Shown: positions 1-64,000 of the stretch, piece after piece
How the letters are laid out: each line of letters starts with the position of its first letter
Position numbering within the stretch: the stretch's first letter is position 1
Source: Streptomyces showdoensis
Lineage (GTDB): Bacteria; Actinomycetota; Actinomycetes; Streptomycetales; Streptomycetaceae
Assembly (NCBI RefSeq): GCF_039535475.1
Contig: NZ_BAAAXG010000026.1
Location: forward strand, 1 to 64,000
Direction: 5' to 3'
Length of the DNA: 64,000 bases
Notes under the pieces: model-generated
What the model was told of the DNA's origin: nothing
Databases searched by the model: none
The model's input: the letters and a program-made list of their open reading frames with translations, nothing else
Position numbers and translations under genes: made by a program

Positions 1-2
1 GC

Positions 3-1694
3 GCGCGGGCCTTCGACCTCGCGCTGTGGCTGCTGCTCTGCGTCCCCGTGCTGCTGAAGTCGGACCCGAACGACGGCGGCTCGTGGCCCCGGGTCGGCAT
101 CGGCGTGGCGCTGCTCGCGGTGTGCGTGGCCGTGGGCCGGCGCCGCCCCACGGCGTCGCTGGCGCTCGCGGTGGCGGCCTCGCTGGCCACCAGCCCGGAG
201 CTGTTCACCCCCGCGTACACGCTGGCCCTGGTCGCCTTCGGCTATCTCGCCGGGCGCCGGGCGGCGGCGACCCGGCCGGCGCTGTGGCTGTTCGGGACGG
301 TGCCCGTCGTGGGCCTCGTGCTGGTCGGGCTGACAGGCCGGCCGCTGGTGATCTGGTTCGCGCTGGTCCTGTCGCTGGCCCTCGCGGTCGTCGCGCCCTG
401 GCTGATCGGGCGGTACGCGCGCCAGTACGACCGGCTGGTGCGCAGCGGCTGGGAGCTGGCCGACCGGATGGAGCGCGAACAGGCGGCCGTCGCCGACCGG
501 GAGCGGCTGCGCGAGCGGTCCCGGATCGCCGGCGACATGCACGACTCGCTCGGGCACGACCTGGCCCTGATCGCGGTCCGCGCGGGTGCCCTGGAGGTCG
601 ATCCGGCCCTCGGCGCCGAGCAGCAGCGGGCGGCGGGCGAGCTGCGCCGGGCGGCGGCCGACGCGACGGGGCGGCTGCGGGACATCATCGGGGTGCTGCG
701 CGAGGGCGACGAGGAGGCGACGGCGGCGCCGGTCGCCCCGGCGGACGAGTCCGTCGCCGAACTGGTCGCCCGGGCCCGCGCCTCGGGGATGGAGGTGGCG
801 CTGGTCCAGTCGGCGGGGGACGCCGCGGCGGGCGCGGCCCCGCTCGCGGAGATGACGGCGCGGGCCGTGCACCGGGTGGTCCAGGAGGGTCTCACCAACG
901 CGGCCAAGCACGCGCCGGGGGCGCGGGTCGAGGTGTCCGTGGAACGGGACGCCGGACGGGACCCCGCACGGGACGGCGGACCCGGCACCGGGCGGGCCGC
1001 CGACCGGAGCCCGGACCGCGGCACGGGCCGGGACACCGGGAGGCACACGGGCCGGGCCCCGGACCGGCACGCCGGACGGGAGTTGGACGGGGCTCCCGGG
1101 CGCGCCGGCGCCCCGCCCTCCGCCGAGCTCGTCCGGGTCCGGGTCGTCAGCGGGCCCCCGGGGCGGGGGCGGTCCGGGCTCGCCTCCGGTGGGAGCGGGC
1201 TGGTCGGTCTCGACGAGCGGGTGCGGCTCGCGGGCGGCACGCTCGCCCAGCGGGTCACCGCCGAGGGCGGCTTCGAACTCTCCGCCGCCCTGCCGCTGCG
1301 GCCGCCCGCGCCGCGCCCCGCCGCGCCCCGGTCGGCGCGGGAGCTGGACCGGGCCCGCCGCGAGGTGCGGCGCGGGCTCGCGCGGGCGATCTGGATCCCG
1401 CTCGCCCTGCTCGTGGCGCTGGGGCTGCTGATGGCGGGCGTCGGCCTCTACACCCAGCACCGGTCGTATCTGGAGCCGGAGGACTACGCCCGCATCCGGC
1501 TGGGGCAGACCCGCTCGGAGGTCGGCGAGTGGCTGCCCGACCGGCCGCTGGACGGGCGCCCGCAGCGGGCGCCGGCGGAGCCGCCCGGGATGGACGAGTG
1601 CCTGTACTACCGGGCGACGATGCTGGCGGCGATCCCGGTGTACCGGCTCTGCTTCGCCGGCGGGCGGCTCGCGGACCGGGCGGAGGTGCCGTGA
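3..1694 (+). CDS. Sensor histidine kinase, 5'-truncated by window edge
   Basis: This membrane sensor kinase is cut by the left edge, so its start codon is not visible. The visible part has about five hydrophobic segments (to base ~410). A HisKA_3-type box follows with the phosphoacceptor His codon at 540-542 (motif MHDSLGHDL), then an ATPase domain with N box EGLTNAAKH (~880-912) and a GSGLVGLDER segment (~1190-1220). A Gly/Arg/Asp-rich insert of about 60 residues (~940-1110) interrupts the ATPase domain, and the usual Asp box is not recognisable. A further membrane segment (~1387-1452) leads to an extra tail of ~80 residues. The partner response regulator would lie left of the window. The gene is convergent with glgP. 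Confidence 0.9.
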   Translation, partial: ARAFDLALWLLLCVPVLLKSDPNDGGSWPRVGIGVALLAVCVAVGRRRPTASLALAVAASLATSPELFTPAYTLALVAFGYLAGRRAAATRPALWLFGTVPVVGLVLVGLTGRPLVIWFALVLSLALAVVAPWLIGRYARQYDRLVRSGWELADRMEREQAAVADRERLRERSRIAGDMHDSLGHDLALIAVRAGALEVDPALGAEQQRAAGELRRAAADATGRLRDIIGVLREGDEEATAAPVAPADESVAELVARARASGMEVALVQSAGDAAAGAAPLAEMTARAVHRVVQEGLTNAAKHAPGARVEVSVERDAGRDPARDGGPGTGRAADRSPDRGTGRDTGRHTGRAPDRHAGRELDGAPGRAGAPPSAELVRVRVVSGPPGRGRSGLASGGSGLVGLDERVRLAGGTLAQRVTAEGGFELSAALPLRPPAPRPAAPRSARELDRARREVRRGLARAIWIPLALLVALGLLMAGVGLYTQHRSYLEPEDYARIRLGQTRSEVGEWLPDRPLDGRPQRAPAEPPGMDECLYYRATMLAAIPVYRLCFAGGRLADRAEVP

Positions 1695-2238
1695 GGCCGG
1701 CCCCCCGCCCCGGTCCGGCGGTCTAGCGCAGGATCACTCCCCCGTTCTCGGCGTTCGTCTCCGCCGGGAGCGCGAGCAGGCCCGGTTCGGCGGGGTGGGC
1801 GAGGAGGGGGTGGGCCGGCAGCACGCGGACCGTGCAGCCGAAGGGGCCCGTGCGGTCCAGGGAGAGCGCGCCCCCGTAGGGGACCCTGCCCTCCAGGTCC
1901 GGGCCGGCGGCGGGTTTGAGGACGGTCGTCCGGGGGTCGAGGAGCCGGTCGTCGGGGTCGACCCGGCCCGTGACGGCCTGGACCTCGACGTCGTCGGGGG
2001 TGAGTTCGCCGAGGGACACCCGGACGCGGACGGCCGGGGTGGCGCCCAGTTCGGCGTCCTCCAGGCCGTCGCCGATCTCCACGTGGTCGACGGACACCTT
2101 CGGCCAGGCGCCGCGCACCCGGGCCTTCCAGGCGGCGAGCGCGCGGGCCTCGGCGGGGCCCAGCGCCCGGTGGGCGGCGGCCGCGGGGGCGTAGAGCCGC
2201 GTCACGTACTCCTGGACCATGCGGTCGGCGAGCACCTT

Positions 2239-2243
2239 GGGGG
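2239..2243. other. Homopolymer frameshift site 2 in glgP
   Basis: A run of five G (five C in the coding strand). Read as given, the protein goes LGPQGAR and loses homology. With four G it reads LGPKVLADRMVQEYVTRLY, as in phosphorylases. Confidence 0.85.
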
Positions 2244-3457
2244 CCGAGGTCGCCGAGGGTGCGCCGGACCATGGTGGTCCAGCCGGCCGGCACCCCGTCG
2301 GGGCCGCGGTCGTAGAAGCGGGGCGCGACCCGGCGCTCGATCAGCTCGTAGAGGGCGGCGGCCTCCAGGTCGTCGCGGCGGTCCTCGTCGAGGGCGGCGG
2401 CCCCGTCGGCGGTGGGGATCGCCCAGCCGAAGTCGGGCTCGAACCACTCGTCCCACCAGCCGTCCAGGACGGAGAGGTTGAGGCAGCCGTTGAGCGCGGC
2501 CTTCATGCCACTGGTGCCACAGGCCTCCAGGGGGCGCAGCGGGTTGTTGAGCCAGACGTCGCAGCCGGGGTAGAGCCCGCGGGCCATGCCCATGCCGTAG
2601 TCGGGGAGGAAGACGATCCGGTGCCGCACCCGCGGGTCGTCGGCGAAGCGGACCAGTTCCTGGACGAGCCGCTTCCCGCCGTCGTCGGCGGGGTGCGCCT
2701 TGCCGGCGACGACCAGCTGCACGGGGCGTTCGGGGTGGAGCAGCAGGGCCCGGAGCCGGTCCTTGTCGCGCAGCATCAGGGTGAGCCGCTTGTACGAGGG
2801 GACCCGGCGGGCGAAGCCGATGGTGAGGACCTCGGGGTCGAGGACGGTGTCGGTCCAGCCGAGTTCGGCGGCCGCGGCGCCGCGCTGCCGCCAGGAGGCC
2901 CGTACCCGGCGGCGCACGTCGGTGACGAGCCGCTCGCGGAGGGTGCGGCGGAGCTCCCACAGGGTGCGGTCGTCGGCGTCGGGGGCGAGCCGGGCGACCT
3001 CGGGGGCGGTCCAGGTGGGGGCGTGGACGCCGTTGGTGATGGAGGTGAGGGGGATCTCGTCGCCGTCGAAGCCGGGCCAGAGTCCGGCGAACATGGCGCG
3101 GCTGACGGCGCCGTGGAGGGTGGAGACGCCGTTGGCGCGCTGGGCGAGCCGGAGGCCCATGGCGGCCATGTTGAAGACGCCGGGCTCGCCGCCGAGGGGG
3201 GTCTCGTCGCCGAGCGCGAGGACGCGGCCGACGTCGACGCCGGCGAGTTCGCCGTCCTCGCCGAGGTGGCGGGCGACCAGGGCCCGGTCGAAGCGGTCGA
3301 TGCCGGCCGGGACGGGGGTGTGGGTGGTGAAGACGGTGCCGGCCCGGACGGTCTCCAGGGCGGCGTCGAAGTCGAGTCCCTGTCCGGCCAGTTCGCGGAT
3401 GCGTTCGAGGCCGAGCAGGCCGGCGTGGCCCTCGTTGGTGTGGAAGACCTCGGGGGC

Positions 3458-3463
3458 GGGGGG
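3458..3463. other. Homopolymer frameshift site 1 in glgP
   Basis: A run of six G (six C in the coding strand). Read as given, the protein goes LTGTPRPRGLPH. With five G it reads LTGTPAPEVFHTNEGHAG, which is the conserved phosphorylase sequence. Confidence 0.88.
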
Positions 3464-4471
3464 TGCCGGTGAGCCGGCACCAGGTGCGGACGGCGCGGAC
3501 GCCGCCGATGCCGAGCAGCATCTCCTGGAGCAGCCGGTGCTCGCTGCCGCCGCCGTAGAGCCGGTCGGTGACCTCGCGTTCGCCGGGGGCGTTCTCCTCG
3601 ACGTCGGAGTCGAGCATGAGCAGCGGGACCCGGCCGACCTGGGCCACCCACAGGTGGGCGTGCAGGCTGCGGCCGCCGGGCAGGGCGAGGGTGATCCGGG
3701 CGGGGTTGCCGTCGGGCTCGCGCAGCAGGGTGACGGGCAGCTCGCCGGGGTCGAGGACGGGGTAGTGCTCCTGCTGCCAGCCGTCGCGGGAGAGGGACTG
3801 GCGGAAGTAGCCGTGGCGGTAGAGCAGTCCGACGCCGATGAGCGGGACGCCGAGGTCGCTGGCGGCCTTGAGGTGGTCGCCGGCGAGGATGCCGAGGCCG
3901 CCGGAGTACTGGGGCAGGGCGGCGGTGACGCCGAACTCGGGCGAGAAGTACGCGATCGAGGCGGGCGGTTCGCCGGGCTGCCGCTGGTACCAGCGGGGCT
4001 CGTGGAGGTAGTGGTCGAGGTCCTCGGCGGCGGCCCGCAGCCGGGTCTGGAAGTCCTGGTCGGCGGCGAGCGCGGCGAGGCGTCCGGCGTCGATGGCGCC
4101 GAGCACGCGGACGGGGTCGCCGTCGCCGTGCCCGAGCGGGTCGAGGGAGTCGAAGAGCTCGCGGGTGGGGTCGTGCCAGGACCAGCGCAGGTTGCGCGCC
4201 AGGTCGGCGAGGGGTCGAAGGGTGTCGGGGAGGACGGGGCGCACGGTGAATCGACGGATTGCCTTCACGTGTTCCACCTTCGCAGGGTGTGACGGAGCGG
4301 AGCGGAAGCACCACGCTGTGCGTCCGGGGTTCCGTCGCGGAGGTTAGGCGAAGGAGCCGGGCGCCGCTACGGCGCGCGCGGGGCACGGCGGGCGCCCCGG
4401 GGGCCCCGGGGCCCGGCCGGCCCGGGCCCGGCGGCGGCTTTCGGCCGTGCCCCGGGGCTGCCGGGGCGTCA

Positions 4472-4488
4472 TGTGCCGTTGCGGCACA
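4472..4488. promoter_or_regulatory. Perfect inverted repeat, candidate operator
   Basis: The arms TGTGCCG and CGGCACA are perfect 7-mers around a TTG centre. The site lies about 200 bp from the glgP start and about 365 bp from the glgE start. The regulator is unknown; the shape would suit a LacI- or TetR-type dimer. Confidence 0.4.
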
Positions 4489-4717
4489 AGGTGTTCGACC
4501 GGTCCCCGGCGCGGCGGCCGGAACGGGTCGCGGCGGCCGGGGCGGCGGGGCGGCCCCGGCTGGTGCGGGCGGGCGGGGGCGGCCCGGAGGGGCGGCCCGC
4601 CGCCTCGTGAACGGAAGCACACACGGTGGCCGCCCGGGGCCGGTGGCACGACCGGGACCGGGAGGAACCGGTGCCGTCCGACAAGGACGGGACCGGTTTC
4701 TTGTCCGGGACGTGTTC

Positions 4718-4746
4718 TTGCCGGTCCGGCTACGCCCTAGTAGTTA
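4718..4746 (+). promoter_or_regulatory. Candidate glgE operon promoter
   Basis: TTGCCG (4718-4723), 17-bp spacer, TAGTTA (4741-4746). It would give a leader of about 100 nt before the glgE ATG. This rests on sequence resemblance only. Confidence 0.35.
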
Positions 4747-4852
4747 ACAAAGCGCCGGATTGCCCACCCGAAATCGATGGGAAGGCTCCTCCCCGTACCC
4801 CTTCTTACTCCCTCCAGACCCGCCATCCGAGTGAACGCGCACAGGAGCGGTC

Positions 4853-8649
<3,797 letters not shown>

Positions 8650-8674
8650 AGTACCGTCAATTCAGTTCTGTCCC

Positions 8675-8702
8675 GTGTGGGGCGGTTTCCCCCGCCCCAC
8701 AC
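8675..8702 (+). terminator. Strong hairpin between treS and maltokinase gene
   Basis: A perfect 11-bp stem GTGTGGGGCGG / CCGCCCCACAC with a 6-nt loop, 25 bases after the treS stop. Imperfect outer arms extend it (AGTTC near 8663, GGAACT near 8704). There is no T run. It could be a partial terminator or an RNA-processing or stability element that sets treS against mak-glgB expression. Confidence 0.5.
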
Positions 8703-8882
8703 CGGGAACTGTGTCCCACACGCACTTCAGGTCCATACGGGCCTTCTTGCCGGGCCCATACGGATCTTCCCCCTCCGACACGTCCCGCACATCCGGACAG
8801 CCGAAGCCGCCATCCGGGACACTCTGCGCATTTGAACGCATACGAAGCCCAATTGCGCGCCCCGGGGAAAGGACGCGATGCC

Positions 8883-10235
8883 ATGCCGGAGACCGCCGCA
8901 TCCACCACCCGGGCCCCGGACGCCCTCCTCCCGTCGCTCACGCCCCTGCTCCACGGCTGGCTGCCCCGGCAGCGGTGGTTCGCGGGCAAGGGCCGCCGGG
9001 TCACCGGATTCACCCTGGACGCGGCCACCGAGCTGCTGCCGCTGGACGGCGCCGGACCCGGACTCCTCCATCTGCTCGTACGGGTCGAACAGCCGGGCCG
9101 CCCGGCCGGAACGCCCGCCGACTGCTACCAGTTGCTCCTCGGCGTGCGGCCCCAGCTGCCGCCGCGCCTCGCCCCCGCCCTGATCGGGCGGATCCGGCAG
9201 GGCCCGCTCGCCGGACGGGCCGTCTACGAGGGGCTGCGCGACCCGCGGCTCGCCGGACTGCTCTACGAGCGGCTGCGCGCCCCGGGCCGGATCGGCCCGC
9301 TCAACTTCCACACCACGGCGGCGCTGCCGCCCGCCCTCGCCCCCCGCGTCCTGGACGCCGAACAGTCCAACTCGTCCCTCGTCTACGGAGATTCGTTCAT
9401 CCTGAAGATCTTCCGGCGGGTCAGCCCCGGCGCCAACCCCGACCTCGAGCTGCCGCTCGCGCTGGCCGGGGCGGGCTGCGCCCGGGTGCCGGCGCCGGTC
9501 GCCTGGTTCGAGACGGGCGCGGCGACGCTCGGGGTGCTCCAGCCGTACCTGCGCGACTCGCGCGACGGCTGGCGGCTGGCGCTCGACGCGCTGGCCGACG
9601 GCCGGGAGTTCACCGACGAGGCCTTCGCCCTCGGCCGGGCCACCGCCGAGGTCCACCTGGCGCTCGCCACCGCCCTGCCCACGGAGCGGCTGCACCGGGC
9701 CCAGTCCCGTCACCTGGCCGCGGCCATGGACGCGCGGCTGCACGCCGCCGCCCAGGCCGTCCCGGCCCTGCTCCCGCACGTGCCGGGGCTGCGCTCCGTC
9801 TTCGCCGCGGCGGAGGACGCCCTCGGCTCGGGCCGGCTCCAGCGCATCCACGGCGACCTCCATCTCGGCCAGACCCTCCGGGGCTCCGACGGGGCCTGGG
9901 CGGTGATCGACTTCGAGGGCGAGCCCGCCAAGCCGCTCGACGAGCGGCGCAGCCCGCAGCCGACCGTCCGCGACATCGCCGGCATGCTCCGCTCCTTCGA
10001 CTACGCGGCCCGCACCCACCGCCCCTGGAACGCCGACTGGGCGGCCCGCTGCCGCGCCGCGTACTGCACGGGCTACGCCGAGGCCTCCGGCACCGACCCG
10101 CGCGACGATCCGGCGCTCCTGCGCGCCTACGAGACCGACAAGGCGGTGTACGAGGTCGTCTACGAGGCCCGGCACCGGCCGGACTGGCTGCCGGTCCCGA
10201 TGGCCGCCATCGAACGCCTGTCGAGCACGTCATGA
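8883..10235 (+). CDS. mak: Maltokinase (Mak/Pep2)
   Basis: This enzyme phosphorylates maltose to maltose-1-phosphate with ATP and so makes the GlgE donor. It has 450 residues with an aminoglycoside-phosphotransferase-like fold. The N-terminal cap has the typical [12 protein letters not shown], the ATP lobe has [16 protein letters not shown], the catalytic loop is [11 protein letters not shown] and the metal motif is [11 protein letters not shown] 8883 is preceded by GGGGAAAGGA at a good distance; an overlapping ATG at 8878 is out of frame. Its place between treS and glgB fits the pathway order. Confidence 0.95.
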
Positions 10236-10371
10236 CCCCGTTCGGCCGAACCGGCCGGGGCGCGGGCCTGCGGTGGAGGCGACTCGCACCGTTCGGCCGA
10301 GTGTCCCCGGGCGGCGCGGCGCCGTTGCGTCCTCGTACCCCCGTTCCCCTCGCCCTCCAGGAGGCACCCCG

Positions 10372-12606
10372 GTGACCCCCCGCCCCGCAGGCAAGACGGC
10401 AGACGGCTCGCGGCAGGCGCCGCCGCTGGACCCCGGTGACCGGGCCCGGCTGCTCGCCGGCGAGCACCACGACCCGCACGGGGTGCTCGGCGCCCACCCG
10501 GTCAAGGGCGGGATCGCGGTGCGGGTGCTCCGGCCGTGGGCGAAGGAGGTGGCCGTGCTCCTGCCGAAGGGGCGGCGGGTCCCGCTCCACGACGACGGGG
10601 ACGGGCTGTTCTCCGGGGTCGTGCCGCTGCTGCGCAAGGTGCCCGAGTACCGGCTCGGGGTGCGGTACGACGCGGACGAGCTGGTCGTCGACGACCCGTA
10701 CCGCTTCCTGCCCGCGCTCGGCGAGCTCGATCTGCACCTGATCGGCGAGGGCCGCCACGAGGAGCTGTGGACGGCGCTCGGCGCGCGGGTCGTCACCCAC
10801 CAGGGCACGGCCGGCACCCGCTTCACCGTGTGGGCGCCGAACGCCCGCGGCGTGCGGGTCACCGGGGACTGGACGTACTGGGACGGCAGCGGGCTGCCGA
10901 TGCGCTCGCTCGGCTCCTCGGGCGTGTGGGAGCTGTTCGTGCCGGGCGTGGGCGAGGGGGCGCTGTACAAGTTCGACATCGCCCGCCCGGACGGCTCGCA
11001 CACGGTCCGCGCCGACCCGATGGCCCGGCGCACCGAGTGCCCCCCGAACACCGCGTCGGTGGTGACGGACGACCACCACGTGTGGGGGGACGCGGAGTGG
11101 ATGGAGCGGCGCGGGGAGCGGCCGCACCACGAGGCGCCGCTGTCGGTGTACGAGGTGCACCTGCCGTCCTGGCGGCCGGGCCTCTCGTACCGGCAGCTGG
11201 CCGAGCAGCTGCCGGGCTACGTGCGCGATCTCGGCTTCACCCACGTCGAGTTCATGGCCGTGGCCGAGCATCCCTTCCACGGCTCCTGGGGCTACCAGGT
11301 CACCGGCTTCTACGCGCCGACGGCCCGCCTGGGCACCCCCGACGACTTCCGGTTCCTGGTGGACGCGCTGCACCAGGCCGGGATCGGCGTCCTGATGGAC
11401 TGGGTGCCGGCGCACTTCCCGCGGGACGACTGGGCCCTCGCGGAGTTCGACGGGCGGCCGCTGTACGAGCACGAGGACCCGCGCCGCTCGGCCCACCCCG
11501 ACTGGGGGACGCTGGAGTTCGACTACGGGCGCAAGGAGGTGCGCAACTTCCTGGTCGCCAACGCCGTGTACTGGTGCGAGCGCTTCCACCTCGACGGCCT
11601 CCGGGTCGACGCGGTCGCCTCGATGCTCTACCTGGACTACTCGCGGGAGCACGGCGAGTGGCTGCCGAACGAGTTCGGCGGGCGGGAGAACCTGGACGCG
11701 GTGGCCTTCCTCCAGGAGATGAACGCCACCGTGTACAAGCGCTGCCCGGGCGTCGTCACCTTCGCCGAGGAGTCCACCGCCTGGGACGGGGTGACCCGGC
11801 CGACGGACCAGGTCGGCCCGGGCGGCTTCGGCGGGCTCGGCTTCGGCATGAAGTGGAACATGGGCTGGATGCACGACTCGCTGGGCTACGTGTCCAAGGA
11901 GCCGGTGCACCGCAAGTACCACCACCACGAGATGACCTTCTCGATGGTGTACGCGTACAGCGAGAACTACATCCTGCCGATCTCCCACGACGAGGTCGTG
12001 CACGGCAAGCGGTCACTGGTGTCGAAGATGCCCGGCGACTGGTGGCAGCAGCGCGCCGACCACCGGGCCTACCTGGGCTTCATGTGGGCCCACCCGGGCA
12101 AGCAGCTGCTCTTCATGGGGCAGGAGTTCGCCCAGGGCGCGGAGTGGTCGGTGGACCACGGCCCCGACTGGTGGCTGCTCGACCCGTCGTACGGGGCGGA
12201 GGCCGACCACCGGGGGGTGCGGGACCTGGTGCGCGACCTCAACACGGTGTACGCGGCCACCCCGGCGCTGTGGGAGCGGGACACCTCGCCCGAGGGCTTC
12301 CAGTGGGTGGTGGGCGACGCGGCCGAGGACAACGTCTTCGCCTTCCTCCGCTTCGACGCCTGCGGCTCCCCGCTGCTCGCCGTCTGCAACTTCTCCCCGG
12401 TGGTGCGGCACGACTACCGGCTGGGCGTGCCGGACACGTGCGCGGCCTGGGCGGAGGTGCTGAACACGGACGCGGCCCGCTACGGCGGCGGGGACGTGGT
12501 GGGCACCGACCCGGTGAAGACCGAGTCGGTGCCGTGGCACGGGCGTTCGGCGAGCCTGCGGATGACGCTGCCGCCGCTGGCGACGGTGTGGCTCAGGCCG
12601 GCCTGA
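10372..12606 (+). CDS. glgB: 1,4-alpha-glucan branching enzyme GlgB
   Basis: A GH13 enzyme of 744 residues that introduces alpha-1,6 branches into the glucan made by GlgE. It has an N1 domain plus CBM48 ([17 protein letters not shown], then [19 protein letters not shown]) before the barrel. The catalytic residues are Asp413 ([11 protein letters not shown]), Glu466 (FAEESTAW) and Asp540 ([10 protein letters not shown]). I chose GTG 10372 because GGAGG lies 7 bases upstream; a longer in-frame start at 10273 has no such site. The last 14 bases overlap the tail of the convergent helR gene. Confidence 0.96.
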
Positions 12607-14830
12607 TCACGCCCATCCGCTGGGTGGCCCGGGTGAGCGCCACGTACAGGTCGTTGATCCCGTGCGTGGCGCCGTCCCGGATGCCGTCGGGGTCGACGAC
12701 GAGGACGGTGTCGAACTCCAGGCCCTTGGCCTGGCGCGGGTCGAGCAGCACGACCGGCCGGGTGAGGTCGGGCTTCGGCCCGTACGAGGCGTCGGGCAGG
12801 GCGGCGAGCAGTGCCGGGTGGAGGGCGACCGGGGCGATCACCGCCAGCCGGCCCTCGCCGCGCGGCTCGGCGGCGACCGCGTCGGCGGTCTCCTTGACCG
12901 GGTCCTCGACGGTCCGGTCCCAGGGTTCGACGCCGGTGGAGCGGACCGAGCGGGGCGGCTCGAAGGCCGGGTCGGCGGCGCGCCGCACCTCGGCGGCGAC
13001 GGCCATGATCTCGGCCGGGGTCCGGTAGTTGACACCGAGCCGGACGAGCTCCCAGCGGTCCTCCACGTACGGGGCGAGAATCCCCTCCCAGGAGCCGACG
13101 CCGGCCGGGTCGCCGGTCTGGGCGGGGTCGCCGACCAGGGTCATGGAGCGGGTCGGGCTGCGGCGCATGAGGAGCCGCCAGGTCATCGCGGAGAGCTCCT
13201 GGGCCTCGTCGACGATGATGTGCCCGAAGGCCCAGGTGCGGTCGGCGGCGGCGCGCTCGGCGGCGCTGCGGTGGTCGGCCTCCTCGTGCCGTTCGGCGAA
13301 GCGCTCGGCGTCGATGATGTCGTGCGCGGAGAGGACCTCGGAGGCGTCCTTGTCGAGCTCCTCCTTGTCCTCGAACTCGTAGGTGCGGGAGGCGAAGGAG
13401 ACGTCGAGGACGCCCTGCGCGTACTGGATCTGCTTCTGCCGCTCGGCCTCCTCGGCGGCGCGGGCGGCGGAGTCGTCCTCGCCGAGGAGTTCGGCGGCCT
13501 CGTCGAGCAGGGGCACGTCGGCGGGGGTCCAGGGGCCGTCTCCGGTGCGCCGGATCTCCTCGGCGTCCGCCTCGTCCAGGTGGGTGGGCTCGGCGAGGTA
13601 GTCGGCGAGGAACTCCTGCGGGGTGAGCTCCGGCCAGAGGGTGTCGAGGGCGGCGTGCACCTCGGGGTTGGCGGCGACGCCCTTGGCCAGCAGGGCGCGG
13701 TCGTCGGGGCCGAGGAAGTTCGGCCCGCCGTAGGGGTCGGCGCCGATGCGGTCGGCGAGCTGCTCGGCCAGGGCGTCGAGGACCTGGAAGACGAAGTAGG
13801 GGCGGGCGAGGTTGTGCGGGAGGAAGGTCTCGCGGGCCTTGTGGCGGGCTTCGAGGGCCATGTCCCAGTCGATGACCAGGTCGCCGTCCTCGTGCGGGAC
13901 GGTCAGCGGCTCGCCGCGCTCGGGGACCTGCTGGCGGTCGCGCACGGCGGCGGCGAGGGCCCCGGCCATGACGGCGGAGCCCTTGACGGCCGCGGCGCGG
14001 GGGGTGTCGGTGCCGGTGGCGCGGACGCCGGGGAAGAGCTCGCCCGGGGTGGCGAGCAGGACGCCGGTCTCGCCGAGGGAGGGCAGCACGTTGCCGATGT
14101 AGCCGAGGAAGGCGGGGTTGGGGCCGACGATGAGCACGGCCCGCTTGGCGAGCTGCTCGCGGTGGGCGTAGAGCAGGTAGGCGGCGCGGTGCAGGGCGAC
14201 GGCGGTCTTGCCGGTGCCGGGGCCGCCCTCGACGACGAGGACCCCGCGGTGCGGGGAGCGGATGATGGCGTCCTGCTCGGCCTGGATGGTCTGCACGATG
14301 TCGTGCATGCGGCCGGTGCGGGCGGCGTCGAGCGCGGCGAGCAGCACCTCGTCGGCGTCCCGGCTCTCGTGCCCGGTGCGGGTGGCGTCGGCGAGGTCGA
14401 GCACCTCGTCGTGGAGCGAGACGACCTCACGGCCCTGGGTGGTGATGTGCCGCCGGCGGCTGAGGCCCATGGGCTCGTATCCGGTGGCGAGGTAGAAGGG
14501 CCGGGCGATCTCGGCGCGCCAGTCGACGACGAGGGGGGTGCGGTTCGGGTCGTCCTCGCGGATGCCGATCCGGCCGATGTGGTGGTCGCGCCCGTCCTGG
14601 AAGACGAGCCGGCCGAAGCAGAGCCCGGTCTCGCCCGCGTTGAAGGCGGCCAGCAGCCCGGACTGCTCGGCGACGAGCACGTCCCGCTCCAGCCGTGCCT
14701 GCGCGCTGCCCTCCCCGGAGGTGGCGAGCGCCCGCGCGACTCCGGCCTCGGCCTGGTCCCTCAGGTCGTCGAGTCGTGCGTACAGCTCGTTGATGAATCG
14801 CTGTTCGTTCCGAAATTCCTCGGTTGACAA
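12593..14830 (-). CDS. helR: HelR/HelD-type RNA polymerase-associated UvrD-like ATPase
   Basis: A 745-residue superfamily-1 helicase-like motor. Members bind RNA polymerase and remove it from stalled or inhibitor-bound complexes; actinobacterial HelR proteins protect against rifamycins. Walker A is GGPGTGKT (residues 202-209) and the DEAQ box sits in [11 protein letters not shown]. Motif III-like [10 protein letters not shown] and VNYRTPAEI follow. The N-terminal helical arm (residues 1-60) resembles the secondary-channel arm of HelD proteins. The start appears to be TTG 14828-14830, after GGGAG. This codon overlaps the -35 box of the divergent glycosyltransferase promoter. I am sure of the family and less sure of the HelR role. 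Confidence 0.88.
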
Positions 14831-14853
14831 TTCGACTCCCGGCGCGATACAGT
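14824..14853 (+). promoter_or_regulatory. Strong sigma-70-like promoter of the glycosyltransferase gene
   Basis: TTGACA (14824-14829), 18-bp spacer, TACAGT (14848-14853). The consensus -35 is rare in this GC-rich window, and the box overlaps the helR start codon on the other strand. The predicted transcript starts near 14860, leaving a leader of about 125 nt. Confidence 0.7.
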
Positions 14854-14870
14854 GCGTGTATTGAACTTCT

Positions 14871-14897
14871 CCGTGTCTTTTCCATGTCCAGACACGG
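14871..14897 (+). promoter_or_regulatory. Leader stem-loop before the glycosyltransferase attenuator
   Basis: Perfect 8-bp arms CCGTGTCT (14871-14878) and AGACACGG (14890-14897) with an 11-nt loop. It lies in the 5' leader upstream of the terminator and may be an operator, a sensor stem or part of an anti-terminator. Confidence 0.5.
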
Positions 14898-14923
14898 AAT
14901 CTATTAATATACGCGAGACCCCA

Positions 14924-14956
14924 CCCCGACTGTCCATTCTAGTCCGGGGCTTTTTT
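14924..14956 (+). terminator. Intrinsic terminator in the leader (attenuator)
   Basis: The stem CCCCGACT (14924-14931) pairs with AGTC-C-GGGG (14941-14949) with one bulged base. It is followed by C and six T (14951-14956). It lies between the promoter and the start codon at 14987, so full transcription needs readthrough. Canonical T-tract terminators are uncommon in Streptomyces, which makes this one notable. Confidence 0.7.
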
Positions 14957-14986
14957 GTGTCCGCGGACGATGACGGGGGAAACGTC

Positions 14987-16207
14987 ATGCGTGTGGTGCT
15001 GTCGGCGTACGACTCGCGCGGGGGTGTCGAGCCGCTGGTCGGGCTCGCGGTGCGGCTGGGCGGACTCGGCGCCCGGGTGCTGGTGTGCGCGCCGCCCGAC
15101 GAGGAGTTCGCGAAGCGGCTCGCCGGGGTCGGGGTCGAGATGGTGCCGACCGGGGCCTCGGTGCGCGACCTGGTGAGCGGCAAGGTCCCGCCCTCGCCCG
15201 GCGGGGTGCCCCGACGGGCCGCCGAACTGGTCGCCGCGTTCCACGAGAACGTCTCCGCCGTGGCGGAGGGGTGCGACGTGCTCCTCGCGACCGGCCTGGT
15301 CCCGGCCGTGGCCGGGGTGAAGTCGGTGTCCGAGAAGCTGGGCATCCCCTACGTCTACGCGAGCTACCAGCCGGTCAGCCTGCCGTCCCCGCACCACCCG
15401 CCGATCCCGCGGCCCGGCCGGCCGCTCCCGGCGGACGTCACCGACAACGCGGCGCTGTGGCGGCGGGACGCCAGGGACGCGCAGGACGTGTTCGGCGAGG
15501 CGGTCAACGGCCACCGGGTGTCGGTCGGCCTGCCGCCGGTGGACGACATCCGCGACCACGTGTTCACCGACCGGCCGTGGCTGGCCGCGGATCCGGTCCT
15601 CGCCCCGTGGCGGCGGCCCGCGGAGCTCGACGTGGTGCAGACCGGCGCGTGGGTGCTCCCGGACGAGCGCCCGCTCCCCGCCGGCCTGACGGCCTTCCTG
15701 GACGCCGGCGAACCGCCCGTGTACGTGGGCTTCGGCAGCGTGCCCGTACGCGATCCGCACGAGGTCGCCCGGGCGGCCGTCGAGGCGGTCCGGGCGCACG
15801 GCCGCCGGGTGCTGCTCTCGCGCGGCTGGGCCGAGCTGGCCCCGGCCGACGCCGGGGACGACTGCTTCACGGTCGGCGAGGCCAACCACCAGGCGCTGTT
15901 CCGCCGGGTGGCCGCCGTCGTGCACCACGGCGGCGCGGGCACCACGACCACCGCCACCCGGGCGGGCGCGCCCCAGGTGATCGTGGCCCAGGGCGGCGAC
16001 CAGCCGTACTTCGCCGAGCGGGTCTCCGCCCTGGGCATCGGCGCGGCGCACGAGGGCCCGACGCCGGCCTTCGCGACCCTGTCCGCCGCGCTGGGGACGG
16101 CCCTGGCCCCGGAGACCCGCGAGCGGGCCGCCGCCGTGGCCGCGGACTTCGACCAGGACGGGGCGGCGACGGCCGCGCGGCTGCTGGCCGGGATCGCCGG
16201 GCGGTAG
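14987..16207 (+). CDS. GT1 family glycosyltransferase (MGT/antibiotic-type)
   Basis: A 406-residue GT-B enzyme expected to move a nucleotide-activated sugar to a small-molecule acceptor in the cytoplasm. The N-terminus MRVVLSAYDSRGGVEPLVG resembles vancomycin-type glycosyltransferases. The C-terminal donor motif is HHGGAGTTTTATRAG (His313 first), followed by QGGDQPYFAERV. ATG 14987 follows GGGGGA with a 6-base gap; longer in-frame starts lie at or before the transcription start. It diverges from helR. GT1 enzymes of this type are known to inactivate rifamycins and macrolides, but the acceptor here cannot be told from sequence. Confidence 0.88.
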   Translation: MRVVLSAYDSRGGVEPLVGLAVRLGGLGARVLVCAPPDEEFAKRLAGVGVEMVPTGASVRDLVSGKVPPSPGGVPRRAAELVAAFHENVSAVAEGCDVLLATGLVPAVAGVKSVSEKLGIPYVYASYQPVSLPSPHHPPIPRPGRPLPADVTDNAALWRRDARDAQDVFGEAVNGHRVSVGLPPVDDIRDHVFTDRPWLAADPVLAPWRRPAELDVVQTGAWVLPDERPLPAGLTAFLDAGEPPVYVGFGSVPVRDPHEVARAAVEAVRAHGRRVLLSRGWAELAPADAGDDCFTVGEANHQALFRRVAAVVHHGGAGTTTTATRAGAPQVIVAQGGDQPYFAERVSALGIGAAHEGPTPAFATLSAALGTALAPETRERAAAVAADFDQDGAATAARLLAGIAGR

Positions 16208-16260
16208 GACCGGGGGCCGGGCGGGGTGGAGCGTGACGCCGCCCCCGCCCCGGGCAACCC

Positions 16261-16611
16261 CTACGCCCGGGACGGCTCCAGGACGTCGGCCAGCTCCTCA
16301 AGGAGCCGGCGCTTGGGGCGGGCGCCCACCAGCGACCTCACGGGCTCGCCCCGGTCGAAGACCAGCAGGGTCGGGGTCCCCAGCACCCCGTACCGCACCG
16401 TGGTGAGCGGGTTGTGGTCCACGTCCATCTCGACGATCCGCAGCCGCTCCTCCCCCACCTCCGCCGCGATGGCGCCGAGCACCGGCTTCAGCTGCCGGCA
16501 CGGTCCGCACCACTGCGCGGTGAACTTCACGAGCACCGGCGTTCCGGCGCCCAGGACCTCGGTGTCGAAGTCCGCGTCCGTGACCTGTGCCAGGCCCTCC
16601 GCGTACGTCAT
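16261..16611 (-). CDS. trxA: Thioredoxin
   Basis: A 116-residue cytoplasmic thioredoxin that reduces protein disulfides. The active site is WCGPC (residues 34-38) in KFTAQWCGPCRQLKPV, and the cis-proline loop is VLGTPTLLVF. The length is that of a single-domain thioredoxin. Its ATG overlaps the MerR stop as ATGA, so the two are translationally coupled and it is probably a target of that regulator's own promoter. I cannot say which thioredoxin paralogue of the organism it is. Confidence 0.93.
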   Translation of the reverse strand: MTYAEGLAQVTDADFDTEVLGAGTPVLVKFTAQWCGPCRQLKPVLGAIAAEVGEERLRIVEMDVDHNPLTTVRYGVLGTPTLLVFDRGEPVRSLVGARPKRRLLEELADVLEPSRA

Positions 16612-17009
16612 TCCGTCGCTCCTCCCAGTTCGCATCGTGGTTCCGGGCCGCCCGGCAGTTCCGCCTCGGCCCGCAGGAGCTGCGCGCCGACCTGGGCGCG
16701 CACCTCCTTCAGCTGCTCGATGAGCCCGTCGAGTTCGGCCAGCTTGCGCCGGTACACGTCGAGCGACGCGGGGCACGCGTCGCCCGCCGGGTGCCCGGCC
16801 CGCAGGCAGTCCACGAACGGCCGGGCGTCCTCCAGGTCGAACCCGAAGTCCTGCAGGGTCCGGATCTGCTGGAGCAGCCGCAGGTCGTCCTCGTCGTAGG
16901 AGCGGTAACCGTTCTCCGTGCGCCGTGCGGTCAGGAGACCCCGGGACTCGTAGTAGCGCAGAGTCCGCGTGGTCGTCCCCGCCCGCTCGGCAAGCTCGCC
17001 GATTCGCAT
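16608..17009 (-). CDS. MerR family regulator coupled to thioredoxin
   Basis: A 133-residue MerR-type activator. The N-terminal winged helix is MRIGELAERAGTTTRTLRYY, followed by the usual dimer helix ELDGLIEQLKEVRAQVGAQL. The C-terminal part holds three Cys, in DCLRAG, DACPAS and RCELGG, at places where family members bind metals or sense redox. The gene precedes trxA and overlaps it by ATGA. Its own upstream region has the MerR promoter layout described at 17017-17047. A thiol or metal signal is an inference from the neighbour and the cysteines. Confidence 0.88.
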   Translation of the reverse strand: MRIGELAERAGTTTRTLRYYESRGLLTARRTENGYRSYDEDDLRLLQQIRTLQDFGFDLEDARPFVDCLRAGHPAGDACPASLDVYRRKLAELDGLIEQLKEVRAQVGAQLLRAEAELPGGPEPRCELGGATE

Positions 17010-17372
17010 GTCCCCGAACGTAATCCTTGACGCCGACGTCAAGGCAAGCAGAGAGCCCACCGGCCCCGCGCCCGGCCGGTTCAGGGGCGCTCCCGGTGGA
17101 GGGCGGCCACGGGGACGGCCCGGGCGGAACCGGGCGGAGTCGTGTGCGGTGTCCCGGACCTGGCGCCGGTGGGGGTGAGAGGGAGGGGCACCCGTCCCTC
17201 GAAGGGGCTGCCGGGCCGGCCGGCACGGGTGCGGAACGCGTCGATGACGCGGGAGTCGAAGTGGAGGGGCAAAGCCGTCCCTACGGTCCTCTTGCCTCCA
17301 TGTCTCCGCTTTCCAGCGCGGACCGACACGCGACGCGAGTGCCTCCATCTCAACGACGGATCCCGCGGTCTG
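17010..17372. other. Intergenic region MerR/Lrp, no gene seen
   Basis: 363 bases between the merR start and the lrp stop, both genes being on the minus strand. Apart from the MerR promoter at its left end I see no gene or clear terminator. An open frame at 17081-17353 (minus) has arginine-rich composition and no family resemblance. Confidence 0.5.
17017..17047 (-). promoter_or_regulatory. MerR-type promoter with long spacer and dyad
   Basis: On the minus strand TTGCCT (17042-17047) and TACGTT (17017-17022) are separated by 19 bp, the overlong spacer typical of MerR-activated promoters. A dyad with arms CCTTGACG/CGTCAAGG (17025-17044) lies between and over them. The -10 box ends only 7 bases before the ATG, so the mRNA may be leaderless. 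Confidence 0.65.
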
Positions 17373-17894
17373 TCAAGCCCCCGGCGGCAGCAGCGGCTTC
17401 CGCTCGACCGGCGAGGTGAGCACGATCGACGTCGTCGTGCGGCCCAGCGCGGAGACCTGTTCCAGGACCTCCTCCAGGTGCACGGTGTCGGTCACCGCGA
17501 CCTTGAGGATCCAGCAGTCCTCGCCGACCACGTGGTGCACCTCGCGGACCTCGGGGCGGGCCATCAGCTCCAGGGTGCGGGGGTGCTTGAGGGTGTAACC
17601 GCCGTGCGGGTTCACCCGGATGAAGGCCTGGATGCCGTAGCCGAGCCGGGCGGCGGAGACCTGCGCCCCGTAGCCGGTGATCGCGCCGCAGTTCTCCAGA
17701 CGGCGGACCCGCTCGGTGACGGCGGCGGGGCTGAGCCGGACCCGGCGGCCGAGCTCGCTGAGTTTGATCCGGCCGTCGCTCTGGAGCAGGTCCAGGATCT
17801 GCCGGTCGATGGGGTCGAGAGCGCCCGCCGTCGTTTCGACGGCGGCGGCGCGCAGCTGCCGAGGTTCCTTCGGCGCGACGGCCCGAACTCCCAT
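17373..17894 (-). CDS. Lrp/AsnC family transcriptional regulator
   Basis: A 173-residue regulator with an N-terminal winged helix (LDPIDRQILDLLQSDGRIKL, then LSPAAVTERVRRLENCGAI) and a C-terminal RAM effector domain (EVREVHHVVGEDCWILKV). This family usually senses amino acids. ATG 17892-17894 is preceded by AGGGGGAG; the longer GTG at 17921 has no ribosome site. It diverges from the epimerase gene with only 44 bp between, so one operator could control both. Confidence 0.9.
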   Translation of the reverse strand: MGVRAVAPKEPRQLRAAAVETTAGALDPIDRQILDLLQSDGRIKLSELGRRVRLSPAAVTERVRRLENCGAITGYGAQVSAARLGYGIQAFIRVNPHGGYTLKHPRTLELMARPEVREVHHVVGEDCWILKVAVTDTVHLEEVLEQVSALGRTTTSIVLTSPVERKPLLPPGA

Positions 17895-17938
17895 GTCTCC
17901 CCCTTCAGATGGCGAGCGCACAACGTAACACTTGAGCC

Positions 17939-18841
17939 ATGGACATTCTGATCATCGGCGGGAACCGCTATTTCGGAAAGCGACTGATCGCGCGCCTGCT
18001 CGACGCCGGACACCGGGTGACGGTGCTCAATCGCGGTTCTTCCGCGGCTCCGGAGGGGACCGTGCGGCTGGTCGCCGACCGGAACGACGAGGCCGCGCTG
18101 GAGAAGGCCCTCGACGGGCGGAGTTTCGACGTCGTGGTGGACCAGGTCTGCTACACCCCGCGCCAGGCGGAGATCGCCCGGCGGGTTTTCGCGGGGCGGA
18201 CCGGGCGCTATCTGATGACCTCGACGGTGGAGGTGTACGCGTACGAGGACTCCGCCGTCCCGGTCCCGGAGGACGCCCTCGACCTGGGCTCGGTGACGGT
18301 CGACACCGGGCTGCCGTGGGAGGACCCGGAGTTCCTCGACGCGCACTACGGCGAGGGGAAGCGGCAGGCCGAGGCGGTGTTCGCGGGCGGTACGGAGTTC
18401 CCGTGGGCCTCGGTGCGGGTGGCGCACGTGCTCGGCGGCGCCGACGACTTCACCGGGCGGCTGGACCACTACGTGCGGCGGATCCGGGCGGGCGAGCCGA
18501 TCGCGGTGCCGCCGGTGAACCGGCCGGCGACCTATGTGTACGTGGAGGAGATCGCCGCATTCCTCGCCTGGGCGGCCGAGGCCGCATTCACCGGCCCCGT
18601 CAACGCGCATTCCCACGGACCGCTGACCACTGCCGAGATCTGCGCCGAGATCGAATCCCAGGTGGGCGGCAGGACCGTATTCGAGGTGGTCGAGGTCGGG
18701 GCGGTCTCCCCGTTCTCCTTCGCCCGTTCCTATGGAATGGACAATTCCCGTGCCGAGGGGCTCGGATACCGTTTCCGGCATTCCTCGGAATGGCTCGCGC
18801 GGGCCGTTTCCGAGACCGTGGCGGCGGGGGCGGGCGCGTGA
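17939..18841 (+). CDS. NAD-dependent epimerase/dehydratase family (extended/atypical SDR)
   Basis: A 300-residue protein with a Rossmann nucleotide-binding N-terminus MDILIIGGNRYFGKRLIARL, a variant of the GxxGxxG loop in which Tyr-Phe replace the usual residues. The conserved Tyr region is less clear (TSTVEVYAYED). Downstream elements fit sugar- or RNA-type SDRs. The substrate is unknown. The stop overlaps the next start (TGATG), so it forms an operon with the aldo-keto reductase. Confidence 0.82.
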   Translation: MDILIIGGNRYFGKRLIARLLDAGHRVTVLNRGSSAAPEGTVRLVADRNDEAALEKALDGRSFDVVVDQVCYTPRQAEIARRVFAGRTGRYLMTSTVEVYAYEDSAVPVPEDALDLGSVTVDTGLPWEDPEFLDAHYGEGKRQAEAVFAGGTEFPWASVRVAHVLGGADDFTGRLDHYVRRIRAGEPIAVPPVNRPATYVYVEEIAAFLAWAAEAAFTGPVNAHSHGPLTTAEICAEIESQVGGRTVFEVVEVGAVSPFSFARSYGMDNSRAEGLGYRFRHSSEWLARAVSETVAAGAGA

Positions 18842-19719
18842 TGCGGCAGCGCGCCCTCGGCGGGGTGGCCGTCGGTGCCGTCGGGCTCGGCACGATGCCC
18901 CTGTCCATCGAGGGGCACCCGGACGGGGCCCGCGCCCTCGCCACCGTCCACGCGGCCCTGGACGCCGGGGTGACCCTGCTCGACACGGCCGACTCCTACC
19001 ACCCGCCGGGCGGGGAGCCGGGCGCGGGCGAGCGGCTCGTGGCCCGGGCGCTCGCGGCCTACGGGGGCGACCGGGACGCGGTGCTGGTGGCCACGAAGGG
19101 CGGCCGCGGCCGGAGTGCCGACGGCGGCTGGACGGTCGACGGGCGGCCGGAACACCTGCGGAGGGCGGCCGAGGCCTCGGCCCGCCGGCTCGGGACCACC
19201 CCCCTCGGCCTGTACCAGCTGCACAAGCCGGACCCGGCCGTCCCGTACGCCGAATCACTCGGCGCGATGAGGGAGCTGCTGGACGCGGGCACGGTCCGGC
19301 TGGCCGGCATCTCCAACGTGGACACCGGGCAGATCCGGCTGGCCCGGGAGATCCTGGGCGAGCGGCTGGTGTCGGTGCAGAACCGCTACTCGCCGGCCGT
19401 CCGCGACGCCGAGGCCGAGCTGCTGCTCTGCGCGGAGCTGGGCCTGGCCTTCCTCCCCTGGAGCCCGCTCGGCGGCATCTCGCGCAGCTCCCTCGACGGT
19501 TCCTCGGCCCAGGAGGAGGACCCGGAGTTCGGGGCCTTCCACCGGGTGGCCCGGGCGCGCGGGGTGAGCCCGCAGCGGGTGGCGCTCGCCTGGTTGCTGG
19601 CGCGGCCGGGAAACGTGCTGCCGATCCCGGGGGCCAGCCGCCCGGAGTCGGCGCGCGATTCGGCGCTGGCGGCCGAACTGGTGCTGACGGAGGCGGAGTT
19701 GGCGGAGCTGGGGGTGTGA
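18841..19719 (+). CDS. Aldo/keto reductase
   Basis: A 292-residue NADPH-dependent TIM-barrel reductase. The catalytic tetrad is visible: Asp and Tyr in LLDTADSYHPP, Lys in LVATKGG and His in LYQLHKPDP. The C-terminal cofactor motif is LPIPGASRPES. It is coupled to the upstream epimerase gene by a one-base overlap, suggesting a shared carbonyl or sugar substrate. No specific substrate can be named. Confidence 0.9.
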   Translation: MRQRALGGVAVGAVGLGTMPLSIEGHPDGARALATVHAALDAGVTLLDTADSYHPPGGEPGAGERLVARALAAYGGDRDAVLVATKGGRGRSADGGWTVDGRPEHLRRAAEASARRLGTTPLGLYQLHKPDPAVPYAESLGAMRELLDAGTVRLAGISNVDTGQIRLAREILGERLVSVQNRYSPAVRDAEAELLLCAELGLAFLPWSPLGGISRSSLDGSSAQEEDPEFGAFHRVARARGVSPQRVALAWLLARPGNVLPIPGASRPESARDSALAAELVLTEAELAELGV

Positions 19720-19776
19720 GAGGTGAAGGCGCCGGACCCATTGACGGGGCCGGTGCCTTCACCTACAAAAGCAACT

Positions 19777-19790
19777 TGAGAGCGCTCTCA
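19777..19790. promoter_or_regulatory. CebR-like LacI-family operator
   Basis: A perfect 14-bp palindrome, TGAGAGCGCTCTCA, 43 bp before the glucanase start. It differs from the CebR box TGGGAGCGCTCCCA only in one symmetrical base pair. A LacI-family sugar repressor very likely binds here. Confidence 0.75.
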
Positions 19791-19833
19791 CGACCTCGCA
19801 GGCCCCCCACGCCCCCCACCGGAGGTGCTCCCC

Positions 19834-21303
19834 TTGAGCCGCGCCCGACGCACCCCCCTGCTCGCCTCCCTCCTCGCCGCCGCCCTCGCCGGCGGCGCCC
19901 TCCTCGGCCTCGGCGGCACCGGTACGGCCCGCGGTGCCGTGCCGCCCGCCCCCGGCTGGACGCTCCAGTGGAGCGACGACTTCGACGGCCCCGACCGCGC
20001 CCTGCCCGACGCGGGCCGCTGGCAGATCGACACCGGGCACAACTACCCCGGCGGCCCCGCGAACTGGGGGACGGGGGAGGTCCAGGAGTACACCGCCGGC
20101 CCCGACAACGTGCGCCTCGACGGCACCGGCAACCTGCGGATCACCCCGCTCAGGGACGCGGCCGGCAACTGGACCTCGGGCCGGATCGAGACGAAGCGGT
20201 CCGACTTCAAGGCCCCGGCCGGCGGCACGCTGCGCATCGAGGGCCGCATTCAGATGCCGAACGTGACCGGCGACGCGGCCCTCGGCTACTGGCCGGCGTT
20301 CTGGGCGCTCGGCTCGCCGTACCGCGGCAACTACTGGAACTGGCCGGCCATCGGCGAGTTCGACATCATGGAGAACGTCAACGGGCTCGACTCCGTGTGG
20401 GGCGTGCTGCACTGCGGGGTGAACCCGGGCGGCCCCTGCGGCGAGACCACCGGCATCGGCGCGAGCCGCGCCTGCCCCGGCTCGACCTGCCAGTCCGGCT
20501 TCCACACCTACCGCTTCGAGTGGGACCGCTCGGTCTCCCCGAACGCGCTGCGCTGGTACGTGGACGGGCAGCTCTTCCACAGCGTGGACGAGACCCGGGT
20601 CGGCGCCACCGCCTGGGCCGACATGACGGGCCACGCCGGCTACTTCGTGCTGCTCAACCTGGCGGTCGGCGGGGCGTTCCCGGACGCGCTGGCGGGCCGG
20701 ACCCCGACGGCCGCGACGGTGCCCGGGCGGCCGATGCTGGTCGACTACGTGGCGGTGTGGACCAAGGGCGGCACGACCACGACACCGCCGACCACTCCCC
20801 CGACGACGCCCCCGACCACCCCGCCGCCCTCGGGCTCCTCGATGCTGTACCTGCGCGGCGACGGCGGGGCCGGGGACGCGCAGGCCCCGGGCGGCACGGT
20901 CGCCCTCGCCTCGGCGGGCGGGGCCAACCACGACGGGACGCCCGTCACTCCGCAGGTCTTCACCTCGGGCCCGGTGACCCGGACCTACGACGGCGGCGCG
21001 ACCCGCTTCGACCTCCTGGTGGACGCCGGCACGGTGGTCGCCAACGGGCAGCAGGTGCGGGTCAGTTACGACCGGACTGGCGACGGGAGCTGGGACCGGG
21101 TGGAGACGTACCGCTACTTCGCCACCGATCCGGTGCCCGGCGACGAGCACTACACGGAGGCGGCCGGTCTGCTGTCGGCCACGGGAACGCTCGGGAACCT
21201 GGTGAACGGCCGGGTCAGGGTCGAGGTGTGGAACGCGATCGGCAACGGGCCCAGCACCCTGGGCACCGGGAACCGTTCGGTGGTCCGGATCCCGTTCTCC
21301 TAG
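19834..21303 (+). CDS. Secreted GH16 endo-beta-1,3-glucanase with C-terminal module
   Basis: A 489-residue exported enzyme that should cut beta-1,3-glucan (fungal wall, laminarin). A Sec signal peptide (RRTPLLASLLAAALAGGALL, cleavage near ARG-A) precedes the GH16 domain with the catalytic signature GEFDIMENV (Glu175, Asp177, Glu180). A Thr/Pro linker (TTTTPPTTPPTTPPTTPP) leads to a ~130-residue beta-rich domain, probably carbohydrate binding, which I cannot place in a CBM family. I prefer TTG 19834, 8 bases after GGAGG; GTG 19825 overlaps that site. Regulation by the palindrome at 19777 is likely. Confidence 0.9.
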   Translation: MSRARRTPLLASLLAAALAGGALLGLGGTGTARGAVPPAPGWTLQWSDDFDGPDRALPDAGRWQIDTGHNYPGGPANWGTGEVQEYTAGPDNVRLDGTGNLRITPLRDAAGNWTSGRIETKRSDFKAPAGGTLRIEGRIQMPNVTGDAALGYWPAFWALGSPYRGNYWNWPAIGEFDIMENVNGLDSVWGVLHCGVNPGGPCGETTGIGASRACPGSTCQSGFHTYRFEWDRSVSPNALRWYVDGQLFHSVDETRVGATAWADMTGHAGYFVLLNLAVGGAFPDALAGRTPTAATVPGRPMLVDYVAVWTKGGTTTTPPTTPPTTPPTTPPPSGSSMLYLRGDGGAGDAQAPGGTVALASAGGANHDGTPVTPQVFTSGPVTRTYDGGATRFDLLVDAGTVVANGQQVRVSYDRTGDGSWDRVETYRYFATDPVPGDEHYTEAAGLLSATGTLGNLVNGRVRVEVWNAIGNGPSTLGTGNRSVVRIPFS

Positions 21304-21320
21304 GTCCCGTCTTTCGGGTC

Positions 21321-21430
21321 CCGCCCGGGTCGGTCCTGGTCAGCCCGGATCGGTTCGGGTCGGCCCGGATCGGTCCGGGTCGGTGCGGGTCGGTTCGGGT
21401 CGGCCCGGATCGGCCCGGATCGGTCCGCGA
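21321..21430. repeat. 10-bp tandem repeat, about 11 units
   Basis: Degenerate units of CGGTTCGGGT / CGGCCCGGAT run in perfect 10-base phase between the stops of the glucanase gene (+) and the dicarboxylate transporter gene (-). There is no coding signal. Confidence 0.85.
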
Positions 21431-21519
21431 GGTGCGCGGAACGGCCCCGGCCGGGGGAACGGCCGGGGTCGATCCGCTTCCGGTGCCCGGATCCGGCTCA
21501 AGGCCCGGGACCCGGAGCC

Positions 21520-22875
21520 TCACACGCCCGCGCGGGCGCGCTCCTCGCCCTCGTCGGCGCGCTGGTCCGGCACGGCGGACGGGCCGTGGCCGTCGTCGAC
21601 CAGGGTGGTCTCGTCGAAGGGGACCTTCCCGGCCAGCACCTCGGCGACCCGGGCCTTGTCGATCTCCTTGGTCCAGGTGCCGACGAGGACGGTGGCCACG
21701 GCGTTGCCCGCGAAGTTGGTGAGGGCGCGGGCCTCGCTCATGAAGCGGTCGATGCCGACGATCAGGCCGACGCCGTCGACCAGGTCGGGGCGGTGCGACT
21801 GGAGGCCGCCGGCGAGGGTCGCGAGACCGGCGCCGGTGACGCCCGCCGCGCCCTTCGAGGCGATGATCATGAAGACGAGGAGGGAGATCTGCTCGCCCAC
21901 CGAGAGCGGGTTGCCCATCGCCTCGGCGACGAAGAGCGAGGACATCGTCAGATAGATGGCCGTGCCGTCGAGGTTGAAGGAGTAGCCGGTCGGGACGGTG
22001 ATGCCGACCACCGGCTTGCTGACGCCCAGGTGCTCCATCTTCGCGATCAGCCGGGGCAGCGCCGACTCGGAGGAGGAGGTGGAGAGGATCAGCAGGAACT
22101 CGCGGCCCAGGTACTTCAGCAGGGCGAAGACGTTGACCCCCGCGACGAGCCGCAGCAGCGTGCCGAGGACGACGAAGACGAAGAGCGCGCAGGTCACGTA
22201 GAAGCCGATCATGATGACGGCGAGCGACTTCAGCGCGTCCATGCCGGTCGCGCCGACCACGGCGGCGATGGCGCCGAAGGCGCCGACCGGGGCGGCCCAC
22301 ATGATCATGCCGAGGATCCGGAAGACCAGCCGCTGGATGTGCCCGATGCCGCGCAGCACCGGCTCGCCGGCCGCGCCCATCGCCTGCAGCGCGAAGCCCG
22401 CGAGCAGGGCGACCAGCAGGGTCTGCAGCACCTCGCCCTCGGTGAAGGCGGAGACCATGGTGGTCGGGATGATCCCGAGGAGGAAGTCGGCGGTGCCCTC
22501 GCTCGCGCCCGCGGCCTGCTTGGCGCCGGCCTCGGCGAGGTCCTTGGTGAGGTGCAGGCCGGAACCGGGCTCCAGGAAGTTGCCGACGAGCAGGCCGATG
22601 GCGAGGGCGACGGTCGACATCACCAGGAAGTAGCCGAGGGCGAGACCGCCGACGGCGCCGACCTTGGCGGCCTTGCGGACCGAACCGACGCCGAGCACGA
22701 TCGTGCAGAAGATGATCGGCGAGATCATCATCTTGATCAGGCTGACGAAGCCGGTGCCGAGCGGCTTCAGCTCGACGGCGACGCCGGGCGCCAGGAAGCC
22801 GACGGCGATGCCCAGCAGGACGGCGCCGATGACGGCCAGATACAGATAGTGGGTGCGGTCCCGTCGTGCGGCCAC
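21520..22875 (-). CDS. dctA: Dicarboxylate/amino acid:cation symporter (DctA type)
   Basis: A 451-residue inner-membrane symporter that takes up C4-dicarboxylates such as succinate, fumarate and malate with protons or sodium. Family marks include the serine-rich hairpin STSSSESALPRL, the TM7 motif YSFNLDGTAIYL and the TM8 motif NFAGNAVATVLVGTW. There are about eight membrane helices plus two reentrant loops. GTG 22873-22875 follows GAGGAGGAG. It faces a CitA/DcuS-like sensor kinase and regulator across 213 bp, the usual pairing for C4-dicarboxylate control. The highly charged C-terminus is typical. Confidence 0.94.
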   Translation of the reverse strand: MAARRDRTHYLYLAVIGAVLLGIAVGFLAPGVAVELKPLGTGFVSLIKMMISPIIFCTIVLGVGSVRKAAKVGAVGGLALGYFLVMSTVALAIGLLVGNFLEPGSGLHLTKDLAEAGAKQAAGASEGTADFLLGIIPTTMVSAFTEGEVLQTLLVALLAGFALQAMGAAGEPVLRGIGHIQRLVFRILGMIMWAAPVGAFGAIAAVVGATGMDALKSLAVIMIGFYVTCALFVFVVLGTLLRLVAGVNVFALLKYLGREFLLILSTSSSESALPRLIAKMEHLGVSKPVVGITVPTGYSFNLDGTAIYLTMSSLFVAEAMGNPLSVGEQISLLVFMIIASKGAAGVTGAGLATLAGGLQSHRPDLVDGVGLIVGIDRFMSEARALTNFAGNAVATVLVGTWTKEIDKARVAEVLAGKVPFDETTLVDDGHGPSAVPDQRADEGEERARAGV

Positions 22876-23088
22876 GGGCTCCTCCTCGTACGCAGGGGTC
22901 GTCCACGTCCCGGTGGACCCCGCGACTATCCACCAGCCCTGTGACCGGGGTCACGCTTGCGTGCCTTTCGTTCACGGCCGGTGCGTTCGCAAGCGGCCCG
23001 CGGGGCCGCGCCCGGGCCGCACGTCTCGGTCGCGGCACGATTCGGACCGGCGGTACGGGGGCGCGAACCGGCCAGGCACACTTGCCGC

Positions 23089-24708
23089 ATGCGCCTCCCC
23101 CTCCCCCGGCCCCGCAGCCTCGCCGGCCAGCTCTTCGCGATGCAGGTCGTGCTGATGGCCGCCGTCGTCGCGGGCTGCGCCGTGTTCGCGTACGTGACGG
23201 ACCGCGCCCAGGCCGAGGAGACCGCGCGCCGCCAGTCGCAGGCGACCGCCTCGGCCGTGGCCGACTCGCCCTCGGTGGTGGCGGCGGCGCGCTCGGCGGA
23301 CCCGAGCGCGGTGCTCCAGCCGTACGCGGAGGCGCTGCGGGGGCACGCCGGCGTCACCTTCGTGGTCATCATGGCGCCGGACGGCACCCGCTGGACCCAC
23401 CCGGAACCCGCGCAGATCGGCCGCACCTACCTCGGGCACATCGACCGGGCGGTGCGCGGCGAGACCTTCTCCGAGACGCACCTGGGCGTGCTCGGCCCCT
23501 CGGTGCGCACGGTCGCCCCGGTCTTCGACCACGGCCGGGTGGTGGCCCTGGTCAGCGCCGGCATCACCATCGAGAAGATCAGCGAGCAGATGCGCGAGCA
23601 GGTCACGGCGCTGTTCGGGATGGCCGGCGCGGCCCTCGCGCTGGGCGGCGCCGGCACGTACGTGATCAACGCCCGGCTCCGGCGGCACACCAAGGGCATG
23701 AACGCGACCGAGCTGAGCCGGCTGCACGACTACCACGAGGCCGCGCTGCACGCCGTGCGGGAGGGCCTGGTGATGCTGGACGGGCAGCGGCGGATCGCAC
23801 TGATCAACGACGGGGCGCGGGAGCTGCTCGGCCTCGGCCCGGACGCCGTCGGGCGCCCGGCGGCCGAGCTCGGCCTCCCGGCGCCGCTCACCGGGGCGCT
23901 GCTCTCCTCCGAGCCGCGGGTGGACGAGCTGCACCTGACGGACGAGCGGGTGCTCGTCGTCAACACCCGCCCGGTGGTGGGCGGGGAGCGCAGGGGCACC
24001 GTGGTCACCCTCCGGGACCGCACCGAACTCCAGGCGCTCTCGGGTGAGTTGGACTCGGAGCGGGGCTTCACGGAGGCGCTGCGCTCGCAGGCCCACGAGG
24101 CGGCCAACCGGCTGCACACCGTGGTCTCGCTGATCGAGCTCGGCCGGGTCGAGGAGGCGGTCGGCTTCGCCACGGCCGAGCTGGAGCTGGCCCAGGCGCT
24201 GACCGACCGGGTGGTGAGCGCGGTCGGCGAACCGGTCCTCGCGGCCCTGCTGCTCGGCAAGGCGGCGCAGGCCAACGAGCGGGGCGTGGAGCTGGTCCTG
24301 ACCGAGACCAGCCGGATCGACGACGGGGTGCTGCCGGTGTCGCTGCCCTCCCGGGACCTGGTGACGATCCTCGGCAACCTGGTCGACAACGCCGTCGAGG
24401 CGGCGGGCGGCACCCCGTCCGCCCGGGTGACGGTGACGGCGCTCGCGCGGGACGGCGAACTGCTGCTGCAGGTGGGCGACTCGGGGCCGGGCGTGCGGCC
24501 CGAGGACCGCGCGGCCGTCCTGGACCGCGGCTGGTCCACCCGCGGTCCGGGCCGCGGACTCGGCCTGGCCCTGGTCCACCAGGCCGTGACGCGCGCCTCC
24601 GGCACCCTGACGCTGGCCGGATCCCCGCTGGGCGGCGCGGAGTTCACCGCCCGGCTGCCCCTGCGGCGGGCCGCCGCCGCCCGGACCGCCGCGGAGGTGG
24701 GCGCATGA
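23089..24708 (+). CDS. CitA/DcuS-type sensor histidine kinase
   Basis: A 539-residue membrane kinase with TM1 (LFAMQVVLMAAVVAGCAVFA), an extracellular PAS/Cache domain (~40-175), TM2 (LFGMAGAALALGGAGTYVI), a cytoplasmic PAS domain (~220-325), an H box with RSQAHEAANRLHTVVSLIEL, and an ATPase domain (LVDNAVEAA, GDSGPGV, GRGLGLALV). This family senses di- and tricarboxylates in the periplasmic PAS domain. The stop overlaps the regulator start (ATGA). The ATG has no strong ribosome site. Divergence from dctA points to C4-dicarboxylates as ligand. Confidence 0.92.
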   Translation: MRLPLPRPRSLAGQLFAMQVVLMAAVVAGCAVFAYVTDRAQAEETARRQSQATASAVADSPSVVAAARSADPSAVLQPYAEALRGHAGVTFVVIMAPDGTRWTHPEPAQIGRTYLGHIDRAVRGETFSETHLGVLGPSVRTVAPVFDHGRVVALVSAGITIEKISEQMREQVTALFGMAGAALALGGAGTYVINARLRRHTKGMNATELSRLHDYHEAALHAVREGLVMLDGQRRIALINDGARELLGLGPDAVGRPAAELGLPAPLTGALLSSEPRVDELHLTDERVLVVNTRPVVGGERRGTVVTLRDRTELQALSGELDSERGFTEALRSQAHEAANRLHTVVSLIELGRVEEAVGFATAELELAQALTDRVVSAVGEPVLAALLLGKAAQANERGVELVLTETSRIDDGVLPVSLPSRDLVTILGNLVDNAVEAAGGTPSARVTVTALARDGELLLQVGDSGPGVRPEDRAAVLDRGWSTRGPGRGLGLALVHQAVTRASGTLTLAGSPLGGAEFTARLPLRRAAAARTAAEVGA

Positions 24709-25412
24709 GCGCCGCGGGCACCGGCATCCGGGTGCTGGTCGTCGAGGACGACCCGGTGGCCGCCGACGCGCACGCGCTGTACGCGGGGCGGGTGGCGGGC
24801 TTCAGCGTGGTCGGCGTGGCCCACTCGCGGGCCGCGGCCGTGCGGCTGCTGGAGCGGACCCCGGTGGACCTCATCCTGCTCGACCTCTACCTGCCGGACG
24901 GGCACGGGCTCCAGCTGCTGCGGGCGCTGCGCGCGGCCGGGCACTCCGCGGACGTGATCGCCGTGACCTCGGCGCGCGACCTCGCGATCGTCCGGGAGGG
25001 CGTGTCGCTCGGGGTCGTCCAGTACGTCCTGAAGCCGTTCACCTTCGCGACCCTGCGCGACCGGCTCGCCCGCTACGCCGAGTTCCGGGCGGCGGCCGGC
25101 GAGGCCTCGGGGCAGGACGAGGTGGACCGGGCGCTCGCGACCCTGCGCACCCCGCAGCCGGCCTCGCTGCCCAAGGGCCTGAGCGCGCCGACCCTGGAGG
25201 CGGTGACCCGGAGCCTGCGGGCCGCGGCGGAGGGGCTGACCGCGGCGGAGACGGGCGCGGCCGTGGGGATCTCGCGGATCACCGCCCGCCGCTACCTGGA
25301 ACATCTGGTGAACGAGGGGCGGGCGGCCCGGGCCCCGCAGTACGGTCAGATCGGACGGCCGGAGCTGCAGTACCGCTGGCTCAGCGCGCCGGGGGCGAGC
25401 GGTCACCGGTAA
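24705..25412 (+). CDS. CitB/DcuR-type response regulator
   Basis: A 235-residue partner of the preceding kinase. The receiver domain has the acidic pair VVEDD and the phosphoacceptor Asp in LILLDLYLPDG, with Lys in YVLKPF. The C-terminal helix-turn-helix (LTAAETGAAVGISRITARRY) is of the CitB/DcuR type. It probably activates dctA in response to extracellular C4-dicarboxylates. The stop lies inside the left arm of the long inverted repeat at 25408-25457. Confidence 0.93.
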   Translation: MSAAGTGIRVLVVEDDPVAADAHALYAGRVAGFSVVGVAHSRAAAVRLLERTPVDLILLDLYLPDGHGLQLLRALRAAGHSADVIAVTSARDLAIVREGVSLGVVQYVLKPFTFATLRDRLARYAEFRAAAGEASGQDEVDRALATLRTPQPASLPKGLSAPTLEAVTRSLRAAAEGLTAAETGAAVGISRITARRYLEHLVNEGRAARAPQYGQIGRPELQYRWLSAPGASGHR

Positions 25413-25457
25413 TCGGTCACCGATGGCCGGATATCGCTCGGTGACTGGCCGATTACC
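25408..25457. promoter_or_regulatory. Long bipartite inverted repeat after the response regulator
   Basis: Left arm GGTAATCGG-TCACCGA (25408-25423) pairs with TCGGTGA (25438-25444), a 4-base bulge, and CCGATTACC (25449-25457). This gives 16 matched pairs. It includes the stop codon. It may be a Rho-independent-like terminator without T run, or a binding site, since ATCGGT/ACCGAT half sites recur nearby to ~25470. Confidence 0.6.
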
Positions 25458-25529
25458 GATCGGTTCCGATGTTCCTACGATCGTGAGGGTTGGGCGAACG
25501 CACCGTAGCCAGCGCTCACCCTCCGCTCC

Positions 25530-25542
25530 TACGGTGTCAGCG
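25530..25542 (+). promoter_or_regulatory. Leaderless-type -10 box for XRE gene
   Basis: TACGGT (25530-25535) ends 6 bases before the GTG start at 25542. There is no ribosome-binding site, so translation from a leaderless mRNA is likely. Confidence 0.45.
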
Positions 25543-26210
25543 TGCACCAACCCACCCCGCCTTTCAACGCCCTCGCCGCACGCCGTCTGCGCGAGGGCCT
25601 CGGCATGGCCCCCGGACACGTCGCCTACGGCCTGCGGGCCCAGTACGGGCTCGTCGTCGCCCCCGAGACCGTCATCGCCTGGGAGCGCGGCCGGGTCACC
25701 CCCAGCGCGCAGGAGCTGACCGCCCTCGCCGGCGTCCTGTGGTGCGCCCCCGCCGAGCTCCTCGCCTCCGCCACCACCCTGCGCGAGCACCGGATGGCCC
25801 GGGGCCTGGCCCCCGAGGACCTGGCCCGCCGGGTGGGCCTGGAGCCCGGCGCGTACCTGCGGATGGAGGAGTCGGGGCGCTGGAGCGGCAACGAGCGCCA
25901 GACCGCCGCCCTCGCCGGGACCCTGGGCCTGGGCCCGCGCGCCCTGCTCACCGCGACCGGCGGCGACGAGAAGCTCACGGCGCTGCTGCGGGACGCGGCG
26001 ACCACCCGCTGGCAGGCCTACGTGAAGCCGGTGGTGAAGCTGCTGCCGCTGCCCAAGCGGACCGTCGAGAACGCGCTCCAGCGGCTGCACACCGACTACC
26101 ACGCCAAGATGGCGGCCACCAGCAGCTGGGGCGCCTCGGGCTCGACGGGCGACGAGGGGCGGGCGTACCTCGACGGCATCATGGACCGCTTCTGGGCCCT
26201 CGTCGGGTAG
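25542..26210 (+). CDS. XRE-like protein with two helix-turn-helix domains
   Basis: A 222-residue probable DNA-binding protein. The first HTH spans ~10-60 (LRAQYGLVVAPETVIAWERG) and the second ~80-125 (LAPEDLARRVGLEPGAYLRM). The C-terminal ~90 residues have no family I recognise; they include AYVKPVVKLLPLPKRTVENA and a DGIMDRFWALVG end. I see no sensor motif. It sits between the DcuR-like regulator and a tyrosine phosphatase on the same strand, but each has its own leaderless-type promoter. The target is unknown. Confidence 0.82.
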   Translation: MHQPTPPFNALAARRLREGLGMAPGHVAYGLRAQYGLVVAPETVIAWERGRVTPSAQELTALAGVLWCAPAELLASATTLREHRMARGLAPEDLARRVGLEPGAYLRMEESGRWSGNERQTAALAGTLGLGPRALLTATGGDEKLTALLRDAATTRWQAYVKPVVKLLPLPKRTVENALQRLHTDYHAKMAATSSWGASGSTGDEGRAYLDGIMDRFWALVG

Positions 26211-26223
26211 CGGGCCGGCGCCG

Positions 26224-26236
26224 TACAGTGACGCCG
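26224..26236 (+). promoter_or_regulatory. Leaderless-type -10 box for phosphatase gene
   Basis: TACAGT (26224-26229) ends 6 bases before the GTG at 26236, with no ribosome-binding site between. The box lies just after the stop of the XRE-like gene. Confidence 0.45.
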
Positions 26237-26997
26237 TGAGACGACACATACCCTTCGAACGGCTGCACAACTTCCGTGACCTGGGCGGCTATCGGACCGC
26301 CGACGGCGGGACCGTGCGGTGGGAGACCCTCTACCGCTCCGACTCGCTCGCCAAGCTGGCGGGCCCCGGCGCCGAAGCCGATCTGAAGCTCTTCCGCGAG
26401 CTGGACGTGGCCACCGTGATCGACCTGCGCTACCCGTGGGAGATCGCGGCCAAGGGCCGCCACCCCGAGGGCGAGCCGCAGGCCTGGCACAACCTCAGCA
26501 TCGAGCACCGGCCCTACGACCAGGCCGAGATCGACCCCGCGCTCGATCCCTGGCGCTACCTGGCCGACCGTTTCGCCGAGGTCGCCCTCGACGGCGCCGC
26601 GGAACTGCGGGAGGCCCTGGAGCTCATCGCCGCGGCCGAGGGCCCGCTGGTCTTCCACTGCGCGTCAGGGAAGGACCGAACGGGACTGCTCGCGGCGCTC
26701 GTCCTGGCGCTGCTCGACGTCTCCGACGAGCAGATCCTGGCGGACTTCGCCCTGACCGAGCTGGCCACCGAACGGCTCGTCGCCGACTGGAGGGCCGCAC
26801 ACCCGGGCCGCGAGCTGCGCTGGCCGGGGTACGGGCGGGCGCCCGAGGAGATCATGCGGCTGGTCCTCGCGGACCTGCGCGCGGAGTACGGCTCGGTGCA
26901 CGGGTACGTCACCGGCCACGTCGGTCTCGACCCGGCCGTGGTGGCGGCGCTGCGCACCCGGCTGGTGGAACCCGCTCGGCCGTGTCATCCGGCCTGA
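26236..26997 (+). CDS. Protein tyrosine/serine phosphatase (PtpB/DSP-like)
   Basis: A 253-residue phosphatase. The signature loop is HCASGKDRTG (His141, Cys142, Arg148), where the Lys after Gly marks the MptpB/Lipid-phosphatase-like subgroup that acts on phosphotyrosine, phosphoserine and phosphoinositides. The N-terminal RHIPFERLHNFRDLGGY is the family opening. No signal peptide is seen, so it acts in the cytoplasm or is exported by another route. Substrates are unknown. Confidence 0.93.
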   Translation: MRRHIPFERLHNFRDLGGYRTADGGTVRWETLYRSDSLAKLAGPGAEADLKLFRELDVATVIDLRYPWEIAAKGRHPEGEPQAWHNLSIEHRPYDQAEIDPALDPWRYLADRFAEVALDGAAELREALELIAAAEGPLVFHCASGKDRTGLLAALVLALLDVSDEQILADFALTELATERLVADWRAAHPGRELRWPGYGRAPEEIMRLVLADLRAEYGSVHGYVTGHVGLDPAVVAALRTRLVEPARPCHPA

Positions 26998-27012
26998 TCC
27001 GAAGGACACGAC

Positions 27013-28068
27013 CTAGCGCCGGTCGAAGCTGAACAGCTGGCCCCGGGCGTCCGCCGCGCAGGGCGCCTGGGTCAGCCGGGACCACTCGGCCATGCGGTCG
27101 CCGACGACGGTGACGCAGCTGCCGGGGGTCGCGGAGCCGACCGGGACGATGCGGTAGCCGGTGACCGGGGAGCCGTGCGGCTCCAGGGTGAAGCGTTCCA
27201 CGCGGGTGGGGTCGCCGCACTCGGAGTCCTCGAGCGCGGCGTACGGTATCCGGCCCCCGGACGGGATGCCGGAGCAGCCCACGGGGAAGTCCGGGTGGAC
27301 CGAGACGATCCGCCACCGGTCCCCGCCGAGCCGCTTCAGCTCGTAGCGGGGGACCTCCGCGCCGGCGCAGGGCCGCTGGTAGATCTGCCCGTCGCGGCTG
27401 CCCCGCCGCTCGTTGAGGCAGAGGTCCGAACCGATCACCCGGATCCGCACCGGGCCCTCGGCGGGCGCGGTGAGCACCGGGCGGTGCGCGTGGCCGGTCC
27501 CCGTGTCGTCCCGTACGAAGGCGACGACGCTGACGGCGGCGAGGACGAGGCCCGCCACGGCGACGGCGCCGACCAGGGCGCGGCGCAGCCGGGAGCGCGG
27601 GCCGGACTCGGGATCGGGACCGGCGGCCGGGTCCTCGGCGGCGGAGGGCCAGGCGGGGGGCGGCCCGGCGGGGGCGGCGCCCTCGGCCGCGGCCCCTTCG
27701 GCGGCGCCCGCCGCGGGCCCCGTGCCTCCCGCGTGCGCCGCGTCCTCGGCGGGCTCCTCGTCCCCCGCGGGGCCGTGTCTCCCCCGGGCCGCGAGCTCCG
27801 CCCGTACCGTCTCCCACTCCTCCGCCTGGCCGGGGCCGAGGCCGCAGGCGCGGACGAAGCAGCCGAGCAGTTCCTCGCGCGGGACGGTGGTGCGGGCCAG
27901 CATGTTGGCGACGGTCGAGCGGGGCAGGACGTCGCCGCCGGCCTCGGCGCGGGCCGACAGCTCGCGGTAGGTGAGTCCGGACCAGTCCTTCAGGTCCTGC
28001 AGCCGCGCGATGAACTCGGCCGGGCTCCGCGCCGCCCGCGGGTCGGGAACCCGCTCCCCCGTCGTCAT
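27013..28068 (-). CDS. XRE regulator-like membrane protein with extracellular ricin-type region
   Basis: A 351-residue protein of mixed design. An N-terminal helix-turn-helix (AEFIARLQDLKDWSGLTYRE, residues ~15-80) is followed by an Ala/Pro/Gly-rich linker. One membrane span (ALVGAVAVAGLVLAAVSVVA) and a ~150-residue exported part with six or more Cys follow (DLCLNERRG, PCAGAE, GSCVTVVG). The last part resembles a lectin/ricin B-like fold with Q/W-type repeats, though weakly. ATG 28066-28068 follows GAGGGGAG. The layout suggests a one-protein signal receptor or DNA-anchoring protein. Ligand and target are unknown. Confidence 0.78.
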   Translation of the reverse strand: MTTGERVPDPRAARSPAEFIARLQDLKDWSGLTYRELSARAEAGGDVLPRSTVANMLARTTVPREELLGCFVRACGLGPGQAEEWETVRAELAARGRHGPAGDEEPAEDAAHAGGTGPAAGAAEGAAAEGAAPAGPPPAWPSAAEDPAAGPDPESGPRSRLRRALVGAVAVAGLVLAAVSVVAFVRDDTGTGHAHRPVLTAPAEGPVRIRVIGSDLCLNERRGSRDGQIYQRPCAGAEVPRYELKRLGGDRWRIVSVHPDFPVGCSGIPSGGRIPYAALEDSECGDPTRVERFTLEPHGSPVTGYRIVPVGSATPGSCVTVVGDRMAEWSRLTQAPCAADARGQLFSFDRR

Positions 28069-28150
28069 GGCGCGCCGCTCCCCTCGTTGGGACATGTCCC
28101 GGACAGCCTCAAGCCTTGTTGATCGCGCCACGGGGCTCAAGCATGGATTC

Positions 28151-28184
28151 GGCCCCGATCGTCCACGGGGGGACGATCGGGGCC
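28151..28184 (-). terminator. Second hairpin downstream of pfkA
   Basis: A perfect 14-bp stem with arms GGCCCCGATCGTCC and GGACGATCGGGGCC and a 6-nt loop. It lies between pfkA and the next gene on the same strand. Confidence 0.7.
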
Positions 28185-28246
28185 GGGGGGCGTCCGGGAC
28201 AAGTCGGGACCTTGGTCCCGCTCGCGGGGGCCGGAGGGACGTGCCG

Positions 28247-28278
28247 GAGGGCCCGCACGGGGATCCGTGCGGGCCCTC
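28247..28278 (-). terminator. pfkA terminator hairpin
   Basis: A perfect 14-bp stem, GAGGGCCCGCACGG / CCGTGCGGGCCCTC, with a 4-nt loop, 15 bases after the pfkA stop. There is no T tract, as is common in Streptomyces. Confidence 0.8.
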
Positions 28279-28292
28279 GGCGCGAGCGGGCG

Positions 28293-29318
28293 TCAGAAGA
28301 CCGACTCGGCCTCGCGCATGCGGTCCTCGGGGACGGTCTTCAGCCGGGTGACGGCCTCGGCCAGCGGGACCATCTGGATGTCCGTGCCGCGCAGCGCGGT
28401 CATCCGGCCGAACTCGCCGCGGTGGGCGGCCTCCACCGCGTGCCAGCCGAAGCGGGTGGCGAGCACCCGGTCGTACGCGGTCGGCGTGCCGCCGCGCTGG
28501 ACGTGGCCGAGGATGACCGGGCGGGCCTCCTTGCCGAGGCGCCGCTCCAGCTCGACGGCGAGCTGGTTGCCGATGCCCTGGAAGCGCTCGTGGCCGAACT
28601 GGTCGATCTCGCCCTTGCCGTACTCCATCGAGCCCTCGGCCGGGTGCGCGCCCTCGGCGACGCAGATGACGGCGAACTTCTTGCCGCGGGCGAAGCGTTC
28701 CTCGACCATCTTCACGAGGTCGTCGACCTGGAAGGGCCGTTCGGGGAGGCAGATGCCGTGGGCGCCGCCGGCCATGCCGGACTCCAGGGCGATCCAGCCG
28801 GCGTGCCGGCCCATGACCTCGACGACCATCACGCGCTGGTGGGACTCGGCGGTGGTCTTGAGGCGGTCCATGGCCTCGGTGGCCACGCCGACGGCGGTGT
28901 CGAAGCCGAAGGTGCGGTCGGTGGAGGAGATGTCGTTGTCGATCGTCTTCGGGACGCCGACGACGGGCATGCCGGCGTCCGAGAGCATCCGGGCGGCGGT
29001 CAGGGTGCCCTCGCCGCCGATCGGGATGAGGACGTCGATGCCGTACTTCCGGGCCAAGTCGGGGGCGGACTCGGCGGCTTCGCGCAGCCGGTTCCGCTCC
29101 AGGCGGGCGGAGCCGAGGATGGTGCCGCCGCGGGCGAGGATGCCGCTGACGGCGTTGAGGTCCAGGGGGCGGTAGTGGCCGTCGAGGAGACCCTTGAACC
29201 CGTCCTCGAAGCCGATGACTTCGTCGTCGTGGCCGGTCAGCGCCCGGTGCACGACCGACCGGATCACTGCGTTCAGGCCGGGACAGTCGCCGCCTGCGGT
29301 GAGAACTCCGATGCGCAT
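28293..29318 (-). CDS. pfkA: 6-phosphofructokinase
   Basis: A 341-residue glycolytic enzyme that phosphorylates fructose-6-phosphate. Nucleotide-binding residues are in GVLTAGGDCPGLNA and IGGEGTL. Gly104 is the residue typical of ATP-dependent enzymes, while Lys124 in VPKTIDND is typical of the PPi-dependent branch. The catalytic TIDND loop and HVQRGGTPTAYDR are intact. ATG 29316-29318 follows AGGAGA. It diverges from pta-ackA and is followed by two hairpins. This copy matches the pfkA neighbouring pta/ackA/pyk in S. coelicolor by position, from recall. Confidence 0.96.
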   Translation of the reverse strand: MRIGVLTAGGDCPGLNAVIRSVVHRALTGHDDEVIGFEDGFKGLLDGHYRPLDLNAVSGILARGGTILGSARLERNRLREAAESAPDLARKYGIDVLIPIGGEGTLTAARMLSDAGMPVVGVPKTIDNDISSTDRTFGFDTAVGVATEAMDRLKTTAESHQRVMVVEVMGRHAGWIALESGMAGGAHGICLPERPFQVDDLVKMVEERFARGKKFAVICVAEGAHPAEGSMEYGKGEIDQFGHERFQGIGNQLAVELERRLGKEARPVILGHVQRGGTPTAYDRVLATRFGWHAVEAAHRGEFGRMTALRGTDIQMVPLAEAVTRLKTVPEDRMREAESVF

Positions 29319-29497
29319 CGTGCTGTGTCTCCTGCTCGGTAGTGGTACGTGTGAGCCTCGTCGATTCTCACACGGCGTGGCGTGCCGACGCGCTCGCTGC
29401 TACTCCGCGCGCCCGGCGCCGATGGGCCTTCCGGGGCCTTTGGTCCCACCCCTTCGGGCCCTCCGTCCGGCGGGCGTCCTATCCACCCACAGGGGTA

Positions 29498-29526
29498 TTG
29501 TCAAGAGGGCAATGCCACCCTATCGG
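29498..29526 (+). promoter_or_regulatory. Candidate pta-ackA promoter
   Basis: TTGTCA (29498-29503), 17-bp spacer, TATCGG (29521-29526). It would place the start of transcription about 100 bases before the pta GTG. Confidence 0.4.
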
Positions 29527-29538
29527 TGTTTTTTGAAC

Positions 29539-29574
29539 CCACTCGATTGACACTGGTGCCACTCGATCGACACT
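29539..29574. repeat. Direct repeat downstream of pta promoter
   Basis: CCACTCGATTGACACT (29539-29554) and CCACTCGATCGACACT (29559-29574) match at 15 of 16 bases, with a 20-bp period. That spacing puts both copies on one DNA face, as for a tandem-binding regulator. Confidence 0.6.
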
Positions 29575-29629
29575 CGACGGGACCTCGGTGGCCTCCACCG
29601 GACCTCGACCGACATCAGGAGACGACGGC

Positions 29630-31723
29630 GTGACGCGCAGCGTGTACGTGACCGGGATCGACCGCGGGGACGGCCGCCAGGTCGTCGAGCTGGGAGTCAT
29701 GGAGCTCCTCACCCGCCAGGTGGACCGCGTGGGGGTGTTCCGTCCGCTCGTGCACGACGGACCCGACCGTCTGTTCGACCTGCTGCGCAGCCGCTACCGG
29801 CTGACCCAGGACGCGTCGACCGTCTACGGCATGGACTACCACGAGGCCAGCGACCTCCAGGCGGAGCGCGGCACCGACGAGCTGGTCTCCCGGCTCGTGG
29901 ACCGCTTCCACGCCGTCGCCCGCGACTACGAGGTCGTGCTCGTCCTCGGCACCGACTTCGCCGGCACCCAGGTCCCCGACGAGCTCGCGCTCAACGCGCG
30001 GCTCGCCAACGAATTCGGCGCCTCGGTGATACCGGTGGTCGGCGGCAAGGGCCAGACGGCCGAGTCCGTACGGGCCGAGGCCCGCAACGCCTTCCGCGCC
30101 TACGACGGGCTCGGCTGCGACGTGCTCGCGATGGTGGTGAACCGGGTGGCCGGCGAGGACCGGGCGGTGATCGCCGAGCGGCTCGCCGCCCGGCTGCCGG
30201 TGCCCTGCTACGTGCTGCCCGACGAGCCGGCCCTCGCCGCGCCGACCGTCGCCCAGATCACCCACGCGCTCGGCGCCTCGGTGGTCCTCGGCGACGACGC
30301 CGGGCTCGCCCGCGACGCGCTCGACTTCGTCTTCGGCGGGGCCATGCTGCCGAACTTCCTCAACGCGCTGACCCCCGGCTGCCTGGTCGTCACCCCCGGG
30401 GACCGGGCCGACCTGGTCGTCGGCGCGCTCGCCGCGCACTCCGCCGGCACCCCGCCGATCGCCGGCGTGCTGCTCACGCTCAACGAGCGGCCCAGCGACG
30501 AGATCCTCACCCTGGCGGCCCGCCTGGCGCCCGGCACCCCGGTCATCTCCGTACCGGGCAACAGCTTCCCCACCGCCGCCGAACTCTTCGCCCTCGAAGG
30601 CAAGTTGAACGCCTCGACGCCCCGCAAGGCGGAGACCGCCCTCGGCCTGTTCGAGCGCCACGTCGACACCGCCGACCTGCTGCGCCGGATCTCGGTCGCC
30701 CGCAGCGGCCGGGTCACCCCGATGATGTTCGAGCACGAGCTGCTGGAGCAGGCCCGCGCCGACCGCCGCCGGGTGGTGCTGCCCGAGGGCACCGAGGAGC
30801 GGGTGCTGCGCGCCGCCGACGTGCTGCTGCGCCGCGACGTCTGCGACCTCACCCTGCTGGGCGACGTCGAGACGATCCGCAAGAAGGCCGCCGACCTCAG
30901 CGTGGACCTGGGCGAGACCCAGCTGATCGACCCGCAGACCTCGGAGCTGCGCGACTCCTTCGCGGAGAAGTACGCGGCGCTGCGCGCCCACAAGGGCGTC
31001 ACCGTGGAGCTGGCGTACGACGTGGTGTCGGACGTGAACTACTTCGGCACCCTGATGGTCCAGGAGGGCCTGGCCGACGGCATGGTCTCCGGCTCGGTGC
31101 ACTCCACCGCCGCCACCATCCGGCCCGCGTTCGAGATCATCAAGACCAAGCCGGACGCCTCGATCGTCTCCTCGGTCTTCTTCATGTGCCTGGCCGACAA
31201 GGTCCTCGTCTACGGCGACTGCGCGGTCAACCCGGACCCGAACGCCGAGCAGCTGGCCGACATCGCCGTGCAGTCCGCGGCCACCGCCGCCCGCTTCGGC
31301 GTCGAGCCGCGGATCGCGATGCTCTCGTACTCCACCGGCACCTCGGGCTCCGGCGCCGACGTCGACAAGGTGCGCGAGGCCACCAAGCTGGTCCGCGAGA
31401 GTCACCCGGAGCTGCGGATCGAGGGTCCGATCCAGTACGACGCGGCGGTCGAGCCCTCGGTGGCGGCGACCAAGCTGCCCGGCTCCGAGGTGGCCGGCCA
31501 GGCCAGCGTGCTGATCTTCCCGGACCTCAACACCGGCAACAACACCTACAAGGCCGTGCAGCGTTCGGCCGGCGCGGTCGCCGTCGGCCCGGTGCTGCAG
31601 GGTCTGCGCAAGCCCGTGAACGACCTCTCGCGCGGCGCGCTCGTCAGCGACATCGTCAACACCGTCGCCATCACGGCGATCCAGTCCCAGAACCCCGCCC
31701 AGGGTCAGGAGCTCCCCGCATGA
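29630..31723 (+). CDS. pta: Phosphate acetyltransferase
   Basis: A 697-residue enzyme that converts acetyl-CoA and phosphate to acetyl phosphate. It is the long form: an N-terminal P-loop-like/DRTGG regulatory part (SVYVTGIDRGDGRQVVELGV, ~1-370) and a C-terminal catalytic PTA domain (VVLPEGTEERVLRAA, GLADGMVSGSVHST, LSYSTGTSGSG). GTG 29630 follows AGGAG. The stop overlaps the ackA start (ATGA). Acetyl phosphate made here can also phosphorylate response regulators. Confidence 0.96.
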   Translation: MTRSVYVTGIDRGDGRQVVELGVMELLTRQVDRVGVFRPLVHDGPDRLFDLLRSRYRLTQDASTVYGMDYHEASDLQAERGTDELVSRLVDRFHAVARDYEVVLVLGTDFAGTQVPDELALNARLANEFGASVIPVVGGKGQTAESVRAEARNAFRAYDGLGCDVLAMVVNRVAGEDRAVIAERLAARLPVPCYVLPDEPALAAPTVAQITHALGASVVLGDDAGLARDALDFVFGGAMLPNFLNALTPGCLVVTPGDRADLVVGALAAHSAGTPPIAGVLLTLNERPSDEILTLAARLAPGTPVISVPGNSFPTAAELFALEGKLNASTPRKAETALGLFERHVDTADLLRRISVARSGRVTPMMFEHELLEQARADRRRVVLPEGTEERVLRAADVLLRRDVCDLTLLGDVETIRKKAADLSVDLGETQLIDPQTSELRDSFAEKYAALRAHKGVTVELAYDVVSDVNYFGTLMVQEGLADGMVSGSVHSTAATIRPAFEIIKTKPDASIVSSVFFMCLADKVLVYGDCAVNPDPNAEQLADIAVQSAATAARFGVEPRIAMLSYSTGTSGSGADVDKVREATKLVRESHPELRIEGPIQYDAAVEPSVAATKLPGSEVAGQASVLIFPDLNTGNNTYKAVQRSAGAVAVGPVLQGLRKPVNDLSRGALVSDIVNTVAITAIQSQNPAQGQELPA

Positions 31724-32970
31724 CCACCACCCCCGCCCAGGTCCCCACCCGGGTCCTCGTCCTCAACTCCGGCTCCTCGTCGGTGAAGTACCAGCTGCTC
31801 GACATGAAGGACGGCAGCCGCCTGGCGGTCGGCCTGGTCGAGCGGATCGGCGAGGAGACCTCGCGGCTCGCGCACACCCCGCTGCTGGGCGGCGGCGGCG
31901 CGAAGCGCGAGAAGAACGGCCCGATCGCCGACCACGCGGCGGCGCTGAAGGCGGTGGCCGAGGAGCTGGCGGCGGACGGACTCGGCCTGGACTCGCCCGA
32001 ACTGGCGGCGATCGGCCACCGGGTGGTGCACGGCGGGCTCCGCTTCACCGAGCCGACGGTCGTCGACGACGAGGTGCTCGCCGAGATCGAGCGGCTGGTG
32101 CCGGTGGCGCCGCTGCACAACCCGGCCAACCTGACCGGCATCCGCACGGCCCAGGCGCTGCGCCCGGACCTGCCGCAGGTGGCGGTCTTCGACACGGCGT
32201 TCCACACGACGATGCCGGAGTCGGCGGCGCGGTACGCGATCGACGTGGAGACCGCGGACGCCCACCGGATCCGCCGCTACGGCTTCCACGGCACCTCGCA
32301 CGCGTACGTCTCCCGGGAGACCGCGAAGCTGCTCGGCAAGACGCCCGAGGAGGTGAACGTGATCGTGCTGCACCTCGGCAACGGGGCCTCCGCCTCGGCG
32401 GTGGCCGGCGGGCGCTGCGTGGACACCTCGATGGGGCTGACCCCGCTGGAGGGCCTGGTCATGGGCACCCGCTCGGGCGACATCGACCCGGCGGTCACCT
32501 TCCACCTCAAGCGGGTGGCCGGGATGTCGGCGGACGAGATCGACACCCTGCTGAACAAGAGGTCCGGGCTCGTCGGGCTCTGCGGCGACAACGACATGCG
32601 CGAGATCCGGCGCCGGATCGACGAGGGCGACGCGCGGGCCGCGCTCGCCTTCGACATCTACGTGCACCGGCTCAAGAAGTACATCGGTGCGTACTACGCC
32701 GTGCTCGGCCGGGTGGACGCGGTCGTGTTCACGGCGGGGGTCGGCGAGAACGCCGTCCCGGTCCGCGAGGCCGCGATCGCCGGCCTGGAGGAGCTGGGCC
32801 TGGCGGTGGACGCCGAGCTCAACGCCGTGCGCTCCGACGAGCCCCGGATCATCTCGCCGGTCTACGCCCGGGTCTCGGTCGCCGTGGTGCCCACGGACGA
32901 GGAGCTGGAGATCGCCCGGCAGAGCTACGCACTCGTGCACGAAACGTCGCCCGACGGAGTGAACGCCTGA
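31720..32970 (+). CDS. ackA: Acetate kinase
   Basis: A 416-residue enzyme that makes acetate and ATP from acetyl phosphate, or the reverse for acetate uptake. ASKHA-fold motifs are intact: VLVLNSGSSSVKYQLL, YGFHGTSHAYVS, VLHLGNGASA, DTSMGLTPLEGLVMGTRSG and VFTAGVGENA. It is translationally coupled to pta by ATGA. The length is normal. pyk follows on the same strand after 74 bp. Confidence 0.97.
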   Translation: MTTTPAQVPTRVLVLNSGSSSVKYQLLDMKDGSRLAVGLVERIGEETSRLAHTPLLGGGGAKREKNGPIADHAAALKAVAEELAADGLGLDSPELAAIGHRVVHGGLRFTEPTVVDDEVLAEIERLVPVAPLHNPANLTGIRTAQALRPDLPQVAVFDTAFHTTMPESAARYAIDVETADAHRIRRYGFHGTSHAYVSRETAKLLGKTPEEVNVIVLHLGNGASASAVAGGRCVDTSMGLTPLEGLVMGTRSGDIDPAVTFHLKRVAGMSADEIDTLLNKRSGLVGLCGDNDMREIRRRIDEGDARAALAFDIYVHRLKKYIGAYYAVLGRVDAVVFTAGVGENAVPVREAAIAGLEELGLAVDAELNAVRSDEPRIISPVYARVSVAVVPTDEELEIARQSYALVHETSPDGVNA

Positions 32971-33003
32971 GCGGCCCCCCGCCCATTTGTACTTTCCACC
33001 AGA

Positions 33004-33015
33004 CGGAATATTCCG
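33004..33015. promoter_or_regulatory. 12-bp perfect palindrome before pyk
   Basis: CGGAATATTCCG lies 29 bases before the pyk ATG, in the short ackA-pyk gap. It may be an operator over the pyk promoter. No regulator is known to me. Confidence 0.4.
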
Positions 33016-33044
33016 CAGTGAAACAAACCGATAGGATCCGCCTC

Positions 33045-34476
33045 ATGCGCCGTTCCAAAATCGTCTGCACGCTGGGCCCCGCCGTCGACTCCTATGAGCA
33101 GCTGAAGGCTCTCATCGAGGCCGGCATGAACGTGGCCCGATTCAACATGAGCCACGGGACCCAGGCAGAGCACCAGGAGCGGTACGACCGTCTCCGCAGG
33201 GCGGTGGCCGACACCGGCCGCGCCGTCGGCGTGCTCGCCGACCTCCAGGGCCCCAAGATCCGTCTGGAGACCTTCGCCGAGGGCCCCGTCGAGCTGGTGC
33301 GCGGTGACGAGTTCACCATCACCACCGAGGACGTCCCCGGCGACAAATCGATCTGCGGCACCACGTACAAGGGCCTGCCCGGCGACGTGGCCAAGGGCGA
33401 CCAGGTCCTCATCAACGACGGCAACGTCGAGCTGCGCGTCGTCGAGGTCGACGGCCCGCGGGTCAAGACCGTCGTCATCGAGGGCGGCGTCATCTCCGAC
33501 CACAAGGGCATCAACCTGCCCGGCGCGGCGGTCAACGTCCCGGCCCTGTCCGAGAAGGACGTCGAGGACCTCCGCTTCGCGCTGCGGATGGGCTGCGACA
33601 TGGTCGCCCTCTCCTTCGTCCGGGACGCCAACGACGTCAAGGACGTCCACAAGGTGATGGACGAGGAGGGCCGCCGGGTCCCCGTCATCGCCAAGGTGGA
33701 GAAGCCGCAGGCGGTCGAGAACATGGCCGCCGTCGTCGACGCCTTCGACGCGGTCATGGTCGCGCGCGGCGACCTCGCGGTGGAGTACCCGCTGGAGAAG
33801 GTCCCGATGGTGCAGAAGCGCCTCGTGGAGATGTGCCGCCGCAACGCGAAGCCGGTCATCGTCGCGACCCAGATGATGGAGTCGATGATCACCAACTCCC
33901 GTCCGACCCGCGCCGAGGCGAGCGACGTCGCCAACGCGATCCTGGACGGTGCGGACGCGGTCATGCTGTCGGCGGAGTCCTCGGTCGGCGCGTACCCGAT
34001 CGAGACCGTGAAGACGATGTCGAAGATCGTCGCCGCGGCCGAGGAGGAGCTGCTCTCCAAGGGCCTCCAGCCCCTGGTCCCGGGCAAGAAGCCGCGCACG
34101 CAGGGCGGTTCGGTCGCCCGCGCGGCCTGCGAGATCGCCGACTTCCTGGGCGGCAAGGCGCTGATCGCCTTCACCCAGTCCGGCGACACCGCCCGCCGCC
34201 TCTCCCGCTACCGCGCCTCGCAGCCGATCCTCGCCTTCACGACCGAGGAGTCGACCCGCAACCAGCTCACCCTGAGCTGGGGCGTGGAGCCCTTCCTGGC
34301 CCCGTTCGTGGAGACCACCGACGCCATGGTCGAGCTGGTCGACGCCGAGCTGCTGAAGCTGCAGCGCTTCAACGCCGGCGACACGATGATCATCACCGCC
34401 GGTTCGCCCCCCGGCGTCCCCCGGCAGCACCAACATGGTCCGGGTGCACCACCTCGGTGGCGGCGACCGCGACTGA
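33045..34476 (+). CDS. pyk: Pyruvate kinase, C-terminal +1 frameshift in the given sequence
   Basis: This enzyme converts phosphoenolpyruvate and ADP to pyruvate and ATP. Motifs are intact: MRRSKIVCTLGPAVDS, NMSHGT, KVEKPQAVENM, MVARGDLAVEYPLEKVP, ATQMMESMI and AEASDVANAILDGADAVML. The last ~17 residues are out of frame: one extra C in the run 34418-34422 turns GVPGSTNMVRVHHLGG into GVPRQHQHGPGAPPR. Read literally, the frame runs to 34658, past a terminator and into the next gene on the other strand. Corrected, it ends at 34474-34476 with 476 residues. ATG 33045 follows AGGA; GTG 33018 is less likely. Confidence 0.93.
34418..34422. other. Homopolymer frameshift site in pyk
   Basis: Five C where four restore the conserved C-terminus and a TGA at 34474-34476, just before the terminator at 34488. 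Confidence 0.87.
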
Positions 34477-34487
34477 CGCCGACGCGG

Positions 34488-34534
34488 CACGACGGAGCGC
34501 CCGTCCCCCCAAGGGGGACGGGCGCTCCGTCGTG
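34488..34534. terminator. Bidirectional terminator pyk / secreted-protein operon
   Basis: A 22-bp perfect stem (34488-34509 with 34513-34534) and a 3-nt loop CAA. It begins 12 bases after the corrected pyk stop and 17 bases from the stop of the convergent gene. This is the strongest terminator-like hairpin in the window. Confidence 0.9.
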
Positions 34535-34551
34535 TCCCGGCCCGGCCGGGT

Positions 34552-35853
34552 TCAGCTGCGCTCGATCGTGTTCCGCAGGCCCGGGACCTTCAGGGTGCCG
34601 CCGAACTGGCCCGCCTGGGTCACCTTCGCGTGGGAGAAGAAGGCGAAGGGGACGTTGAGCGGGGGCGGGGTCTCGGGGCTGAAGGTGACCGGGATGAGGC
34701 CGAAGAGATTGCCCTTCAGCTGCTCCGTGTACATGGTCACCGTGCCGTGCCGGATCGTGGAGGTCGAGCCCTGGTCCGAGCGGACGTGGCCGGTCAGGCC
34801 GTCGGAGTGCACCGTCAGCTGGTGCAGGTCCTTGATGTCGATCTCGTCCGCGGTGAACTTGAGGACCTTCTTGATCTTCCCGCTGCCCGTCTTGACCTCG
34901 ACGATGCCCTTGTAGTCCAGGCCGCGCAGGGTGAGCAGCGAGGTCTCCAGGAGCCACGGGTCGTCCGGCAGCAGCGGGATGCCCGGCTCCAGCTGCGCGT
35001 CGGCGAGCGCCTGCGGGTCCGGCTCGGGACACGGGAAGCGCGGCTTCGCGCCCTCGGGTATGTCCTCGTCCTTCTTGGCGTCGAGGCCCTGGGCGGACTC
35101 CGGCAGCTCCTCGGTCTTCGCGCCGGCCTTCTCGGCGGCGGACCTGATGGCGGCCTTGGTCTTGTCGGCCGCCTTGTCGGCGGTCGTGCCGGTCTTGCCG
35201 GCGGTGCCGGTCGTGCCGGTCGCGGGCGGCGTCGTCCCCTTCGGGGTCTCCGGGGCGGACGTCGTCGGCTTGGGCGCGGCCGGTGCCGAGGTGGTCGGGG
35301 CGGGGGCCGGCGCCGTGGTCTTGTCCGGTCCGTCGAACAGGTCCTTGAGCGCGTCGCCGAGGCCCAGCGGGTCGAGCGGGTTGACCGACCTGGTCGGCGC
35401 GGGCGCGACGGGCGTCGACTTGGGCGCGGGCGCCTGGGTCGGGTCCGTCTTCGGGTCCTTCTTCGGGTCGGCGCCGGTGGTCGCGCCGCCGGTCGCGGTG
35501 GGCTCCGGGGCGGTGGTCGCGGAGCCGGTCGGGTCGGGCTTGGCCGTCTCGGTGGCGCTCGCGCTCGCCGTGGGGCCGGGGCTCCCGGTCTCGTCCGGCT
35601 TGGTGCTCGCCTCGTCCGTCGGCTCGTCCGAGCGGGTCACGCACGGGCCGGGCGCGAAGGGGATGTCCTTGTCGTCGGCGAGGGCCAGCCGGGGCGTGAG
35701 GCCCATGCCGACCAGCACCGCGGTGGGCATGGCCGCGAGGGCCATCGCCTTGCCCGCGGGGACGTGGATCTTGTTCAGCAGGGACTTGCGCGGTGCCGCG
35801 TGGCGCGGTCCTCTCGGCGTCTCCGCCGCCGACTGTGATGCGTCACCCCGCAC
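34552..35853 (-). CDS. Pro/Thr/Ala-rich secreted protein of the DUF6230-DUF6114 operon
   Basis: A 433-residue protein of unknown function. Residues ~25-60 form a signal peptide or anchor (GKAMALAAMPTAVLVGMGL, then LALADDKD). Residues ~70-255 are low-complexity Thr/Pro/Ala/Lys, as in wall-spanning linkers. The last ~165 residues look like a folded beta-rich domain (GLDYKGIVEVKTGSGKIKKV, GNLFGLIPVTFSPETPPPLN). That domain recalls DUF6230-type lipid- or surface-binding proteins, but only loosely. GTG 35851-35853 follows GGAGGA and overlaps the DUF6114 gene by 11 bases. Confidence 0.8.
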   Translation of the reverse strand: MRGDASQSAAETPRGPRHAAPRKSLLNKIHVPAGKAMALAAMPTAVLVGMGLTPRLALADDKDIPFAPGPCVTRSDEPTDEASTKPDETGSPGPTASASATETAKPDPTGSATTAPEPTATGGATTGADPKKDPKTDPTQAPAPKSTPVAPAPTRSVNPLDPLGLGDALKDLFDGPDKTTAPAPAPTTSAPAAPKPTTSAPETPKGTTPPATGTTGTAGKTGTTADKAADKTKAAIRSAAEKAGAKTEELPESAQGLDAKKDEDIPEGAKPRFPCPEPDPQALADAQLEPGIPLLPDDPWLLETSLLTLRGLDYKGIVEVKTGSGKIKKVLKFTADEIDIKDLHQLTVHSDGLTGHVRSDQGSTSTIRHGTVTMYTEQLKGNLFGLIPVTFSPETPPPLNVPFAFFSHAKVTQAGQFGGTLKVPGLRNTIERS

Positions 35854-36424
35854 TGTTCCTCCCGCCGTTGGCTTCGATCGTCGTCTCGGCCGCCGGCGCC
35901 TCGGGACCCTGCTGCGGGATCACGGGCTGCGTCGTGCCGTCGTGCAGGTGCGCGTACTCGACCGGTGCGGCCATGGCCTCGGCCGGGGCCCCGCTCTCCC
36001 CGCCCTCGTCGAAGCCCGCCACGGGCTCGGGGGCCGGGGGCGCCGGCGCCCAGGACACCGACATCCCGCCGCCGACGAGGGCGAAGAGGAAGCCGATGAC
36101 GAGACCGCCGAAGTTCGACACGGGGATGGAGACAAGCCCGAGCACGATCGCCGCGACGCCCGCGAAGACCCGGACGAGGGGCTGGAACCACATCGTCAGG
36201 CCGAGCGTGATGAGCAGGACGCCGATGATCAGCGCTCCGGCGCCGGCCGTCGTCTTCATCGCGAGCGTGACGTTGCCGAGCCGCATGTCCCCGTACGGGA
36301 GGTAGGCGATCGGTACGCCGCCGATCATGGTGAACAGTCCCGCCCAGAAGGGCCGGGTCTGCCGCCAGACCTTGAACCGGTTGTCGTGGGGGACTCCGCT
36401 GGAAGCAGTGGACTCGGCGCTCAT
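35843..36424 (-). CDS. DUF6114 integral membrane protein
   Basis: A 193-residue protein with four hydrophobic spans between residues ~25 and ~130 (FWAGLFTMIGGVPIAYL, AGALIIGVLLITLGLTMWF, VFAGVAAIVLGLVSIP, GGLVIGFLFALVGGGMSV). An Ala/Pro/Glu-rich hydrophilic tail follows. The family is widespread in Streptomyces and uncharacterised. ATG 36422-36424 follows GGGAG. Its gene lies between the DUF6230 gene and the Pro/Thr-rich secreted-protein gene, suggesting a membrane platform for those exported partners. Confidence 0.85.
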   Translation of the reverse strand: MSAESTASSGVPHDNRFKVWRQTRPFWAGLFTMIGGVPIAYLPYGDMRLGNVTLAMKTTAGAGALIIGVLLITLGLTMWFQPLVRVFAGVAAIVLGLVSIPVSNFGGLVIGFLFALVGGGMSVSWAPAPPAPEPVAGFDEGGESGAPAEAMAAPVEYAHLHDGTTQPVIPQQGPEAPAAETTIEANGGRNSAG

Positions 36425-36549
36425 GGAAACAGCTCCCTGGAAGCGGTGTTGCTGAAAGAGGTGGAGAAGAAGGCTCGCTGCCGAGCGGGTGGGGGCCGTA
36501 CGCGACGGCCCCGCACCCTGGACGCGTCAGTCCCGGAGGGACGTCGGCA

Positions 36550-37203
36550 TCAGTAGCACTCGACCCCGGCGCCCTTGCCCCGGTGCAGGGAAAGGTCGAG
36601 GTTCGGCAGCTTGAACGTCGCGGCGGTGGTGGCCCACGCCTTCTGGTGGACGTCGGTGAGCTTGGCGTCCTCCGCGCGCTGGCCGAAGCCGTACGGGTTG
36701 GCCTTGGTGCCCGGCTGAATGCCCGGCTTGCCGTCCGCCTTGGCGAGCTTGCCGGCGGCGACACCGATGTCGATGTTGCCGAACTCGGCGTCGGCCTTCA
36801 GCTCGGTGACATCCAGGTAGATGTCCTTCGCGTAGACCGGCTTCTTGTCCTTGGTGCCGGCCGTCAGCACCAGCGTCACGTCGCCGACGAACGGGACGTT
36901 CGGCGTCACGACGGACTGGCACATGTTGGAGATCCAGGCCTCGGAGAAGCCGGACACGGCGACCGGAGCCGCGAAGTCCTTGCCCTCGAGGTCCTTGCCG
37001 GCGTCGACGCTGCCGTACTGGACGAAGTCCTTGCCGACGAGGCTGTCGGCCTTCACCTTGAACTCCTGGCCGGAGATGCTGAAGGACGCGGCGAGCGCGC
37101 CCTGAGCCAGGCCGACGCCGATCGCGGCCGTCGCGGCCACGCTCGGCACCATGACGACGGCGAACCGCTTCCATCTGGTCCCGCCACGAACCTGGGACTT
37201 CAT
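36550..37203 (-). CDS. DUF6230 family exported protein
   Basis: A 217-residue protein with an N-terminal signal sequence (FAVVMVPSVAATAAIGVGLA, cleavage near ALAA-SF), after a basic region MKSQVRGGTRWKRF. The mature part is beta-rich with two Cys (NMCQSV and the penultimate CY) that could form a disulfide. Relatives are often labelled cholesterol esterase in databases, but I see no catalytic triad here. ATG 37201-37203 follows AAGGAGGA. It is the first gene of the three-gene envelope operon. Confidence 0.86.
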   Translation of the reverse strand: MKSQVRGGTRWKRFAVVMVPSVAATAAIGVGLAQGALAASFSISGQEFKVKADSLVGKDFVQYGSVDAGKDLEGKDFAAPVAVSGFSEAWISNMCQSVVTPNVPFVGDVTLVLTAGTKDKKPVYAKDIYLDVTELKADAEFGNIDIGVAAGKLAKADGKPGIQPGTKANPYGFGQRAEDAKLTDVHQKAWATTAATFKLPNLDLSLHRGKGAGVECY

Positions 37204-37538
37204 GAGAATTCCTCCTTCTCGGACGTACATCTCCGGATGGGCCCCGGGCCCGTCCTGGGATGGGAGAAGTGCTACGTCCTCGGGAAGGGGAGCGCCGAGG
37301 GCTCAGGCGGCACGACGTGCGTCCGAATCACCGGCGATCACCCCCGAGCGACAACCACTGACCACGCCGTGCGCGCGGCCGGATTGGACAGGCCCTGCCG
37401 GTCAGAGCAGGAACCCCCCTGTCCACGACCGGCGGCACCGCCGCCGGCCCGCTCGGTGGGGACCCGCTGCCACTGGTGCGGCATCGGACCGAGCGTCGCC
37501 GATCGTGGTCCATTCCGGGCCCCCGCACAAGGGGGTTC

Positions 37539-37554
37539 GTTACTCGCTAGTAAC
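37539..37554. promoter_or_regulatory. GTTACT-N4-AGTAAC dyad
   Basis: Perfect 6-bp arms about 340 bp upstream of the DUF6230 start. The site is related to the one at 37670-37682. TetR-family lipid regulators in actinobacteria often use TTACT/AGTAA-type arms. Confidence 0.45.
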
Positions 37555-37669
37555 GGCCTGATAACCACGGCACGACGGGCTGACGCCGGACCGCCACACA
37601 CGGTGCCCTAGCGTGACGCGACAAAGCGTGATGAGGGAGGAGTAATCCGGACAGAAATCCGGGTTCGAT

Positions 37670-37682
37670 TTACTGCAAGTAA
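37670..37682. promoter_or_regulatory. TTACT-N3-AGTAA dyad
   Basis: TTACTGCAAGTAA has perfect 5-bp arms. It is the second copy of the motif in the same gap and sits directly beside the hairpin at 37685. Confidence 0.4.
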
Positions 37683-37684
37683 CA

Positions 37685-37722
37685 GCGGCCGCGATTACCA
37701 AGTTTTGGTAAAGCGCGGCCGC
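37685..37722 (-). terminator. Bipartite hairpin after the thioredoxin-TPR gene
   Basis: The outer arms GCGGCCGCG (37685-37693) and CGCGGCCGC (37714-37722) and the inner arms TTACCAA (37695-37701) and TTGGTAA (37705-37711) are all perfect. It lies 50 bases beyond the stop of the minus-strand thioredoxin-TPR gene. Confidence 0.7.
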
Positions 37723-37772
37723 CGATTGTCACCGTGTCGCCAAATCGCCCCCGTACGGACGGGGCGAGCGGC

Positions 37773-38744
37773 TCAGTACAGCGCCCTCGCCAGGGCCTGC
37801 CGGGCCGCGGTCACCCGCGGGTCGTCGGCACCGATGACCTCGAACAGTTCCAGGAGCCGCAGCCGCACCGCGGTCCGGTCCTCGCCCGCCGTGCGGCGCA
37901 CGGTCTCGACCAGCCGGCCGAAGGCGTCCTCGACGTGACCGCCCACCAGATCCAGGTCGGCGGCGGCGATCTGCGCGGCGACGTCGGCCGGGCCCTCGGC
38001 CGCGGCCTTGCGCACCGCCTGCGGGTCCATCGCCTGCACCCGGGCGAGCAGCTCGGCCTGGGCGAGCCCCAGCCGGGCCTCCGGGTGCTCCGGGTCGTGC
38101 GCGAGCACGTTCTTGTACGCCTGGACGGCGCCGGCCATGTCACCGGCGTCCAGCGCGGACATGGCGGCTTCGAGCAGGGCGTCGTACGGGCCGACCGGCA
38201 CGGCCGCCGGGTCGGCGTCCGCGCCCTCGGCGGCCGGGTCCACCGGGATGCCCGTCAGGCCGAAGCGCTCCTCGGCGACCAGGACCAGCTGGTCGAGGGT
38301 CTCGCGGATCTGCGCCTCGGGGGCCGCGCCCTGGAAGAGCGGAAGGGCCTGGCCGGCGACCACCGCGAAAACGGCCGGAATTCCCTGGATGCCGAACTGC
38401 TGCATCAGCATCTGGTTGGCGTCGACGTCGACCTTGGCGAGCAGGAAGCGGCCGTTGTACTCGACGGCGAGGCGCTCCAGGAGGGGGCCGAGCTGCTTGC
38501 AGGGCTCGCACCACTCGGCCCAGAAGTCGATGACGACCGGGACCTCGGCGGAGCGCTGGAGCACATCGCGCTCGAATCCGGCCTCGTCTACGTCGATCAC
38601 CAGGGCGGAAGGTGCGACGGCGGGCGTCCCGCCCTGCCGGGCGGACTCGGCGCGGGCCTGCTCGGCCTTCGCCTTGGCCTCTCCGGCCGCCTTCACCGCG
38701 GCGAGGTCGACGACGCCGCTCATGGACATGTTTCGGGGCTGCAT
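37773..38744 (-). CDS. Thioredoxin-TPR fusion (CnoX/YbbN-like co-chaperone)
   Basis: A 323-residue protein. A disordered N-terminus (~1-45) precedes a thioredoxin domain with WCEPC (residues 78-82) in DFWAEWCEPCKQLGPLL and the loop GIQGIPAVFAV. From ~190 on, helical TPR-like repeats follow (AMSALDAGDMAGAVQAYKNV, HPEARLGLAQAELLARV). YbbN/CnoX proteins of this design hold oxidised clients and pass them to chaperones. ATG 38742-38744 follows GGAGGA at 6 bases; a longer start at 38819 is unlikely. It diverges from a TetR gene. Confidence 0.88.
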   Translation of the reverse strand: MQPRNMSMSGVVDLAAVKAAGEAKAKAEQARAESARQGGTPAVAPSALVIDVDEAGFERDVLQRSAEVPVVIDFWAEWCEPCKQLGPLLERLAVEYNGRFLLAKVDVDANQMLMQQFGIQGIPAVFAVVAGQALPLFQGAAPEAQIRETLDQLVLVAEERFGLTGIPVDPAAEGADADPAAVPVGPYDALLEAAMSALDAGDMAGAVQAYKNVLAHDPEHPEARLGLAQAELLARVQAMDPQAVRKAAAEGPADVAAQIAAADLDLVGGHVEDAFGRLVETVRRTAGEDRTAVRLRLLELFEVIGADDPRVTAARQALARALY

Positions 38745-38978
38745 GGCTACATCCTCCCCCTTCCGCGCGCGTAACCGGTAAGCCATGGCTGAACCGTGCC
38801 GTCCACGGAGGGACGGCACGGATCGCTGTTCGTCTGCGCCGGGTCCCCACCCGGCGCGGTGGTTGTCGCGAGCCGGCCCCTGAAAAGCCTTTCGCTACGG
38901 GTCGTAGCGTAATCCTCGACCCCCGGCCGTGGGGAGGGCGGGATGGTGAACTGCCTCACATCACGGTCCCCTGGCGCA

Positions 38979-38999
38979 ATACCTACCGGCGGGTATGGT
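38979..38999 (+). promoter_or_regulatory. TetR operator over the tetR -10 box
   Basis: A near-perfect palindrome with arms ATACC (38979-38983) and GGTAT (38992-38996) around CCGG. The -10-like TATGGT (38994-38999) overlaps the right arm, and the ATG at 39008 follows 8 bases later. This suggests leaderless, autorepressed expression. Confidence 0.6.
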
Positions 39000-39007
39000 C
39001 GACCTCC

Positions 39008-39649
39008 ATGTGTAGCCGCACCCGCTCCCGCGCCCGATCCGGACGCCCCCGTTCCGCCGAGGCCGACACGGCCATCCTGGAGGCGACCCGGGCGGCTCTG
39101 GTGGAGCTGGGCTGGTCCAAGCTGACGATGGGCGACGTCGCGACCCGGGCCGGGGTCGCCAAGACCACCCTGTACCGGCGCTGGGCCAACAAGAACGAAC
39201 TCGTCGTCGACGCGGTCGCCGTCCTCTTCGACGAACTCGAACTGCCCGACCTGGGTTCCCTCCAGGCCGACATCGCCCATGTGGTGCTCCAGTTCGCCGC
39301 GCTCCTCGAACGCCCCGAGACCAAGACCGCCCTGATGGCGGTGGTCGCCGAGTCCACCCGCGACGAGCCGCTGCGCGAGCGCATCCGCACCTCGATCGTG
39401 GACCGGCAGAAGCGCCTGGTCCTGGAGGGCCGCCAGCGCGCCCAGGAGCGGGGGGAGCTCCCCGGGGAGCGCGACCCGCTGGCCGTCGAGGCGATCGACG
39501 ACCTCATCTTCGACGTGGTCGCGGGAGCGGTGGTGCACCGGGCGCTGGTCAGCGCGGAACCGGTGGACGAGGCCTGGGTGCAGAGCCTCACCGCTCTGCT
39601 GCTCGGCGGCCTCTCGGCGGCTGCGGAGCAGGCCGGGCAGCCCGGATAG
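39008..39649 (+). CDS. TetR/AcrR family regulator
   Basis: A 213-residue repressor. The N-terminal helix-turn-helix (TMGDVATRAGVAKTTLYRRW) is preceded by an Arg-rich arm CSRTRSRARSGRPRS. The C-terminal ligand domain is of the TetR_C_11-like type (DREPLRERI-like region, VEAIDDLIFDVVAGAVVHRAL). The start ATG 39008 has no ribosome site but lies close behind a -10 box. The target is unknown; an operator just upstream suggests self-control, and the divergent thioredoxin-TPR gene may share it. Confidence 0.9.
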   Translation: MCSRTRSRARSGRPRSAEADTAILEATRAALVELGWSKLTMGDVATRAGVAKTTLYRRWANKNELVVDAVAVLFDELELPDLGSLQADIAHVVLQFAALLERPETKTALMAVVAESTRDEPLRERIRTSIVDRQKRLVLEGRQRAQERGELPGERDPLAVEAIDDLIFDVVAGAVVHRALVSAEPVDEAWVQSLTALLLGGLSAAAEQAGQPG

Positions 39650-39696
39650 CCGGGGCAGCCGGGGTATCCGGGGCAGCCGGGGTATCCGGGGCAGCC
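39643..39696. repeat. 18-bp tandem repeat, about 3 units
   Basis: Two exact copies of GGGGTATCCGGGGCAGCC (39661-39678, 39679-39696), preceded by a diverged copy. They start at the tetR stop codon, between convergent tetR and icmA. Confidence 0.85.
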
Positions 39697-39729
39697 GAAC
39701 GACAGGCCGCCGGCGGCGGGCGTGCCGAA

Positions 39730-39763
39730 GCCGCCGCACGGCCCGGAAGGACCGTACGGCGGC
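39730..39763. terminator. Hairpin between tetR and icmA
   Basis: GCCGCCGCACGG pairs imperfectly with CCGTACGGCGGC around a short loop. It lies 22 bases from the icmA stop and probably serves both convergent genes. Confidence 0.6.
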
Positions 39764-39785
39764 TCGACGCTCCCGGCTCAGCCGG

Positions 39786-41486
39786 TCAGAAGCCCGCGGG
39801 CTCCGTGTAGACGCCCCACTCCTCGCGCAGCACGTCGCAGATCTCGCCGAGCGTGGCCTCGGCCCGTACCGCGTCCAGCATCGGGCCGATCATGTTGGAG
39901 CCGTCCCGGGCCGCGGCCAGCATCGCGTCCAGGCAGGCCGTGACCTTCGCGTCGTCGCGGCGGCCCTTGCGCTCGCCCAGGACCCGGACCTGCTCCCACT
40001 CGACCTCGTGGCTGACCCGCAGGATCTCCAGGTCGCCGGTGACCGAGCCGTGGTGGACGTTGACGCCGACGACCCGCTTCTCGCCCTTCTCCAGGGACTG
40101 CTGGTAGCGGAAGGCCGACTCGGCGATCTCGCCGGTGAACCAGCCGTCCTCGATGCCGCGCAGGATGCCGGAGGTGATCGGTCCGATCGGGTGCCTGCCG
40201 TCCGGGTGGGCGCGCAGGCCGCGCTCCTTGATCTGGTCGAAGATCTTCTCGGCGTCGGCCTCGATCCGGTCGGTGAGCTGCTCGACGTACCAGGAGCCGC
40301 CCAGCGGGTCGGCCACGTTGGCCACGCCGGTCTCCTCCATGAGCACCTGCTGGGTGCGCAGGGCGATCTCGGCGGCCTGCTCGCTCGGGAGGGCGAGGGT
40401 CTCGTCGAGGGCGTTGGTGTGCAGCGAGTTGGTGCCGCCGAGGACGGCGGACAGGGCCTCGACCGCGGTGCGCACGACGTTGTTGTACGGCTGCTGCGCG
40501 GTGAGCGAGACACCGGCGGTCTGGGTGTGGAAGCGGAGCCACTGCGCCTTGTCGGTCTTGGCGCCGTAGACCTCCTTCATCCAGCGGGCCCAGATCCGGC
40601 GGGCGGCGCGGAACTTGGCGATCTCCTCGAAGAAGTCGAGGTGCGCGTCGAAGAAGAAGGACAGGCCGGGCGCGAACACGTCCACGTCCAGGCCGCGGGA
40701 GAGGCCGAGCTCGACGTAGCCGAAGCCGTCGGCGAGGGTGTAGGCCAGCTCCTGCGCGGCCGTCGCCCCGGCCTCGCGGATGTGGTAGCCGGAGACCGAG
40801 AGCGGCTTGTACGCGGGGATGCCGGCCGCGCAGTGCTCCATGAGGTCGCCGATGAGGCGCAGGTGCGGCTCGGGCTGGAAGAGCCACTCCTTCTGCGCGA
40901 TGTACTCCTTGAAGATGTCGGTCTGCAGCGTGCCGTTGAGCACGGCGGGGTCGACGCCCTGGCGCTCGGCGGCGACCAGGTACATGCAGAAGACCGGGAC
41001 GGCCGGGCCGGAGATCGTCATCGAGGTCGTGACGTCGCCGAGCGGGATGTCCTTGAAGAGGACCTCCATGTCGGCGGCGGAGTCGATGGCGACGCCGCAG
41101 TGGCCGACTTCGCCCAGCGAGCGCGGGTCGTCGGAGTCGCGGCCCATCAGGGTCGGCATGTCGAAGGCGACCGAGAGCCCGCCGCCGCCGGCGGCCAGGA
41201 TCATCTTGTAGCGCTCGTTGGTCTGCTCGGCGTTGCCGAAGCCGGCGAACTGGCGGATGGTCCAGGTCCGGCCGCGGTAGCCGGTCGGGTGGAGTCCGCG
41301 GGTGAAGGGGTACTCACCGGGCCAGCCGATGCGCTCGAACCCCTCGTAGGCGTCCCCGGGGCGCGGGCCGTAGACCGGCTCCACGGAGTCGCCGGAGAGC
41401 GTGGTGAAGTCGGCGTCGCGCTTGCGGGCCTTGTCGTAACGGGCCTGCCAGCGACGGCGGCCTTCCTCGATGGCGTCAGCGTCCAT
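39786..41486 (-). CDS. icmA: Isobutyryl-CoA mutase large subunit
   Basis: A 566-residue, coenzyme-B12-dependent subunit that interconverts isobutyryl-CoA and n-butyryl-CoA, linking valine breakdown to polyketide and fatty-acid precursors. It resembles methylmalonyl-CoA mutase but carries the isobutyryl-type residues Phe80 (TIRQFAGFGN) and Gln198 (EYIAQKEW), and lacks the B12-binding domain, which is on the separate small subunit IcmB. IcmB is not in this window. MeaB (56.0 kb) and Mce (58.4 kb) lie further right. A 24-bp palindrome sits 8 bases before the ATG, which has no ribosome site. Confidence 0.95.
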   Translation of the reverse strand: MDADAIEEGRRRWQARYDKARKRDADFTTLSGDSVEPVYGPRPGDAYEGFERIGWPGEYPFTRGLHPTGYRGRTWTIRQFAGFGNAEQTNERYKMILAAGGGGLSVAFDMPTLMGRDSDDPRSLGEVGHCGVAIDSAADMEVLFKDIPLGDVTTSMTISGPAVPVFCMYLVAAERQGVDPAVLNGTLQTDIFKEYIAQKEWLFQPEPHLRLIGDLMEHCAAGIPAYKPLSVSGYHIREAGATAAQELAYTLADGFGYVELGLSRGLDVDVFAPGLSFFFDAHLDFFEEIAKFRAARRIWARWMKEVYGAKTDKAQWLRFHTQTAGVSLTAQQPYNNVVRTAVEALSAVLGGTNSLHTNALDETLALPSEQAAEIALRTQQVLMEETGVANVADPLGGSWYVEQLTDRIEADAEKIFDQIKERGLRAHPDGRHPIGPITSGILRGIEDGWFTGEIAESAFRYQQSLEKGEKRVVGVNVHHGSVTGDLEILRVSHEVEWEQVRVLGERKGRRDDAKVTACLDAMLAAARDGSNMIGPMLDAVRAEATLGEICDVLREEWGVYTEPAGF

Positions 41487-41493
41487 GCTTCGA

Positions 41494-41517
41494 ATTTACT
41501 AGGACGTCCTAGTAAAT
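41494..41517. promoter_or_regulatory. 24-bp perfect palindrome at the icmA promoter
   Basis: Each half is ATTTACTAGGAC or its complement. On the minus strand the right half supplies a -10-like TAAATT 6 bases before the icmA ATG, so occupancy should block icmA. The nearby MarR gene (41975-42484) is the first candidate to bind here. Confidence 0.75.
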
Positions 41518-41528
41518 GTCGATGGGAA

Positions 41529-41552
41529 ACCCCCGCACATCAGTGCGGGGGT
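41529..41552 (-). terminator. Terminator of the DUF3817 gene
   Basis: A perfect 10-bp stem ACCCCCGCAC / GTGCGGGGGT with loop ATCA, 16 bases after the DUF3817 stop. It separates that gene from icmA. Confidence 0.8.
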
Positions 41553-41568
41553 GGGTCCGGGCCCGGCC

Positions 41569-41901
41569 TCAGACCTTGGCGGGAACCGGCTGCGCGCCGC
41601 TGACCAGCGGAAGCGTGTCGCGGACGACCTTGCGCTCGACGAAGAAGGCGGCGAAGGGAATCGTTCCGGACACCAGCACCCACAGGAGCCGGCCGAACGG
41701 CCACTTGGCCTTGGAGCCCAGATCGAAGGCGAAGATCAGGTAGATGATGTAGAGGACGCCGTGGGCCTGGGAGACCGCGAAGGTCACGTCCTCGCCCATG
41801 TCGAACCCGTACTTGAAGATCATGCACGTGCAGAGCACGAGCAGCATGACCGCGGTCACGTACGCCATGACGCGGTAGCGGGTCAGCACGCTGGATTTCA
41901 T
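41569..41901 (-). CDS. DUF3817 small membrane protein
   Basis: A 110-residue protein with three hydrophobic spans (VMAYVTAVMLLVLCTCMIF, SQAHGVLYIIYLIFAFDLGS, LLWVLVSGTIPFAAFFVERK). The glycolytic-looking HG...FFVER pattern is typical of DUF3817 (YdzA-like integral membrane proteins). The function is unknown. It lies between the MarR gene and icmA on the same strand. A paralogue is at 52623-52967. Confidence 0.85.
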   Translation of the reverse strand: MKSSVLTRYRVMAYVTAVMLLVLCTCMIFKYGFDMGEDVTFAVSQAHGVLYIIYLIFAFDLGSKAKWPFGRLLWVLVSGTIPFAAFFVERKVVRDTLPLVSGAQPVPAKV

Positions 41902-41974
41902 GCCGACGAGCGTAACGGCACGTTCCGGGCGATCTTCCGCCGGGTCCCTGCCCGCATCCGGACCGGCCCCGGGG

Positions 41975-42484
41975 TCAGCCCTCGTCGAAGTCGTTCGCCG
42001 CGACCCGCAGCGGGCGCAGCATCGCGAAGATCTCGGCGCACTCCTCGGCGTCGTACACCCCGAGCCCGAAGTCCATCCCCATCAGGTCCCGGGTGGCGGC
42101 CTCGACCACCTCGCGGCCCTTGTCGGTGATGGTGGCGAGGGTGCCGCGGCCGTCGTTCGGGTTGGGGCGCTTGGCGACGAGGCCGGACTTCACCAGGCGG
42201 TCCACCGTGTTGGTCACGGAGGTGGGGTGCACCATCAGCCGCTCGCCGATCTTGGACATCGGCAGCTCCCCGGCCTTGGAGAAGGTGAGCAGCACCAGCG
42301 CCTCGTAGCGCGCGAAGGTCAGCCCGTACGGCTTGACCACCGCGTCCACCTCGGCCAGCAGGATCTGGTGGGCGCGCATGATCGAGGTGATCGCGGCCAT
42401 CGAGGGGACCGGACCCCAGCGCCGCTGCCAGAGTTCGTCGGCGCGGGCGATGGGGTCGAACGGGAGACTGAGCGGCTTCGGCAC
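41975..42484 (-). CDS. MarR family regulator near icmA
   Basis: A 169-residue winged-helix repressor (GLTFARYEALVLLTFSKAGE, MSKIGERLMVHPTSVTNTVD, wing PNPNDGRGTLATITDKG). GTG 42482-42484 lies 9 bases after the MFS transporter stop and after AAGG, so it may be co-transcribed with that transporter. MarR proteins often bind perfect palindromes of the size found at the icmA start. An acyl-CoA or aromatic ligand would fit the location, but this is inference. Confidence 0.9.
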   Translation of the reverse strand: MPKPLSLPFDPIARADELWQRRWGPVPSMAAITSIMRAHQILLAEVDAVVKPYGLTFARYEALVLLTFSKAGELPMSKIGERLMVHPTSVTNTVDRLVKSGLVAKRPNPNDGRGTLATITDKGREVVEAATRDLMGMDFGLGVYDAEECAEIFAMLRPLRVAANDFDEG

Positions 42485-42493
42485 GCGTCGACC

Positions 42494-43792
42494 TTACCCA
42501 CTGGTCATATGACGGTCAGCCGCGTCTCGCCTTTCGGTCGCCCGCACTTCGAGGACCAGCCCGAGGACGCACAGGGTGGCGAGGACGCCGGTGCCCGCGA
42601 CCACGGTGTGGACGGGGACGAACTCGGCGGCCAGCCCGGCGCCGGCCATGCCGAGGCCCTGGACGGTCATCATGCCGGCGGTCATCAGGGTCATCGCCCG
42701 GCCGCGCAGCTCTTCCGGGACGGCGGCCACGAACCAGGCGTCCAGGCCGAGGCTGTACGCGCCGGCCGCCCCGGCCAGGAAGAGCGCGGCGGCCGCGAGC
42801 GCGAGGCCCGGGCGCAGCGCGTACACGAGGAAGGGGAGGAAGCCGGTCAGCAGGAGCGGGTGGACGATCCGGGAGCGGGCGGCGACGCTGAGGGCGGAGC
42901 CGGCGAGGAGCTCGCCCAGGATCGTGCCGGCCGGCACCGCGCACATGAGGAGGCCGAGCGCTGCGGTGGAGACGCCGATCTCGTCGGCGTAGGGGGCGGC
43001 GAGCGCCTCCGGCACGACGAAGAAGAGCGGCGGGACCCAGAACAGCAGCATGAGCGCCCGGATCCGGCGGTCCTTCAGGACGCCCCAGGTGGCCCCGAGC
43101 CCCTCGCGCCGCTCGGGCGCGCGGGCCGGACGGCGGGCGGTGCCGAAGCGGAGCAGCAGGGCGGAGGCGAGGAAGGTGGCGGCGGTGACGGCGATGGCGC
43201 CGCGCGGGGTGAGCACGGTGAGCAGCAGGCCGCCGACGCCGAAGCCGGCGAGGAGGGCGCTCTGCGAGACGATCCGCAGCAGCGAGCGCCCGAGGACGAA
43301 GAGCTCGCCCTCGCCGAGGATGTCGGCGAGGGTGGCGATCCGGGTGCCGTTGAAGACGGGGGCGACGGCGGCGACGGCGCAGCGCAGCACGAGCAGGGCG
43401 GCGACGGGGGTGGCCGGCAGGACCATGAGGGCGACGCAGCCGGCGCAGACGAGGTCGCAGACGACGAGGACCCGGCGGGGCGGGTAGCGGTCGGCGACGC
43501 CGGCGAGGAGGGTGCCGCCGAGCAGGTAGGGCAGGAAGCCGAGGGCGAAGGTGAGCGAGGAGAGCAGCGGGGAGCGGGTGAGCTCGTAGACGAGCACGGT
43601 GAGGGCGAGCTCGCTGACGACGACGCCGAGCAGGGAGAAGAGGTGGGCGGCGAAGACGAAGCGGAACTCGCGCACGGCGAAGACGGCGGAGTATCCGGGC
43701 GACGCGGGAGCGACGGGGGCGGGGGCGGGCGACGCGGGGGCGGGGCCGGGGGCGGGCGCAGCTCCGGGCACCCGGGTGTCGTTCGTGGGCAT
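42494..43792 (-). CDS. MFS transporter
   Basis: A 432-residue transporter with about 12 membrane helices after a Pro/Ala-rich cytoplasmic N-terminus. Family marks include GVADRYPPRRVLVVCDLV in the loop after TM2 and the symmetric second half beginning ALMLLFWVPPLFFVVPEAL. It resembles drug-exporter MFS proteins (MFS_3/enterobactin-exporter type). ATG 43790-43792 has no ribosome site, so the start is uncertain. It diverges from an ArsR-type regulator across 78 bp, which probably controls it. Confidence 0.88.
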   Translation of the reverse strand: MPTNDTRVPGAAPAPGPAPASPAPAPVAPASPGYSAVFAVREFRFVFAAHLFSLLGVVVSELALTVLVYELTRSPLLSSLTFALGFLPYLLGGTLLAGVADRYPPRRVLVVCDLVCAGCVALMVLPATPVAALLVLRCAVAAVAPVFNGTRIATLADILGEGELFVLGRSLLRIVSQSALLAGFGVGGLLLTVLTPRGAIAVTAATFLASALLLRFGTARRPARAPERREGLGATWGVLKDRRIRALMLLFWVPPLFFVVPEALAAPYADEIGVSTAALGLLMCAVPAGTILGELLAGSALSVAARSRIVHPLLLTGFLPFLVYALRPGLALAAAALFLAGAAGAYSLGLDAWFVAAVPEELRGRAMTLMTAGMMTVQGLGMAGAGLAAEFVPVHTVVAGTGVLATLCVLGLVLEVRATERRDAADRHMTSG

Positions 43793-43870
43793 GACAGGAG
43801 GGTGCGGGCCGGGCCGTCCCGACCCTAGACTTTCGGACCCAGCCGAATCTTCCGGGGCCGGAGGCGTGCC

Positions 43871-44869
43871 GTGCCGTACCACCTGCACTTCGGCGAGGCC
43901 GATCCGCTGCGCATCCGGTTCGCGATCTCGCCGCTGTGGGAGACCCACTGCGCGGTGCGGGTGCTCGCCCGGCCGCGCCAGCAGGGGTACCACCTGCCGT
44001 GGCTGCGGCGGATCGCGGAGGCCGCGGCCGGGGTGGACCTGGGGCCGCTGCAGCTGCTGATGCCGCTGCACGGGCACAGCCCGGACTTCCTGTACCCGCC
44101 GCCCATCGGGCCCACGGCGACCTTCGAGCGGGAGATCGCGGCCGTACGGGAGACGGATCCGGCCCTGGTCCTGGACGACGTCCGGCGGGCGCTGGCCGAG
44201 ACCCCGGGGGCGGCCGACAGCGCGGAGGGGCGGCGGATGCTCGGCGATCCGGCCGGGTCCCTGCAGCGGCTCGCCGATCTGCTGGAGCGCGCCTGGGAGG
44301 CGCTGGTCGAGCCGGAGTGGCCGCGGCTGCGCGCGCTCCTGGAGGCGGACGTGGCGTACCACTCGCGGCGGCTCGCCGAGGGCGGTCTGGAGCGGCTGCT
44401 GAGCGAGCTGCACCCGGCCTTCGGCTGGTCGGAGGAGAGTTCGACGCTGACGGTGGACTACCACGGCGAGCACGTGCGGGCCCTGGACGGGCAGGGGCTG
44501 GTGCTGCTGCCCTCGGTGTTCACCTGGCCCGACGTGGTGAGCGGGTTCGATCCGCCGTGGCAGCCGACGGTGGCGTACCCGGCGCGGGGCATCGGCGCGC
44601 TGTGGACGGAGGCCCGCGACCGGACCCCGGACGCGCTGGCCCGGCTGCTCGGGCGGGCCCGGGCGGACGTGCTGTGCGCGCTGGAGGAGCCGGCCGGGAC
44701 GACGGCGCTGGCCCACCGTCTCGGCCTCGCCCCCTCCTCGGTGTCGGCGCACCTGTCGGTGCTGCGGGCGGCGGGCCTGCTGGCCTCGCGGCGCTACGGC
44801 CACCAGGTGCTGTACGAACGGACGCCGCTGGGGATCGCCCTCGCGGTGTCGCAGCCGGAAGCCGACTGA
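43871..44869 (+). CDS. ArsR-type regulator with DUF5937 N-terminal domain
   Basis: A 332-residue regulator. The N-terminal ~240 residues form the DUF5937-like domain common in Streptomyces (HLHFGEADPLRIRFAISPLW). The C-terminal ~80 residues are an ArsR winged helix (LEEPAGTTALAHRLGLAPSS, VSAHLSVLRAAGLLASRR). No metal-binding Cys pair is seen in the HTH, so a small-molecule ligand is more likely than a metal. GTG 43871 follows GGAGG. It diverges from the MFS gene. Confidence 0.88.
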   Translation: MPYHLHFGEADPLRIRFAISPLWETHCAVRVLARPRQQGYHLPWLRRIAEAAAGVDLGPLQLLMPLHGHSPDFLYPPPIGPTATFEREIAAVRETDPALVLDDVRRALAETPGAADSAEGRRMLGDPAGSLQRLADLLERAWEALVEPEWPRLRALLEADVAYHSRRLAEGGLERLLSELHPAFGWSEESSTLTVDYHGEHVRALDGQGLVLLPSVFTWPDVVSGFDPPWQPTVAYPARGIGALWTEARDRTPDALARLLGRARADVLCALEEPAGTTALAHRLGLAPSSVSAHLSVLRAAGLLASRRYGHQVLYERTPLGIALAVSQPEAD

Positions 44870-45002
44870 CCGTTATGCCAGGATGGCCCCGGTCTGTCCC
44901 CTCGGACCGGCTCGCGCGCGCCCCGGCGACGTCCGCCGGAGCCCGCCGACGCCCGTTCACGCCCGCCTGCCTGCCGTCCCGAATCCCGACCCTGGGGGCC
45001 GG

Positions 45003-46016
45003 ATGTCCCGTCGCTCCGTCACCACCGCCGCCCTCGCCCTCCTCGCCGCGCTGCTGCTCACCGGCTGCGGCCGGGACGGGTCCCCCGTCGCCCCCGTGGG
45101 GCCGCCCGCCTCGCGCGGCGAGGCGGCCCCCACGAGCGGCTCCCCCTTCTGGGTGGACCCGGACAGCGACGCGGCCCGGCAGGTGCGGCAGTACGAGGCG
45201 CAGGGCCGGACGGAGGACGCGAGGCTCCTGAAGCGCATCTCGGAGCGGCCGGTCGCCGACTGGCCGGCCGGCGACGACCCCGTACCGGAGGTGGCGAAGG
45301 CGGTGCGGGGCGCGGCGCCCGGGCTGCGGACCGTGGTCTTCGTCGCGTACAACATCCCGCACCGCGACTGCGGCCTGTACTCGGCCGGCGGGGCGCACGA
45401 CGCCCAGGCGTACCGGCGCTGGGTGGACGCCTTCGCCGGCGCGATCGGCGACGCCCCCGCGGTGGTGGTCCTGGAGCCGGACGCGGTGCCGCACATCGTG
45501 GACGGCTGCACTCCGCCGCAGCACCACGAGGAGCGGCTCGGACTGCTGGCGGAGGCGGTCGAGCGGTTCAAGCGGCAGCCGCGCACCCGGGTCTACCTGG
45601 ACGCGGGCAACCCGGCCTGGATCGAGCGGCCGGACAAGCTGGTGGAGCCGCTGCGGCGGGCGGGCATCGCGCGCGCCGACGGCTTCGCGCTGAACGTCTC
45701 CAACTTCCAGACCAACGACGTCGTCCGGGGCTTCGGCGCCGGTCTCTCCCGGCTGCTCGGCGGGACCCACTTCACCGTGGACACCAGCCGCAACGGCGAC
45801 GGCCCGCTGCCGGGCGACCGGCCCGAGGGCTGGTGCAACCCGCCCGGCCGCTCGCTCGGGGTGCCGCCGACCGACCGGACCGGGGACGAGCTGGTCGACG
45901 CCTATCTGTGGATCAAGCGGCCCGGCGACTCGGACGGCACCTGCCGGGGCGGCCCGGCCGCCGGCACCTGGTGGCCCGACTACGCGCTGGGGCTGGCCCG
46001 CCGCGCGAAGGCCTGA
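45003..46016 (+). CDS. cslZ: GH6 family beta-1,4-glucan hydrolase lipoprotein (CslZ-like)
   Basis: A 337-residue exported hydrolase of the cellulase family GH6. The lipobox is LLLTGC at the end of a short signal peptide (TAALALLAALLLTGC), so it should be anchored in the outer leaflet of the membrane. GH6 motifs: VVFVAYNIPHRDCGLYSAGG, VVVLEPDAV (catalytic acid region) and YLWIKRPGDSDG near the C-terminus. ATG 45003 has only a weak GGGGG upstream. It is convergent with glxA-cslA and likely trims the glucan made by that machinery at hyphal tips. Confidence 0.88.
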   Translation: MSRRSVTTAALALLAALLLTGCGRDGSPVAPVGPPASRGEAAPTSGSPFWVDPDSDAARQVRQYEAQGRTEDARLLKRISERPVADWPAGDDPVPEVAKAVRGAAPGLRTVVFVAYNIPHRDCGLYSAGGAHDAQAYRRWVDAFAGAIGDAPAVVVLEPDAVPHIVDGCTPPQHHEERLGLLAEAVERFKRQPRTRVYLDAGNPAWIERPDKLVEPLRRAGIARADGFALNVSNFQTNDVVRGFGAGLSRLLGGTHFTVDTSRNGDGPLPGDRPEGWCNPPGRSLGVPPTDRTGDELVDAYLWIKRPGDSDGTCRGGPAAGTWWPDYALGLARRAKA

Positions 46017-46032
46017 CGGACCTGGGGGACCC

Positions 46033-46116
46033 GGAGGGACCTGACGGACCGGGAGGGACCTGACGGACCCGGAGGGACCTGACGGACCCGGAGGGACCTG
46101 ACGGACCGGGAGGGCC
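46033..46116. repeat. 19-bp tandem repeat, about 4.4 units
   Basis: Units of GGAGGGACCTGACGGACCC or the same with a final G start at 46033, 46052, 46071 and 46090, followed by a partial copy. They fill the gap between convergent cslZ and glxA. Confidence 0.9.
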
Positions 46117-46172
46117 CCAGGCACCCGGAGCACCTGGACCGCCCCGGGCCGCCCTGGACCGCCCCGGACCGC

Positions 46173-48140
46173 TCAGCCCTGGCCCACCCGGATCCACTTG
46201 GCCTCGGACGGGATCCCGTCCCGGTCGGTGACGAACACCATGTACCAGCCGGGCGGCACCAGGGTGCGGTCCTTCGGGACCTCGACGGTGACGGTCAGCC
46301 CGTCCGGCCCCTTGCTCAGGCCCAGCGCCACCGAGCGCTGTTCGACGTCGGTGGTGTGGGTGACGGCGCTGGGCCGCATCAGCCGGGCCGCCGCGATCCG
46401 GCCGGCGTCCCCGGTCTTGAACGTCGCGCGCCCGTTCTGGTCGAGCTCCTGCGGGCCCTCGCCGAGCACCGGCCGGTCGGCGCCGCCCCGGTACAGGGCG
46501 GGCGGGGTGAAGACCTCGATGCGCTGCTCGAAGGTGCCCAGCTTGGTGTTGTCGCTGTCGTCGAAGAGCGGGTCCGAGCCGAAGGTGGCGACCCGGCCGT
46601 CGGGCAGCAGCAGCGCCTCGGAGTGGTAGTTGCGGCCCACGGTGGGGTCGGCCGCGGGGGCGAAGGCGTTGGTCCTCGGGTCGTAGAACTGGGCCTTGAG
46701 GATGTCGCTGCCGCTGCGGCCGCGGTAGTCCCCGGAGCCGCCGCTCGTGAAGACGGTGTCGTCGGGCATGAGCACACTGCTCAGATAGCGGGTGCCCTGG
46801 GGCAGCGCGGGTCCGTCGCGGAAGACCGGGCCCTCCGTGGACAGGTCGACGATCGAGGTGCGGGCGGTGGCGGCGGGCGACTCGCCGACCCCGCCGCCGC
46901 CGAGGACCATCACCCGCTGGTCCTGCGCGGGCGGCAGCAGCAGGGAGGCGGAGGTCTCCAGCTGGTCGGGGTCGGTGAGGCCGCCCAGCTTGGTGAAGGA
47001 GTTCTTCTTCAGGTCCCACAGGCCCGGCTCGCGGCCCTTGTCCGCGGGGCCGTAGCCGGCGTTGGACCCGGTGTAGAGGAGCTTGCCGCCCTTGGTGAGG
47101 AAGAGCGAGGGGTAAGTGGGGAAGTAGCGGAACGGGCCCTTGGTCCACTTCTTGGTCTTCGGGTCGTAGATCTCGTTGTCGCCGGGGACCACGTCGCCGA
47201 CGTCGTTGAGTCCGGAGACCGCGAGCACCTTGCCGTCGGCGAGGGTGACCAGGGTCGGGTACCAGCGGGCGTCCCGCATGGGTGCGACCGGGACGTACCG
47301 CTCCGCCCTGGGGTCGAACTCGTAGGCGGCCTTGATGCCCTGGAAGTCCTGCTTCTCGGTGGTGAGCTTCTGCGCGAGGCCGTAGACGTTGTCGGCGTCC
47401 TCGCCCTTGAGCCCGACCACCTCGTACTGCGCGGCCTCCGTGGTCAGCGCCTGCGGGCCGGCCTCCACGGCCTCCACGAAGACCCGCGACTCGGCCGCGG
47501 TGACCTTGGTCTTCCAGGGCTTCATCTGACCGGAGGCGAAGTACGAGATCTCGAACTCGCGCTTCGCCTTGGGGACGGTGACGTCGGTCCTGGAGACGTA
47601 CTCGACACCGGACGGGGACCGGAAGAGGGTGCCCTTCTTCAGGGTGACGGCCCGGTCGGGGCTCTCGTTCTTGACCCGCATGCCGCCGCCGGCCTTGGTG
47701 ACCTCGCCGTCGAGGACCTCGTAGCGGGCGGTGCCGCCGGCCACCAGCAGGCGCCCGTCGGGCAGTGCGGCGTGGCCGGCGCAGAAGAAGTCCTCGGGGG
47801 TGGGGATCTTCTTGAAGGTGTTCCTCACCGGGTCCCAGAGGACGGTCTCGAAGGTGCCGGCGTCGAACTTCTGCTGGCTGTTGCCGGAGCCCGCGATCAG
47901 CAGCACCTTGCCGGTGTGCAGCAGGGCCGCGTGGATGGCGTTGATGCGCAGCCCGTCGGGGACGTCGACCACCGCCCAGGAGCCGAACTGCCGCTTGTAG
48001 CCGGGCTGGGCGATCTTGTAGGCGTGGTACTTCTCGGTGGCGAAGGAGACCGCCGCCGGGGCGTTGAGCGCCGCGAGGACGAGGACGGCGCCGCTGCCGA
48101 ACAGGGTCTTCTTGAACTGCTTGGACGGCCGGTAGGCCAT
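46173..48140 (-). CDS. glxA: GlxA mono-copper radical oxidase
   Basis: A 655-residue galactose-oxidase-like kelch protein needed with CslA for the hyphal-tip glucan and for development in Streptomyces. Expected Tyr-Cys cofactor residues are present: Cys120 in PEDFFCAGHAAL, Trp293 and Tyr294 in DARWYPTLV. The likely axial Tyr is in FPTYPSLFLTKGG, and a His ligand in VGRNYHSEALLLPDG. The N-terminus has an uncleaved-type membrane anchor (LFGSGAVLVLAALNA). The C-terminal DUF1929-like domain ends GWYMVFVTDRDGIPS. Three bases separate it from cslA upstream. Confidence 0.95.
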   Translation of the reverse strand: MAYRPSKQFKKTLFGSGAVLVLAALNAPAAVSFATEKYHAYKIAQPGYKRQFGSWAVVDVPDGLRINAIHAALLHTGKVLLIAGSGNSQQKFDAGTFETVLWDPVRNTFKKIPTPEDFFCAGHAALPDGRLLVAGGTARYEVLDGEVTKAGGGMRVKNESPDRAVTLKKGTLFRSPSGVEYVSRTDVTVPKAKREFEISYFASGQMKPWKTKVTAAESRVFVEAVEAGPQALTTEAAQYEVVGLKGEDADNVYGLAQKLTTEKQDFQGIKAAYEFDPRAERYVPVAPMRDARWYPTLVTLADGKVLAVSGLNDVGDVVPGDNEIYDPKTKKWTKGPFRYFPTYPSLFLTKGGKLLYTGSNAGYGPADKGREPGLWDLKKNSFTKLGGLTDPDQLETSASLLLPPAQDQRVMVLGGGGVGESPAATARTSIVDLSTEGPVFRDGPALPQGTRYLSSVLMPDDTVFTSGGSGDYRGRSGSDILKAQFYDPRTNAFAPAADPTVGRNYHSEALLLPDGRVATFGSDPLFDDSDNTKLGTFEQRIEVFTPPALYRGGADRPVLGEGPQELDQNGRATFKTGDAGRIAAARLMRPSAVTHTTDVEQRSVALGLSKGPDGLTVTVEVPKDRTLVPPGWYMVFVTDRDGIPSEAKWIRVGQG

Positions 48141-48143
48141 GGC

Positions 48144-49946
48144 TCAGTTCCCTCCGGTCGTCGTGGGCGCGGGCGGCGGCGGGGCGGCGAGGGCCACGCC
48201 CTCGGCGGCGTCGGCCCGGCCGCGGGCGCGCGCCCTGGCCCTGGCCAGCTCGCGGAGCCGGGCGCGGCGCCGGCCGCGCAGGCTGCCGACGCTCCAGATC
48301 ACCAGCGGCGCGAGGCTGATGGCGAGGGCGAGGACCGCCCAGGTGCGCATGGCCACGTGGGTGTGCCCGAAGTGGACGGAGGCCACCAGGGAGGCGCCGA
48401 GGACCGCGGCCCAGAAGAGGTGGATGCGGAAGGTGAGGAGCCGGTCGGGGCTGGCCTCGCCGCCCTTGGGCGTGACGACGAAGCGCCCGCGGGTGCGCAG
48501 CACGGCGGATCCGAGGGCCGTGAGGTAGACCGGCGCGGAGAGCGCGGACATCGCCATGCCGGCGAGGCCGCCGGAGCCCTCGGGTTCGTGGGGCGAGACG
48601 TTGTGCCGCCGGTTCCACAGGTAGAGGCCGATCTGGAGGGCGACGGCGTCGCTGTAGATCATCAGCCAGACCGCGGAGGAGACCTGGGTGCCGGAGGCTC
48701 CGAGCCACAGGAAGAGGACGCAGCTGAGGACGCCGAGGAACCAGTTGACCGCGGTCATCGGGTAGTACACGAGCATCAGCGTGTAGTTGAGGAGACGGCC
48801 GGGCGGGGTACGGAAGGGCGCCTTCCAGTACTGCTTGAGCAGCGTCTCGTAGGTGCCGCGGGACCAGCGCAGCTGCTGGCCGAAGAAGTCGGTCCAGGAG
48901 GCGGGCCCCTCCCCCACGGCGAGGACGTCGGGGGTGTAGACGGAGCGCCAGAAGCGCCCGGTCGCCGGGTTCCTGCGGCGGTGCAGCTCGAAGCCGGTGG
49001 CCATGTCCTCGGTGATCGAGTCGTACAGGCCGCCGATCTGCTTCAGGGCGGCGATCCGCACGATGTTGTTGGTGCCGACGAACATGGGTGCGCGGTAGCG
49101 GTTGCCGGCCCGCTGGATGAGCGCGTGGAAGAGGAACTGCTGGGACTCGGCGGCCTTGGTGACGGCGGAGCTGTAGTTGCCGTACACCTGCGGGCCGACG
49201 ACGAAGGCGACGTCGGGGTCGCGGAAGTAGCCGAGCATCCGCTCCAGGAAGTTCGGCAGCGGCACGTGGTCGGTGTCGACGGAGGCGAAGAACTCGTAGG
49301 CGTCGCCGTGCACGGCGAGCCAGGCGTTGTAGTTGCCGTGCTTGGTGCGGGCCTTGTGGACGCCCTTGCGGCGGTTCCACTCGGGGACGCCGGCCCGGGT
49401 GAAGTGGCGGACGCCGAGCTCCTCGCACAGGGCCTTGGCCCCGGGGTCGTCGCCCTCGTCGAGCAGCCAGACGTCGAGCGGCCCGTCGTGCACCAGCCGG
49501 ACCGCGCCCCGGAGGGTGGCGCGGACCATGGAGAGCGGTTCCTTGCCCGGCACGTACGTGGTGAGGAAGGCGACCCGGGTGCCCTTCCGCGCGCGCACGG
49601 GTACCGGGTCGCGGGCGACGAGGGTGGCGTGCGCGATCGAGGTGACGTTGACCAGCATGAAGAAGCAGATGAGCCCGATCGACACGAGCATCACGGTGTC
49701 GTACGGAACCCGCCAGCGGTCGTCGCCCTCGCGGACGGTCCAGTGGCTCGGCCAGACCAGATAGGCCAGCAGCAGCGCCGACAGCAGGGGCGCGAGCCCC
49801 ATGAGGAGGACGGCCCGTATTCGGTGCGGCTCCTTCGACAGCAGGCTCCGGTACCGCACCCGGTAGGGCGCCGGGTCCGGGTCCGCCTCCGTGAGGGGGC
49901 CGGCGAGTTCGCTGTAGGTGTCGTAGTCGTAGCCTCCCGGCCGCAC
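48144..49946 (-). CDS. cslA: Cellulose-synthase-like protein CslA (GT2)
   Basis: A 600-residue membrane glycosyltransferase that makes a beta-1,4-glucan at hyphal tips. Two N-terminal spans precede the GT2 domain with the acidic motifs LLDEGDD, SVDTDHVPLPNF and ITEDMATG, and the processivity motif QQLRWSRG. Five or so C-terminal spans follow. No PilZ domain is visible, so c-di-GMP control through that domain is not expected. GTG 49944-49946 follows GGAGG. It is the first gene of the cslA-glxA operon. Confidence 0.94.
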   Translation of the reverse strand: MRPGGYDYDTYSELAGPLTEADPDPAPYRVRYRSLLSKEPHRIRAVLLMGLAPLLSALLLAYLVWPSHWTVREGDDRWRVPYDTVMLVSIGLICFFMLVNVTSIAHATLVARDPVPVRARKGTRVAFLTTYVPGKEPLSMVRATLRGAVRLVHDGPLDVWLLDEGDDPGAKALCEELGVRHFTRAGVPEWNRRKGVHKARTKHGNYNAWLAVHGDAYEFFASVDTDHVPLPNFLERMLGYFRDPDVAFVVGPQVYGNYSSAVTKAAESQQFLFHALIQRAGNRYRAPMFVGTNNIVRIAALKQIGGLYDSITEDMATGFELHRRRNPATGRFWRSVYTPDVLAVGEGPASWTDFFGQQLRWSRGTYETLLKQYWKAPFRTPPGRLLNYTLMLVYYPMTAVNWFLGVLSCVLFLWLGASGTQVSSAVWLMIYSDAVALQIGLYLWNRRHNVSPHEPEGSGGLAGMAMSALSAPVYLTALGSAVLRTRGRFVVTPKGGEASPDRLLTFRIHLFWAAVLGASLVASVHFGHTHVAMRTWAVLALAISLAPLVIWSVGSLRGRRRARLRELARARARARGRADAAEGVALAAPPPPAPTTTGGN

Positions 49947-50035
49947 GGTGCCTCCAGCTGTCTCGAACGGGTCGATAGCCCCACGAAAAGGGACAGTGAC
50001 CGGCGTGTCGACTGGATTCGGCCGAGCGGGGGTTT

Positions 50036-50674
50036 TTACGGAATGTCACTCCGACGGCGCAACGCGTAGCGGACCGCCTTCTGCGCGACGGGTCCCAGCT
50101 CGTCGAGCGCGGCCATCAGCCCGCCCAGCTGTTCGAGCGCGTCGAGGGCGGCGGCGGCCCCGTCCGGGTCGACCCCCTCGTACAGCTCCATCCCCACGAA
50201 GGAGGCGGCCACCGCCCGGGCGAGCCCGGCCGGATCGACCAGGCCCTCGACCGGGCCGCCGGCGAGCACCCGCCGCAGCACCCCCTCGATCTCCTCGATC
50301 CACAGATCCAGCCCGGCGGCCGTCGCGGGCGCCAGCCGGGGGTGGGTCTGCGCCCCGGCGAGCAGCTGCCCGAGCACGGCGACATGCCCGGCCGCCCGCT
50401 CCTCGGCGTGCATCTCCCTCCCGAACGCGAGGAGTTCGGACAGGCTGCGCACCGCGCGCAACCGCTCGCGATGGCGGGCGACCCGCTGCTCGGCACCCCG
50501 GCGGCAGGCCGCGGAGAGCAGCTCGTCGACCGAGCCGAAGTGGTAGAAGATCAGCGCCTGGTTGACGCCCGCGGTGGCCGCGACCGAGCGCGCCGAGGTC
50601 TTGGTGATCCCCTGCTCGACGAGCGTGCGCAGCGCCCCGTCGAGCAGTCGCTCCCGGGTGTCCTCGGCGCTCAT
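50036..50674 (-). CDS. TetR family regulator of the SRPBCC-DUF4166 operon
   Basis: A 212-residue repressor with the N-terminal helix-turn-helix ITKTSARSVAATAGVNQALI in a typical TetR context (DTRERLLDGALRTLVEQG). It is the last gene of a three-gene operon and its ATG overlaps the DUF4166 stop (ATGA). It very probably binds the twin TTGAGC-type operators at the operon promoter, giving autoregulation. The ligand is unknown. Confidence 0.92.
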   Translation of the reverse strand: MSAEDTRERLLDGALRTLVEQGITKTSARSVAATAGVNQALIFYHFGSVDELLSAACRRGAEQRVARHRERLRAVRSLSELLAFGREMHAEERAAGHVAVLGQLLAGAQTHPRLAPATAAGLDLWIEEIEGVLRRVLAGGPVEGLVDPAGLARAVAASFVGMELYEGVDPDGAAAALDALEQLGGLMAALDELGPVAQKAVRYALRRRSDIP

Positions 50675-51366
50675 GCCCGCACCTCCTCGCGCACCGGACG
50701 CAGCCCCGCCCGCACCCCGTGCTCCCGCACCGGGGCGTACTCGGCCGCGAACGACCCCTCGTAGCCGAACAGCGGACCCACGAACCGGTTGACGACCCGC
50801 ACCCGGATCCGGAAGCGGCCGGTGTCCTCGTCGAAGGACTCCCGCACCTCGGCGTCCGCGCCGACGAGTCCGGGCACCCGCAGGTCCACCGGGCCCTCGC
50901 GGAAGCGGTGTTCGCCGGAGCGGATGAGCAGCGAGCCGTCGGGCTCGGCGGACATCCGCAGCTCGCTGGCGAGGTGCTGGTGGGTGCCGAGGTAGTCGAG
51001 CACGCAGCCGCGCTCGGGGCTGTGCACCATCGTCGCGTCGAACCGGCGCGGCCCGCCGGGCAGCGCGAAGGTCCGCACGAAGGTGACGGTCTCCCGCCCG
51101 TACGAGTCGAGGTACGGCACGTTCTCGATGGTGAAGGGGACGTCGCGCCCGGTGCGCGGGAGCAGGATGTTGCGGGTGCCGCCGAGTGCGAGGAAGGGCC
51201 GGATCAGCGGCCGCACGGGCCCCCGCCCGTGCCAGATCCGCTCCATGACGCCCCGCCCGACGCACAGTTCGCCGCTCGCGAGCCCGACGGAGAAGCGCCG
51301 CCGCAGCTCCGGGTGCAGCCGCCCGAAGGCCGCCTTCCCCATGGCGGTGCGGAAGATCGAGCTCAC
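50671..51366 (-). CDS. DUF4166 domain protein
   Basis: A 231-residue soluble protein of unknown function. It opens SSIFRTAMGKAAFGRLHPEL and carries the DUF4166 signatures GRGVMERIWHGRGPVRPL and FDATMVHSPERGCVLDYLG. In some bacteria this domain is fused to saccharopine-dehydrogenase-like enzymes or linked to lipid modification. GTG 51364-51366 follows GGAGG and overlaps the upstream stop (GTGA). Coupling on both sides shows all three genes are made together. Confidence 0.85.
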   Translation of the reverse strand: MSSIFRTAMGKAAFGRLHPELRRRFSVGLASGELCVGRGVMERIWHGRGPVRPLIRPFLALGGTRNILLPRTGRDVPFTIENVPYLDSYGRETVTFVRTFALPGGPRRFDATMVHSPERGCVLDYLGTHQHLASELRMSAEPDGSLLIRSGEHRFREGPVDLRVPGLVGADAEVRESFDEDTGRFRIRVRVVNRFVGPLFGYEGSFAAEYAPVREHGVRAGLRPVREEVRA

Positions 51367-52085
51367 GGCCCCTCCAGGGTGGCGAGGAGCCGCGGCGCGC
51401 GGCTCCGGGACGACGCGGTCCGCAGGCACCGGCGGGCCGCCGGGGTGCGCGGGGACGGCGGTACGAGCAGGGCGGCGACGAGTCCGAGGACGGTCAGCGG
51501 CACCGCGGCGAGCGAGACCGCGCCGAGCGGCAGCGCGCCCGCCGTGACCGGGACGGCCACGAGCAGGACCCGGGCGAGGACCTCCAGCAGCCAGTGCGCG
51601 CGGGCCCGCTCCGGGGTCACCCCGTGCTCGCACCACAGCCGCAGCCGGTCGAAGGACCAGGCGGTGGCCCAGCCCATCAGCGGCCGGAAGAGCAGCCGGT
51701 CGGCGATCCGCCCAAACCGCCCCCAGCGCGGCCGGTAGTCGTAGCCGGTGAGGAAGCGGACGCCGTCCCGCTCGGGCACGTAACGCCAGTAGCCGCTGCC
51801 CTCGGCGAGCAGGGACAGCGGATGCGGCGAGGAGAAGCGGAGGGCGGAGACCCGGTCGCCGCCGGCCCGGTGGCGCTCCCCCGCGGAGACACCGGTGCCG
51901 GCGACGACCAGGAAGGGCAGCACGCGCGTGGCGTACCGGAACCGCCGCGGCTCGCCCTCGGCGTCCGGCAGGTACGCGATCTCGGTGAACCGCAGATCCC
52001 ACCGCTGGTGCAGCGCCGGGTCCTGGCTCCGCTCCCAGAGCGTGTCCAGGTCCGTGCGCACGCGCGCCTCGACGTAGAGCCCCAT
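51363..52085 (-). CDS. SRPBCC-like protein with C-terminal membrane segments
   Basis: A 240-residue protein. The first ~140 residues resemble the SRPBCC/polyketide-cyclase fold (YVEARVRTDLDTLWERSQDP opening, hydrophobic-ligand cavity expected). The rest has hydrophobic segments (LARVLLVAVPVTAGALPLGA and a following AAVPLTVLGLVAALLV). The function is unknown; a lipid or hydrophobic ligand handled at the membrane is a reasonable guess. It is the first gene of the operon, downstream of the twin operators. Confidence 0.75.
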   Translation of the reverse strand: MGLYVEARVRTDLDTLWERSQDPALHQRWDLRFTEIAYLPDAEGEPRRFRYATRVLPFLVVAGTGVSAGERHRAGGDRVSALRFSSPHPLSLLAEGSGYWRYVPERDGVRFLTGYDYRPRWGRFGRIADRLLFRPLMGWATAWSFDRLRLWCEHGVTPERARAHWLLEVLARVLLVAVPVTAGALPLGAVSLAAVPLTVLGLVAALLVPPSPRTPAARRCLRTASSRSRAPRLLATLEGP

Positions 52086-52112
52086 GGCCCCTCCCCCTTG
52101 CCGAGCGTCGCT

Positions 52113-52162
52113 TTGAGCGACCGCTCAAGAGGGACAGTAGCGAGTTTTGAGCACCCGCTCAA
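52113..52162 (-). promoter_or_regulatory. Promoter flanked by twin TetR operators
   Basis: Two dyads of the form TTGAGC-N4-GCTCAA lie at 52113-52128 and 52147-52162, 34 bp centre to centre. On the minus strand TTGAGC (52157-52162), a 17-bp spacer and TACTGT (52134-52139) make the promoter. The distal operator covers the -35 box and the proximal one lies just after the -10 box. Confidence 0.8.
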
Positions 52163-52179
52163 GCGGCGGGCACGAAGAA

Positions 52180-52207
52180 GCCCCCGGCCCTGACCAGGAC
52201 CGGGGGC
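52180..52207 (-). terminator. Hairpin after the thiamine-binding gene region
   Basis: The arms GCCCCCGG and CCGGGGGC, with further internal matches, form a stem. It lies between the tandem repeat and the twin operators and would end transcription from the DUF3817/thiamine-binding operon. Confidence 0.65.
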
Positions 52208-52250
52208 CGCGAGCCTTCGTCGGCGTCCGCCGGCTCGCGCCGGCGTTTCA

Positions 52251-52335
52251 CCGAGGGACGGCGTTCACCGAGGGGCGGCGTTCATCGAGGGGCGGCGTTC
52301 ACCCGAGGGGCGGCGTTCACCCGAGGCGGCGATCA
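52251..52335. repeat. 17-bp tandem repeat, about 5 units
   Basis: Units of CCGAGGGGCGGCGTTCA (starts 52251, 52268, 52285, 52302, 52320) with small changes. The last unit runs into the stop codon of the thiamine-binding gene. Confidence 0.88.
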
Positions 52336-52626
52336 GGCCCCGAGGTGCCGCTCGACCGTCTCGACCTTCGAGGTCAGACCGTCCGTGACACCGGGCCGGA
52401 TGTCCGCCTTCAGCACGACCGAGACCCGGGGCGCCCGCGCCTCCACGGCGGCGACGGCGCGCTTGACGACGTCCATGACCTCGTCCCACTCGCCCTCGAT
52501 CGAGGTGAACATCGCGTCGGTACGGTTCGGCAGCCCCGACTCCCGTACGACCCGGACCGCGTCGGCGACGTACGCGCCGACCTCCTCCCCCACGCCCAGC
52601 GGGGTCACCGAGAACGCGACGATCAT
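52333..52626 (-). CDS. MTH1187-family thiamine-binding protein
   Basis: A 97-residue protein of the MTH1187/YkoF-like (DUF77) fold. It starts [20 protein letters not shown] and has the family segment [18 protein letters not shown]. Relatives bind thiamine or hydroxymethylpyrimidine and often assemble as tetramers. Its ATG overlaps the stop of the DUF3817 gene upstream (ATGA). The 3' end lies in a tandem repeat. A role in thiamine handling is inferred from family alone. Confidence 0.85.
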
Positions 52627-52967
52627 GCCTTCACCGCGGCCTCACGACGGGCGCGAGAGGCCGTGACGGCGGCCTCGGCCTCGCGCTTGAGCCGGCGCTC
52701 GGCGAAGAAGCCGCCGAGCGGGAGGACGGAGAGCACGAAGTAGAGCGCGGCCGTGCCGAAGCTCCACTTGGTGCGGTTCCAGGCGTCCAGCCAGAACAGC
52801 ACGTACAGGACGAACAGGATGCCGTGGATCGCGCCCATGACCGGCACCGCGTTGAAGTCCGTCGTCCGCTTGAGGACCGAGCAGACGAGCAGCAGCAGGA
52901 AGGACACGGCCTCCGGCGCCGAGACGAGGCGGAGCCGGTGCAGGGAGGAGGCGGTCTTGATGTCCAC
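52623..52967 (-). CDS. DUF3817 membrane protein
   Basis: A 114-residue protein with three hydrophobic spans ([57 protein letters not shown]) and a basic tail. The GFFAER signature matches DUF3817 and its paralogue at 41569. The start is probably GTG 52965-52967, though GTG 52979 is also in frame. It overlaps the thiamine-binding gene by four bases. It diverges from the AIM24 operon. The function is unknown. Confidence 0.83.
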
Positions 52968-52990
52968 GGGAGGGGTCACCTTCGTTCGAT

Positions 52991-53027
52991 CTTGTGAACG
53001 GATGCACAAGGGCCGTCCCATTGTGCA
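52991..53027. promoter_or_regulatory. Overlapping dyads in DUF3817/AIM24 divergent promoter
   Basis: CTTGTG (52991-52996) pairs with CACAAG (53005-53010). The same centre element also pairs as TGCACAA (53003-53009) with TTGTGCA (53021-53027). Three half sites in a row suggest cooperative binding of a regulator to both operons. Confidence 0.5.
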
Positions 53028-53075
53028 CGGCGACTTTGCTGTCCCTTTAACCGGGGGCCCAGTACCTTCACCACC

Positions 53076-53714
53076 GTGGCAATGTTCCGACTCCAAGGCA
53101 GCAAAGTGCTCGCCGTGTCCATGACCGGCGACGCCGTGAAGGCGAAGAACGGCTCGATGGTCGCCTACGACGGCCAGATGGCGTTCAAGAAGATGTCCGG
53201 CGGCGGCGAGGGCCTGCGCGGCATGGTGACCCGCCGGCTCACCGGCGAGCAGATGGAGGTGATGGAGGTCCGCGGGCAGGGCACCTGCTGGTTCGCCGAC
53301 CGCGCCTCCGAGATCAACCTCGTCCAGCTGCACGGCGACAAGCTGTACGTCGAGTCCAGCAACCTCCTGTGCACCGACGCCGGCCTGCGCACCGGCACGA
53401 CCTTCACGGGTCTGCGCGGCGGAGCGACCGGCAACGGCCTGTTCACGACGACCGTCGAGGGCACCGGGCAGGCCGCGATCATGTCCGACGGCCCCGCGGT
53501 CGTGCTCCGCGTCACCCCGCAGTACCCGCTCAACGTCGACCCCGGCGCGTACATCGCCCACCAGGGCAACCTCCAGCAGCACTTCCAGTCGGGTGTGACC
53601 TTCCGCACCCTCATGGGCGAGGGCGGCGGCGAGGCCTTCCAGATCCGCTTCGAGGGCGACGGGCTCGTCTACGTGCAGCCCAGCGAGCGGAACACGATCG
53701 GGGGCGACGTCTGA
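53076..53714 (+). CDS. AIM24 family protein 1
   Basis: A 212-residue protein of the AIM24/TRAP-like beta-helix family (AMFRLQGSKVLAVSMTGDAV, later FTTTVEGTGQAAIMSDGPAV). Bacterial members are uncharacterised; the mitochondrial member affects membrane organisation. No signal peptide is seen. It starts at GTG 53076 and its stop overlaps the next start (TGATG). It is the first of three paralogues in a tight operon. Confidence 0.9.
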   Translation: MAMFRLQGSKVLAVSMTGDAVKAKNGSMVAYDGQMAFKKMSGGGEGLRGMVTRRLTGEQMEVMEVRGQGTCWFADRASEINLVQLHGDKLYVESSNLLCTDAGLRTGTTFTGLRGGATGNGLFTTTVEGTGQAAIMSDGPAVVLRVTPQYPLNVDPGAYIAHQGNLQQHFQSGVTFRTLMGEGGGEAFQIRFEGDGLVYVQPSERNTIGGDV

Positions 53715-54364
53715 TGCCCTTCCGCGAGATCAACTCCAAGATGGTCGAGGCCACGGTGATCCCGGGCCAGCGGCTCTTCAGCCAGCGCGGCGCGATGCTC
53801 GCCTATCGCGGCGACGTCACGTTCACGCCGAACATCTCCGGCGGCCAGGGCGGCCTGATGTCGATGATCGGCCGCCGGGTGGCCGGCGAGGCGACCCCGC
53901 TGATGACCGTCGAGGGCAGCGGCACCGTGATGTTCGGCCACGGCGGCCACCACATCCAGGTCATCGGCCTGACCGGCGACACCCTGTACGTCGAGGCCGA
54001 CCGGCTCCTCGCCTTCGACGGCACGCTGGAGCAGGGCACCATGTTCCTCGGCTCCCAGGGCGGCGTCATGGGCATGGTCCGCGGCCAGGTCACCGGCCAG
54101 GGCCTGTTCACCACCACCCTGCGCGGCCACGGTTCGGTCGCGGTCATGGCCCACGGCGGAGTCGTCGAACTCCCCATCGCCCCCGGTCGCCCGGTCCACG
54201 TGGACCCGCAGGCCTACGTCGCCCACCACGGCGACGTCCGCAACAAGCTCTCCACCGCGCTGGGCTGGCGCGACATGGTGGGCCGCGGCTCGGGCGAGGC
54301 GTTCCAGCTGGAGCTGAGCGGGAGCGGCGCGGTGTACGTCCAGGCCTCGGAGGAGAAGCTGTGA
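53714..54364 (+). CDS. AIM24 family protein 2
   Basis: A 216-residue paralogue of its neighbours (MPFREINSKMVEATVIPGQR, FGHGGHHIQVIGLTGDTLYV, GQGLFTTTLRGHGSVAVMAH). The histidine-rich FGHGGHH is specific to this copy. The ATG overlaps the previous stop by one base and the stop overlaps the next GTG (GTGA). Strict coupling of all three suggests a hetero-oligomer made in fixed ratio. Confidence 0.9.
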   Translation: MPFREINSKMVEATVIPGQRLFSQRGAMLAYRGDVTFTPNISGGQGGLMSMIGRRVAGEATPLMTVEGSGTVMFGHGGHHIQVIGLTGDTLYVEADRLLAFDGTLEQGTMFLGSQGGVMGMVRGQVTGQGLFTTTLRGHGSVAVMAHGGVVELPIAPGRPVHVDPQAYVAHHGDVRNKLSTALGWRDMVGRGSGEAFQLELSGSGAVYVQASEEKL

Positions 54365-55161
54365 GCACCCTGTCATCCGGCGGCCCGGTCGTCCTCGACC
54401 CCCACTCCCTCCCGTCCGACGACAACGTCAACCCGTACACCTTCTGCGTGGAGCTCAAGGGCTCCCAGTGGTTCCTGCAGAAGGGCAAGATGATCGCCTA
54501 CTACGGGCGCATCGAGTTCAACGGCATCGGCCACGGCCGGCTCGACCGGCTGGTCCGCACCTCCTTCCACTCGCCGCTGCACGCGAGCGACTGGGTGGTG
54601 GCCGAGGGCAGCGGCAAGATGCTCCTGGCCGACCGGGCCTTCGACGTGAACTCGTACGACCTCGACGAGGGCAACCTGACGATCCGTTCGGGCAACCTGC
54701 TGGCCTACCAGCCGACGCTGGCCCTGAAGCAGTCGATCGTGCCGGGCTTCGTCACGCTCATCGGCACGGGCAAGTTCGTCGCCGCCTCCAACGGCCCGGT
54801 GGTCTTCATGGAACCCCCGCTCCGCGTCGACCCGCAGGCCCTGGTCGGCTGGGCCGACTGCCCCTCGCCCTGCCACCACTACGACCACGGCTACATGACC
54901 GGCGTCATGGGCGGCGTCCGGGCCCTGACGGGCCTCGGCGGCACCTCGGGCGAGGAGCACCAGTTCGAGTTCGTCGGCGCGGGCACGGTCCTCCTCCAGT
55001 CCACGGAGCTCCTCATGCCGGAACGCGCCATCGGCGAGCCGGGCGCCCAGCCGGGCGTTCCGGGCGGCCACGGGGCACCCGGCTCCGGCCAGGGCCCCCT
55101 CGGCCAGGTGCCGCGCCTTCCCGGACAGCTCGGGGACCTCCAGCGTCGCTTCGGCCTGTGA
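54361..55161 (+). CDS. AIM24 family protein 3 with Gly/Pro-rich tail
   Basis: A 266-residue paralogue (FCVELKGSQWFLQKGKMIAY). It carries an unusual insertion with Cys and His (WADCPSPCHHYDHGY, residues ~160-180) that could bind metal. A ~40-residue Gly/Pro/Gln tail (GAQPGVPGGHGAPGSGQGPL) is absent from the other two. The GTG start overlaps the previous stop. It is the last gene of the operon. Confidence 0.88.
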   Translation: MSTLSSGGPVVLDPHSLPSDDNVNPYTFCVELKGSQWFLQKGKMIAYYGRIEFNGIGHGRLDRLVRTSFHSPLHASDWVVAEGSGKMLLADRAFDVNSYDLDEGNLTIRSGNLLAYQPTLALKQSIVPGFVTLIGTGKFVAASNGPVVFMEPPLRVDPQALVGWADCPSPCHHYDHGYMTGVMGGVRALTGLGGTSGEEHQFEFVGAGTVLLQSTELLMPERAIGEPGAQPGVPGGHGAPGSGQGPLGQVPRLPGQLGDLQRRFGL

Positions 55162-55477
55162 ATCGGCGGGTGTGGCGGGCGCCCGCCGCCGTCGCCTCGC
55201 ACGGTGTCGGCCGCGGGCGTCAGAATGACGATGCGGGGGCACCGTCACCGGCGGCCTTCCCGGAACCGTGCGAACGGGTGGTCATCGCGTGAAGGTCGGA
55301 TTCCGGCCCAGGCTCGATCCGGCCCTCATGCCGGGCGCTGAGTGAGCGGTAGTCTGCGGAGTGTGACGTCCTCGAACGTCTGCGCCCGTCGGCCGGGGCT
55401 CGGGGGCCAGGTCCGGGTGCTCCGCGTCACACCTTCCCACTTCGTCAAGTTTTCAACTTCTTAGGTAGAATCCATAT
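55162..55477. other. Intergenic region AIM24/absC
   Basis: 316 bases without a clear gene. Its right end holds the absC promoter and dyad. I see no clear terminator for the AIM24 operon. Confidence 0.5.
55447..55471 (+). promoter_or_regulatory. absC promoter with AAGTT-N3-AACTT dyad
   Basis: AAGTT-TTC-AACTT (55447-55459) lies just before a -10-like TAGAAT (55466-55471). The ATG at 55478 follows 6 bases later, so the mRNA is probably leaderless. This AT-rich patch stands out. It is a good candidate for self-regulation. Confidence 0.6.
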
Positions 55478-55954
55478 ATGGAGACCGAGACGGCCACCCC
55501 CTGGCTCACCGATGCCGAGCAGTGCGCCTGGCGCACCTACCTCGACGTCAACAGGATGCTGACGTACCAGATGGAGAAGGACCTCCAGCCCTTCGGCCTG
55601 ACCATGAACGACTACGAGATTCTGGTGAATCTGTCCGAGTCGGCCGAGCGTCGGCTGCGGATGAGCGACCTGGCCGCGGCGACGCTCCAGTCCAAGAGCC
55701 GGCTCTCGCACCAGATCACCCGGATGGAGAACGCCGGTCTGGTGCGGCGCGAGAACTGCGAGTCGGACCGGCGCGGGCTGTACGCGGTGCTGACCGATCA
55801 CGGCATGGAGACCATGCGCAAGGTGGCGCCGCACCACGTCGAGTCCGTGCGCAAGCACTTCATCGACCTGCTGAGCACCGCCGCGCTCTCCGAGCTCCAC
55901 GAGTCGCTCAAGCCCGTCGCCGAGCAGCTGCGCGGGCGCCGGGGCAAGCCGTAG
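55478..55954 (+). CDS. absC: MarR family regulator, AbsC-like
   Basis: A 158-residue winged-helix repressor (LTMNDYEILVNLSESAERRL, MSDLAAATLQSKSRLSHQIT, wing SDRRGLYAVLTDHG). Position beside meaB/atoB/mce/scy and length match the zinc-dependent AbsC regulator of antibiotic production in S. coelicolor as I recall it. Candidate metal ligands are His in LTDHGME and VAPHHVESVRKHF, and Cys in RRENCESD. The symbol rests on recall of position and general similarity. Confidence 0.8.
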   Translation: METETATPWLTDAEQCAWRTYLDVNRMLTYQMEKDLQPFGLTMNDYEILVNLSESAERRLRMSDLAAATLQSKSRLSHQITRMENAGLVRRENCESDRRGLYAVLTDHGMETMRKVAPHHVESVRKHFIDLLSTAALSELHESLKPVAEQLRGRRGKP

Positions 55955-55969
55955 GACGGGATCCCCGGA

Positions 55970-56018
55970 CACGCGGGAGGGCCCGGCACCTTTTGCAGGT
56001 GCCGGGCCCTCCCGCGTG
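55970..56018. terminator. Bidirectional terminator absC/meaB
   Basis: A 22-bp perfect stem (55970-55991 with 55997-56018) and a 5-nt loop. It lies 16 bases from each of the two convergent stops. Confidence 0.9.
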
Positions 56019-56034
56019 GGCCGTGAGAGCGCGC

Positions 56035-56991
56035 TCAGTGGCCCGTCAGGCTGTCGATCAGCTCGTCGGAGGCCGCGTACGGGTCGAGCTCGCCGGCCGT
56101 GATGCGCTCCGCCAGCGCGTCCAGGCGGCGGTCGCCGTGCAGGTCGCCGATCCGCTCGCGCAGCGCCGTGATGGTGATCGTCTCGACCTCGCGCGCCGCG
56201 CGGGACCGGCGGCGCTCGGCCAGGACGCCGTGCTCCTCCATCCAGGCGCGGTGCTTCTCCAGGGCCTCCACGACCTCGTCGACGCCCTCGCCTCGGGCGG
56301 CGACGGTCTTGACGATCGGGGGACGCCAGTCGCCGGGCCCCCGGGCCTCGCCGAGGCCCAGCATGTGGTTGAGCTCGCGGGCGGTGGCGTCGGCGCCGTC
56401 CCGGTCCGCCTTGTTGACCACGTAGACGTCGCCGATCTCCAGGATGCCCGCCTTGGCGGCCTGGATGCCGTCGCCCATGCCCGGCGCGAGCAGCACCACC
56501 GAGGTGTCGGCCTGGGAGGCGATCTCCACCTCCGACTGGCCGACGCCGACGGTCTCCACGAGCACCACGTCGCAGCCGGCCGCGTCGAGCACCCGAATCG
56601 CCTGCGGGGCGGACCAGGCGAGGCCGCCCAGGTGCCCTCGGGTGGCCATGGAGCGGATGTAGACGCCCGGGTCGGAGGCGTGCTCCGACATGCGCACCCG
56701 GTCGCCGAGGAGCGCCCCGCCGCTGAACGGCGAGGACGGGTCGACGGCGAGCACGCCGACCCGCTTGCCCGCCCGGCGGTACGCGGTGACCAGCGCCGAG
56801 GTCGAGGTCGACTTGCCGACGCCGGGCGAGCCGGTCAGGCCCACCACGTACGCGTTGCCGGTCAGCGGCGCGAGCGCCGCCATGACCTCGCGCAGCTGCG
56901 GGGACGCCCCCTCCACGAGCGAGATCAGCCGGGCCACGGCGCGCGGCCGGCCCTCCCGTGCCTGGGCGACCAGTGCGGGGACGTCCACCAT
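56035..56991 (-). CDS. meaB: MeaB/ArgK-type G-protein chaperone of B12-dependent acyl-CoA mutases
   Basis: A 318-residue GTPase that loads and protects adenosylcobalamin in methylmalonyl- or isobutyryl-CoA mutase. The P-loop is GSPGVGKST, switch region VDPSSPFSGGALLGDRVRM, VETVGVGQSEVE (G3) and NKADRDGA (G4). The C-terminal dimer helix is intact. It follows atoB by 25 bases, on the same strand. Its presence fits icmA at 39.8 kb and mce at 58.4 kb. Confidence 0.96.
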   Translation of the reverse strand: MVDVPALVAQAREGRPRAVARLISLVEGASPQLREVMAALAPLTGNAYVVGLTGSPGVGKSTSTSALVTAYRRAGKRVGVLAVDPSSPFSGGALLGDRVRMSEHASDPGVYIRSMATRGHLGGLAWSAPQAIRVLDAAGCDVVLVETVGVGQSEVEIASQADTSVVLLAPGMGDGIQAAKAGILEIGDVYVVNKADRDGADATARELNHMLGLGEARGPGDWRPPIVKTVAARGEGVDEVVEALEKHRAWMEEHGVLAERRRSRAAREVETITITALRERIGDLHGDRRLDALAERITAGELDPYAASDELIDSLTGH

Positions 56992-57016
56992 CTGCGGTGC
57001 TCCTTGAGGTGACGGA

Positions 57017-58219
57017 TTACTTGCCGGGAACCTTCACGATCAGGGCGTCGCCCTGGCCGCCGCCGCCGCACAGCGCGGCCGCGCCGACGCCGCCGCCGCG
57101 CCGCTTGAGCTCCAGGGCCAGGTGCAGCACCACGCGGGCGCCGGACATGCCGATGGGGTGGCCGAGCGCGATGGCGCCGCCGTTGACGTTCACCTTTTCA
57201 GGGGTGACGCCGAGGTCCTTCATTGACTGGTGGGCGACCGCGGCGAAGGCCTCGTTGATCTCGATCAGGTCCAGGTCGGCGACCTCCAGGCCCTCCTTCT
57301 TCAGGGCGTGCAGGATGGCGTTGGACGGCTGCGACTGGAGCGAGTTGTCCGGGCCGGCCACGTTGCCGTGGGCGCCGATCTCGGCGATCCACTCCAGGCC
57401 CAGCTCCTCCGCCTTGGCCTTGCTCATGACGACCACGGCGGCCGCGCCGTCGGAGATCTGCGAGGAGGTGCCGGCGGTGATGGTGCCGTCCTTGGCGAAG
57501 GCCGGGCGGAGCTTGCCGAGGGACTCGGCGGTGGTCTCGGCGCGGATGCCCTCGTCCTGGGAGAAGACGACCGGGTCGCCCTTGCGCTGCGGGATCTCGA
57601 CCGGGGTGATCTCCGCCTCGAAGACGCCGTTCTTCTGGGCGGCGGCGGCGCGCTGGTGCGACAGGGCGGCGATCTCGTCCTGGACCCCGCGCGGGATGCC
57701 CAGGCGGGTGTTGTGCTTCTCGGTCGACTCGCCCATGGCGATGTTCTCGAAGGCGTCGGTCAGACCGTCGTACGCCATGGCGTCGAGCATCTCGATGGCG
57801 CCGTACTTGTAGCCCTCGCGGGACTTGGGCAGCAGGTGCGGGGCGTTGGTCATGGACTCCTGGCCGCCGGCGACGACGACGTCGAACTCGCCCGCGCGGA
57901 TCAGCTGGTCGGCGAGCGCGATGGCGTCGAGACCGGAGAGGCACACCTTGTTGACGGTGAGGGCCGGGACGTTCATCGGGATGCCGGCCTTGACGGCGGC
58001 CTGGCGGGCGGGGATCTGCCCGGCGCCCGCCTGCAGCACCTGGCCCATGATCACGTACTGCACCTGGTCGCCGCCGATGCCGGCACGGTCCAGGGCGGCC
58101 TTGATCGCGAAACCGCCGAGGTCGGCGCCCGAGAAGGACTTGAGCGAGCCGAGCAGGCGACCCATGGGCGTGCGGGCGCCCGCGACGATCACTGAGGTGG
58201 TACCGGTCGTTCCAGACAT
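57017..58219 (-). CDS. atoB: Acetyl-CoA C-acetyltransferase (thiolase)
   Basis: A 400-residue thiolase that condenses or splits acetoacetyl-CoA. The nucleophile is Cys93 in [11 protein letters not shown]; the second half has [24 protein letters not shown] and the final CGGGGQGDA with the acid/base Cys. ATG 58217-58219 follows AAGGGG. It is the first gene of an atoB-meaB operon. It may supply butyryl-CoA precursors used by the nearby mutase pathway. Confidence 0.96.
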
Positions 58220-58356
58220 GAGGCACAGCCCCTTGGGATGAGGAGTGAACGAGGGTTTACCGCCAATGTACTGAGCGGTGCCGCGCCGGGTCACCGGCCT
58301 GCCGGTGTGATCGCGCGCACGTTGCGTAACCATCCGCCCGGCGCTGCACTGGAGGC

Positions 58357-58809
58357 ATGCTGACGCGAATCGACCACATCGGAATCGCCTGCCGGAACCT
58401 CGACGAGACCGTCGCGTTCTACAAGGCCACGTACGGTTTCGAGGTCTTCCACGAAGAGGTCAACGAGGAGCAGGGCGTCCGCGAGGCCATGCTCAAGATC
58501 AACGAGACCTCGGACGGCGGGGCCTCCTACCTCCAGCTCCTGGAGCCGACCCGGGAGGACTCGGCGGTGGGCAAGTGGCTCGCCAAGAACGGCGAGGGCG
58601 TGCACCACATCGCCTTCGGCACCGCGGACGTGGACGGGGACGCGGAGGCCATCCGCGGCAAGGGCGTCCGGGTGCTCTACGACGAGCCGCGGATCGGTTC
58701 CATGGGCTCCCGCATCACCTTCCTGCACCCCAAGGACTGCCACGGCGTGCTGACCGAACTGGTCACCTCGGCGGAGCCCTCGGCTGACCACTCCTCAGCG
58801 GAGCACTGA
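58357..58809 (+). CDS. mce: Methylmalonyl-CoA epimerase
   Basis: A 150-residue vicinal-oxygen-chelate enzyme that interconverts (2R)- and (2S)-methylmalonyl-CoA. Metal ligands are His7 (RIDHIGIA), Gln in SYLQLLEP, His in GVHHIAFGT and Glu in GVLTELV. GGAGG lies only one base before the ATG, too close for normal initiation, so this start may work as leaderless or with unusual spacing. It diverges from atoB-meaB across 137 bp and precedes scy. Confidence 0.95.
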
Positions 58810-59023
58810 CCTCCGGATTCCCGGCCCGGTAGAGTGGGCGACTCCGGGCCGGGGCCGGTCGGAGCCGTGTGCGCACGGCACCGAAGTCGGGATGTCGGGG
58901 TCGTCCGATCTGCCACGATTCCCCGGGGGTCCGTCCTCGTCCGTGAGGGCGTGACCGCTGGAGTTGCGACCAGGGTTGGGGTCTCCCCTGCTCGAAGAGC
59001 TCGGGGAAGGATGGGACCGCGCA

Positions 59024-62000
59024 GTGCGGGGCTACGAACGCCAGGAGAGCCAGCGAGCTGAAGACGACCACCTCTCGCGGTTCGAAGCCGAGATGGACCG
59101 GCTGAAGACCGAGCGGGAGAAGGCCGTCCAGCACGCCGAGGACCTCGGCTACCAGGTCGAGGTGTTGCGCGCCAAGCTCCACGAGGCGCGCCGCACCATC
59201 GCGTCGCGGCCCGCGTACGACAGTGCGGACATCGGCTACCAGGCCGAGCAGATGCTGCGCAACGCGCAGGTGCAGGCCGAGCAGCTGCGCCAGGACGCCG
59301 AGCGCGAGCTGCGGGAGGCGCGCGCCCAGACGCAGCGGATCCTGCAGGAGCACGCGGAGCAGCAGGCCCGGCTCCAGTCGGAGCTGCACACCGAGGCCGT
59401 CACGCGCCGCCAGCAGCTCGACCAGGAGCTGAACGAGCGCCGCCAGACCGTCGAGTCGCACGTCAACGAGAACGTGGCGTGGGCCGAGCAGCTGCGGGCC
59501 CGTACGGAGGCGCAGGCCCGCCGGCTGATGGAGGAGTCCCGCGCCGAGGCCGAGCAGTCGCTGGCCGCCGCGCGCGCCGAGGCGGCCCGGGTCGCCGAGG
59601 AGACCCGTCGCCGGATCGGTACCGAGGCCGAGGCGGCCCGTGCCGAGGCGGAAGCGATTCTGCTGCGCGCCCGCAAGGACGCCGAGCGGATGCTGGGCGC
59701 CGCCTCCAGCCAGGCCCAGGAGGCCACCAGCCACGCCGAGCAGCTGCGCTCGGCCACCACCGCCGAGACCGAGCAGGCCCGCCGCGAGGCCGCCGAGCTG
59801 TCCCGGGCGGCGGAGCAGCGCCTCCAGGAGGCCGAGGAGAGGCTGCGCGAGGCCCGTACGGAGGCCGAGCGGGCGCTCAGCGAGGCCAAGGAGTCGGCGG
59901 CGAAGCAGCTCGCCTCCGCCGAGTCGGTCAACGAGCAGCGCACCCGCACCGCGAAGGCGGAGATCGCGCGCCTGGTCGGCGAGGCCACCAAGGAGGCCGA
60001 GGCCCTCAAGGAGCAGGCCGGGGAGAAGCTGCGCGAGGCGACCGCCGAGGCCGAGAAGCTGGTCTCGGAGGCCTCGGAGAAGGCCCGTACGGTCGCCGCC
60101 GAGGATTCCGCCGCCGCGCTCGCCAAGGCCGCGCGGACCGCCGAGGAGGTCCTGAGCAAGGCGTCGCAGGACGCCCAGGAGACCACCCGCAAGGCGGCCG
60201 AGGAGGCCGAGCGGATCCGGCGCGAGGCAGAGGCCGAGGCGGACCGGCTGCGGTCCACCGCCGAGGAGCAGGCCGACGAGCTGCTCGGCTCGGCGAAGGA
60301 CGACACCAAGGAGTACCGCGCCAAGACGGTCGAGCTGCAGGAGGAGGCGCGCCGGCTGCGCGGCGAGGCCGAGCAGCTGCGGGCCGAGGCGATCGCCGAG
60401 GGCGAGCGGATCCGCGGCGAGGCCCGGCGCGAGGCCGTCGGCCAGATCGAGGAGTCGGCGAAGACCGCCGAGGAGCTGCTGACCAAGGCCCGCAGGGACG
60501 CGGAGGAACTGCGGACGAGCGCGGGCGCCGAGAGCGAGCGGGTCCGCGGCGAGGCCGTGGAGCGGGCGCAGACCCTGCGCACCCAGGCCGAGGAGACGCT
60601 GGAGCGCACCCGCGCCGAGGCCGAGCGGATGCGCGCCGAGGCCGAGGAGCAGGCCGAGTCGGTCAAGGAGGCGGCCGAGGAGATCGCCGTCGCCGTGCGC
60701 GACGAGGCCGAGCGGGCCGCCGCGGCCCGGCAGGCGGAGGCGGCCGAGGAGCTGACCCGGCTGCACACCGAGGCGGAGGCAAAGCTGTCGGCCGCCGGCG
60801 AGGAGCTGACCGACGCGCGGGCCGAGGCCGAGCGGATCCGGCGCGAGGCCGCCGAGGAGAGCGAGCGGCAGCGCGCGGAGGCCGCGGAGCGCGTCCGGAC
60901 GCTGCAGGCGCAGGCCGAGCAGGAGGCCGAGCGGCTGCGCGCGGAGGCGTCCCAGGACGCGTCCACCGCGCGGGCCGAGGCGGAGTCCGCGGCGACGACG
61001 CTGCGCGAGGAGGCCGGGGCCGAGGCCGAGCGGCTGCGGTCCGAGGCGCAGGAGACCGCCGACCGGGTGCGGGCCGAGGCCGCGTCCGCCGCCGAGCGGG
61101 TCGCCGCCGAGGCCGCGGAGGCGCTGGCCGCCGCGCAGGAGGAGGCCAACCGGCGCCGCCGGGAGGCCGAGGAGACGCTGGACTCGGCGCGGTCCGAGGC
61201 CGACCGGGAGCGCGAGCACGCCCGGGAGCGGAGCGAGGAGCTGCTGGCCTCCGCGCGCAAGCGGGTGGAGGAGGCCCAGGCCGAGGCGCACCGCCTGGTC
61301 GAGGAGGCCGACGCCCGCGCCACGGAGCTGGTGTCCGGCGCCCAGCAGACCGCCCAGGACGTGCGGGACTCGGTCTCCGGGCTGCGCGAGACGGCCGAGG
61401 AGGAGATCGCCGGGCTGCGCAGCGCGGCCGAGCACGCGGCGGAGCGCACCCGGACCGAGGCGCAGGAGGAGGCGGACCGGGTCCGCGCCGACGCGTACGA
61501 GGAGCGGGAGCGGGCCACCGAGGACGCGAACCGCACCCGCGAGCGCGCGCGGGAGGAGTCCGAGGCGGCGAAGGCGCTGGCCGAGCGGACGGTCACGGAC
61601 GCCCTCGCGGAGGCGGAGAAGCTGCGGGCGGACACCGCGGAGTACGCGCAGCGGGTACGGACCGAGGCGACGGACGCGCTGGCCTCGTCCGAGCAGGACG
61701 CGGCCCGCACCCGTGCGGACGCCCGGGACGACGCCAACCGGATCCGTTCGGAGGCGGCCGCCCAGTCGGAGACGGTGGTCGGCGAGGCGCGCGCGGAGGC
61801 CGAGCGGATCACGGCCGAGGCCGAGCAGGTCCTGGACGAGGCCCGGCAGGCGGCCGACAAGCGGCGCTCCGACGCGGCCGAGCAGGCCGACGCGCTCGTG
61901 GGCGAGGCGACGGCCGAGGCCGAGCGGCTCACCGCCGAGGCCGCGCTGGTCCTGGACGAGGCCCGGGAGACCGCCGACAAGCGGCGCTCCGACGCGGCCG

Positions 62001-63415
62001 AGCAGGCCGACGCCCTGGTCGCCGAGGCCACGGCCGAGGCCGAGCGGATCACGACCGAGGCCGCAGAGCTCCTGGAGAGCACCGAGCAGGACGCGACCCG
62101 GCTCCGTACGGAGGCCGAACAGGTCAAGGTGGACGGCGAGGCGCACGCGCAGGCGCTGCGCACGGCCGCGCTGGAGGACGCCGACCGGATTCTGGACGAG
62201 GCCCGGCAGGCGGCCGACAAGCGGCGCTCCGACGCGGCCGAGCAGGCCGACGCCCTGGTCGCCGAGGCCACGGCCGAGGCCGAGCGGATCACGACCGAGG
62301 CCGTCGAGCTGCTGGAGAGCACCGAGCAGGACGCGGCCCGGCTGCGGGCCGAGGCCGAGCAGGTCAAGGCCGACGGCGAGGCGGAGGCGGAGGCGCTGCG
62401 CGCCGCGGCCCGCGCCGACGGCGAGCAGGTCCTGGACGAGGCCCGGCAGGCGGCCGACAAGCGGCGGGCCGACGCGGCCGAGCAGGCCGACACGCTGGTC
62501 GCCGAGGCCACGGCCGAGGCGGAGCGGATCCGCGTGGAGTCGGAGCGGGTCAGGGCGGAGGCCGAGGCGGCGGCCGAGGAGATGCGCTCCGAGGCGCGTG
62601 CCGAGGCGGACCGCACGCTCGACGAGGCCCGGGAGGCCGGCGCGAAGAAGCGGGCGGACGCGGCCGAGCAGGCGGACCAGCTGATGGCGAAGGCCCAGGA
62701 GGAGGCGCTGCGCGCCACCACCGAGGCGGAGTCGCAGGCGGACACGATGGTCGGCGCGGCCCGCAAGGAGGCCGAGCGGATCGTCGCCGAGGCGACCATC
62801 GAGGGCAACTCGCTGGTCGAGAAGGCCCGTACGGACGCGGACGAGCTGCTGATCGGGGCGCGCAGCGACGCCACGGCCATAAGGGACCGTGCGGAGGAGC
62901 TGCGCGGCCGGGTCGAGGGTGAGATCGAGGAGCTGCACGAGCGGGCGCGGCGCGAGACGGCCGAGCAGATGAAGACGGCCGGCGAGCGCGTGGACAAGCT
63001 GGTGACGGCGGCGACCGAGCAGCGGGCGGAGGCCGAGGAGAAGTCCAAGGAGATGCTCTCCGAGGCGAGTTCCGAGGCGAGCAAGGTGCGCATCGCCGCG
63101 GTGAAGCGGGCGGAGGCGCTCCTCAAGGAGGCCGAGCAGAAGAAGGCCTCGCTCGTCGCGGAGGCGGAGAAGATCAAGGCGGAGGCGGAGCAGGAGGCCG
63201 AGCGGCTCGTCGAGGAGGGCAAGCGCGAGCTGGAGGTGCTGGTCCGTCGGCGCGAGAGCATCAATGCCGAGATCTCCCGTGTCCAGGACGTCCTCGAAGC
63301 GTTGGAGTCTTTCGAGGCGCCGGGCGGTGGGGCGAAGTCCGGCGGCGCCCAGACGGTCAAGGCGGGCGCGTCCGCGGGGTCCACTCGTTCGAGTGGCAAG
63401 TCCTCGGAGAGCTAG
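59024..63415 (+). CDS. scy: Scy, polarity-organising coiled-coil protein
   Basis: A 1463-residue, almost wholly coiled-coil protein that organises the tip-located polarity complex with DivIVA and FilP. The N-terminus VRGYERQESQRAEDDHLSRF and the DivIVA-like segment KTEREKAVQHAEDLGYQVEV precede ~1350 residues rich in Ala, Glu and Arg in hendecad/heptad patterns. The C-terminus is LEVLVRRRESINAEISRVQD and a Gly/Ser tail. It is longer than the ~1326 residues I recall for S. coelicolor; near-identical repeats around residues ~936-1160 are the likely reason. GTG 59024 is chosen by similarity; upstream in-frame TTG 58964 is possible. Confidence 0.93.
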   Translation: MRGYERQESQRAEDDHLSRFEAEMDRLKTEREKAVQHAEDLGYQVEVLRAKLHEARRTIASRPAYDSADIGYQAEQMLRNAQVQAEQLRQDAERELREARAQTQRILQEHAEQQARLQSELHTEAVTRRQQLDQELNERRQTVESHVNENVAWAEQLRARTEAQARRLMEESRAEAEQSLAAARAEAARVAEETRRRIGTEAEAARAEAEAILLRARKDAERMLGAASSQAQEATSHAEQLRSATTAETEQARREAAELSRAAEQRLQEAEERLREARTEAERALSEAKESAAKQLASAESVNEQRTRTAKAEIARLVGEATKEAEALKEQAGEKLREATAEAEKLVSEASEKARTVAAEDSAAALAKAARTAEEVLSKASQDAQETTRKAAEEAERIRREAEAEADRLRSTAEEQADELLGSAKDDTKEYRAKTVELQEEARRLRGEAEQLRAEAIAEGERIRGEARREAVGQIEESAKTAEELLTKARRDAEELRTSAGAESERVRGEAVERAQTLRTQAEETLERTRAEAERMRAEAEEQAESVKEAAEEIAVAVRDEAERAAAARQAEAAEELTRLHTEAEAKLSAAGEELTDARAEAERIRREAAEESERQRAEAAERVRTLQAQAEQEAERLRAEASQDASTARAEAESAATTLREEAGAEAERLRSEAQETADRVRAEAASAAERVAAEAAEALAAAQEEANRRRREAEETLDSARSEADREREHARERSEELLASARKRVEEAQAEAHRLVEEADARATELVSGAQQTAQDVRDSVSGLRETAEEEIAGLRSAAEHAAERTRTEAQEEADRVRADAYEERERATEDANRTRERAREESEAAKALAERTVTDALAEAEKLRADTAEYAQRVRTEATDALASSEQDAARTRADARDDANRIRSEAAAQSETVVGEARAEAERITAEAEQVLDEARQAADKRRSDAAEQADALVGEATAEAERLTAEAALVLDEARETADKRRSDAAEQADALVAEATAEAERITTEAAELLESTEQDATRLRTEAEQVKVDGEAHAQALRTAALEDADRILDEARQAADKRRSDAAEQADALVAEATAEAERITTEAVELLESTEQDAARLRAEAEQVKADGEAEAEALRAAARADGEQVLDEARQAADKRRADAAEQADTLVAEATAEAERIRVESERVRAEAEAAAEEMRSEARAEADRTLDEAREAGAKKRADAAEQADQLMAKAQEEALRATTEAESQADTMVGAARKEAERIVAEATIEGNSLVEKARTDADELLIGARSDATAIRDRAEELRGRVEGEIEELHERARRETAEQMKTAGERVDKLVTAATEQRAEAEEKSKEMLSEASSEASKVRIAAVKRAEALLKEAEQKKASLVAEAEKIKAEAEQEAERLVEEGKRELEVLVRRRESINAEISRVQDVLEALESFEAPGGGAKSGGAQTVKAGASAGSTRSSGKSSES
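61831..62550 (+). repeat. In-frame 120/240-bp duplications in scy
   Basis: The sequence beginning CTGGACGAGGCCCGG recurs at 61831, 61951, 62191 and 62431, i.e. at spacings of 120, 240 and 240 bp (40 and 80 residues). Long stretches within the units are identical, so duplication or conversion was recent. Forty residues equals three hendecads plus a heptad. Confidence 0.88.
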
Positions 63416-63529
63416 CCACTCAAAAGGCTGGACATTCTCCAGATCAAACGGGCATACGCTCGATGACACGCCGCTTCGGCCCCTAGGATTCCCTCTAACA
63501 CCTCACCGGTCTCTTTCGACAGGAACCTC

Positions 63530-64000
63530 ATGAGCGACACATCCTCCCCCTTCGGCTTCGAGCTCGTGCGGCGTGGTTACGACCGCGGTCAGGTGGACGA
63601 CCGCATTACCAAGCTCGTCGCCGACCGTGACAGCGCTCTGTCGCGGATCACCTCTCTGGAAAAGCGCATCGAGGAACTCCACCTCGAAACGCAGAACGCC
63701 CAGGCCCAGGTCAGCGACGCCGAGCCGTCGTACGCCGGTCTCGGCGCGCGGGTCGAGAAGATCCTGCGGCTGGCCGAGGAGGAGGCGAAGGACCTGCGTG
63801 AGGAGGCCCGTCGCGCCGCCGAGCAGCACCGCGAGCTGGCCGAGTCGGCCGCCCAGCAGGTGCGCAACGACGCGGAGTCCTTCGCGGCCGAGCGCAAGGC
63901 GAAGGCCGAGGACGAGGGCGTCCGGATCGTCGAGAAGGCGCAGGGCGAGGCCAACTCGCTGCGTTCCGAGGCGCAGAAGGACGCGCAGTCGAAGCGCGAG
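63530..64000 (+). CDS. filP: FilP intermediate-filament-like protein, 3' end outside window
   Basis: The first 157 codons of a coiled-coil protein that forms filament networks near hyphal tips and binds Scy and DivIVA. The N-terminus SDTSSPFGFELVRRGYDRGQ and LVADRDSALSRITSLEKRIE match FilP as I recall it. An Ala/Glu/Arg coiled coil begins at ~65 (RVEKILRLAEEEAKDLREEA). ATG 63530 follows AGGAA. It lies 114 bp after scy on the same strand, with its own short promoter region. It is cut by the right edge. Confidence 0.95.
   Translation, partial: MSDTSSPFGFELVRRGYDRGQVDDRITKLVADRDSALSRITSLEKRIEELHLETQNAQAQVSDAEPSYAGLGARVEKILRLAEEEAKDLREEARRAAEQHRELAESAAQQVRNDAESFAAERKAKAEDEGVRIVEKAQGEANSLRSEAQKDAQSKRE

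Follow-up and report, generated by a model that had tools for sequence, protein, structure and literature searches.

Which gene is served by a near-consensus promoter that lies between divergently oriented helD and glycosyltransferase genes in Streptomyces showdoensis? A preliminary description of the window (the whole 64,000-nt stretch of DNA analyzed) had recognized a promoter TTGACA-N18-TACAGT, a GC stem followed by T6, and an ATG at 14987, and interpreted them as an attenuator-type leader that induces the glycosyltransferase, and helR with it, when RNA polymerase or ribosomes are disturbed. The promoter and the ATG were both confirmed (Table 1), and a pattern scan for TTGACA-N16-19-TANNNT returned the promoter, here called P_anti, as the single match in 64 kb (0.01 expected from shuffled sequences). 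The stem with its T6 tract is also present, but it is weak: the arms (14924-14932 and 14940-14949) contain one bulged C, the hairpin reaches -11.6 kcal/mol when folded alone, and it escaped the automatic terminator scan. The region 14858-14990 folds better than its own shuffles (z = -3.03). Missing from the description was a second promoter, P_helD, which was found facing P_anti on the other strand (14936-14906).

Table 1. Features of the helD upstream region and adjoining genes in the window
Feature	Positions	Strand	Remarks
Core HelD, class II RNA polymerase recycling factor, 745 aa	12593..14830	-	
helD start codon TTG (14830-14828) and codon 2 TCA (14827-14825)	14825..14830	-	overlap the antisense -35
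Antisense promoter P_anti	14824..14853	+	-35 TTGACA 14824-14829, -10 TACAGT 14848-14853
Predicted start of P_anti	near 14860	+	predicted
Predicted antisense RNA, ~97 nt	14860..14956	+	both ends predicted; without conserved ORF
Inverted repeat between the two predicted starts	14870..14898		would form the beginning of the helD mRNA and an early part of the antisense RNA
Predicted start of P_helD	near 14899	-	predicted
Sense promoter P_helD	14906..14936	-	-35 TGGACA 14936-14931, 19-nt spacer, -10 TATATT 14911-14906
Intrinsic-terminator-like hairpin 14924-14949 with T6 14951-14956	14924..14956	+	contains the sense -35
Rgt-like glycosyltransferase gene between trx and helD	14987..16207	+	window without exact RAE core
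Thioredoxin gene	16261..16611	-	start predicted

helD and its neighbors

The window HelD matched four HelR/HelD models, each time below the cut-off (best, 713.7 of 1100 bits), and its best PDB relative is 6yxu, labeled RNA polymerase-associated HelD. The preliminary description was right about a link to RNA polymerase. The gene that it named helR encodes a class II HelD homolog; the HelR of this genome that is linked to a rifampicin-associated element (RAE) is encoded elsewhere. An exact RAE core at C3:36091 lies shortly upstream of a separate HelR-type gene, whose coding sequence falls into two reading frames in the assembly (NF041254, 627.9 and 426.1 bits); the split (L293 940-3107; G000:C3, ~36.2-38.3 kb) is either a true break or an assembly fault. 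An exact-form search located the RAE core, CTTGCGGCAAG, twice in the genome and nowhere in the window, and RAE control of the window locus was rejected because the exact core is not there. At the gathering threshold, Rfam yielded a single match in the window, a che1 RNA (RF02935; 37332-37425, minus strand, 91.5 bits), and an Rfam family at the helD upstream site was likewise rejected.

A core helD match (E ≤ 1e-150) was found in 279/295 genomes of the genus. Thioredoxin genes directly precede helD on the same strand in 16/30 flanks (up to 1.5 kb), at a distance of 146-200 nt; in three (the window, L037, and L046) thioredoxin is located behind a divergent gene, and 11/30 lack it. In L046, a gene that by eye resembles threonyl-tRNA synthetase (positions 1-1500) replaces the helD promoter and the first 74 codons, through either rearrangement or an assembly fault. 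The idea that P_anti usually serves a divergent gene was rejected, given that only 8/30 flanks (L031, L035, L037, L042, L046, L052, L054, and L055) carry a likely reading frame on the opposite strand within 700 nt, and that these frames differ in kind. S. coelicolor SCO5438 is named trxA2 in a passage of PMC9952706 and, since a thioredoxin gene adjoins helD, the window helD was taken to be of the SCO5439 type; we infer that SVEN_5092 is the S. venezuelae counterpart. Open-access passages naming SCO5439, SVEN_5092, or SCO5438 give no start sites for them. Peaks in untagged ChIP-seq controls often mark busy promoters. The untagged S. venezuelae control described in a passage of PMC3781837 has a peak upstream of sven5092, which is one indirect sign of activity.

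The glycosyltransferase matched NF000354 over its whole length with 504.4 bits, which places it with the rifamycin-inactivating kind, as had been suggested; the score is under the curated cut-off of 800, so the protein is called Rgt-like. Its best PDB relatives are GtfB, GtfA, and GtfD. The proposed tie to other helR-glycosyltransferase loci was not borne out: among the best 80 of 525 rgt relatives, a set that may omit the nearest kin of the window gene and in which 12/80 loci are incomplete, none has a core helD beside rgt within the available flanks. HelD proteins are encoded in 38 of these flanks, and none was counted as core helD because they are only 33-45% identical to that of the window. 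An exact RAE core stands 71-97 nt upstream of rgt in 55 of the same best 80 of 525. In the close relatives L201, L203, L204, L206, and L208 no RAE was found by exact core or by eye, and the upstream sequences of these five differ; rgt may lose the RAE often.

A DNA search with 14795-15010 gave matches in 100/295 genomes of the genus. Among the matches listed, none other than that of the window itself passes query position 178, and rgt begins at 193, so rgt is outside the conserved element. Judged from its distribution, the element belongs to helD, not to rgt, and genomes without such a glycosyltransferase gene at this place retain it in front of helD, contrary to its description as a glycosyltransferase leader. 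In L037, a divergent ORF (MNAFDAARS...) lies between trx and helD and begins immediately after the antisense terminator, in the manner of the window rgt; the layout may therefore have been adopted more than once.

Two facing promoters at the start of helD

Conservation was assessed in 119 non-redundant Streptomyces helD upstream sequences: 29 from 30 loci found by helD protein match (L046 was dropped, its helD start being missing), 80 from further protein-match rows among those listed for the 279 matching genomes, taken by rank with some skipped, hence a non-random draw, and 10 from the DNA search, hence biased towards the element. P_anti (TTGACA-N17/18-TANNNT, opposite helD and overlapping its start codon) is present in 119/119, and in 109/109 once the DNA-search sequences are excluded and only those located by protein match are counted. 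Its spacer is 18 bp in 106 sequences and 17 bp in 13, and its -10 hexamer occurs in 28 different versions. Across the 106 with an 18-bp spacer, the -35 and the T, A, and last T of the -10 are invariant, and the information content of the three inner -10 positions is 0.49-0.73 bits. In an offset control, TANNNT lay at spacer 17-18 in 119/119 and at any other offset in no more than 13/119.

The antisense -35 also reaches into the protein-coding sequence. Codon 2 of helD is TCA in 119/119, and TCA accounts for 7/661 serine codons (1.06%) in the bodies of 29 helD genes. The scripts searched for TGTCAA, which presupposes this codon; it counts as evidence only because the search succeeded in all 119 and because the start codon of 118 leads into the helD frame with no intervening stop (L083 has no exact placement). 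The start codon is TTG in 118 and GTG in one.

Opposite P_anti, a sense -10 was sought 30-110 bp away in Streptomyces, with a choice that favored TATATT and spacers of 18-19, and the best candidate has a TATATT -10 in 111/119. Its -35 is TTGACG, TTGACA, TTGCGG, or TTGCGC in 95/119, and its spacer is 19 (77 sequences), 18 (40), or 17 (2). P_anti has the better -35 and P_helD the more constant -10. The gap from -10 to -10 is 50-55 bp in 96/119, with 52 bp in 44; of the other 23, 19 have 60-65 bp and one each has 68, 72, 76, and 91 bp. No gap of 56-59 bp occurs, and the clusters at 50-55 and 60-65 bp differ by about one helical turn. When the sequences were grouped at 80% identity, 32/38 clusters contained a member with a 50-55-bp gap. 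With a 52-bp gap and starts 7 nt after each -10, the predicted starts are ~40 bp apart, a distance that would leave just enough room for two polymerases to face each other. As read from sequence, two convergent sigma-70-type promoters thus stand upstream of helD at co-occupancy distance. A pattern describing the whole pair was run against 61 genomes and matched exactly once in 30/37 genomes of the genus, the window included, and in 0/24 from outside it; the reversed control gave 0. By coordinates, at least 18 of these 30 matches are at helD starts.

Outside Streptomyces, the antisense promoter was first spotted by eye. A strict pattern (TTGACAA-N5-CTCC-N6-9-TANNNT) run over 197 genomes of the class matched in 22, once each, with 2 matches for the reversed control. 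One match was elsewhere, and the 21 at helD starts came from 16 Streptomyces, four members of genus g68, and one of g65. HelD (1e-100) is encoded in 116/197 of these genomes; the strict pattern is therefore missing from the majority of HelD genes outside this clade. Within g68, P_anti was found in 8/8, all at helD, and the nearest facing TANNNT is 38, 39, 39, 41, 42, 44, 57, and 77 bp away, so the spacing is not kept there. In a second family, f39, the strict pattern occurs in 13/41 genomes (13 genera), in all 13 at helD, and the other 28 are without it; the pattern itself requires TTGACAA and CTCC, and codon 2 is therefore no evidence in this family. The f39 -10 gap is 48-54 bp (median 51) in 13/13, sought within 35-75 bp. 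A GC hairpin followed by T4-7 was found inside the gap in 10/13 by script and in L331 by eye, and none was found there in L326 and L332; these terminators are predicted to end the antisense RNA at ~30 nt.

Terminator, antisense RNA, and competing explanations

An alignment check for covariation of the stem had been suggested, and the arms of the terminator do covary in the 94/119 sequences with clear arms. Around the sense -35, the inner pairs are Watson-Crick in 3.94 of 5 positions, against 2.40 when arms are shuffled among sequences, and the outer pairs in 3.51 of 4, against 2.34; these shuffled-arm controls ignore the kinship of the sequences. Clear CCCC/GGGG arms are missing in 25/119. On the antisense strand, a terminator-like hairpin was measurable in 96/119, and all were at or below -8 kcal/mol. 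The T-tail score was 2.80 in the antisense direction versus 1.88 in the sense direction, the antisense being better in 80/96. The sense strand is T-rich too: at least four T in eight were counted in 90/96 antisense and 79/96 sense tails. A further terminator-like hairpin lies between the promoters in 17/119.

The hairpin between the predicted starts scored 21.1 in the 119 relatives, versus 14.5 for shuffled sequences, and exceeded all 20 of its own shuffles in 57/119; a 6-bp stem is a weak criterion by itself at this place, since 77% of shuffles have one. The inter-promoter sequence is hardly conserved, with 106 distinct arm pairs in 119. An ATG ORF of at least four codons was found on the antisense strand in 22/119 (ATG starts counted), none sharing a common peptide, and uORF attenuation was rejected for want of such a peptide.

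We consider it likely that, of two face-to-face sigma-70-type promoters at the start of core helD, one interferes with the other, much as in the rifampicin alarm of Bacillus. P_anti, sitting atop the helD start codon, would read away from helD, and P_helD would read into it. P_anti would make only a short RNA, ended at the intrinsic terminator, and its firing would interfere with P_helD and keep helD low. Less productive initiation at P_anti, caused by arrested or scarce polymerase, would then release helD, as in the class I helD of B. subtilis. Because the layout matches that of Bacillus as far as sequence can tell, we infer transcriptional interference here; transcription from both promoters, the signal, and read-through beyond the terminator are likewise predicted. 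In the window, rgt would be read from P_anti only by polymerases that pass the antisense terminator, or else from a promoter invisible to the sigma-70 consensus scan. Should the Bacillus model apply, rifamycin would decrease and not increase transcription from P_anti, so that rgt and helD would not be raised together as had been proposed.

Three other explanations were weighed against promoter interference. Attenuation of the glycosyltransferase gene, in which antibiotics relieve a leader terminator and so turn rgt on, suits the window taken alone: a promoter, a ~97-nt leader, and a terminator precede rgt, the consensus scan of the + strand over 14000-16000 called no promoter besides P_anti, and the divergent ORF of L037 likewise stands behind the terminator. 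It is nevertheless unlikely, with RNA structure judged from single folds, in view of the 0/80 rgt loci with an adjoining core helD in their available flanks, the retention of the element where rgt is missing, and the lack of a uORF common to the 22/119 relatives with an ATG ORF. Equally, P_anti might give rise to a small RNA with an activity of its own, exerted in trans or through pairing with helD mRNA, and the antisense RNA would indeed be structured and complementary to the helD 5' leader. The barely conserved inter-promoter sequence and a predicted f39 RNA of ~30 nt make this improbable.

There is little chance that the conserved blocks around the helD start direct translation or bind a protein and are not a promoter at all. 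The Shine-Dalgarno sequence and the start codon do fall within the P_anti stretch and are almost as invariant as its -35. A promoter, by contrast, predicts both a TANNNT with a free middle held 17-18 bp from an invariant TTGACA, and kept in the 13 sequences that are one base shorter, and the rare codon TCA in 119/119.

Relation to known systems and significance

In B. subtilis, the sense promoter of helD, and likewise of pps, faces a stronger antisense promoter with starts 39 bp apart, and the terminated antisense RNA measures ~90 nt (Sudzinova et al. 2026, PMC12802891). The same account holds that, at low levels of rifampicin, polymerase is arrested on the heavily used antisense promoter, which leaves the sense promoter free. 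The Streptomyces element resembles this published alarm in having its helD promoter faced by an antisense promoter, with predicted starts ~40 bp apart against the published 39, and in a short terminated antisense RNA, here predicted from the DNA. It differs from the system described for Bacillus class I helD in serving a class II HelD, in Actinobacteria, and in the position of its antisense -35 within the start codon and codon 2 of helD. The terminator also differs from the published one: in Streptomyces it carries the sense -35 in its loop, and in f39 it would end the RNA at ~30 nt. In 17/119 Streptomyces and ~11/13 f39 sequences, and unlike in Bacillus, the antisense RNA is predicted to stop short of P_helD. 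The authors of PMC12802891 state that convergent promoters are not a feature of every helD gene and that Actinobacteria have the RAE. Their survey was confined to pairs within 300 bp upstream and free of overlap with other annotations, a filter that may have dropped the Streptomyces helD pair. Among the matches listed in searches of open-access literature, none described convergent promoters for helD of an actinobacterium.

Of the five helD genes of S. venezuelae, only SVEN_6029 was induced by rifampicin, in a passage of PMC8655204 citing Surette et al., which makes rifampicin doubtful as the signal for the core helD paralog. Convergent promoters with antisense RNA are also found in Streptomyces in the scbA-scbR switch of S. 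coelicolor (PMC3134472). There, the convergent genes are signaling genes, unlike the helD pair, and the passages describing them do not mention a short self-terminated antisense unit. The RAE of actinobacterial helR, rgt, and rox is likewise a palindrome overlapping a promoter -35; unlike the RAE, GGGGGGCTTGCGGCAAGGCCCCC with its near-fixed core, the helD element has arms that run from C to G and covary. In ribosome-mediated attenuation, as in resistance genes of actinobacteria, a leader and a terminator stand upstream of a resistance-type gene. Unlike such attenuators, the helD element has no common uORF and no link to a resistance gene.

Spacing is shared by two families although the intervening sequence differs, which makes interference between polymerases testable by small changes, and a terminator placed for a ~30-nt RNA suggests that the act of transcription, and not the RNA, does the work. 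We tentatively propose, as a possibility that goes further than interference itself, that actinobacterial core helD carries a regulator-free gauge of polymerase traffic, in which the idle, self-terminating transcripts of an antisense promoter at the start codon, some no longer than ~30 nt, would keep P_helD shut. If so, helD would rise whenever productive initiation falls, and helD genes of two phyla would share the face-to-face spacing despite unrelated sequences and independently of the RAE. The proposal concerns a helD paralog for which the literature consulted, in the passages that name it, describes no regulation, and it would extend the Bacillus rifampicin alarm of 2026 to Actinobacteria, a group said to use another system.
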